A stretch of DNA of 37,416 nucleotides from Haloplasmataceae bacterium. Its GTDB lineage: Bacteria > Bacillota_I > Bacilli_A > Haloplasmatales > Haloplasmataceae. Position numbers and translations under genes: made by a program. Every line of letters starts with the position of its first letter. Position 1 is the stretch's first letter. This document shows positions 1 through 37,416 of this stretch, piece after piece. Where the stretch lies: NCBI GenBank assembly GCA_029240795.1, contig JARDZP010000011.1, positions 1 through 37,416 of the forward strand, given 5' to 3'. The notes beneath the pieces were generated by a model that saw only the letters and a program-made list of their open reading frames with translations, was not told the DNA's origin and ran no database searches.

Positions 1-63
1 TACTTTTTGCGTTGCTTCAATTAAATTGACATCACTTAATACTTTTTCTAAAAGATTTCCCAT
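1..63 (-). CDS. ltrA: Group II intron-encoded reverse transcriptase/maturase, N-terminus only
   Basis: Only the first 21 codons are in the window; the gene continues beyond base 1. The visible residues begin MGNLLEKVLSDVNLIEA and match the usual start of group II intron RT/maturases, where LLEKxLSxxNLxxA precedes the VxxNKGxxGVDG block. The ATG at 61-63 follows a purine-rich ribosome site (AAGGAAAGGAA on the minus strand), and an in-frame stop lies about 50 bases upstream. It sits inside the ribozyme described in the next entry, as expected for a protein encoded in intron domain IV. Whether the enzyme is intact cannot be seen. Confidence 0.75.
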   Translation of the reverse strand, partial: MGNLLEKVLSDVNLIEATQKV

Positions 64-577
64 TAATAATTGTTCCTTTCCTTGTAGAAACGATACTGTT
101 TGTCCTAAAGCCTCCTAGGTTCCTTACAATACCATCGAAGTTAGGCAAGTTTACTTGATTTTCTACTATTCATATCATTTCGTAATTTACATTTCCAATT
201 AAACACATTGTTCGGTCCTTCATTGAACTTAATCAACTAATATGACCTCTGCTGACTTCTCACGATAAACCTTGTTTCGACCATCAATATTTGATGTCCG
301 TGAGACCTCCCAGGGTAAGTCTATCCACTTTCATTTCATATACTCGCCACATTTACGTTTATTATTGTGCTTGATGTCTACGGACTTTGTTTTGTTATGC
401 AAACTCATCCATAATACCCGCCTGATGTGATTCGTGTTCCTCGAGCCGAAACTTTGCCGCCTACTTCCTTCAGATTCCATCTCACGATGGACACCCTTGC
501 ACTTGGCTAACACTTCGTTTGACATCTTCCTGTGTAGTGGACTTTCACCACCTAGTTGATAGACATGCCTGGCGCAC
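1..577 (-). mobile_element. Group IIC intron, 5' ribozyme part (partial)
   Basis: Read on the minus strand, base 577 begins GTGCGCC, a canonical group II 5' end. It is followed by blocks I recognise from class C introns such as the Oceanobacillus iheyensis one: GGTGAAAGTCC, then GATGGAATCTGAAGGAAG, then CGAGGAACACGAA near 440, GGATGAGTTTGCATAACAAA near 400, CCTGGGAGGTCT near 310, AGAAGTCAGCAGAGGTCAT near 250 and GGACCGAACAA near 210. About 514 bases of RNA precede the maturase start at 63. The 110-codon open frame at 331-663 lies in this ribozyme and is not a gene. The 3' part, with domains V and VI, lies outside the window. The class is inferred from sequence similarity and from insertion behind a terminator. 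Confidence 0.85.
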
Positions 578-579
578 GT

Positions 580-609
580 AAAAAAGTCACAGGAAAAAAC
601 TGTGACTTT
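580..609 (-). terminator. Rho-independent terminator, group IIC intron target
   Basis: On the minus strand a perfect 10-bp stem (AAAGTCACAG, loop TTTTTTC, CTGTGACTTT) is followed by a T tract, then AC and the intron 5' end at 577. Class C introns are known to insert directly behind terminator hairpins, so this is probably the homing site. No coding gene on the minus strand lies upstream within 300 bases. Confidence 0.75.
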
Positions 610-910
610 AAAGTTATTCCCCCAAATAACCAATTTTTTACAATTGTAAGTTAATAATAACATTTTAAAAGCGCTTTTATAACAAGTTTAACGTATATAA
701 ATTTCATTGAAATACTCATTACATATAGGGTTATATTAAAAAGACATGTTATAAAACTATAGAATGAATGATGATTAGTCTTGATAAACAAGAACTTTTA
801 TTTATATAGTCATAAACCTATTTATATTTCCATCAATCACCTACATTTTGTTACAAACATACACTATAAAGGATGTAATAAACATCAATTTTGATTAAGG
901 AGAAATAAAT
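610..910. other. Intergenic region, no gene seen
   Basis: About 300 AT-rich bases lie between the intron target hairpin and the Met/Gln-rich gene. I see a short perfect palindrome AAAAGCGCTTTT at 667-678 and a candidate promoter (next entry), but no credible reading frame on either strand. Confidence 0.5.
781..810 (+). promoter_or_regulatory. Candidate promoter for the Met/Gln/Pro-rich gene
   Basis: TTGATA at 781-786 and TATAGT at 805-810 are separated by 18 bases, about 100 bases before the start codon. This is a plausible vegetative sigma-factor promoter, judged by eye only in a very AT-rich stretch. Confidence 0.3.
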
Positions 911-1324
911 ATGTTTCAACAACCTTTTAATCCATCAATGAATCCTTATTTCCAAATGCCTGGTCAAATGCCTCAACAACCACCATTCGGAATGCCTCAA
1001 CAACAATTTGGTATGCAACAACCTCAATTCGGTATGCCTCAACAACCTTTTACACCTAGTCTTCAATATGGTATGCCGCAACAACAAATGCCTGGTCAAT
1101 TTATGCCACAACAGGATGCGATGTTTTCACAATTAATGACTCAAATTGATCCAGTTGTACAATTTGGTATAAGTCAATCAAGAGTTCAAGGTATTCCTGA
1201 CGCTATGAGAACTGTTGCGATGATTTCATTTTTAATGGGTAGTGGTTATGATTTTAATTCAGCATTAAATTTTGCTGAAGGTCTTGATATGGATGATAAT
1301 ATGCCGACAAGATTATATCGCTAA
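911..1324 (+). CDS. Met/Gln/Pro-rich low-complexity protein, unknown function
   Basis: A 137-residue protein. Residues 1-68 are almost entirely M, Q, P, F and G, with repeated units of the type FGMPQQ, QFGMPQQ and PGQMPQQ. Residues 69-137 form a normal-complexity, probably helical tail (about QLMTQIDPVVQFGISQSR to the end) with several small hydrophobic patches. There is no signal peptide and no membrane helix, so it is probably cytoplasmic. The start is supported by AAGGAGA at 897-903. A terminator follows and the gene appears monocistronic. I do not recognise the family. The N-terminus resembles prion-like or coat/inclusion-type low-complexity domains in composition only. The stretch could be subject to repeat-length variation. 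Confidence 0.8.
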   Translation: MFQQPFNPSMNPYFQMPGQMPQQPPFGMPQQQFGMQQPQFGMPQQPFTPSLQYGMPQQQMPGQFMPQQDAMFSQLMTQIDPVVQFGISQSRVQGIPDAMRTVAMISFLMGSGYDFNSALNFAEGLDMDDNMPTRLYR

Positions 1325-1336
1325 TATTTTATTTTT

Positions 1337-1363
1337 AAAGATAAGGTTAACCTTATCTTTTTT
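1337..1363 (+). terminator. Terminator of the Met/Gln/Pro-rich gene
   Basis: The 24-base perfect palindrome AAAGATAAGG-TTAA-CCTTATCTTT at 1337-1360 runs into a T tract, 12 bases after the stop codon. Confidence 0.85.
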
Positions 1364-1517
1364 ATTTTAAATATAAAAAATAAAAATTTTTCCAATAGTA
1401 ATACAAAATATTAATGGTATCTTTTATATACCTACCGTATTTATAAGAATTAAAAAATCTTTTTAAAAAAATTAACAATTTTTGCATAAAAGGTAAATAT
1501 TATACTCATAATAAAAA

Positions 1518-1679
1518 TGCAACAAAATGTTGCACAATTTCATAATGAATCCCCCCCTATTCTTCTATCATACTTCTCCTCTCCCTTTCACATATACTTA
1601 CTTAGTGACTTAATTGTCACATCCTATCACTTCAGACCATCCTAATAGATGGTCATTTCCTTTTTTATGGGAACTTTTT
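1518..1679 (+). ncRNA. Putative small RNA, copy A
   Basis: The unit has, in order: a 5' hairpin TGCAAC-AAAAT-GTTGCA at 1518-1534; a long pyrimidine-rich, probably single-stranded stretch (CCCCCCC at 1551-1557, CTTCTCCTCTCCC near 1573-1585); a hairpin GTGAC-TTAATT-GTCAC at 1605-1620; a hairpin GACCATC-CTAATA-GATGGTC at 1635-1654; and a terminator stem TTTCC/GGGAA at 1656-1673 followed by TTTTT. TTGCAT (1482-1487) and CATAAT (1507-1512) lie upstream with a 19-base spacing conserved in both copies, so a promoter there is plausible but weak. No ribosome site precedes either ATG in the unit. The CTCCT motifs could pair with Shine-Dalgarno sequences, which would suit a trans-acting regulatory RNA. 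Transcript ends are inferred. Confidence 0.6.
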
Positions 1680-1723
1680 AAATATTTTTGCATAAAAGAT
1701 AAATATAGTACGCATAATATAAA

Positions 1724-1885
1724 TGCAACAAAAAGTTGCACAATTTCATAATGAATCCCCCCCTATTCTTCTATCATACTTCTCCTCTCCCTTTCACATA
1801 TACTTACTTAGTGACTTTATGTCACATCCTATCACTTCAGACCATCTTAACAGATGGTCGTTCCCTTTTTTAGGGAACTTTTTTT
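1724..1885 (+). ncRNA. Putative small RNA, copy B
   Basis: Second copy, with the same inferred length of 162 bases. Hairpins are TGCAAC-AAAAA-GTTGCA (1724-1740), GTGAC-TTTAT-GTCAC (1811-1825) and GACCATC-TTAACA-GATGGTC (1840-1859). The terminator is GTTCCC-TTTTTTA-GGGAAC (1860-1878) with seven T. Every stem is kept while every loop differs from copy A, and a one-base loop deletion breaks the reading frame between copies. Both facts favour RNA structure over protein. The terminator stem is stronger than in copy A, which has a T-G wobble at one pair. The 74-codon open frame beginning at 1723 runs through this unit and lacks a ribosome site. Confidence 0.6.
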
Positions 1886-1968
1886 ATTTTAAGCTATTTT
1901 TTATTAAATATATAATAAATGTTATGATAATTTGTTTAAAAACTTAAAAACCAATTTAAACACATTAA

Positions 1969-2270
1969 GCGATTGGACCAAATCAAGTTTTATGTGAGAT
2001 ATTACCTTTCTCCCAGGAACTGTTAAAGATTAATATTTTTTTAGATCTATTTACTAGAGAGATAGTAAGACGGAATAAATGGGCTGAGGAATCAGCTAAT
2101 AATGCCAGCATATTAGAGACCAAGAGTGAGTGATGATAATGCATACACTGAATCTATCTTTAAATAACGCTCAAGTTATCCATCTATTGGTAAATACATA
2201 AAATCATCTTAAAAAATTTTTACTAATTAGCTACAACTATAATGACAAACTTCGGAAATTATCAAAAGAA
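1969..2270 (+). pseudogene. Decayed IS3-family-type transposase (rve domain)
   Basis: Fragments of an integrase-core transposase can be read in order but in shifting frames. GPNQVLC (from 1975) and TFLPGTVKD correspond to the usual PNQVWxxDITYLP block. LDLFTREIVRRNKWAEESA (from 2041) corresponds to the DLYSRKIVGWxVxEEESA block. SDDNAYTESIFK (from 2129), then a stop, then RSSYPSIGKY corresponds to the SDDNPYSESLFKTLKYRPSYP block. SYNYNDKLR near 2230 may be the YNxxHxHSG region. Roughly 30 codons around the second catalytic Asp are missing. The element is dead; no clear terminal inverted repeats were found. Confidence 0.6.
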
Positions 2271-2542
2271 AGATAGAATTGGAATTACACTTCTCATAGA
2301 TGATTTAAATCATTATTTGGTAGGTTGAACTCCTAATCGCTTGTTAAATATTATGTAGTGTGGCAACTCCCTATTGTACGCTCTAATAATATATAAATAA
2401 CATATTATTATATTTATATATTGTAGTTATATTCGAATGTTTCACTAAATATGTGATATATGTTTGAATTTGTATATGAATACTATTGTTTATGTAGAAA
2501 ATAAATGATAATATTAAAATAGAATTTTAGGAGGATTTAAAT
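2271..2542. other. Intergenic region, no gene seen
   Basis: AT-rich sequence between the dead transposase and the four-helix membrane protein gene. Part may be insertion-sequence remnant (the octamer AATCGCTT near 2336 is inverted relative to AAGCGATT near 1967), but this is too short to assert. Confidence 0.3.
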
Positions 2543-3031
2543 ATGAATTATGATCAATTAAAACAGCACTATCTGAATCTATCAAAATATTTACACAAGT
2601 ATTCAAGTTGGTTTATCTTTATTGGTATACTATCAATGATAAATTCAATCATATTATGGTTTGAAATAGGTAGTTTACATTTCGTATTAGGTTTAGGGTA
2701 TACACAATTAGTAGATTTATTTTTAAAAGAGATTTTTGGAAATTCTGCAATGCTTCCCGCCGTTATAATTAATGCTTTTATCTGTGGTTTTTTTATGTTA
2801 TGTGGTGGATTAGCAGGTAAACTAAAAGGAACATTATATTATATCGGAATTGTACTTTATACTATTGATGCTTTAATTTTATTGTATTTTTCTGATTATT
2901 TAAGTGTTGCTTTCCATGCTTTTGCATTATTTTATTTGATTAAAGGCATTAAACTAATAAATGAATTATATAAAGTCGGACAAGAATTAAAAAATTCTGC
3001 CTGTTCTTCAATAGAAGTCCCTATTGAATAA
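2543..3031 (+). CDS. Four-helix membrane protein, unknown function
   Basis: A 162-residue protein with four predicted membrane helices at about residues 21-40, 69-92, 97-116 and 119-137. A polar N-terminus (NYDQLKQHYLNLSKYLHKYS) and a short hydrophilic tail flank them. No catalytic motif is visible and I do not recognise the family. AGGAGG at 2529-2534 fixes the ATG start. The gene stands alone on the plus strand, with an IS remnant upstream and a strong terminator 13 bases downstream. Confidence 0.8.
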   Translation: MNYDQLKQHYLNLSKYLHKYSSWFIFIGILSMINSIILWFEIGSLHFVLGLGYTQLVDLFLKEIFGNSAMLPAVIINAFICGFFMLCGGLAGKLKGTLYYIGIVLYTIDALILLYFSDYLSVAFHAFALFYLIKGIKLINELYKVGQELKNSACSSIEVPIE

Positions 3032-3043
3032 AAGTAAACTGCT

Positions 3044-3080
3044 AAAAAAAACACTGCATATTATCAATATGCAGTGTTTT
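3044..3080. terminator. Terminator of the four-helix membrane protein gene, possibly bidirectional
   Basis: A 12-bp perfect stem ACACTGCATATT/AATATGCAGTGT with loop ATC, preceded by seven A and followed by four T, so it could work in both directions. Confidence 0.85.
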
Positions 3081-3146
3081 ATTGAATATACTTCTCTTCT
3101 TTCATGAGTTATTGAATTTTTTTTCAAATTAAAAGCTGGACTAATA

Positions 3147-3314
3147 CTAAAATACCCTCACTTCTCCAACTTCCATGAATCTTTTTGATTTGGGTATGTC
3201 TTGAGAAGTTTTTGTTGGAACCTCATTAGTATGGTTATGATCAACAATGGGTGAAAGACAGCCATGCATAATTGCTTCTTTAACAATCTTATTATTTATA
3301 TCCTGATTTTCTTC
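3147..3314 (-). pseudogene. Possible transposase fragment
   Basis: An open frame without a credible start reads EENQDINNKIVKEAIMHGC then LSPIVDHNHTNEVPTK and ends at a stop at 3147-3149. The G-x-x-PIVDxN pattern resembles the block around an Asp in DDE transposases of the IS4/IS1182 type. The match is short and made from memory, so this is tentative. The surrounding ~500 bases (3081-3461) otherwise show no gene. Confidence 0.3.
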
Positions 3315-3461
3315 TTAGTTTTGAAGTTACAAGTATATTAAAACGAAATTATTAAAATATAAGTTAATAATTTCGGTACTTTTATTTTTATCTATTGTTG
3401 TGTTCTAATATTTGTTTACGTGTATATACTGAGAAATTAATTCATCTCACTATAAATATAT

Positions 3462-3504
3462 AAAAAATAAACAATTCATGTTTTTAAGCCATGAGTTGTT
3501 TATT
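3462..3504 (-). terminator. Terminator of the ABC/propeller operon
   Basis: A 15-bp stem AATAAACAAcTCATG/CATGAaTTGTTTATT with one mismatch and a 9-base loop. On the minus strand it runs into TTTTTTA, 32 bases after the permease stop. Confidence 0.8.
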
Positions 3505-3535
3505 TTTATTCCCTTTTTTTACGTACGAAAATAAA

Positions 3536-4462
3536 TTAAATAACATCTTTTTTTTGTAAGATAATGATAGAAAGAATAAGCGACATGAATCCTGTAAAAC
3601 TCCAGCCTAATAATAAATCTCTAACATTCAAATAATTTCTAACAGATGCCTTTGAAAGTAAAGCTGTATCTGATATAGCTAAAAGATCTAAATCAACCAT
3701 TGTATCGAGATCAAAAATGCCAATAAACATGCCTAAAATATTTTGAATAGACGGAGTGAGTTCAATATTACTTTTTGAGATAAAGTAGTTATAAATCAAG
3801 CCTAGCTGATAATTCAAATCAAACAAATATAAGTAATAATCTTCATAATAAACAGTTAAGAAACTTTTAAATAAGGGGATTATTAAGAAGATTAAAATTA
3901 TAATCGTAATCATCGTAATGGATGCTAAAACTTTTGATTTAACTAAAAGAGACATTAAAATCGAAAGAGTAGTAAATATAAAACCAATAAACAATAAATA
4001 GTAAATTAAGTTAGGGATTGCCTGAATAAGTTGATTTAAAATAAATGAACTCATTCCTGAGACAAAATAAATGATACTTAAGTTTAAGATAATCGCTAAA
4101 GTTCCCAATAATAGGGTAGTTATATAAAGTGCTAACCATTTACTTAAAACAATCTTAGTGCGAGATATTTTAGTTGATACAAGTAAGCTCATGGTGCCTT
4201 CTTGAAATTCATTCGCCAATAAACTAATGCCTTTAGATGTCATCATAATTAAAAATGGTATACCTAAAACCCACATAAAAATTAATATATAATAAATTCC
4301 AATTGTAGAACTGAGTTGAGTTTGAGTGGATAATTGTTTTTCGTAAATTTCATATTTTAAAACAAATCCTAATACGATCGATACAATCGACATAATTGAA
4401 ATATAAATTATCGTAAAATACCATTTCATCAGTTTTTGAAAACTATTTATAAATAGTGTCAT
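3536..4462 (-). CDS. ABC-2 type transporter permease
   Basis: A 308-residue integral membrane protein with about six helices (roughly 16-36, 54-78, 107-134, 150-174, 177-199 and 287-303). Between helices 2 and 3 lies EFQEGTMSLL (85-94), the E-x-x-x-GT-x-x-x-L coupling segment usual in ABC-2 permeases. A large loop at about 205-285 separates the last two helices and is probably extracellular. AAAGGAGG precedes the ATG. The gene is last in a three-gene operon, 41 bases after the ATPase, so it should form the membrane channel of that ATPase. The substrate is unknown. Confidence 0.88.
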   Translation of the reverse strand: MTLFINSFQKLMKWYFTIIYISIMSIVSIVLGFVLKYEIYEKQLSTQTQLSSTIGIYYILIFMWVLGIPFLIMMTSKGISLLANEFQEGTMSLLVSTKISRTKIVLSKWLALYITTLLLGTLAIILNLSIIYFVSGMSSFILNQLIQAIPNLIYYLLFIGFIFTTLSILMSLLVKSKVLASITMITIIILIFLIIPLFKSFLTVYYEDYYLYLFDLNYQLGLIYNYFISKSNIELTPSIQNILGMFIGIFDLDTMVDLDLLAISDTALLSKASVRNYLNVRDLLLGWSFTGFMSLILSIIILQKKDVI

Positions 4463-4503
4463 GCTATTATCCTCCTTTCACGATTTACTAAGTAATATTC
4501 ATT

Positions 4504-5439
4504 TTATTTATATATGTCTTTATAAATTTCATCTAATGATACATCTTCTTGAATAAATTTTATTAAACTGATCTTATAATGACTTATTATAGGACCAATA
4601 ATTAACTCAAATTTCTCTTTACCTTTTGGAATGATTGTTATTAAAAGATCACCACTTGGATCAATCGTTATTTTTTTAATTAGAACTTTACAGTGTTCCA
4701 TCAATTTATCAACAAATAAATTATTATCTGATGTCCTTACTTTATAGATTCCTTTAGAATATTTTTGTTTCACTTCATTAAGTGAACCAGATAATACAAT
4801 TTTCCCTTTATTAAAAAGTGTCACTTCATTTACTAGACTCTCTAATTCCGATAAGATATGCGAACTAATAAAAATACTAATATCGCGTTCAATCATCAAT
4901 TTTTGTAATATATCTAAAATTTGTATCCGTGCAGTTGGATCTAAATTCGCTGTTGGCTCATCTAAAATGAGAACTTTTGGATCATTGATGAGTGCTTGTG
5001 AAACAATAATTTTTTTCTTCATACCCGATGAGAAATGAATCGGTTTTCGATGTGTTGCTTCTTCTAGACCAAAATATTGAATTAATTCACAAGCTTTGTT
5101 TACAGCGTCACTCTGTTTCAACCCTTTTATTTTTCCAATATAGACCAGGTATTCAATAGTCGTCATATCAGAATAAAAGAGAGACTCTGCAGGTGCATAA
5201 CCTATTAAAGCTTTACCATTTTTACTACCCATTTTATAACCATTAATATGACCATGACCCTGGGTAGGATGAATCGCACCAGTCAACATTTTTATAGTCG
5301 TGGTTTTCCCAGCCCCATTTGGTCCAATAAAACCCTGAATCTTATTTCTACTAATTTTTAAATTGATGTGATCAACCGCTTTAAAACGGCCAAAATTTTT
5401 CGTAAGATTTTCAGTTTCTATAATATATTGACTCATCAT
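4504..5439 (-). CDS. ABC transporter ATP-binding protein
   Basis: A 311-residue protein: nucleotide-binding domain (about 1-215) followed by a ~95-residue C-terminal extension. Walker A is GPNGAGKT (39-46), the signature is SSGMK (137-141), Walker B is VLILDE (156-161) and the switch His is in SSHIL (about H194). The Q-loop region reads YAPAESLFY, a form common in CcmA-type exporter ATPases. The start overlaps the stop of the preceding propeller gene by four bases (ATGA), which indicates translational coupling. It should power the permease downstream as an ABC-2 exporter or extrusion complex. Confidence 0.92.
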   Translation of the reverse strand: MMSQYIIETENLTKNFGRFKAVDHINLKISRNKIQGFIGPNGAGKTTTIKMLTGAIHPTQGHGHINGYKMGSKNGKALIGYAPAESLFYSDMTTIEYLVYIGKIKGLKQSDAVNKACELIQYFGLEEATHRKPIHFSSGMKKKIIVSQALINDPKVLILDEPTANLDPTARIQILDILQKLMIERDISIFISSHILSELESLVNEVTLFNKGKIVLSGSLNEVKQKYSKGIYKVRTSDNNLFVDKLMEHCKVLIKKITIDPSGDLLITIIPKGKEKFELIIGPIISHYKISLIKFIQEDVSLDEIYKDIYK

Positions 5440-8400
5440 TTCCTCACCCCCATTTTCTTGTATCGCCTAAATTTTAGTGGTGTAATAAAGACAACTAATA
5501 GGGCGGCGCTAATATAGTAATATAAATAGGATAATTTAGAATTGTCTAAATCAAGCGTTACAGTGGTGTTCGTTATGACTTCAGTTCCATCTGTTAACAT
5601 AACACCTATTCCAATATTGTTTTCGCCATCTATTAAGAATAGATTTGCTTTTTGTTCTTCAGTCATCGCAACTAGCTGTCCATTTAAATAAACTTTATAT
5701 AAAGGATTCATAATTTCATTTACATTTGAGGACCATTCAATATTAATAGGAGACTTTGAAAATACATCACCATTATTTATATTTTGTATTTGGTAATGTG
5801 TGTTAAAATTATTTAAGTGAACATAAAAACGATTATCGTTTCGATTTCCACTTGCGAAGGTTGTGTTAATAAACACATCATTAACAATTTCATATTGATA
5901 AATACTAGTATTCATTTTGACTAGTTCTTGAATATCCTTCAATTGACCAAGAGGTAGATTATATAAACTAGTTGAAAAATCTTGAAATTCATCGACTATA
6001 CTCAAAATTAAATAGTCTTTTTCATTTGTTTTGATGATATCAATAACACCACCTGGTGCACCCAATTGACTATTAAACATCGTCTCTTTATCAATATTTT
6101 GAACTCGCAAAGGAAGGATGTCTAATACTTCTTCAGGGTCTTTAATATCAAACATTTGAATGTAACTTTGTCCCCATCGATCGATTAAGACTGCGACGTC
6201 TTTTTTACCATCACCATTAATGTCGTTTATAATTTGAAGTGGTTTATATTTTGAATTCATGGTAAAACTATTACCATCGTAAAATAATCGTTCAAAAATA
6301 ATCAACTCATTTATTGTTGGTTGAAGTGAAGGACTAAGTAAACTCGCTCTTTGATACCAGTTATCATCTTTGTCACTTCCTCCAGTAACGAGCATTACAT
6401 CAAATACACCATCATCATCCAAATCCTCTTTTGCAGGATATAGTGAAAAGTCCCAACCTGCATTTACAAAACCTACATTTTTTGAATTTGAATAGAGAAT
6501 GGCTATTTTTTGTTCATTTTCACCTAAAGTGTTATTTAATCGTATAACATAATCGTTTATTTCATCTCCATCATAATCGTATTGATGAAGTACATTAGTT
6601 GGGTCATACCAAAAATTAAAGTTCCCTAACTCGATTTCTTCTTCTAAAGTTATTTCAAAATTTTCATTTAAGGTGACACGATTAATTGATTGATTATTAA
6701 TAAGGAATATTACATGTTCATCAGCATCATAATTAGGGATCGCCAAATCATACATCTTATTCGCAATAGTCGTATCTTCATGATAATAATTATTATTTAA
6801 ATATTTGTGAAATAAAACATCAGATAAATCAGTTCCATTTAAAATGACGAGATCTCCAAGTCGAGTCACAATCATATATTCTAAGTGTCCATCACCGTTT
6901 AAATCTTGATATTCCGAAAATTGGATGATTCCAATATCTTTTGATAGTAAAAAATCATGGTTTATTATCGATACATTTAATTCATCTTCATAATCAAGGA
7001 CAACTAGTTCACCTTGTTTATTGATATATAAAAATTTTTCGTGTAATTGATCTAATTGATATATAACATAGTTATTAAAGCCTTTTTGTTCAGCAAAATC
7101 AAGATCATCTAATGCATGTTCCCAGATGATTAATTGTGTTTTAATATCCATACATTGGATCACATAATAATTATTTTTCTTATGATCGTTTGAATCTTTT
7201 ATATAATAAAGTTTATAGATATATTGCTCACTAAAAATTGTATCGTATTGATTGATGAAATAAATCGTATTTTGTAGTAGAGGGCTGCTTGGATTTGATA
7301 TATCTATTTGATAAAGCGATTCAGCTTGTAAATAAAATGTGTTTCCATCAAGAAAAGATGAATATGATAGACCTTCTTGATCAATTATATCTGTGTATTC
7401 TGATAAATCTATTTCTGTGACAAGGTTTAAGTCCTTTTCACTTAAATTAATCACCTCATACTGTTTTGAATCGAAGTAACTTAATTGATGATCATCGCTT
7501 ATTTTCAAGTCAATAATTTTTCTATTTAATATTAATTCACGCTCTGATAAAACTGCTAATGAATGTCCATCAATTAATAACAATTGTGGAGTAAACCCAG
7601 TGTATGTACTATAGGGATTATCTTCAAAAACAGTTACTAAAAAATCATCGAACCCATCATTTGTGATATCACTCAATAAGCGCGTATGAATCATTTTATA
7701 GGCATTAGTCTTATTTAGTCCTAAACCACTGTATTTAATTGGTTTATTATTTTGAACATAAACACTATCAGCTAACATTTGTGGAATATTCTCAATAACT
7801 TGTACACTATTCATGATTGAACCATTTTGAGCATTAAGTTGATAAATGTAACCATCCTCAGAGGTTGCATAAACTAAGTCGTCATTAAAGTGTAAATCCC
7901 AGACATTTCTTTGAACATTTCCAATTACTTTATTGTCTTCTTTTACTTCATATTGTTTAGCCACTGATTCTTTCCATATTTCAACACCCAATTCACCATC
8001 AATTGCGATGACTTGTGTTGGCTGAACAGATATAACTACATCATGAACACCATCACTTGTTATATCATTAACTGAACATACACTCCAAATATTTTCATTA
8101 TATGAATATTTCCATTTTAATTGTCCATCAATTAAATTTAAATTATAAAGGGAATAACCTGCCACAAAGTAAAAATTAAAATCCTGAACATCATAATCAA
8201 ACACTGGCATTTTGTTAGTGACGGGAATACCTAATTCATTAAAACCAGAATAAGTACTCATAAAAGACCAAATGGGTTCTAGTGTATCTAAACTATATGC
8301 GATAACACTGGGTAGTGATTGATCTTTTGTAAAAATGATTATGTCTTTATTAGGACGATCTTCATCTTCTATGTTATCAATTATGAAATAATCAATCACA

Positions 8401-8651
8401 ATTCCTGTTATATTAATGCTCTTTTCTACTTTAAACTGCTCAATGTTCAGTAATGAAATACCATTAGAAGAAGAAACAAATAGAAATTCATCATTTGAAT
8501 TTATTTTTTCTAGTTTAGGATTTAAGAAACCATCACCAATCAGGTAGTTTTTACCCTCATTTTGAATAGCTGCTTGTGTATAATCAGTAAACATACTTAA
8601 GAAAAAAAGAGTGGTAATAATAGTAATTATTAATAATGTGAATTTCTTCAT
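5436..8651 (-). CDS. Secreted, membrane-anchored beta-propeller/VCBS repeat protein
   Basis: A 1071-residue exported protein. It has an N-terminal signal peptide (about 1-28, ending TQA). A long extracellular part follows with PQQ/WD-like propeller blades (IDGQLKWKY near 174, IDGELGVEIWKE near 217, SEDGYIYQLNAQNGSI near 264) and FG-GAP/VCBS-type calcium motifs: DITSDG 196-201, DITNDG 328-333, DLNGDG 583-588, DYDGDE 692-697, DLDDDG 743-748 and DINGDG 810-815. An Ig-like module lies at about 950-1030, and a C-terminal membrane helix at about 1037-1058 has a basic cytoplasmic tail (KFRRYKKMGVRK). GAGGTGAGG precedes the ATG. It is the first gene of an operon with an ABC ATPase and permease, so it is probably the extracellular partner of that transporter. 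The ligand is unknown. Confidence 0.85.
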   Translation of the reverse strand: MKKFTLLIITIITTLFFLSMFTDYTQAAIQNEGKNYLIGDGFLNPKLEKINSNDEFLFVSSSNGISLLNIEQFKVEKSINITGIVIDYFIIDNIEDEDRPNKDIIIFTKDQSLPSVIAYSLDTLEPIWSFMSTYSGFNELGIPVTNKMPVFDYDVQDFNFYFVAGYSLYNLNLIDGQLKWKYSYNENIWSVCSVNDITSDGVHDVVISVQPTQVIAIDGELGVEIWKESVAKQYEVKEDNKVIGNVQRNVWDLHFNDDLVYATSEDGYIYQLNAQNGSIMNSVQVIENIPQMLADSVYVQNNKPIKYSGLGLNKTNAYKMIHTRLLSDITNDGFDDFLVTVFEDNPYSTYTGFTPQLLLIDGHSLAVLSERELILNRKIIDLKISDDHQLSYFDSKQYEVINLSEKDLNLVTEIDLSEYTDIIDQEGLSYSSFLDGNTFYLQAESLYQIDISNPSSPLLQNTIYFINQYDTIFSEQYIYKLYYIKDSNDHKKNNYYVIQCMDIKTQLIIWEHALDDLDFAEQKGFNNYVIYQLDQLHEKFLYINKQGELVVLDYEDELNVSIINHDFLLSKDIGIIQFSEYQDLNGDGHLEYMIVTRLGDLVILNGTDLSDVLFHKYLNNNYYHEDTTIANKMYDLAIPNYDADEHVIFLINNQSINRVTLNENFEITLEEEIELGNFNFWYDPTNVLHQYDYDGDEINDYVIRLNNTLGENEQKIAILYSNSKNVGFVNAGWDFSLYPAKEDLDDDGVFDVMLVTGGSDKDDNWYQRASLLSPSLQPTINELIIFERLFYDGNSFTMNSKYKPLQIINDINGDGKKDVAVLIDRWGQSYIQMFDIKDPEEVLDILPLRVQNIDKETMFNSQLGAPGGVIDIIKTNEKDYLILSIVDEFQDFSTSLYNLPLGQLKDIQELVKMNTSIYQYEIVNDVFINTTFASGNRNDNRFYVHLNNFNTHYQIQNINNGDVFSKSPINIEWSSNVNEIMNPLYKVYLNGQLVAMTEEQKANLFLIDGENNIGIGVMLTDGTEVITNTTVTLDLDNSKLSYLYYYISAALLVVFITPLKFRRYKKMGVRK

Positions 8652-8753
8652 ATCCTCACCTCGACATAATATGACATATTTTTCCTTAAATTATATCATG
8701 AATCTCATTAAGAATAAATAATATATGTCAATTAATATTCATAAAATCTATGC

Positions 8754-8790
8754 AAAAAAGCATTAATCATATATAAATTAATGCTTTTTT
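8754..8790. terminator. Terminator between the DUF5667 gene and the propeller operon
   Basis: A perfect 14-bp stem AAAAAAGCATTAAT/ATTAATGCTTTTTT with a 9-base loop. It serves the minus-strand DUF5667 gene and is symmetrical enough to act both ways. Confidence 0.85.
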
Positions 8791-8909
8791 GTTTAAATCA
8801 TTATTATGTTTTGGCTTTTTACTAAAAAAGTATAATGATATTTCTATTATAAATTTATCTAGAATTGACATTCCTATCCAAATACCACTTTTTATTTATG
8901 ATCAAGTAA

Positions 8910-10829
8910 TTATTCATTAATACTTGTTCTAAAACGAGTTATTTCAATATTTTCATATGAATCTTTAAATTCCTTTAATAATGCAGCGAAACTTTTTGTT
9001 AATTCTAATTCAATTTTAACGTTCGTTTCATTTAGATCAATTTCAGCTAATATTTCAGCTTTAGCATCCATTAATTGTTGTTTGAAAATGACAAATTCTG
9101 AATTACTTAATCTTGATGTAACTCTAAATAAAGTACTATTAATTACTTTATCAAAGATTTCTTCTGAATGAGGATTTGTGTAGTCGTTGACTTCAAGATA
9201 TTCTTCTAATCGATCCATGATTTCTTGATATAATTCCATTCTTACTCTAAATTCATTATTTCCCTCATTAACTTCAGCTATTATTTCAGCTTTAGCGTCA
9301 ATTAGTTGTTGTTTAAACTCTGCATAAGCTTCAACACCTAATCTATTTTGAATCATTTCATTATTTAACAATTCATCAAATATTCCATCTATATTAACAT
9401 TTACTTCATTACTTTCTTCAAGTAAGTCATCCAACATATTATTAACTTTATCATATAAGTCTTCTATTAAATCAGCTTTTTTAGACTCGTCTATTTCATT
9501 AATTTTAGCTTCGATTTCTAACCATACTAAACTAATTTGTTCTTCAGATAAAGTCACTTTATGTCTTGTTTCAAATCTCACTATGAGTTCATCAAATATA
9601 GGTTTTAATTGATTGATTACATCATCAAAACGATCTTGCAATTCTTCTTTCACTTCATCACTTAATTCTTCATCAAAAATTCTATTAAATTTTATGTGAA
9701 TTTCAGCATTTAATCTACCGTAGTCACGTGGAGATAATTCACCCTCTTCAACTTGTTTAGTTACTTCTAATAATAATTCTGTTTTTACTTCATCTAATTT
9801 CAATATTAATTCTGCTTTAACATCAGCACTAACAACCGTATCATCTAAATTATTAATAATTTGAACCTTATCGTTATAGATTTCTTCAATTTTACTATTG
9901 AATTCAGCAAAACGTGCAATTAATCTTGTTTCTACTTTTTGACTAAATTCTAATCTTGCAGCTCTTAAACGTGCTTCCATTTCTAATTTAAATGTTTCTC
10001 TTTCAGCTTCAGCTTTATCTTTTAATTCTTCTCTTAATCCTTTAACCACATCTCTATATGCTTTAAATTGTTGTTTTACTGCTTCTAAATCGGGTTTTAC
10101 TTCTCCTAATTCATTTTCAATTACAATTCCTAATTCAAGCGCTAATTTACCATAGTCTATTTCTTTTTTGCGAGCTTCAGTAGTTATATAAATATCTAAA
10201 AACATTAATTCTTCTATTGTTTTACCTGAAAGATCAGCGAATGCTTGTAATTTTATTATTTCACCATATCCATATCCTTGTGCTTTTAACTCTTCAACTT
10301 TAGTTTGATCTAAATCAGTAACAATTGTTATCGCATAAGATTTAGTTTGAGCATTATTTACCTTAACTTTAATTTCGACACTCACTTTATCTACCTTGTC
10401 ATAATCAACTGCTTCATCAAGTTCAGCTGCACGATCAAGTTTAGCTCTTATTTTTAATTCAACTTTGCCAGTTGCAATCTTCTCAGCTATCTTTTCACTC
10501 ACTTTTTCAAGATTAGCACCATATTCTTGATATAATTCATCCGCGTATTTTTCAGCATCTTCGTCATCTAATTCATTCAACTCAGATAGACGTTCTTCTG
10601 CATATTTAAGTAGTAATTCAGCTTCTTTTTCATCACCGACAAATTTAAGGACAAGACTTTCCCAACCTTTATCTATTCCATATAAAAAGCTACCTGGTTT
10701 AATCCCAGCACCTACTTCAATTTCAACATCAGTTTGAACACTTGGTTCTGTTGTACTTGCTTTCACCGCAATACCACTTGTCAACATCATAGTGACTAAC
10801 GCTATACATAATAAAAATTTATTTTTCAT
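8910..10829 (-). CDS. Secreted DUF5667-type helical repeat protein
   Basis: A 639-residue protein with a signal peptide (about 1-25, cleavage near VKA-S). Residues 41-130 read AGIKPGSFLYGIDKGWESL, then KEAELLLKYAEERLSELNEL, the pattern of the DUF5667 domain found in secreted proteins of Gram-positive bacteria. The rest is strongly helical and charged, rich in E, K, L and A. Two C-terminal units with a 75-residue period (starting near 484 and 559) share FKQQLxDAKAEIxAE, and an older related unit may lie near 300-400. No membrane anchor or sorting motif is seen. GGAGG precedes the ATG and the gene is monocistronic. A surface or extracellular structural role is inferred; no enzyme motif is visible. 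Confidence 0.8.
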   Translation of the reverse strand: MKNKFLLCIALVTMMLTSGIAVKASTTEPSVQTDVEIEVGAGIKPGSFLYGIDKGWESLVLKFVGDEKEAELLLKYAEERLSELNELDDEDAEKYADELYQEYGANLEKVSEKIAEKIATGKVELKIRAKLDRAAELDEAVDYDKVDKVSVEIKVKVNNAQTKSYAITIVTDLDQTKVEELKAQGYGYGEIIKLQAFADLSGKTIEELMFLDIYITTEARKKEIDYGKLALELGIVIENELGEVKPDLEAVKQQFKAYRDVVKGLREELKDKAEAERETFKLEMEARLRAARLEFSQKVETRLIARFAEFNSKIEEIYNDKVQIINNLDDTVVSADVKAELILKLDEVKTELLLEVTKQVEEGELSPRDYGRLNAEIHIKFNRIFDEELSDEVKEELQDRFDDVINQLKPIFDELIVRFETRHKVTLSEEQISLVWLEIEAKINEIDESKKADLIEDLYDKVNNMLDDLLEESNEVNVNIDGIFDELLNNEMIQNRLGVEAYAEFKQQLIDAKAEIIAEVNEGNNEFRVRMELYQEIMDRLEEYLEVNDYTNPHSEEIFDKVINSTLFRVTSRLSNSEFVIFKQQLMDAKAEILAEIDLNETNVKIELELTKSFAALLKEFKDSYENIEITRFRTSINE

Positions 10830-11028
10830 ATAAATCCTCCATAATCTTGCTTACACTACTAATATATTATTTTATTGTGATGATTTTGTGAGATTTCAAT
10901 GAAAATTACGTGAAGAATAATTTACCATCTTTTCCTGTTTATGGAAAAACAGAAATCTTACAAATATAATTAAAAAAGAGTCATTATTAACCACTCGTCG
11001 CATCTGATCAACTGATTATTTTTTGTCC

Positions 11029-11322
11029 CTATTTTAACATCTCCAATGGATTTGCGTCATTAAAACTTAATCTAGTCCTTAAAAGTTGCAATAAGCTTTT
11101 AAATTTAAATTTTCTGCGTAAAATGAAAGCCTGTGCTAGAACAAAGAAAGCGTAAACAACAATAGTCACTGTTCCAAGACTAACACCCACTATATTGCTT
11201 ATAGTAAAGGGAAGGGCAGAAACGGGTGATACCCCCAAATTTGATTTTATAGCAAGATTTATTCCTATAGCAAGTAGAAATAATCCTGCAAAATAAATAG
11301 ATAGACGTAGTATGTATTTCAA
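11029..11322 (-). pseudogene. Truncated YczE/YitT-like membrane protein
   Basis: The 97-codon frame starts at a TTG preceded by GGAGG. Residues 1-78 (LSIYFAGLFLLAIGINLAIK, then SNLGVSPVSALPF) match the N-terminal part of the YczE/YyaS/YitT-like integral membrane family: two or three helices with the SNLGVSPVS motif between them. Family members usually have about 200 residues or more. Here the similarity stops and the frame ends in a polar, unrelated tail RTRLSFNDANPLEMLK. The change of character suggests that a deletion or insertion fused the 5' half to foreign sequence. A functional short protein cannot be excluded because the start site and frame are intact. Confidence 0.6.
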
Positions 11323-11865
11323 ATTCTTGTTCCTCCATATTAAATATTTTGATTTAAATGTTTGTCATTTTTAGATAAACAATTCAGTTGTGAAGCTTAT
11401 CAGTTATTACGTCTATTAAAAGTAAATACAAGTTAATTAATAACAACAATCACTTATAATTAATTCTATTTTAGTTTTAACTATTTCTTCAACTTCATGA
11501 TATTGATAAAGCTTTAATACCATCAACGTATTAAAGCTTTCACTAAAACTATTATGGCTATCTATAGGTGTAGATAGCTACTTTATATAGATTAAAAATG
11601 ATAATAATATTCAAATTAATATATACGAAATATCTTCATTAGGTTATAATAATGAGGATATTTTTTTCAATTTATTTAATCATTATTAAATTAATAAAGA
11701 GAAGATTCTGTCTAGCAAACTAGCATCTTCTCTTTGCTCCAATAAGCATTTATTATGATACCAAATTTATTAGTTAAAATCAAGAAGAGTTTAAAAGAAG
11801 TTTACTGAAATAGTTATGGGGGCGCGAAATGAAAATGTACGCTTATCTTGGCGCACTGACGCTTA
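11323..11865. other. Gene-free region with a cluster of hairpins
   Basis: About 540 bases without a credible gene. It contains a perfect 13-bp hairpin AAAGCTTTAATAC/GTATTAAAGCTTT (11508-11540), a perfect 8-bp hairpin GCTATCTA/TAGATAGC (11557-11578), a terminator-like hairpin (11628-11667) and an 11-bp hairpin AAAGAGAAGAT/ATCTTCTCTTT (11696-11735) with an inner CTAG-CAAA-CTAG. Confidence 0.6.
11628..11667 (+). terminator. Orphan plus-strand terminator-like hairpin
   Basis: Stem AAATATCtTCATTA/TAATGAgGATATTT, with one T-G pair, followed by seven T. No plus-strand coding gene lies upstream, so it either ends an unannotated RNA or is a leftover. Confidence 0.55.
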
Positions 11866-11889
11866 CAAAAAAAGAGTCCTAAGACTCTT
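11866..11889 (-). terminator. Terminator of the ftsY-ylxM-ffh operon
   Basis: Minus-strand stem AAGAGTC-TTAG-GACTCTT followed by seven T, only a few bases after the stop of the last gene. Confidence 0.85.
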
Positions 11890-11895
11890 AATAAA

Positions 11896-12330
11896 TTATT
11901 TTCTATTTCTAACATTTTCAGGCATTATATATTTTAAAGCTTGTCTATATAACATAATACTTTCAATTATTCTAAATGATAGTAAATGTACGATACTAAA
12001 TACATAAACAAAAATGCCAATTTTTTTCTTATTATTTTTATTTAAAAACCAGATAGAAAGAAACAAATTAATCGTAGCTAAAACAAGCAAAATGACAGAA
12101 ATAACTAATAAATAAGTAAAGATTCCCGCAATAAAATTAAACATTGCTTCAGCTGTTTTTTCATCAACTGTATCACTTACAATACCAGCAATATATTCTG
12201 CTTTTTTTTCCTCAGTATTAACTGATTTTGTTAATAAACCGACAAACATACCTATGAATGAGATAAATGATGAAAAAAGTGTAGTTAAAATTATAGGCTT
12301 TCTTCCTTCAACTTTTCCTTTTAATACCAT
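11896..12330 (-). CDS. Small membrane protein coupled to ffh
   Basis: A 144-residue protein with hydrophobic segments at about 14-34, 66-92 and 98-118, the middle one running directly into NLFLSIWFLNKNNKKK. A polar loop (SVNTEEKKAEYIAG, about 36-62) lies between the first two. The layout resembles DUF4064-like membrane proteins, but I am not sure of the family. Its ATG lies inside the end of ffh (10-base overlap, different frame), so translation is probably coupled to that of ffh. It is the last gene before the operon terminator. No catalytic motif is seen. Confidence 0.75.
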   Translation of the reverse strand: MVLKGKVEGRKPIILTTLFSSFISFIGMFVGLLTKSVNTEEKKAEYIAGIVSDTVDEKTAEAMFNFIAGIFTYLLVISVILLVLATINLFLSIWFLNKNNKKKIGIFVYVFSIVHLLSFRIIESIMLYRQALKYIMPENVRNRK

Positions 12331-13724
12331 GGCGCACGATTTCCTTTACCTTTGCCTTTTCCTTTAGATTGTGATACTTGACCAGGCATTTTTGCTCCTG
12401 GTTTCATCATACGTTCCATATCTTTAGGATTCATATTCATCATTTGTTTCATCATTTTACGCATTTCTTCAAATTGTTTTGCTAAACGATTCACTTCACC
12501 GACATCTCTTCCAGAACCTTTAGCGATTCTAGCTTTTCTACTTGTATTTAATACATCTGGATTTTTACGTTCAAATTCAGTCATTGAATTAATCATTGCT
12601 TCTATATTTGTAAATTGTTTTTCATCGATGTCAATATTATTTAATTGTGAACCTACACCAGGAATCATTTTAAGTAAACCTTTTAAATTTCCTAATTTTC
12701 TAATTTGTTTTATTTGTTTTTTAAAATCATTATAATCAAAAGTTGAACTTTTGAATTTCTTTGCCATTAACTCTGCTTCTTCTTCATCAATCGATTCTTG
12801 TGCTTTTTCAATTAATGATAAAACATCACCCATACCAAGAATACGGCTAGCCATACGGTCAGGATGGAAAATTTCTAATTGATCTAATTTTTCACCAAGT
12901 CCCATAAATTTAATTGGAACTCCGGTTACTTTTCGAATGGATAGAGCGGCTCCACCACGAGTATCACCATCAAGTTTAGTTAATACCGCACCAGTTACAT
13001 TTAATTGTTCGTGGAATGAACTAGCTACAGTGACAGCATCTTGACCAGTCATCGCATCTACAGTTAATAATATTTCATCTGGTTTTACAAGTTCTTTGAT
13101 GTTTTTAAGTTCATCCATTAATTCTTCATTAATGTGTAAACGTCCAGCTGTATCGATAATTACTAAGTCTAGATTATTAGTTTTAGCGTATTCTAACGAG
13201 TTTCTAACAATCTCAACCGGATTAACTTGTGTACCCATTTCAAATACAGGCACATTTAATTGTTTTCCGATTGTTACGAGTTGATCGACAGCTGCAGGAC
13301 GATAAATATCAGCTGCAACTAACAAGGGTTTCTTATTAAATTTCTTACGACAATAAATTGCTAATTTACCAGCATGTGTTGTTTTACCAGCACCTTGTAA
13401 ACCTACCATCATAAATATCGTAATACCTTGAATCTTAAACGTTAAATTTTCAGCCTCTTCACCCATTAACGCCTTTAATTCTTCATGAACGATCTTAACT
13501 ACTTGTTGTCCTGGTGTTAAAGATTTTAAAACTCTTTCACCCATTGCTTTTTGTTTAACTTCATTTGTAAATTCTTTAACTACTTTAAAGTTAACGTCCG
13601 CTTCAAGTAGTGATAAACGGACTTCACGCATCATTGTTTCTATATCATTTTCAGTTAAAGCACCACGTCCTGTAACCTTCTTCAGTGCTGATTGCAATCT
13701 TTCTGATAAACTATCAAATGCCAT
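12321..13724 (-). CDS. ffh: Signal recognition particle protein Ffh (SRP54)
   Basis: A GTPase that binds 4.5S RNA and signal sequences and delivers ribosomes to FtsY. 467 residues: N domain 1-90, then G domain with G1 GLQGAGKT (108-115), DTAGRLH and TKLDGDTRGGA, and a Met-rich M domain from about 300. It ends in a KGKGKGKG tail. I chose ATG 13722-13724 (MAFDSLSERL) because GGGAGA lies 7 bases upstream. The longer MGELL start abuts the ylxM stop and has no ribosome site. It follows ylxM by 15 bases in the ftsY operon, and its 3' end overlaps a membrane protein gene. Confidence 0.97.
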   Translation of the reverse strand: MAFDSLSERLQSALKKVTGRGALTENDIETMMREVRLSLLEADVNFKVVKEFTNEVKQKAMGERVLKSLTPGQQVVKIVHEELKALMGEEAENLTFKIQGITIFMMVGLQGAGKTTHAGKLAIYCRKKFNKKPLLVAADIYRPAAVDQLVTIGKQLNVPVFEMGTQVNPVEIVRNSLEYAKTNNLDLVIIDTAGRLHINEELMDELKNIKELVKPDEILLTVDAMTGQDAVTVASSFHEQLNVTGAVLTKLDGDTRGGAALSIRKVTGVPIKFMGLGEKLDQLEIFHPDRMASRILGMGDVLSLIEKAQESIDEEEAELMAKKFKSSTFDYNDFKKQIKQIRKLGNLKGLLKMIPGVGSQLNNIDIDEKQFTNIEAMINSMTEFERKNPDVLNTSRKARIAKGSGRDVGEVNRLAKQFEEMRKMMKQMMNMNPKDMERMMKPGAKMPGQVSQSKGKGKGKGNRAPWY

Positions 13725-13739
13725 GAGCAATTCTCCCAT

Positions 13740-14063
13740 CTATTCTAAGTTTTCTAATTCTTCAATGTATTGAATTAACAACTCATCTTTAAATTCAGTT
13801 TTTATTTTATCATATTTTTCTTTCCGTTTATTAAATTTTTCTAATAAATTTAATTTTTCTTCATAAATTTCTAATTGTTTAATTGTTCTTTGAATAGTAT
13901 CATGAACAGCGTTACGACTGATATTAAAATGTTCTGCAATTTCTGCCAATGATAAATCGTCATTATAATATAACTCCATATATTCAATTTGTTTTTCAGT
14001 AAATAATGGAGAGTAAAAATCAAACAACATATTTATTTTTAAAGTTTTATCAAAATCTATCAA
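13740..14063 (-). CDS. ylxM: YlxM/p13-like helix-turn-helix protein
   Basis: A 107-residue protein of the YlxM family, encoded beside ffh in most Firmicutes and linked in streptococci to SRP function. A sigma-70 region 4-like helix-turn-helix is visible (FTEKQIEYMELYYNDDLSLA, then EIAEHFNISRNAVHDTI), followed by a charged coiled tail. I chose the TTG at 14061-14063 (MIDFDKTLKI): AAGGTG lies 5 bases upstream, the length matches the family, and a longer ATG start would overlap ftsY by 50 bases. Only 10 bases separate it from ftsY. Confidence 0.92.
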   Translation of the reverse strand: MIDFDKTLKINMLFDFYSPLFTEKQIEYMELYYNDDLSLAEIAEHFNISRNAVHDTIQRTIKQLEIYEEKLNLLEKFNKRKEKYDKIKTEFKDELLIQYIEELENLE

Positions 14064-14073
14064 TTTAACACCT

Positions 14074-15081
14074 TTATTCAAACATATCAGAGAATAATCC
14101 GTATATATATTGTTCAATATCAAAATATTCTAAATCGACAATCTTTTCACCTAATCCAACAAATTTTATAGGTAATCCTAATTCATTTCTGATTGCTAGA
14201 ACGATACCACCTTTAGCAGTACCATCTAACTTCGTTAAGATTATTCCTGTCACATTTGTTGCTTCAGTGAATGCTTTCGCTTGATTCATACCATTTTGAC
14301 CAGTTGTCGCATCAATGACTAATAAAGTTTCATGTGGAGCACCTGGTATTTCTTTATTAATTACACGGTAAATCTTTTCTAGTTCTTTCATTAAATTTGT
14401 TTTCGTTTGAAGTCTTCCTGCAGTATCACATAATAATACATCTACATTTTTAGCCTTAGCTTCTTGAATCGCTTCAAACATAACGGCAGCTGGGTCACTA
14501 CCTTCTTGCTTCGTTACACATTCACACCCAACTCGTTCAGCCCAAACTTTTAACTGATTAATCGCTCCAGCTCTAAATGTATCACCTGCAGCCATCATAA
14601 CTTTTTTACCTTCTGATTGTAATTTATGTGCAATTTTACCGATTGATGTAGTTTTACCTACACCATTAACGCCAACGAATAATAAAACTGTTAACCCTTC
14701 ATCATTAATATTTAAATTTGTATTAACAATTTCACCTTTTACATATATTTCAAACATTTTATCAACAATAATTTTTTGAAACTCGCTCATATCTGTAATA
14801 TTACGCATTCTTACATCGGCTCTTAATTTATTTATTACTTCTAATACAGTACTTACGCCAATGTCTGCCATAATAAAAATTTCTTCTAATTCTTCGAATA
14901 AATCATCATTTATTACATCATAAGATTCAAATAAAGACTTTAATCTAGACATCATCGTATTACGTGTCTTTTCCATGCCCTTTTTATATTTTTCTGCTTT
15001 TTCAATTATTTCATTTTCTTCTTTAGTAATTTGATTTTTATTCTTTCCAAAAATGTTTTTCAAATTATTGAATAAACCCAT
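14074..15081 (-). CDS. ftsY: Signal recognition particle receptor FtsY
   Basis: The membrane-associated GTPase that receives the SRP-ribosome complex. 335 residues: a short charged A region (1-40) starting MGLFNNLKNIFGK, which can act as an amphipathic membrane-binding helix, then the N domain, then the G domain with GVNGVGKT (137-144), DTAGRLQTKTNLM and TKLDGTAKGG. AGGAG precedes the ATG. It is the first gene of the ftsY-ylxM-ffh operon, with an extended -10 promoter just upstream. Unlike in many Firmicutes, smc is not directly upstream but about 9 kb away. Confidence 0.97.
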   Translation of the reverse strand: MGLFNNLKNIFGKNKNQITKEENEIIEKAEKYKKGMEKTRNTMMSRLKSLFESYDVINDDLFEELEEIFIMADIGVSTVLEVINKLRADVRMRNITDMSEFQKIIVDKMFEIYVKGEIVNTNLNINDEGLTVLLFVGVNGVGKTTSIGKIAHKLQSEGKKVMMAAGDTFRAGAINQLKVWAERVGCECVTKQEGSDPAAVMFEAIQEAKAKNVDVLLCDTAGRLQTKTNLMKELEKIYRVINKEIPGAPHETLLVIDATTGQNGMNQAKAFTEATNVTGIILTKLDGTAKGGIVLAIRNELGLPIKFVGLGEKIVDLEYFDIEQYIYGLFSDMFE

Positions 15082-15124
15082 AAATTCACTCCTAATATAT
15101 TAAATAAATACTTTAAACCTTTAT

Positions 15125-15153
15125 ATTATACCATGTATCATTTAAGGTATAAA
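15125..15153 (-). promoter_or_regulatory. Promoter of the ftsY operon
   Basis: On the minus strand an extended -10 TGGTATAAT (15125-15133) with a weak -35 TTTATA at 15148-15153, spacer 17, about 45 bases before the start codon. The -35 overlaps the inverted repeat at 15144-15189. Confidence 0.6.
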
Positions 15154-15189
15154 GAATTATTACTGATTTAGTATTATTCTTTATACCTT
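15144..15189. repeat. Inverted repeat IR1 upstream of ftsY
   Basis: Perfect 14-bp arms AAGGTATAAAGAAT (15144-15157) and ATTCTTTATACCTT (15176-15189). The right edge touches a second inverted repeat. No T tract follows on either strand, so it is not an obvious terminator. The overlap with the ftsY -35 would suit an operator. Confidence 0.6.
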
Positions 15190-15224
15190 TTCAATTATTA
15201 TGAACTAGTTTATAATAATTGAAA
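15189..15224. repeat. Inverted repeat IR2 upstream of ftsY
   Basis: Perfect 13-bp arms TTTCAATTATTAT (15189-15201) and ATAATAATTGAAA (15212-15224) around a 10-base centre. It abuts IR1. Confidence 0.6.
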
Positions 15225-15263
15225 GTAATGAAAATGATCAAGCATCAAAAAAAAGTTATAATA

Positions 15264-15446
15264 CTAATTGCATAAAAAAATTAGGAAAATAATCATTATT
15301 GATGACACTAAACAAAATAAACCATTTGAAAAAGTCATTAAATATCTTACCATTGTATAAAGTGGGTCACTACTTGTACCAACAGCAGTAAGGAAAATTG
15401 CTGTTCCAAAGTATAATGAAAAAACTACTCCCAAAATAAAAATCAT
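15264..15446 (-). CDS. Small two-helix membrane protein
   Basis: A 60-residue protein with two hydrophobic helices (about 2-22 and 38-58) joined by a short polar loop (VGTSSDPLYTMVR). The start is supported by AAGGTG 8 bases upstream of the ATG. I do not recognise a family. It lies alone between ftsY and the beta-helix lipoprotein gene. The ribosome site and consistent membrane pattern argue for a real gene, but its shortness leaves doubt. Confidence 0.55.
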   Translation of the reverse strand: MIFILGVVFSLYFGTAIFLTAVGTSSDPLYTMVRYLMTFSNGLFCLVSSIMIIFLIFLCN

Positions 15447-15514
15447 TCTAAATTCACCTTCGTATATAATTTATTCAATTATATATTACTTAATGTATAG
15501 GAATAATCCTTTTT

Positions 15515-15544
15515 TTGACATCTATTTGTCTGATTTAATATACA
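15515..15544 (+). promoter_or_regulatory. Candidate promoter antisense to the lipoprotein gene
   Basis: TTGACA (15515-15520), an exact -35 consensus, 18 bases, then TATACA (15539-15544). It points into the 3' end of the convergent lipoprotein gene, and no plus-strand gene follows within 1.4 kb. It may be chance. Confidence 0.3.
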
Positions 15545-15581
15545 TTTCGTGCATTATAAAAAAAATATTAACTAACGAGGT

Positions 15582-16682
15582 CTAATTTAAAACAGTAACA
15601 TTACCTTTATACATATTTCCCATTGGTTCACGTGTATTATTTTGAGCTTTGACACTTCCACCAAAGACATTTACGATATATGCGTAGCTATCAATATAAA
15701 TGGTATTATCATTAACTTCATTTTGAAAACCCCAACCACTAATTTGTGTGCTAACCTGAATTGCATCAACAATTAAACTATTATCATTTTGATGAAAGAC
15801 ATTGTTTCTAATTATAGCTTTATTTCCTTTAGCATCAATGAAACTATCGGCGTAATGTACACCAGATATACCAGTTCCATTAAAGGTATTATTTTCAATA
15901 ATAGTTCCTAAGGTTCCTTCTTTAATATCAATATGTTCAGCAGCAACATTAGGACCTAATGTATTATTTTTAATGATATTATCATTTGCGTTTCTATCAA
16001 AATCATTCCATTTTCCTTTATCAGAACCAACATAGATTCCTTCTCCATAACCTGCATAAAAAAGTCCTGTGTCATGGATATTATTGTGATCAATAATGTT
16101 ATTACTGCTACCATCACGTAAATGAATTGCTTCATGACCAATATTATATACTTCACAACCATAAATTAATGTATTATTTGAGTTATCAAGCATAATTCCT
16201 TTTTGACCATGTTCTACCTTAACGTTTTTAATCTTCCAATAATCGCCAGTAATATATAAGGTGTATCCGTTAGTAACATCAAGTCCTTTTAGAATGGCTG
16301 GATTATTTGGATCTTCACTTTCTAGAATGATTGGAAATGCTTCAGTCCCATTTTCAAAGCCATAGAAATAAGCTCTTGAATCGCCACTGATACTTTTATT
16401 TCCAACAAAAGTTTCTCCTGACTTTAAAACAATTTGATGTCCAGGCAGTGCCTTTTTAAGTGCATTTGTTAATTCAGCTGAATTATTAACAAACACTGTT
16501 TTTTCTTCTACAATTGGTTCTGTAGTTATTGCGCTAGTAGTTATAACTGTAGTAACTTGGGTGGTTATTTCGTTTGTAGTTTCACTAGTAACATGAGTAG
16601 ATTTATCTTTAGTACCTGTACTTTTACATCCAATTAAGGTAAACACAACAAACACAATACTTATAAACATTAATTCTCTCAT
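15582..16682 (-). CDS. Beta-helix lipoprotein, pectate-lyase-like
   Basis: A 366-residue lipoprotein. The signal peptide ends in the lipobox LIGC with Cys19 as the lipidation site. A Thr/Ser-rich spacer (about 20-58) follows, then a right-handed parallel beta-helix from about 65. Repeated coils read DNSNNTLIYGCEV, SSNNIIDHNNIHDTG, NDNIIKNNT, GTIIENNTFNG, KAIIRNNVFHQND and QNEVNDNTIY. This fold occurs in polysaccharide lyases (PL6/PL9 types) and carbohydrate-binding surface proteins. The loop AAEHIDIKEGT is conserved in such secreted proteins. The exact activity cannot be assigned. AAGGAG precedes the ATG. It is anchored on the outer face of the membrane. Confidence 0.85.
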   Translation of the reverse strand: MRELMFISIVFVVFTLIGCKSTGTKDKSTHVTSETTNEITTQVTTVITTSAITTEPIVEEKTVFVNNSAELTNALKKALPGHQIVLKSGETFVGNKSISGDSRAYFYGFENGTEAFPIILESEDPNNPAILKGLDVTNGYTLYITGDYWKIKNVKVEHGQKGIMLDNSNNTLIYGCEVYNIGHEAIHLRDGSSNNIIDHNNIHDTGLFYAGYGEGIYVGSDKGKWNDFDRNANDNIIKNNTLGPNVAAEHIDIKEGTLGTIIENNTFNGTGISGVHYADSFIDAKGNKAIIRNNVFHQNDNSLIVDAIQVSTQISGWGFQNEVNDNTIYIDSYAYIVNVFGGSVKAQNNTREPMGNMYKGNVTVLN

Positions 16683-16724
16683 ACTTACTCCTTATTATAA
16701 AAAATTAGATTAGATTATATTAAT

Positions 16725-16752
16725 ATTATACTCTGAAAATAGGTTATTTCAA
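16725..16752 (-). promoter_or_regulatory. Promoter of the beta-helix lipoprotein gene
   Basis: On the minus strand TTGAAA, a 16-base spacer and TATAAT (16725-16730), about 43 bases before the start codon. Confidence 0.55.
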
Positions 16753-16988
16753 ATAAGTAATTTTTATTTATCAAGTCTCTGTTAGATAAATTATAAAAAT
16801 TTTTGTAATTATAAATTTGTTATTTTCGAGAAAATTTATTATAATATTTATTAATAAAATTATCAATAAATAATGTTAAATTGTATATGCTTACGATTAT
16901 TACAATAATTAGAGTTTACTATTATATTAAGATATGATTGATTAGTACATTTTATCATTATTATTCATATGATGTAAGGAATAAAGAG

Positions 16989-17711
16989 ATGGTGATAAAT
17001 ATGTTTTGTAAAATGATAATCTATTATTCTATTCATCCCAATGATACATTATGGACAATTGCACAAAAATATCAAACTACAATTCAAGATATACAAAAAT
17101 TTAATCCACATGTAGATTTCAGCCTTCTTCAATTAGGCCAAGTTATTCGCATCTGTCCTCTTACATCAAGTTACATAAGTTTAAGAGCATTAAGCTTAAT
17201 GAATACGATGCGACTATTATGGGAACAACACGGTGCTTGGACAAGGATGGCCATTACAAGTATGGTTTTTGGCTTGCCAGATGAAAGTCTTGTTGTTGAA
17301 CGATTACTTAGAAATCCGCAAGATTTTGTCGATGCTTTGAGACCTTTTTATGGTGAAGTTTATGCAAAACAATTTGGAAATTTATTGACTGATCATTTAG
17401 TAATAGCCGCAGATCTTGTTAAAGCTTCAAAAGCAGGTAATAATGAGAAAGCCGAAAATGCTGAAATCAGATGGTATCAAAATGCTTTAGACATCGCTTT
17501 ACTTCTAAGCAGATTAAATCCTTTTTTTTCATATGAAGAATGGCGATTGATGTTATTTGAACATCTTGCTCTTGTAAAAACTGAAGCAGTAGATATGCTT
17601 ACAAAAGAATATGCTAAAGGCATCGAAACATACGATAAAATTGAAATTCAAGCATTAGGAATGGCTGATATGATGTCAAGTGGTATTATGAAACAATTTC
17701 AAATTTCCTAA
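16989..17711 (+). CDS. LysM-domain protein with a conserved C-terminal helical domain
   Basis: A 240-residue protein. Residues 11-56 form one LysM module (HPNDTLWTIAQKYQTTIQDI, then QKFNPHVDFSLLQLGQVI), which binds peptidoglycan-type sugars. Residues 65-240 are a helical domain with LSLMNTMRLLWEQHGAWTRM, GLPDESLVVERLLRNPQDF and LTDHLVIAADLVKA. I recognise this as the tail of a widespread Bacillus/Clostridium LysM protein that databases sometimes mislabel as acetylglutamate kinase. No signal peptide is evident, so its location is unclear. I chose ATG 16989 because AAGGA lies 8 bases upstream; ATG 17001 is also possible. It is monocistronic. Confidence 0.85.
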   Translation: MVINMFCKMIIYYSIHPNDTLWTIAQKYQTTIQDIQKFNPHVDFSLLQLGQVIRICPLTSSYISLRALSLMNTMRLLWEQHGAWTRMAITSMVFGLPDESLVVERLLRNPQDFVDALRPFYGEVYAKQFGNLLTDHLVIAADLVKASKAGNNEKAENAEIRWYQNALDIALLLSRLNPFFSYEEWRLMLFEHLALVKTEAVDMLTKEYAKGIETYDKIEIQALGMADMMSSGIMKQFQIS

Positions 17712-17734
17712 TAAATAAGACTATTAGGAAATTT
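17701..17734. repeat. Inverted repeat spanning the LysM gene stop codon
   Basis: Perfect 13-bp arms AAATTTCCTAATA (17701-17713) and TATTAGGAAATTT (17722-17734) cover the last codons and stop. There is no T tract, so it may protect the mRNA 3' end or assist the terminator downstream. Confidence 0.5.
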
Positions 17735-17751
17735 GTATCGTCTGAAAGAAA

Positions 17752-17800
17752 AAATTCAATAATTATAAAAAAGCATGTTGCTTTTTTAAGTATTGAATTT
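17752..17800. terminator. Nested hairpin terminator after the LysM gene
   Basis: An inner stem AAAAAAGCA-TGT-TGCTTTTTT lies inside an outer pair AAATTCAATA/TATTGAATTT. The T-rich inner arm supports termination on either strand. Confidence 0.7.
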
Positions 17801-17882
17801 AATATCAGTTTGGTAAATATATACATCTAATTAATAGAATGATATTATTATATATATAGTTATAATTTGGGGGAATTTTGTT

Positions 17883-18119
17883 TTGAAAGATAAAAAAAGG
17901 ATTAAAGTTTATAACAAAGGAAAAATAAGATATTACCTAAGTTGGATGATTATTGCTTTTATTTCTGCTATTATCAATTTTTTTGTATTTAGATATTTGG
18001 TAGAAATTGACCTGTATAATTTTATAATTTTTATTGTGATTCATTTTTTTATTGTGAAAAATATATTTCTTGAATTGTCACATCAAGGATGGATTGACGT
18101 TGAAAGTAATATAATGTAA
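17883..18119 (+). CDS. Small two-helix membrane protein
   Basis: A 78-residue protein with a basic N-terminus (KDKKRIKVYNKGKIRYY), two membrane helices (about 19-40 and 43-61) and a polar tail ending WIDVESNIM. The TTG start follows GGGGGA at 9 bases, and TATAAT at 17861-17866 could be its -10 element, giving a very short leader. I do not recognise the family. A good terminator follows. Confidence 0.6.
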   Translation: MKDKKRIKVYNKGKIRYYLSWMIIAFISAIINFFVFRYLVEIDLYNFIIFIVIHFFIVKNIFLELSHQGWIDVESNIM

Positions 18120-18161
18120 TAGTAAAAAAAGATTCTAACTTACCAATATATTAAAAATAAG

Positions 18162-18204
18162 AAAGAGCAAATTCTAGTTATAAAACTTAAATTGCTCTTT
18201 TTTT
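18162..18204. terminator. Terminator between convergent genes
   Basis: Stem AAAGAGCAA (18162-18170) with TTGCTCTTT (18192-18200) and a T tract on the plus strand. On the minus strand the stem runs into TCTTATTTTT, so it can also serve the activase gene. Confidence 0.75.
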
Positions 18205-18277
18205 GTTGCATTTCAATTTGAGCTATTACTACGACCCTTTTCAAGCTATACATAATGTTTATTTAATCGTATTCACA

Positions 18278-21200
18278 TTATGATGCCACAACTTCCTTTT
18301 CATAAATCAGATGATCTATCTCTTCATTTAATTCAATTTCAGTTTTAGTTGATTCTAACTTTTTTAACGCAACTGCAAGCATTAACTTAATTCGATTAAT
18401 TTGATTGACCTCACTCGCACCAGGGTCATAATCAACCGCAACTATATTCGCATTAGGATAATTGTTTCGAATCGCTTTAATCATTGCTTTACCCGTAATA
18501 TGATTAGGTAAACAAGCAAAGGGTTGCATACAAACGATGTTATCAGTACCACTTTCAATTAATTCAATCATTTCACCTGTTAAGAACCAACCCTCACCCG
18601 TTTGGTTACATAAAGAAACAATTTTTTCAGCACCATGTGCAATGACATCAATACTTTTTGGTGCATCGAAGCGTAAACTTTGATTCAAAGCATCGATAAT
18701 GGGTTTTCGAATTCGATTAATCACATGAATTAATAATCTTGAAATGAATTTACCCTTTGGATTAAAGTAAAGTTCTTTTGCTTTAATCTCCATATTCTTA
18801 ATTGAATATAAAAAGAAATCGGCAAGATCAGGCATTACCGCCTCTCCACCTTCTGATTCAATATAATCAATAATATAATTATTTGCATCGGGATGAAACT
18901 TAACTAAAATTTCGCCAACAAGTCCTATTTTTGGTTTAAGAACTTGATTTATTTCAAATAGTTCAAATTCTGTTACTATTGCTTTAACAATTTGTTTATA
19001 TTCTTTTAATTCACATGTTTCAATAAATACTTTACATTCATTCAACCATTTATTAAATAATTCATTCGCACTCCCTTTTACGACTTCATAAGGACGAACG
19101 CGATATAATAAACGCATTAATAAATCACCTAAAAGTGCCGCAATAATAATTTTCTTAATTAATTTCAAATTTAACTTAAAACCTGAATTTTTTTCAAATC
19201 CTGAAGTATTTAAAGAAATAACAGGGATTTGACTTAATCCAGCATCTTTTAGCCCTTTACGAATGAAGGCAATATAGTTAGTCGCTCGACATCCTCCACC
19301 CGTTTGGCTGATAATCACAGATGTATTTTTCAAATCATATTTCCCGCTTTTTAAAGCATGGATTAATTGACCGACAACCATAATGGATGGATAACAAGCA
19401 TCATTATTTACATACTTTAATCCCTCTTCAACTGAGTTATTATCTGCCTTTTGTAATAACTCAAGCTTATACCCTTCGGAATTAAATACATTCTCAAATA
19501 GTGAAAAATGAATGGGTGACATTTGTGGGCATAAAATGGTATGTTTCTTTTTCATTTCTTTCGTAAAGGTAATTTTTTCTTGAACTTTATTGATTTTTTT
19601 TGGCTCAAGTCCTTTACGATCTCTTTCCTCAATAGCTGCTTTTAAAGATCTTACTCTAATACGAGCTGAACCTAAATTATTTACTTCATCAATCTTAATT
19701 GAAGTAAATATTTTGTTATTGTTTTCTAGGATTTCCTTAACTTGATCACTTGTAACCGCGTCTAAGCCACAACCAAATGAATTAAGCTGAATTAACTCAA
19801 TATTTTTTTCTTTAGAGACAAAACTAGCTGCCGCATATAATCGTGAATGATAAACCCATTGATCAACTACTCTTAATGGTCTTATAACTTCTCCTAAATG
19901 AGCAACTGAATCTTCTGTTAATACTGCCATTTTATATGAAGTTATTAATTGATCAATACCATGGTTGATTTCCGGATCAATATGATAGGGTCTTCCTGCT
20001 AAAACAATCCCTTTAATATTATTTTCATTAATGTATTTTACTGTTTCCTCACCCATTTTACGAATTTCAGTTTTAATTGATTTGTCTTCTTCAATTGCTT
20101 TCTCTACAGCAATTTTTATTTCCTTTTTAGGAACATCAATAAAAACATCGGATAATTTTTTAATTAAAGCTTCATCACTATGAAATGAAACAAACGGATT
20201 CACAAATGGAATTTGTTTCTCTTTGATCAAATCAACATTATTTTTAATTGATTCTGAATAACTAATCACAATTGGACAGTTATATTGATTTGTCGCATCC
20301 ACTTGTTCTTTTTTCTCAAAAAAGACTCCTGGATAAAAAATAAAATCAACATTCATTTCAATTAACTTTATAATATGACCATGGACTAATTTAGCTGGAT
20401 AACAAGCTGATTCTGAAGGAATAGTATCCATACCTACTTCATAAACTTCCTTACTACTTCGTGGTGACAATTCTACTCGATATCCTAAAGTTGTAAAGAA
20501 TGTGAACCAAAAGCCATAATTTTCATACATGTTCAAGACTCTTGGAATCCCAACTGTACCTCTTTTCGCATCACTTTTACTTAATGGAAGATAATTAAAC
20601 ATCAGTTTATATTTATATTCATATAGATTAGGGATGTTATTCTTTTCTAGTTTTAATCCTGCACCTCGTTCGCAACGGTTACCAGTGATTAATTTTTCTT
20701 TATTATTAAATTTATTAATCGTAAGAATACATTTATTACTACATAAATTACATCTACTCATTGATGATACTGAACTAAATTCTAGTAATTCCTCATCATT
20801 CAATAAAGCAGATTTATAATTTTCAACATATCGCTCTTTCGCAATCAAGGCACAGCCAAAAGCTCCCATTAGTCCAGCAATATCAGGTCTAAAAGCCTCT
20901 CGACCAGAAATTAACTCAAATGCTCTTAATACTGCATTATTATAAAAAGTACCACCTTGAACAATGATTTTTTCTCCCATTTCTTCAGGTGTTCTAATTT
21001 TAATAACTTTATATAAAGCATTTTTAATGACTGAGTAAGATAAACCACTCGCGATATCACCGACAGTAGCTCCTTCTTTTTGCGCTTGCTTTACTTTCGA
21101 GTTCATAAACACTGTACAACGAGAGCCTAAATCAACCGGGTTTTGCGCTTGTATTGCTTCTTCAACAAACTTTTCAATTGATATATTTAATGTTTGAGCA

Positions 21201-22567
21201 AAATTTTGGATAAATGAACCACATCCTGCTGAACATGCCTCATTTAAAACTACAGAATTTATGACGCCATTTTTGATCGTGATACATTTCATATCTTGAC
21301 CACCTATGTCAAGAATGAAATCAACTCCAGGAACAAAGAATTCAGCAGCTTTATAATGAGCTACAGTTTCAATTTCACCAATATCCACTTTAAGGGCTGC
21401 TTTTATTAATGCTTCACCATAACCCGTAACGGCTGAATTGACGATTTTTGCTTGAATAGGTAAAATTTTATATAAATCTATTAAGGCGTTTTTAATCACT
21501 TTTAAAGGATTATCTTCGTTATTTTGGTAGAAATCGTATAGAACATGACCTGATTCATCGATAAGTATCATTTTCGTGGTGGTCGAACCGCAATCAATTC
21601 CTAAGAAACAATTACCTTCATAATTTTCTAATTTACCACGTTTTACTTGACACATTTGATGACGTTCTTTAAATTCAGCAATTTCAGCTTGATTTTGAAA
21701 TAATGGAGCCACTTTCTTAACATCTTGATTCATATATTCATGTATTGTTTCAGCTTTTTTTATTAATTCACTTATTGGCATTTTTTCATTATTAAAAGAA
21801 GATAAACTTGCACCCAGGGCTACAAATAACTGCGCATTATCTGGAAATACTGGGTCAGATTCTTTTAGTTTTAATGTTTCAACAAAACGGCTTCTAAGTT
21901 CACTTAAGAAATATAAGGGTCCACCTAAAAATGCCACACGTCCTTTAATTTTTCTTCCACATGCTAGTCCACTAATCGTTTGATTGACGACAGCCTGAAA
22001 GATAGATACCGCAATATCTTCTCTTCTCGCACCTTCATTTAATAAAGGTTGAATATCAGATTTCGCAAATACCCCACATCTCGCAGCAATCGGATGTATA
22101 GTCTGGTAATCTTTCGCTAACTCATTTAAACCTATTGCATCTGTGTGAAGTAAAGCTGCCATTTGATCTATAAATGCTCCAGTACCTCCTGCACATGTTC
22201 CATTCATCCTTTGTTCAATTCCATTATTAAAATAAGTTATTTTCGCATCTTCACCACCGAGTTCAATCGCAACATCGATATGATCGAGTGTTTCTTCTAC
22301 TGCTTTTGTACAAGCTATAACTTCTTGTATAAAAGGTACATCATACCATTTAGAAACTGAAAGTCCACCTGAACCAGTTACACTTATTGTAAAATGGCAC
22401 TCTTTAAATAAAGCAGCTAATGTATGAAGCATTTTTTTAATTGTTGTTTTAATATCAGAGTAGTGTCTTTCATATTTACTAAAAATAATTTCTTTCTTAT
22501 CATTTAAAACCGCTAATTTGACTGTTGTTGAACCTACATCTAAACCGATGTGTATAATTCTATCCAT
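18278..22567 (-). CDS. Giant 2-hydroxyacyl-CoA dehydratase activase-like protein
   Basis: A 1429-residue protein with two BadF/BcrA-type ATPase modules. Module 1 has [10 protein letters not shown] (8-17), GGEDAK and CAGGTG with Cys125 plus ARCGVF with Cys164. Module 2 has [10 protein letters not shown] (323-332), GGQDMK and CSAGCG with Cys445 plus SRCTVF with Cys484. A cysteine cluster follows (C606, C609, C613, C632), then a DUF2229-like region (about 660-880) and a C-terminal HgdB-like region (about 1010-1360). In known activases such cysteines hold the [4Fe-4S] cluster at the dimer interface and ATP hydrolysis drives electron transfer. Such fused proteins are common in anaerobic Firmicutes, but their substrate is unknown. 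I chose ATG 22567 because GAGGTGG precedes it. It follows a TetR gene by 21 bases. Confidence 0.9.
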
Positions 22568-22588
22568 TTTATCCACCTCAAAACTGTA

Positions 22589-23173
22589 TTATAGTACTCC
22601 ATATTTAATAAAATCAATATTTGTTAATAATCGTTTTCTAGCAACTTGTACATCAAGATTAAAATAAAAATAATTATTTAATGCATTATATACTAAACTA
22701 AACATAATTATTAAAAAATCAATCAATTCTTCTTTCGATTTCACTTTTAAATGATCTATACCTTTTATAAAATCATCATTGTAATCGATTTCACTTAAAG
22801 GTAAGACTACTGATTTTTGTGTACTTGGTTTCATGTTTTCAATTAATTTCTTAAAAAAAAGTTGTTTATCACTATTTTTACTACTTACTATATAATCAAA
22901 TAAAAAAACAAATAAATCAAATACATTCACTTCTTGATAATTGCTTTTTAATAAACTTACAAAATCAATTCTTTCCCTTTCAATTAAATAAAAGTAAAGA
23001 TCCTTTTTACTGGTGAAATAATAATAAAATCCACCTCTAGACATCTTTATATCATTTATTATATGCGTTACAGAAGCTTTTTCATATTCATTTAAAGAAA
23101 ATTCTTTAATAGCACAATGGAGGATTTGTTGCTTTTTATCTTCATGTAAATTATCAAACATTTCACTTGGCAT
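22589..23173 (-). CDS. TetR-family transcriptional regulator
   Basis: A 194-residue protein with an N-terminal TetR helix-turn-helix (about 13-60: ILHCAIKEFSLNEYEKASVT, then IINDIKMSRGGFYYYFTSKK DL with the FYYYF motif). It has a helical ligand-binding region that I cannot assign to a ligand. GAGGTG precedes the ATG by 7 bases. It shares a transcript with the activase gene 21 bases downstream, so it probably regulates that gene and itself. A short palindrome in its leader is a candidate operator. Confidence 0.92.
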   Translation of the reverse strand: MPSEMFDNLHEDKKQQILHCAIKEFSLNEYEKASVTHIINDIKMSRGGFYYYFTSKKDLYFYLIERERIDFVSLLKSNYQEVNVFDLFVFLFDYIVSSKNSDKQLFFKKLIENMKPSTQKSVVLPLSEIDYNDDFIKGIDHLKVKSKEELIDFLIIMFSLVYNALNNYFYFNLDVQVARKRLLTNIDFIKYGVL

Positions 23174-23192
23174 GATCCTTCACCTCTAATTC

Positions 23193-23203
23193 GACACCTT
23201 GTC
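23193..23203. promoter_or_regulatory. Possible TetR operator
   Basis: The palindrome GACA-CCT-TGTC lies 20 bases before the TetR start codon. The arms are only 4 bp, so the case rests on position. Confidence 0.3.
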
Positions 23204-23261
23204 TATTTAATATTTTAATCGTAAACACAATAATTTCCAATAAGAAAATGTTTTCATATTG

Positions 23262-23287
23262 AAAAAAAGTCAACAAGTGCTGACTTT
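23262..23287 (-). terminator. Terminator of the signal peptidase gene
   Basis: Minus-strand stem AAAGTCA/TGACTTT with a short loop, followed by a T tract, just after the stop codon at 23291. Confidence 0.75.
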
Positions 23288-23290
23288 AAA

Positions 23291-24214
23291 TTATATTGTT
23301 AGAAGTGTAAAAATATACTCACCAACAATTTCATCAAAATAAACTAAACCAAAATTTCGTGAATCGTAACTATCTTTACGATTATCTCCTAAGACAAAGT
23401 AATAGTTTGCAGGGATTACTACAGGTAACTTATTTATATAATCATCGCTAGTGTCATATATTCTTGTTTTCTTCCAAATTGCTTCAAAACTGATAGTTTG
23501 ATCTATCGTAGTGCGGTAAGCAGGATTAAGATAAAATTCATCTATTATTATACCATTCACATAGACAAAATCATTTATAATTTCAACATGGTCGCCAGGA
23601 ACGGCGATTATTCGTTTTAAGACATTCATTTTAGTACCATCAACTTCTTTACGACAAGCAACTAAGTCACCATAACTCAATTGATAGGGATAAACTACGA
23701 TACCAGCGGAATAAGTTTTTAAAGTTGGTTTCATAGATTCTCCATATATAGAATTTAACATAAAAATCGCTTTATTATTAATAAAATAATTGAAGATACT
23801 AATAATCGATATAACACAAATAAATTTCATGACATCATAAAAATTGTTTTTTATAAATGTCATGTATTTATTCATTATTTGATACATTTTAAGATTTTTA
23901 GGTTTATCACAAAAATCATCTTCAGTAAATTCATTTAATATATTTACTTTAATATAGTCTTTCAATTCTTCAACATTGGGAAAATGCAACTCAGTATAAT
24001 CAGTTGATAACGCTAGAAACAAAAGATATTCATATAAATAAATTTCATTATTAGCATCAAGTTCAAAATCTTTAATGACTTCATAACGATAAAATGATTT
24101 GGTTTTATAATCTATTAAATAAACTAAATATTTATTGATTTCAATTTTTCTAATTATTAGATCATCATTAACTTTATATAAACCCTTTTTAACATCAAAT
24201 TCAAATGAATCCAT
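23291..24214 (-). CDS. lepB: Signal peptidase I with a long N-terminal extension
   Basis: A serine protease of family S26 that removes signal peptides on the outer face of the membrane. The catalytic half is complete: Ser160 in YGESMKP, Lys200 in VLKRIIAVPGD and box E GDNRKDSYDSRNFG near the end. The only membrane helix is at about 129-148. Before it lie ~125 residues that have no counterpart in ordinary Firmicute LepB, where a short tail precedes the helix. The extension is mixed alpha/beta in look and probably cytoplasmic. I chose ATG 24214 (MDSFEFDV) because GGAGG lies 5 bases upstream; the in-frame ATG at 24226 lies before that site. Confidence 0.9.
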   Translation of the reverse strand: MDSFEFDVKKGLYKVNDDLIIRKIEINKYLVYLIDYKTKSFYRYEVIKDFELDANNEIYLYEYLLFLALSTDYTELHFPNVEELKDYIKVNILNEFTEDDFCDKPKNLKMYQIMNKYMTFIKNNFYDVMKFICVISIISIFNYFINNKAIFMLNSIYGESMKPTLKTYSAGIVVYPYQLSYGDLVACRKEVDGTKMNVLKRIIAVPGDHVEIINDFVYVNGIIIDEFYLNPAYRTTIDQTISFEAIWKKTRIYDTSDDYINKLPVVIPANYYFVLGDNRKDSYDSRNFGLVYFDEIVGEYIFTLLTI

Positions 24215-24376
24215 AAATACCTCCATAAATTAATTGCTAGGCAATTTTAAAAACATTAATCTATTATATTCATAAGACTGTCGAATTATGAAAAATTGTG
24301 TTATTACTGATTGATTACCCTATAGAACTGTTTCTATGTATACGGGTTACAAAATCTAACATTATGTTAAAAAAAT

Positions 24377-24412
24377 AAAAAAAATGGTTCAATAATTAAT
24401 TATTAAACCATT
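24377..24412 (-). terminator. Terminator of smc
   Basis: Minus-strand stem AATGGTTtAATAAT/ATTATTgAACCATT with one mismatch, followed by a long T-rich tract, 9 bases after the stop. Confidence 0.85.
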
Positions 24413-24420
24413 AAATAAAA

Positions 24421-27279
24421 TTAAGATAATTTATTTTTGTCATCTGCTTTATCGATATAATGATCTGTGTCTTCAAATCTTACGGATACGATTGTCGTTA
24501 CACCAGACTCTTGCATTGTAACCCCATATAATGTATCAGCTTTTTCCATAGTTCCTTTACGATGCGTAATGACAATAAATTGTGATTGATCACTAAATTT
24601 TTGTAAATAATCAGCGTATCTGACTACATTTGCTTCATCTAGTGCCGCTTCACATTCGTCCAAAATACAGAATGGTACTGTTCTAACACGTAATATCGCA
24701 AATAGTAGTGATATAGAAGTTAAAGTCTTTTGTCCTCCAGATAAAAGATTCGCATTATTTAATTTAGTTCCAGGTGGTTGGGCAATTATATCGATCCCAG
24801 TATTTAATAAGTCTGTTTCATCCTCTAGTACTAACTGTGCATTACCACCATTAAATAATTGTCTAAATACGTTAGTAAATTCTATATTTACTTTATCAAA
24901 TGTTTCTTTAAATCTTTCTACCATTACTTCATCTAATTCTTTTATAGACGATAAAATATCATCTTTTGCTTTTATTAAATCATCATAGTTTCTTTTTAAT
25001 GTTTCGAAACGATCTTTTACTTTATTGAATTCCTCAATAGCATTAACATTAACATTACCTAAACCTTCAATGTGTTTACGTAAATTTTTTACTCTTATTT
25101 TAGCAATTTCATAATCCATTTCTAAAAGATAATTTGTTTTCGCAAAATCTAAAGTCATATGATATTCATTAGTTAAGAAATCCATTAAACCTGCATATCT
25201 CACATCAATCCGATTTTTTTCAATATCTATTTCATGTAACTCTTTAGTAGAGTTTCTGACAAATCGAATAATTTCCATGTTTTCACGTTCAAGATGTTGA
25301 ATTTCTTCAACATAAGCGATATTTTTGCCTCTTAAATCTCTTAAGACTTTATTTAAATGATCACGTGTATCAAATAAATCTTTCATATTATCAGCATCTA
25401 AACTTTCTTGTAATTGTTTAATCACTTCATGTTTAGAACGTAGATATTCTTCAAGTCTTGTTGATTCTATTCTTTGACTATAAAGCGATGTATCATAATT
25501 TCGCGTTTCTACCTCAACGATTTTTATATCTTTTTCTAAATCAACTAACTCAGCTTCAGTCGCTGATAACGCTAATGTTGCTTCTTCTAATTGAAGCCTT
25601 TGTTGCAATAATCCTGGTGTCTTTTTCTCTTGACGTCCACCTGTCATACTACCACCAACGTGAATGACATCACCATCTAGTGTTATAATACGATACGCAT
25701 TATTAATTGTTTTAGATAAATAAGTAGCGTCATCTAAATTATCACAAATTAAAACATTACCTAATAAGTTACTCATCACTTTAACGTAATGAGAATCAAA
25801 TTTAATTAAATTTACGGCTGTATTAATAAAACCTTTTTGTTTAAATAAATTATTTAAATCTCTTTGATCTATATTACGTGGTTTCATTGCTTCAATTGGT
25901 AAAAATGTAGCTCTACCTAAATTACCACGTTTCAAATATTCTATCGAACTTTTAGCATCATTTACAGTATTAACAATGATATGTTGTGCACTAGCAGCTA
26001 GTGCTAATTCAATCGCATTTACATATTTTTCTTCAGTAGTTATAAGTGATTCAACTGTACCATGAATGCCATGCAAAGTATTCGCATTTGCCGCACTTAA
26101 CACATTTTTAACGCCACCATAATAACTATTTGAAAAATCATTCAATAATTGAATTTTTGATTGTAATGTCTGCCTATTTGAATTCTTTTGATAGTAATTA
26201 TTTTGTAATTTAGTTAAATGACTTCGTGAATCACCTAACTTTGTTTGTAAATCACTAATACTATTTTTTAAATTATTAAATCTAGCATCTTGCTTTTGTA
26301 ATTCACTAAGATTTTCACGAAATATATTTTCAAATTCTGATGCATCATTATTACCCATTAATGCTCTTCTTTGACCATCTATATAACTTATTTTTGAAGT
26401 AACATCAATAATTTGATTTTGATAATTATTGATCTCTTGATCTAGTTCATTTTTAATATTATTTAAATCAATAATTTTTTGATTATTTTTAACTTCCATT
26501 TGTTCATAAGTTATAATTTGAATCGATTGTTCCTGCATTTGTTTTTCGATTTCTTTAATTCTTTTTAAAGCAATCTCTATATCACGTACATATAAAGCAA
26601 CCTCTATACTTTCAAGTTGACCTTTAACTCCTAAGTATTCTTTAGCAACAACACATTGTGTTTCTAGACTACTATATTGCGTTTCTAATTCACTCAATAT
26701 ATCTTCAGCACGTTGTAAATTTGTCTGTGTATTCTCTAAATTCCGAATGGTTTCTTTTTTACGATTTTTATATTTTAAAACACCTGCAGCTTCTTCAATA
26801 ATTGCACGTCTTTCATCACTTTTTGCTTCAATCACAGCTCGAACTTTATCTTGAGATATAATCGAAAGCGAATCAGAACCAATACCTGAGTCTAGGATAA
26901 TATCCCTAATATCTTTTAGCCTTACCTTTTGTTTATTTAGAAAATATTGACTATCTCCTGAACGAAATAAGCGTCTTGTTATCGAAACTTCTTCATATTC
27001 AACTGGCAATGCTTTATCTGTATTATCTAATACAATGGTAACTTCAGCAACATTTAATGGTGCTCTTTCAGTAGTACCATTAAAAATGATATCTACCATG
27101 GTATCACCACGTAAACTCTTGCTTGATTGTTCACCTAGAACCCATTTAATCGCATCGGATATATTGGATTTACCTGAACCATTTGGTCCAACAACTGCGG
27201 TTATACCTTTTTGAAACTCAATAATTGTTTTTTCCGCAAATGACTTAAATCCAATTGCTTCAATTCTTTTTAAAAACAT
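24421..27279 (-). CDS. smc: Chromosome segregation protein SMC, short-arm form
   Basis: The ATPase that compacts and segregates the chromosome with ScpA/ScpB. Of 952 residues, the N-terminal head has Walker A GPNGSGKS (31-38). The first coiled coil runs about 165-385, the hinge about 385-550 (GGVKNVLSA, HGIHGTVESLI, GRATFLPI, GGSMTGG), and the second coil about 550-780. The C-terminal head has signature LLSGGQ (845-850) and Walker B CILDE (871-875). Typical bacterial SMC has about 1180 residues, so each arm is roughly 100 residues shorter. I chose ATG 27279 (MFLKRIEAIG) because AGGTGG precedes it. The gene is monocistronic here. Confidence 0.96.
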   Translation of the reverse strand: MFLKRIEAIGFKSFAEKTIIEFQKGITAVVGPNGSGKSNISDAIKWVLGEQSSKSLRGDTMVDIIFNGTTERAPLNVAEVTIVLDNTDKALPVEYEEVSITRRLFRSGDSQYFLNKQKVRLKDIRDIILDSGIGSDSLSIISQDKVRAVIEAKSDERRAIIEEAAGVLKYKNRKKETIRNLENTQTNLQRAEDILSELETQYSSLETQCVVAKEYLGVKGQLESIEVALYVRDIEIALKRIKEIEKQMQEQSIQIITYEQMEVKNNQKIIDLNNIKNELDQEINNYQNQIIDVTSKISYIDGQRRALMGNNDASEFENIFRENLSELQKQDARFNNLKNSISDLQTKLGDSRSHLTKLQNNYYQKNSNRQTLQSKIQLLNDFSNSYYGGVKNVLSAANANTLHGIHGTVESLITTEEKYVNAIELALAASAQHIIVNTVNDAKSSIEYLKRGNLGRATFLPIEAMKPRNIDQRDLNNLFKQKGFINTAVNLIKFDSHYVKVMSNLLGNVLICDNLDDATYLSKTINNAYRIITLDGDVIHVGGSMTGGRQEKKTPGLLQQRLQLEEATLALSATEAELVDLEKDIKIVEVETRNYDTSLYSQRIESTRLEEYLRSKHEVIKQLQESLDADNMKDLFDTRDHLNKVLRDLRGKNIAYVEEIQHLERENMEIIRFVRNSTKELHEIDIEKNRIDVRYAGLMDFLTNEYHMTLDFAKTNYLLEMDYEIAKIRVKNLRKHIEGLGNVNVNAIEEFNKVKDRFETLKRNYDDLIKAKDDILSSIKELDEVMVERFKETFDKVNIEFTNVFRQLFNGGNAQLVLEDETDLLNTGIDIIAQPPGTKLNNANLLSGGQKTLTSISLLFAILRVRTVPFCILDECEAALDEANVVRYADYLQKFSDQSQFIVITHRKGTMEKADTLYGVTMQESGVTTIVSVRFEDTDHYIDKADDKNKLS

Positions 27280-27310
27280 TTTTACCACCTATTTCTACAT
27301 CATACCCTAA

Positions 27311-27339
27311 ATTATACCTTATTTCCGCCTTTATTTAAA
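27311..27339 (-). promoter_or_regulatory. Candidate smc promoter
   Basis: On the minus strand TTTAAA, a 17-base spacer and TATAAT (27311-27316), about 32 bases before the start codon. The -35 is weak. Confidence 0.4.
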
Positions 27340-27431
27340 GTATCGACAAGAAAAAACATAATAAGTATTAAAAATTGTTGAATGTAAATAATATAAATGA
27401 GGTTAACTCTTTTTAAGAAAGGGATGATGAG

Positions 27432-27827
27432 ATGAGATCTTTTTTAATCGCAATCTTAATAGGTTTAGCAATTGGCTTTATCATTTACAATAATAATAAA
27501 TTAGAACTACAAGAAAATTATAATATCTTAGGCAAAATAGGTCATTATACCTTATATAAATATGAAACAGACTATTGTGCTACTGCACTGGATGTAATCT
27601 ATGAAGATGAGCAAAATGTTTATTATTTTACTTGTATTAAAAGTGAAAATTATTTTTTAAAAAACGTCAGAGAAACAATAAATATAAAAGACGCTTTGCA
27701 AACTAAATTAATTCATATAAATGATCTAATCAAATTAGAGCCTAATATTATTATTCATCCAAAAGAAAATTGGTATAACTCTCATATACCTGCTGGTGAA
27801 TATCTAATAATTTATTCTAAAATCTAA
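27432..27827 (+). CDS. Membrane-anchored small protein, unknown function
   Basis: A 131-residue protein with one N-terminal helix (about 2-20, SFLIAILIGLAIGFIIY) that acts as an uncleaved anchor or signal, followed by a ~105-residue soluble domain. That domain contains a Cys pair (YCATAL and FTCIKS), repeated aromatic strands and the end AGEYLIIYSKI, suggesting a small beta-rich extracellular fold. AAAGGG precedes the ATG. It is divergent from smc, and a terminator follows. I do not recognise the family. Confidence 0.7.
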   Translation: MRSFLIAILIGLAIGFIIYNNNKLELQENYNILGKIGHYTLYKYETDYCATALDVIYEDEQNVYYFTCIKSENYFLKNVRETINIKDALQTKLIHINDLIKLEPNIIIHPKENWYNSHIPAGEYLIIYSKI

Positions 27828-27838
27828 CGCTATAAAAT

Positions 27839-27872
27839 AAGGCATAATATTTAAAAAATATTATACCTTTTT
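27839..27872 (+). terminator. Terminator of the membrane-anchored small protein gene
   Basis: Stem AAGGcATAATATTT/AAATATTATaCCTT with one mismatch, then TTTT. Confidence 0.75.
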
Positions 27873-28025
27873 GATTTATTATTTAATAGTTATGATATAA
27901 CTCCCTACATTATAGTTAGATGAAAATCTTAATTAATAAGTTCCTGCATTATCGTAAAGAATTGTATAAGGATCAATTCTGCAAGTAAATAATCTTTACT
28001 CTTTGAAAGTTCATCGTAAAATAAT

Positions 28026-28047
28026 AAAAGGGCTAATCAGCCCTTTT
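28026..28047 (-). terminator. Terminator of the GLUG-repeat gene
   Basis: Perfect 9-bp stem AAAAGGGCT/AGCCCTTTT with a 4-base loop, 14 bases after the minus-strand stop and T-rich beyond it. Confidence 0.85.
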
Positions 28048-28061
28048 AAAACTTATTCTTA

Positions 28062-29297
28062 CTATTTAATTAAAATATGGTCAAAATTTGTATCTTTGAT
28101 CATTGGAATATAACCATCATTTAGATTCTTAAAATCCCAAATCGATTCTTCAAAACCTTTGTTCGTATAAAACTCCATTAATTCCAATTGGTCAAAATCT
28201 ACGTATGATAGGTTTTCTTGATATTCATTTAATTTAATAGAATGATTAAGCACGTAAACCTTAGTTTTGTTGATTAGTTTTGCATTTTTAGCCATTATGA
28301 CATTACCAAGAAAGATATTATTTTGATTTTCGAATGTATCAATTAAATACATAAAGTGATTGCTTTCTCTTACATCTATTGTTTCGATAGTTCCGAGAAT
28401 AATTGTGTTTTCTGAGTAACATTCAGGATAACTTGCGCAACTAACACTTCCAGCGATGTCATCTTCACCTTTTACATACGAATTTGATATAGAATAATAG
28501 ATTTTAGAACTGTTGCCAGAAAATCCACCCACATAAACTACACCCTCAATAACCGCATTAACATAAGATTGTTTTATTTCACCACCAGAACCAACAAGTC
28601 CACCAGCAAATGCTCCTTTACTAGATACATTTCCAATAAAACTTGACAATTCAATTATTGACATAGGATTACTTCCAATGATACCTCCTACGAATCCGCC
28701 ACCTATAATATTTCCAGTTACATTTACTTTATAAATATGGGATTTTTTCGATGTCTTACTTAATGCACCTATATAGATTTCATCACTCATATTTATATCT
28801 ACATTAGTTAAGTTTAAATTACTGATTTTAACATTTTCTACATGATTGAATAATGGTGTTTTAAGTTCGATCAGACTATAGCCATTTCCATTTAATGTCC
28901 CATAAAAGTCAAAATCATCTTTTAGATTGTAGTTGCTCATGTTTAAATCTTTAGTTATACTATATTTACCATCTGGATTAGAGTAAATCTTTTTAAAGTC
29001 ATTCATGTCATTAATTTTTACTGTTCTATATTCAATATAATATATAAAACTAAAGATAAAAATGAGGCATAACATGAAACCTATTATGTTGTAATATTTA
29101 TACCGATTTGCCTTTTTATATTGCATTGGTTTGTATTTGGCATATAGTGATACAAAAACTATTCCAATGAATTGTAAAATAAAAAGAAAAATTAAGACGA
29201 ATGTCAATTTATTATTAAAAATCATTTTATTAATAACATATACAACCATTAACTCTACGAAATATTTTCCCAATAAACTATAACTATGCTTTTTCAA
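28062..29297 (-). CDS. Membrane protein with GLUG-type repeats
   Basis: A 411-residue protein. Three membrane helices lie in the first ~95 residues. The rest is an extracellular right-handed beta-structure with GLUG-like motifs (GGIIGSNPMS, GGLVGSGGE, GGFSGNSSK) preceded by a DLNMSNYNLKDDFDFYGTLN type segment, which is how such adhesin or M26-peptidase-associated repeats usually begin. It ends DGYIPMIKD, also typical. I chose the TTG at 29295-29297 because GGAGG lies 8 bases upstream. An ATG at 29399 would add 34 residues with another hydrophobic stretch but has no ribosome site. A surface-binding role is inferred. Confidence 0.75.
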   Translation of the reverse strand: MKKHSYSLLGKYFVELMVVYVINKMIFNNKLTFVLIFLFILQFIGIVFVSLYAKYKPMQYKKANRYKYYNIIGFMLCLIFIFSFIYYIEYRTVKINDMNDFKKIYSNPDGKYSITKDLNMSNYNLKDDFDFYGTLNGNGYSLIELKTPLFNHVENVKISNLNLTNVDINMSDEIYIGALSKTSKKSHIYKVNVTGNIIGGGFVGGIIGSNPMSIIELSSFIGNVSSKGAFAGGLVGSGGEIKQSYVNAVIEGVVYVGGFSGNSSKIYYSISNSYVKGEDDIAGSVSCASYPECYSENTIILGTIETIDVRESNHFMYLIDTFENQNNIFLGNVIMAKNAKLINKTKVYVLNHSIKLNEYQENLSYVDFDQLELMEFYTNKGFEESIWDFKNLNDGYIPMIKDTNFDHILIK

Positions 29298-29408
29298 GTT
29301 TCTCTCCTCCATTTTTAATATAAATTTTCTATTATAGAATATCATTTGATAATCTATAAGTAAACTAATATATCCTAAAAAAACAGATACGTTCAACATA
29401 GAAAATGA

Positions 29409-29438
29409 AAATAAGGTAGCGATTATGCTACCCTATTT
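29409..29438. terminator. Terminator-like hairpin upstream of the GLUG gene
   Basis: Stem GGTAGC/GCTACC extended by AAATA/TATTT, with T-rich flanks on both strands. It lies about 110 bases before the GLUG gene start and could end a lost minus-strand gene. Confidence 0.5.
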
Positions 29439-29439
29439 T

Positions 29440-29696
29440 GTTTAAGTTCTGCCAATTTCTTTTCTAAACCTAATTCGTTCATAGCAGATAGAAATTTGAT
29501 ATTTACTTATCTTATTTTTTTCTTAAATCATTTGGCAAACAAACCTCTTTTTCAAAAATCTCATATAAAATCTTCATCCGTATTTCAAAATGTTGAGCAT
29601 TATTTTAGTTAAGATTTATTGAAGGATTTTTACTATGTTTTTATATTACTATTAAACTCATTTTAAAAATATAAATATAATTAAGTAAATCAAATT
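29440..29696. other. Gene-free region, possible degraded frame
   Basis: About 250 bases without a credible gene. On the minus strand MKILYEIFEKEVCLPNDLRK stops, and a shifted frame KFLSAMNELGLEKKLAELKQ follows and ends in the hairpin at 29409-29438. This could be a small frameshifted gene. I assign no function. Confidence 0.25.
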
Positions 29697-29739
29697 AAAA
29701 ATCGTAAAGATTTTCCATTGGAATTTCTCTACGATTTTA
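29697..29739 (-). terminator. Terminator of the lactonase gene
   Basis: A long imperfect stem with outer arms AAAATCGTA/TACGATTTT and inner TTCC/GGAA, followed on the minus strand by a T run. Confidence 0.7.
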
Positions 29740-29811
29740 TTTAATATTTAACCTAGTTTTCCATATGCTTCCTAATCTAAACAGAACATAATGAAATAAT
29801 TTTCCATCTTT

Positions 29812-30822
29812 TTATTTTAATTCAATAATTTTTATACAGACAGGATTTGGAACACTAATCGAATATAATGAAGTAAGTTGACCTGTTTTTTGATCAATTT
29901 TAAACGAAACGACTGAACTGGATTGCTGATTACAAACAAGTAAATAATCATCTATTATAGAAAAGTCTCGCGGAAAAACCCCAAGTGTCGAAACAATATC
30001 AATTAATGTTAACATTCCACTTAATTCATCAATTTTATAAATTGCTATACTATCATATCCACGATTTGAAACATATAAAAATTGATAATCTGGTGATATC
30101 TTGATAGCTGCAGCATAACTATTTTCACTAAAGTTTGAAGGAAGAGTCGATACGATTTGTATAATATTTCTTTCTTTAATTACCACAACTTCTGAAGATA
30201 GCTCATTTACAACATAAGTGAACGAATTTAAAAAAGCAAGATGTCTCGGTCCAGATCCAGGTTTTAAAGATATATTATAATCTTTTATAAGTTCATTATT
30301 TTCAAACCTATAATAAAGAATTTGATCAATTCCTAAATCAACTGCACATAAATGTGTTTGATGATGAGTAACAAAATGAACATGAGGAGCTTCTTGCCTT
30401 TCTTTATTAGGACCACTACCAACATGTTTATAAACATGACTTATTTCTCCAATACTACCATCAAGATTAATCGGTAATTGTGAAATTGTACCTTCAGTAT
30501 AATTCGCTACAAATAAGTTATTTTCTACTAAACATAAATGACACGGATGTTTTCCTTCTGTTTTCTGTGAATTGAAAAGCGTCAACTCACCAGTTTCTTG
30601 ATCAATTTTAAACGCAGAAACTCCACCACCATTTGTACCATTAAATTCAGCTGTTTCATTAACAGAGTATAGAATGGAATAATCATCATTTTGTACTAAA
30701 TATGATGGATTGATCGTAGGATCTGACAATCCTTTTTCAATTAATTTACCATTTTCAAAATCAAATATATAAATCCCGTCTTTTGTGTATGTTCCTACAT
30801 AAACCATTTTTTTACTTATCAT
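29812..30822 (-). CDS. Lactonase-family seven-bladed beta-propeller protein
   Basis: A 336-residue cytoplasmic protein of the Lactonase_10 family, whose best-known members are 6-phosphogluconolactonases (YbhE/YkgB type). Family features are visible: an opening blade VYVGTYTKDGIYIFDFENGK, PSYLVQNDDYSILYSVNE, GKHPCHLCLVENNLFVANYT, EAPHVHFV, GPRHLAFLN, YLFVSNRG-like QFLYVSNRGYDSI and FPRDFSIIDDYLLVCNQ. The residues PHVHF and RGYDS are those generally conserved. AAAGGGA precedes the ATG. It is monocistronic. The family is sure; the substrate is not, because many members are uncharacterised. Confidence 0.88.
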   Translation of the reverse strand: MISKKMVYVGTYTKDGIYIFDFENGKLIEKGLSDPTINPSYLVQNDDYSILYSVNETAEFNGTNGGGVSAFKIDQETGELTLFNSQKTEGKHPCHLCLVENNLFVANYTEGTISQLPINLDGSIGEISHVYKHVGSGPNKERQEAPHVHFVTHHQTHLCAVDLGIDQILYYRFENNELIKDYNISLKPGSGPRHLAFLNSFTYVVNELSSEVVVIKERNIIQIVSTLPSNFSENSYAAAIKISPDYQFLYVSNRGYDSIAIYKIDELSGMLTLIDIVSTLGVFPRDFSIIDDYLLVCNQQSSSVVSFKIDQKTGQLTSLYSISVPNPVCIKIIELK

Positions 30823-31034
30823 ATATTATCCCTTTTTAATTTAATTCTACAATGAAAACGCTCGTAATATAGATGCGACTAATTTCGAAACAATCGAACG
30901 TTTGTGAACTTGTTAGTCGTTACAATTTTAGACTTTTTAATATTTTTGATCGTATCACTTTGGTATAAAACACAAAGAACGATAATATAACCAATCATCG
31001 CAATATGATTATCAGCTTATTCAAGTCTTTCTAA
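30823..31034. other. Intergenic region with one inverted repeat
   Basis: Contains GCGACTAA near 30876 and TTAGTCGT near 30906 as inverted arms around a shorter TCG/CGA pair. No gene or clear terminator for the glycosyltransferase gene was found. Confidence 0.35.
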
Positions 31035-31832
31035 TTAAATTGTATATTTATCATAATATTCCTTCAATATTCCCCGATAATTTGCTTTCCAAGGTTTATT
31101 TTTACCTATAAAATGAATAATAAAATTATTATTATTTACCCATTCTTGATCAATTTTTTCAGAATTAATTTTTACGTTATTTAAAGTGATTAAGCGATCT
31201 GATAAATTATATTTTAACGTATCGACTACTTTTACTTTATCACCATATAAAGCACTAATGATATCTTGATCAGGTAAAAGTAACTTTTTCTTATTTAATT
31301 CAATGAAATTGTAAATTTCTGTTTTATTGATGTTTTTTCTTAATTCATTTAAATTTAATAACATAACACCAGTATTTACATATACATGATCTTTACTCAT
31401 ATTTAATCTTAGTTGATTAAGGCGATGTAGAATTTTTTTAATATGGGTACAGGCAATAAAATAATTACCTTCAAAATCCATGTTATAAAGCTCAGTTAAT
31501 GATTTATTAATGATAATATCTGGATCTAAATATAAAATACGCTCCAAATGATCAGGCAAATAAAAGCCTGAAAAAATACGATAATATATTTCAAAAGGAT
31601 ATCGTTCCACAACAGGAGCATCTTTAAATAAATCATTTTCAACTTTTATAAAATGATATGTTAAACAATCATTAAGTTTATGATTGTTTAGAAATACAAA
31701 GTCATCTTCAGTTAATGAACTATGCATGACATAAACATCAACTTTTGTATTAGGATTGTTAATTAATAAACTTTTTAGCATAACAGCTAAGTAATAACGG
31801 TATTTACTATTAATTGTTACTAAAATGTCCAT
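31035..31832 (-). CDS. Glycosyltransferase family 8 protein
   Basis: A 265-residue GT-A-fold retaining glycosyltransferase like the GT8 enzymes that transfer glucose or galactose from UDP-sugars to lipids or surface glycans. Visible are the N-terminal VTINSKYRYYLAVMLKSLL nucleotide-sugar strand, the DPD metal motif (103-105 in LYLDPDIII), YVNTGVMLLNL (151-161), LPDQDIISALY and the C-terminal HFIGKNKPWK. No membrane helix is seen. GGAGG precedes the ATG and 18 bases separate it from rnc, so it is the last gene of the GNAT-plsX-rnc operon. The acceptor is unknown. Confidence 0.92.
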   Translation of the reverse strand: MDILVTINSKYRYYLAVMLKSLLINNPNTKVDVYVMHSSLTEDDFVFLNNHKLNDCLTYHFIKVENDLFKDAPVVERYPFEIYYRIFSGFYLPDHLERILYLDPDIIINKSLTELYNMDFEGNYFIACTHIKKILHRLNQLRLNMSKDHVYVNTGVMLLNLNELRKNINKTEIYNFIELNKKKLLLPDQDIISALYGDKVKVVDTLKYNLSDRLITLNNVKINSEKIDQEWVNNNNFIIHFIGKNKPWKANYRGILKEYYDKYTI

Positions 31833-31850
31833 TTAATTCCTCCAAATAAA

Positions 31851-32573
31851 TTAAATATTCTCACTTTGATATTCGTTAACCATTTTATCTAAAGCTACTT
31901 TAGCTGCATTTTGTTCAGCTTCCTTTTTAGAATGACCTTCGCCTACACCCATTTTAATTTCATCCATAAATACTTCGGATATAAAAGTTTTATTATGAGC
32001 TGGTCCTGTTTCTGAAACAATCTCATATCTAACAGTTCTTGTGTTATCAGTTTGAACCAATTCCTGTAATTTACTTTTATAGTCAATAACATTTATTTGA
32101 TTTCCATCTTTAACTAATGGAAATACATGATCTTCTAAAAATTGGTATACACGATCAAATCCTAAATTAAAATCTAAGTAAATTGCACCTAAAACAGCTT
32201 CAAATGCATCAGCTAATAGTGCTGGTCTATTTCTACCACCACTTAATTCTTCACCCTTACCCAAGCGAAGGTAATCACCTAATTCAATATTATTGGCATA
32301 AGTTACAAGAGCCGGTTCACACACATGTTGTGCTCTTAGTTTGGTCATTTCACCTTCATTTAGGTCACCATAGTTATTAAATAAAAATTGACTAATAGCT
32401 AACTCTAAAACAGCATCTCCTAAAAATTCTAAACGTTCATTATCGCGGTATTTTTCACTACGATGTTCGTTTACAAAGGAAGAATGGGTGAGTGCTGTTT
32501 CTAATAAATCAATATTTTTGAAAGCAAAATTGTGTACATCACAAAACTGCTTTAATAAATTACGACTACTCAT
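31851..32573 (-). CDS. rnc: Ribonuclease III
   Basis: A double-strand-specific endoribonuclease for rRNA and mRNA processing. Of 240 residues, the catalytic domain has the signature NERLEFLGDAVLEL (45-58) and the second metal site ADAFEAVLGAIYLD. A double-stranded RNA-binding domain follows from about 165 (DYKSKLQELVQ to SKKEAEQNAAKVALDKM). I chose ATG 32573 because AGGTGG precedes it; the longer reading starts inside that site. It follows plsX by 14 bases. The usual acpP gene between them is absent. Confidence 0.96.
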   Translation of the reverse strand: MSSRNLLKQFCDVHNFAFKNIDLLETALTHSSFVNEHRSEKYRDNERLEFLGDAVLELAISQFLFNNYGDLNEGEMTKLRAQHVCEPALVTYANNIELGDYLRLGKGEELSGGRNRPALLADAFEAVLGAIYLDFNLGFDRVYQFLEDHVFPLVKDGNQINVIDYKSKLQELVQTDNTRTVRYEIVSETGPAHNKTFISEVFMDEIKMGVGEGHSKKEAEQNAAKVALDKMVNEYQSENI

Positions 32574-32587
32574 TATTACCACCTACA

Positions 32588-33592
32588 TTATATATTTTCA
32601 TTTTCCTCTTTTGCTAATACTTCTTTGATTATTGGTATTACATTTTCTTGTACAGTTTTTTTAGCTTGTCTAATCGCATTCATAAATGCGAAATGATCAC
32701 TTGAACCATGTGCTTTAATTACCACAGATTCACAACCAAATAGCACTGCTCCACCAACTTCACTAGCATCAAAGGTTTTTTTGATATTATTTAAATTCTT
32801 TTTCGCAATTAATCCACCTATCATACCAAAAATGTTAGATTTAATTTCGCGTTTTAAAACAGTACCGAATACTTTAGCAGTTCCTTCAATCGTCTTTAAA
32901 GCAATATTGCCTGTAAAACCATCAGTCACTAAAACGTCACATTTAGCATTAATTATATCTTTTCCTTCTATATTACCAACAAAGTTTAAGCCAGACTGTT
33001 TTAATAAGTCGTAAGTGATTTTTTCAAATTCACGACCTTTTTTCTCTTCTTCACCATTATTTAATAATCCTACACGTGGATTTTTCTTACCCAACACTTT
33101 TTCGGAATAAACAGATGCAATTTGTGCGAATTGTACTAACCATTCTGGTTTACATTCAACATTAGCACCGCAATCAAGTAAAAGCATATAGCCACCATCT
33201 ACTTGTGGTAAAATCGGGCCAAGAGCTGGACGTAAAAAATTCTTGATTCGTTTAACAATTAAAGTTCCACCCGATACAACAGCAGCTGTAGGTCCTGCAC
33301 TTACAATTGCATCACATTCTTTTTCTGCACAAGCTTGCATTGCTTTTATCATTGAAGCTTCTTTACGTTTACGAATCTCATAAGCAAGTTCCTTTTCATC
33401 CATGCGAAAATAATCGGAGCAGTGAACAATACTTATTCGAGTACGATCAGTTAAATACCTTTTGATTGCTTCTTCATCACCATATAAGACTATTTCAATA
33501 TCTGGAAAATTCTTAATAGCAAGCATTGCCCCTTCAACAGTTATATGGGGCGCGTTGTCTCCCCCCATAGCATCTACAGCAATTTTAATCAT
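32588..33592 (-). CDS. plsX: Phosphate acyltransferase PlsX
   Basis: A 334-residue enzyme that converts acyl-ACP and phosphate to acyl-phosphate, the donor for PlsY in phospholipid synthesis. Family blocks are visible: VDAMGGDNAPHITVEGA (7-23), SAGPTAAVVSGGTLIVKRI, LPQVDGGYMLLLDCGANVEC, VGLLNNGEEEKKG, FVGNIEGKDI, CDVLVTDGFTGNIALKTIEG and GAVLFGCESVVIKAHGSSDH. AAGGAGG precedes the ATG, which overlaps the end of the acetyltransferase gene by 8 bases. fapR, which often precedes plsX, is not seen. Confidence 0.96.
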   Translation of the reverse strand: MIKIAVDAMGGDNAPHITVEGAMLAIKNFPDIEIVLYGDEEAIKRYLTDRTRISIVHCSDYFRMDEKELAYEIRKRKEASMIKAMQACAEKECDAIVSAGPTAAVVSGGTLIVKRIKNFLRPALGPILPQVDGGYMLLLDCGANVECKPEWLVQFAQIASVYSEKVLGKKNPRVGLLNNGEEEKKGREFEKITYDLLKQSGLNFVGNIEGKDIINAKCDVLVTDGFTGNIALKTIEGTAKVFGTVLKREIKSNIFGMIGGLIAKKNLNNIKKTFDASEVGGAVLFGCESVVIKAHGSSDHFAFMNAIRQAKKTVQENVIPIIKEVLAKEENENI

Positions 33593-34106
33593 TCATGATT
33601 CCTCCTTCAAATTCTTTTCTTAATATACTGAATATACATATATCAACAAATTGATTCTCAATCATTTGGGCTTCTCTTAAAATACCATCAATTTGCATAT
33701 TCATTTTTTTCATCAAATTAATTGAACGTTCATTAAAAAGATAAACTTCACAGGATAAGCGATTCAAGCCCAAATTATTAAAAGCATAGTTAAATAAAAC
33801 AGTTAATGCTTTTTTCGAAATACCACTACCCCATAATTGTTTATTTCCAATGATAATTTCAAATAATCCTGTTTTATTTTCTAAATCATAGCCTATTTCC
33901 ATTTTACCCACTACAATATTATCTAAAACAATCGAAAATATTTTTAAATCATCATGTTCACTAAAATAAAATTCATACCGTTCTTTAAACACATCTAATG
34001 TGATGTCCCTATTAAAATCAGTATAATAGGCAATTTCGGGGTCCGAAACAAATTTAAATAAAATATTGAGATCTTCTGGAATGATTTCTCTAACGACAAA
34101 CTTCAT
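33585..34106 (-). CDS. GNAT acetyltransferase, RimJ/RimL-like
   Basis: A 173-residue N-acetyltransferase fold. FVVREIIPEDLNILFKFVSD forms the first strand and helix, IVVGKMEIGYDL and TGLFEIIIGNKQLWGSGISK contain the acetyl-CoA loop (Q/R-x-x-G-x-G/S type, here KQLWGSGIS), and LSCEVYLFNERSINLMKKMN gives the usual C-terminal motif. The substrate is not known; related enzymes act on protein N-termini, sugars or polyamines. I chose ATG 34106 because AGGTG precedes it. It overlaps plsX by 8 bases and heads that operon. Confidence 0.88.
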   Translation of the reverse strand: MKFVVREIIPEDLNILFKFVSDPEIAYYTDFNRDITLDVFKERYEFYFSEHDDLKIFSIVLDNIVVGKMEIGYDLENKTGLFEIIIGNKQLWGSGISKKALTVLFNYAFNNLGLNRLSCEVYLFNERSINLMKKMNMQIDGILREAQMIENQFVDICIFSILRKEFEGGIMND

Positions 34107-34141
34107 TTTAATCACCTATTTTTTTTAATTTAACTAACTTA

Positions 34142-34170
34142 ATTATACACAATAATCTTCTAATAATTAA
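34142..34170 (-). promoter_or_regulatory. Candidate promoter of the GNAT-plsX-rnc-GT8 operon
   Basis: On the minus strand TATAAT (34142-34147) with a weak -35 TTAATT (34165-34170), spacer 17, in the 79-base gap after recG. Confidence 0.4.
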
Positions 34171-34185
34171 TATTTTTCGACTTTT

Positions 34186-36222
34186 TTAATCAAATAATTC
34201 ATTATTTTCGATTATTTGTCTTTCTATATAATATCTTAAGGCAAAATACTCTGGATTGATCATAAGTTCTTTCGTTTCAACAATCACTTTTGCATCATCT
34301 CTTGCTACTTCCAAAATTTTAAAATCATTAACAATATCAGCCATTTTAAATTTTGGTAACCCTGATTGTCTACTACCAAAGAAATCACCAGGACCTCTTA
34401 TTTTTAAATCTTCTTCAGCAATTTCAAATCCATCATTTGTTTTCGTCATAATTTCCAAACGATTTTGAGTTTTATCATTTTGAAAATCACTCACTAAAAT
34501 ACAATAAGATTGTAAGTCACTTCTTCCAACTCTACCTCTTAACTGATGGAGTTGAGCTAAGCCAAAACGTTCAGCATCTATAATTACCATTAAGGTCGCA
34601 TTACTCACATTAACTCCAACTTCTACTACAGTAGTCGACACGAGTACATGAATCTGATTATTTTTGAATTCATGCATGACTTTTTCTTTTTCATCATTGC
34701 TCAATTTACCATGTAATAAACCTACATTATATTTCCCCATAAAAAGTGTTTTATATTTTTCATAAACACTAATCGCATTTTCTAAATCCATTTTTTCTGA
34801 TTCATCAATTAATGGAGTCACGATGTAAACTTGTTGGCCTAAAGAAGCCGCTTGATCAATAAATTTAACTAACCTATCTTCGAGTTTACTTTTAATTAAA
34901 TAAGTCTTAACCACTTTTCTGCCTTTAGGCATTTGTTTTATACTTGATACATCCATGTCACCAAAAACTGATAATGCAAGTGTTCTAGGAATGGGTGTTG
35001 CACTTAAAAATAAAGCGTCTGGTGTTCCACCTTTTTCTCGTAGCGATTTACGTTGATTAACACCAAATCGATGTTGTTCATCTATTATTATTAAACCCAG
35101 TTTATGATAAGTAACTCCTTCACTAATTAAAGCGTGTGTACCAACGAGAATATCTATTTTATTTTCATTTAACTCAGTTAAGATTAAATTACGATTTTTT
35201 GTAGAGGTTGAACTTGTAAGTAATCTGACGCTTAGATGACTAAACAAATTTCGAAAATAATCATAATGTTGTTCGGCTAAAATTTCAGTTGGCGCCATGA
35301 TACAGCCTTGATAGCCTGCCAAATTATTCGCATATAATGCGATTGCAGCCACCACTGTTTTACCACTACCTACATCCCCCTGAACTAAACGATTCATTTG
35401 AAATTCACTTTTTAAGTCATGAAGTATTTCATTACATACATTAATTTGATCACCTGTTAATTCAAAAGGTAAATTTTTAATAAAATTATTAATATCAGTA
35501 GGATTAAACACTTTCAACTCTTTTAAATTGGTTTTATGTTCTTTTTCTTTTAAATAATATATTTTAAGTTGAAATTTTAATAATTCTTCATATTTAATTC
35601 TTCGCATCACTTGTCTAATTTGTTCATTATTTACTGGGAAATGTGCAAACGTAAATACATCTTTATTAGAAATTAATCGATATTTATTAATTAAACTTAA
35701 TGGCAGTTCATCATTAATTAAAGATTCAAATTGAGCTAAAGCTTTTTTTAGTACATTTAAAAAAAAAGGTTTTTTCAAACTCTTTAAAGAATAGACTGGT
35801 TCTACTCGATCATTTTCTAACTTACTTAAACGCAATTCCGACGCAACAATTTGGGCTTTATTTTTATCAAATTTGCCAGTGATCGTCACATGATTCCCTT
35901 TACTAATCTTACCTCGTAAAAAATCACGATTAAAAGCAGTTATTTTAATAATGACATCATCAACTACGATGTTAAAAATTAATCTTGATTTACGAGCACC
36001 AAAATAATTAAACACAGGTTCAGTGACAACTTGTCCAATAACAGTAATTTTGTCATCGGTGTTAACCGTGTGAATATTTGCGACTTCATAATTTTCATAG
36101 CGATAAGGTAGATAATAAAATAAATCATAAATCGTAAAAATTTCTAATTCATTGAGATGTTCAATCATCTTTTTACTAATCCCTTTTATCTCATTTACTT
36201 TTACTTCAATAAGTTTATTCAA
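34186..36222 (-). CDS. recG: ATP-dependent DNA helicase RecG
   Basis: A branch-migrating helicase that remodels stalled forks and Holliday junctions. Of 678 residues, the N-terminal wedge/OB domain has YLPYRYENY and ITVIGQVVTEPVF, helicase domain 1 has Walker A GDVGSGKT (282-289) and box II DEQH (381-384), and SATPIPRTLAL and the C-terminal QLRGRVGRS follow. The length is normal. I chose the TTG at 36220-36222 (MNKLIEVKVNEIKG) because GAGGTG lies 6 bases upstream; an upstream GTG falls inside that ribosome site. It is transcribed toward plsX and rnc. Confidence 0.96.
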   Translation of the reverse strand: MNKLIEVKVNEIKGISKKMIEHLNELEIFTIYDLFYYLPYRYENYEVANIHTVNTDDKITVIGQVVTEPVFNYFGARKSRLIFNIVVDDVIIKITAFNRDFLRGKISKGNHVTITGKFDKNKAQIVASELRLSKLENDRVEPVYSLKSLKKPFFLNVLKKALAQFESLINDELPLSLINKYRLISNKDVFTFAHFPVNNEQIRQVMRRIKYEELLKFQLKIYYLKEKEHKTNLKELKVFNPTDINNFIKNLPFELTGDQINVCNEILHDLKSEFQMNRLVQGDVGSGKTVVAAIALYANNLAGYQGCIMAPTEILAEQHYDYFRNLFSHLSVRLLTSSTSTKNRNLILTELNENKIDILVGTHALISEGVTYHKLGLIIIDEQHRFGVNQRKSLREKGGTPDALFLSATPIPRTLALSVFGDMDVSSIKQMPKGRKVVKTYLIKSKLEDRLVKFIDQAASLGQQVYIVTPLIDESEKMDLENAISVYEKYKTLFMGKYNVGLLHGKLSNDEKEKVMHEFKNNQIHVLVSTTVVEVGVNVSNATLMVIIDAERFGLAQLHQLRGRVGRSDLQSYCILVSDFQNDKTQNRLEIMTKTNDGFEIAEEDLKIRGPGDFFGSRQSGLPKFKMADIVNDFKILEVARDDAKVIVETKELMINPEYFALRYYIERQIIENNELFD

Positions 36223-36265
36223 GTTTATCACCTCTTTATCATTATTTATACTCTCTTAACTTATA

Positions 36266-36295
36266 ATTATAGCATAAATTGGTGTTATTTTACAA
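36266..36295 (-). promoter_or_regulatory. Promoter of recG
   Basis: On the minus strand an extended -10 TGCTATAAT (36266-36274) and -35 TTGTAA (36290-36295) with an 18-base spacer, about 44 bases before the start. Confidence 0.55.
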
Positions 36296-36354
36296 TATTC
36301 TTGTAACTAAAATGGATAAACGCACCAGTTTTTTAATAAACTCTATTGACATTC

Positions 36355-36383
36355 AGGAAAACACTAATATTTTCCTATTTTTT
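36355..36383 (+). terminator. Plus-strand terminator-like hairpin upstream of the transposase remnant
   Basis: Stem AGGAAAA/TTTTCCT followed by A and six T. No plus-strand gene lies upstream. A TTGACA at 36346-36351 overlaps its edge, so an operator role is equally possible. Confidence 0.4.
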
Positions 36384-36411
36384 ATGCTATATAACATATA
36401 AAGGTGTATTT

Positions 36412-36708
36412 ATGAGAGAATACAAGAATGGCTTTTAAAACACAAAACTAAAGGTACTGAGGTGTATCAAAGATAAATATGATCTTTATCAAGTTCATTG
36501 TGTTAGGGACTAAATCTCACCAAAAGATAAAATATCTTCTTTTACAGTTTATGATCACGTTTATCATGTTTTCTATATGATTTTTGTTTTAATATATACA
36601 AAGGTTTAATGAGGAATTATTTAATCGTACATATTTTTCACATCAATTTAATCCAGTTAATCCAAATAAAAAATTAACTGAAAACACATTAAATAATCTG
36701 ACAACTTG
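36412..36708 (+). pseudogene. Decayed transposase remnant
   Basis: MREYKNG starts after AAGGTG at 36401-36406 but stops at once. In the next frame WLLKHKTKGTEVYQR appears, then one frame further KDKYDLYQVHCVRD. Together these resemble the N-terminal KHKQKGTExR...YYLYEVxSxWDK block of a widespread DDE transposase group (IS1634/IS4-like). Further fragments (EELFNRTYFSHQFNPVNP, then NKKLTENTLNNL) end at a stop near 36708. The frames are broken several times, so it is dead. The identification is from memory of the motif. Confidence 0.45.
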
Positions 36709-36823
36709 AATCAGTTAAGTGTTAAATATATCTTGAATCTCATTGAAATAAAAAGCATAATCCATAATATCTACAAAAAAGAATTTTATAATGAAATTAC
36801 ACTAATAAGAAAGGAGGAATACC

Positions 36824-37126
36824 TTGAACAAAAAATTATTTATTACAATTGTTTTAGCAGCTTTTATAGTTATTCCAATATCTGTATATGCATTTAATAC
36901 ACATTCATTTCAGTTACCATTAAATCTAATTAATAATACATCTAATGAAACAATAGAAGAAAATCAAAACTATATGGGTATGATGTCAAATTACGATTAT
37001 ATGAACGAAATGATGAATAGTAAAAATATGCAAAACATGAATCCTGAAGAACATAATCAATTCATCGAAGATCAAAGGACATTAATAGAACAACTATTAC
37101 AAAACTCCACTAAGGGTTGCCACTAA
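36824..37126 (+). CDS. Small exported Met-rich protein
   Basis: A 100-residue protein starting at a TTG that follows AAAGGAGG by 7 bases. Residues 1-23 form a signal peptide (KKLFITIVLAAFIVIPISVY, then AF). The mature part has Asn-rich sequence, then a Met-rich segment (YMGMMSNYDYMNEMMNS, then KNMQNM, about 51-71), a helical segment EEHNQFIEDQRTLIEQLL, and ends KGCH. Clustered Met residues with a terminal Cys-His recall copper-binding secreted peptides. This is composition only, and no copper gene is adjacent. The family is not recognised. Confidence 0.7.
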   Translation: MNKKLFITIVLAAFIVIPISVYAFNTHSFQLPLNLINNTSNETIEENQNYMGMMSNYDYMNEMMNSKNMQNMNPEEHNQFIEDQRTLIEQLLQNSTKGCH

Positions 37127-37416
37127 GACTTTAATTAGATCACGATGGGTAGCCAATTATAATTTATCTGAATTATATAAAAGAAATATATTCAAGTTAA
37201 TCTATTTCAAAATTATTAATATTTAATTCATTTTTTTAGTTAAAAACCAATAGAGTGGTGTACACCACTCTATTGGTTTTAAATGCATGATAAAAATTTA
37301 CTGCCTAATAAAATAATAACCAATATCTTAAGTATTACTCCACTATAGACAAACTATAAATAAAGTATTTAGCAAAATATGTTAAAACAGTTATTTCACA
37401 TTTTCAAGCGAAAAAA
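37127..37416. other. Intergenic end of window
   Basis: No gene is seen on either strand up to the window edge. The only clear structure is the palindrome at 37243-37280. Confidence 0.5.
37243..37280. terminator. Perfect 38-nt palindrome, bidirectional terminator
   Basis: Perfect 18-bp arms (AAAACCAATAGAGTGGTG and its complement) around TA, with T runs outward on both strands. It lies 116 bases after the Met-rich gene stop. It is probably a terminator shared with a convergent gene outside the window. Confidence 0.7.

Follow-up and report, generated by a model that had tools for sequence, protein, structure and literature searches.

A tandem pair of putative csfG small RNA genes in a Haloplasmataceae genome

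The window analyzed here, a 37,416-nt stretch of DNA from a Haloplasmataceae bacterium, contains two adjacent direct repeats that are probably a tandem duplication of csfG, that is, a pair of forespore small RNAs (sRNAs) encoded on the plus strand, whose C-rich segment would block Shine-Dalgarno (SD) sites. The homology of the copies to elements in other genomes, their structure, their promoter motif, and their tie to sigmaG can be read from the sequences themselves. The pair can be identified as CsfG with one reservation, which is that the match to Rfam family RF00516 is made only through relatives.

Layout of the repeat pair

When the window was compared with itself, two direct repeats (approximately 1472-1679 and 1678-1885) appeared with a start-to-start spacing of 206 nt. 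Identity is 94% between 1472-1614 and 1678-1820 and 88% between 1615-1679 and 1820-1884. The differences between the units, about 17, are concentrated in the promoter spacer, the hairpin loops, and the last terminator; that they are spread along the repeats argues against an assembly echo. The -35 and -10 elements are the same in both copies, with the differences in the promoter element confined to the spacer and flanks, and between the 5' hairpin and the terminators lies a C/U-rich segment that is identical over exactly 83 nt, bounded by differences at 1528 and 1612. This comparison confirmed the original prediction of two repeats 206 nt apart that share a conserved upstream element and an identical 83-nt C/U-rich segment. 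That all stems are kept and all loops differ, as had also been claimed, is correct for the 5', middle, and GACCATC/GATGGTC hairpins, which are retained with changes in their loops (including a 1-nt indel in the loop of the middle hairpin), but the last terminator stem (about 1655-1674 and 1860-1878) differs between the copies and is better in copy 2. The parts of both units are given in Table 1.

TABLE 1 Parts of the two putative csfG units, with positions in the window
Feature	Position	Strand	Details
SigmaF/sigmaG-type promoter, copy 1	1482-1513	+	-35 TTGCATAAA 1482-1490, -10 CATAATA 1507-1513; motif conserved before most homologues
SigmaF/sigmaG-type promoter, copy 2	1688-1719	+	-35 TTGCATAAA 1688-1696, -10 CATAATA 1713-1719
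Putative CsfG sRNA, copy 1	1518-1679	+	5' end inferred near 1518-1520, 3' end near 1679; fold
Putative CsfG sRNA, copy 2	1724-1885	+	covariance-model match; fold z -6.3
5' hairpin, copy 1	1519-1533	+	GCAAC-AAAAT-GTTGC; 5 pairs retained in homologues
5' hairpin, copy 2	1725-1739	+	fold; stem comparison
Near-invariant core, copy 1	1548-1597	+	CCCCCCC 1551-1557, CUUCUCCUCUCCC 1573-1585, UCACAUA; alignments A2/A3
Near-invariant core, copy 2	1754-1803	+	CCCCCCC 1757-1763, CUUCUCCUCUCCC 1779-1791; alignments A2/A3
Middle hairpin GUGAC/GUCAC, copy 1	1605-1620	+	folds; Haloplasmataceae only
Middle hairpin, copy 2	1811-1825	+	fold; copy comparison
GACCAUC/GAUGGUC hairpin, copy 1	1635-1654	+	fold; terminator search
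Double terminator, copy 2	1840-1885	+	GACCAUC hairpin 1840-1859, then GUUCCC/GGGAAC hairpin 1860-1878 and U-tail

Directly upstream of copy 1, the gene at 911-1324 (plus strand) encodes a Gln/Pro-rich protein of 137 amino acids with no family match; a box upstream of this gene, CATACACTA, is similar to the -10 element of mother-cell (sigmaE/K) promoters. Fragments of a group II intron (RF01998 and RF02001) occupy 215-491 on the minus strand, close to the left end of the contig.

Structure and coding potential

The predicted folding energy of copy 2 is -35.8 kcal/mol, compared with -15.7 ± 3.2 kcal/mol for shuffled sequences (z = -6.3), and 6 terminator-like sites were found versus 0.1 expected. 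The GACCAUC/GAUGGUC hairpin is the terminator in relatives, with the U-run directly after it. All five pairs of the 5' stem are present in 24 of 24 homologous sequences, and pairs 2, 4, and 5 are changed on both sides (counts obtained by motif-anchored parsing, not from an independent alignment). These covarying pairs support the original claim of a structured plus-strand sRNA. RNAalifold returned no structure from a MAFFT alignment because the 5' hairpins were misaligned in it. No conserved ORF is common to the relatives, which upholds the claim that the RNAs are noncoding.

CCCCCCC and CUUCUCCUCUCCC are predicted to be unpaired at a level of at least 0.9. Other families have the C-run in the loop of a hairpin in which AGAAGAAU and AUUCUUCU form up to 8 pairs; only GAAU/AUUC is left of this stem in the Haloplasmataceae, and at two loci (L024/L026, the same as L085/L084) the hairpin is absent, so the minimal core is AUCAUACUUCUCCUCUCCCUUUCACAUAU. 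The description of the segment as open holds for the core as predicted here, but it needs correction for relatives, in which a second hairpin has the C-run at its apex and the segment is therefore not wholly unstructured.

Homologues and their distribution

When 60 related genomes were searched at the DNA level, 14 of them, counting the one from which the window comes, had strong matches. A covariance model matched copy 1 at 1516-1597 (104.2 bits; E = 6e-21) and copy 2 at 1722-1803 (105.1 bits; E = 4e-21), each copy being itself in the model. In the covariance-model search csfG was tandem in the window's own genome only, so the expectation of a tandem, multicopy sRNA was borne out there, but every other genome found has a single copy. 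An exact scan for the 21-base core in one genome per species for 84,980 species gave 16 records; csfG also occurs in Turicibacter and Acholeplasmatales records, and no viral contigs with the csfG core were found. The homologues, which fall into several families, have in common the promoter, the 5' hairpin, a core, AAUCCCC(C)nUAUUCUUCUAUCAUACUUCUCCUCUCCCUUUCACAUAU, and the terminator; the near-invariant core spans about 45 nt. A diverged csfG in another family (L086:1485-1630; AAUCCCCCCUAUUUUG...CUUCUUUUCUCCCUUUCACAUA) could anchor a broader model.

A strong csfG (E < 1e-5) is present in 24 of the 395 genomes searched in the class. With the presence of sigG as a genomic proxy for sporulation, sigG was found in all 24, versus 117 of the 395 overall (naive P of approximately 3e-14, which ignores shared ancestry). 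The window's own genome encodes sigG and Spo0A. NCBI places the Haloplasmataceae in the Mollicutes, a wall-less group, and we found no earlier report of CsfG in this family.

Relation to CsfG and RF00516

The original prediction considered the sRNAs to be undescribed. They appear instead to correspond to B. subtilis CsfG, the locus of which is in Rfam as RF00516, the "ylbH leader," on the opposite strand. Published work reports that the ylbH element is not a leader, with Northern analysis showing CsfG to be made from the opposite strand of this locus (PMC3574147). CsfG is a forespore sRNA in B. subtilis. It is reported to have three C-rich regions (PMC4409812) and is described as a C-rich-region sRNA that is controlled by both sigmaF and sigmaG and for which no target is known (PMC8216469).

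At 14 of 18 homologous loci the divergent neighbor is rsmD (the same gene as ylbH), and RsmD was confirmed for five of the proteins; the csfG locus in the window does not adjoin rsmD. An Rfam scan of the window gave no match at the feature (nor did Rfam RsaE match the window), and the scores of the window copies against RF00516 were not above noise. Three relatives (L008-L010) match RF00516 on the rsmD strand, opposite to the sRNA, below the gathering score; for L009 alone, E was 2e-5 in a 251-nt search. The window copies are linked to RF00516 transitively, via the A2/A3 alignments with these relatives. A search with RF00516 in 392 genomes of a phylum sample gave no match at E ≤ 1e-4, and the B. 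subtilis control was positive. The adjacency to rsmD and the RF00516 match in relatives, together with the published descriptions of CsfG and related sRNAs (PMC3574147, PMC8216469, PMC4409812), therefore lead us to identify the pair as CsfG, subject to the reservation stated above.

The promoter motif and a second C-rich sRNA

The motif G[CAT]ATAA-spacer-CATA[AC]TA lies upstream of most homologues (the Turicibacter promoter is a variant, GTATA..CAATATTA), and on the basis of the known consensus we take it to be of the sigmaF/sigmaG type. In the 2.67-Mb genome to which the window belongs, TGMATAAN{13,18}CATAMTA occurs at four places (the reversed control gave 1 match): two of these precede the csfG copies, one precedes spoIIQ, and one precedes a second C-rich sRNA. 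The only protein gene found behind the motif in this genome, the ORF of which begins about 40 bp downstream, is that for SpoIIQ (E = 2e-51; PDB SpoIIQ 3tuf, 6e-34). In B. subtilis, SpoIIQ is a protein of the sigmaF regulon. We infer that each csfG copy is transcribed from its own sigmaF/sigmaG-type promoter, on the plus strand, in the forespore.

The fourth match leads to an element of about 160 nt (G000:C169:8853-8690, minus strand; L049 and L097, with homologues L051-L057) that consists, in order, of a 5' hairpin (UGCAC/GUGCA), ACCUACCC...UAUCCCCCCAAAACUCACAUAACAUAUUUACCCCCCUAAUCAAC, and a terminator with a stem that differs in sequence from species to species. The element is present in 8 of 8 Haloplasmataceae searched, with strong matches there only, and in each genome it lies on the same strand as, and about 1 to 2 kb from, a divergent Spo0A_C paralogue. 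Stray 3' halves occur in three genomes (G001, G003, and G006), and there was no convincing match to Rfam. The element resembles csfG in its promoter motif, 5' hairpin, C-rich open segment, and terminator but differs in its core and in its adjacency to the Spo0A paralogue; it seems to represent a new sRNA family with the same control as csfG. That the Haloplasmataceae have two forespore sRNAs, csfG and the family-specific C-rich sRNA, which have one sigmaF/sigmaG-type promoter and jointly set forespore translation, is a tentative proposal to which we give somewhat less than an even chance.

Possible mechanism and candidate targets

In each RNA, a 5' hairpin would give protection, a near-invariant segment rich in C and U would be single stranded, and a terminator, which is double in the window's own genome, would follow. 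The C/U-rich segment would act in trans: by pairing with purine-rich SD regions, it would block the translation of forespore mRNAs. The tandem duplication would raise the dose of CsfG. Because the core is predicted to be open and is complementary to AGGAG-type sites, as the original prediction of a C-rich seed had held, the natural model, and the most likely action of CsfG, is one in which it prevents ribosomes from binding, on the analogy of RoxS and FsrA.

Prediction of targets by seed pairing gave nothing specific beyond this complementarity. In seven Haloplasmataceae there were no perfect complements of CUUCUCCUCUCCC elsewhere, besides csfG itself; the near-complements examined were mostly inside coding frames, and no conserved near-complement of the core was found at Haloplasmataceae start sites. 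A first test asked whether the core prefers start regions, and 0 of 20 shuffles were as good. With a narrower core against ribosome-binding regions 7 of 60 were, which means that C/U composition suffices for the preference.

A recurrent start-site match was rejected as a target since it falls within an LRR-ORF/small-gene pair, where coding overlap can explain it. This arrangement, in which an LRR-repeat-like ORF overlaps a small conserved gene, MEKN(R/S)LLEIRK..., recurs across the Haloplasmataceae (L137, L139, and L146, in G004, G003, and G001, respectively). Among 195 start regions that were sampled from the window's own genome, the sigG leader ranked third. As a CsfG target it is unsupported: several family members have lost its UAUGUGA match, and there was no clear difference between sigG leaders of genomes with and without csfG (-20.5 versus -18.8 kcal/mol, with the start located in part of the genomes). 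Translation of B. subtilis sigG is damped by a hairpin of its own leader (PMC5942855), and a conserved AAGCC..GGCUU pairing around the ribosome site of Haloplasmataceae sigG leaders (L158, L170, L175, L176, L177, and L181) could act similarly.

Alternative explanations

That the locus is a small protein gene, with a short ORF such as MNPPLFFYHTSPLPFTYTYLVT as the functional product, is extremely improbable. Both copies in the window, like several relatives, do have an ATG ahead of the C-run, but it is missing from that place in other families, the length of the C-run (4 to 7 among relatives) breaks the frame, the 5' loop is variable in length, and the short ATG frames lack an SD sequence. We also consider it very unlikely that the element is a minus-strand cis-regulatory leader of rsmD, which was the original "ylbH leader" idea and is how Rfam files RF00516. 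It is the plus strand that carries the promoter and the U-tailed terminators, the core is no less conserved at loci that lack rsmD, the window's among them, and the B. subtilis Northern analysis detected the CsfG strand only (PMC3574147). On its minus strand the near-invariant core does include a uORF of four codons that has a perfect ribosome site (AGGAG-AAGT-ATG-ATA-GAA-GAA-TAG) and lies upstream of rsmD in many genomes, and rsmD is downstream on that strand at 14 of the 18 loci; however, the part of the RF00516 consensus examined has no ATG-ATA.

The same sRNA might instead have as its main partner a protein, either an Hfq-like chaperone or some other C/U-binding protein, rather than mRNAs with which it pairs. 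B. subtilis CsfG, which has conserved CU-rich stretches, associates and coprecipitates with Hfq (PMC3574147), a near-invariant single-stranded segment of about 40 nt exceeds the need of one seed, and the pairing preference at ribosome sites is not above composition. However, Hfq affects the level of CsfG only modestly (PMC3574147), and the C-rich regions of RoxS were shown to pair with mRNAs (PMC4409812). We regard a mainly protein-binding role as unlikely and favor csfG RNAs that would pair with SD sites.

Significance and comparison with known sRNAs

CsfG is conserved among spore formers, and its core was found only in sigmaG genomes. The putative csfG genes of the Haloplasmataceae, Turicibacteraceae, and Acholeplasmatales-related lineages would pinpoint, in the near-invariant core, the nucleotides that are important and would give a compact comparative set for target finding. 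The data support the view that RF00516 models the wrong strand, and the tandem copy plus the sister sRNA would be a means to study dosage.

Like B. subtilis CsfG, the sRNA adjoins rsmD/ylbH in relatives and is predicted to be transcribed opposite to it, has C-rich open regions and a sigmaF/sigmaG-type promoter, and is restricted to sigmaG genomes; TTCTTC and TTCTCCTCTCCCT elements, as read from the RF00516 consensus, are also in common. The differences are that the spacers here depart from that consensus, that the Haloplasmataceae have an additional GUGAC hairpin, and that csfG in the window's own genome is tandemly duplicated and away from rsmD. RoxS/RsaE and FsrA, other sRNAs of the Bacillota, differ in sequence, synteny, and control (ResDE and Fur; PMC8216469), but they too have C-rich seeds in single-stranded regions, and their manner of action is likely the same.
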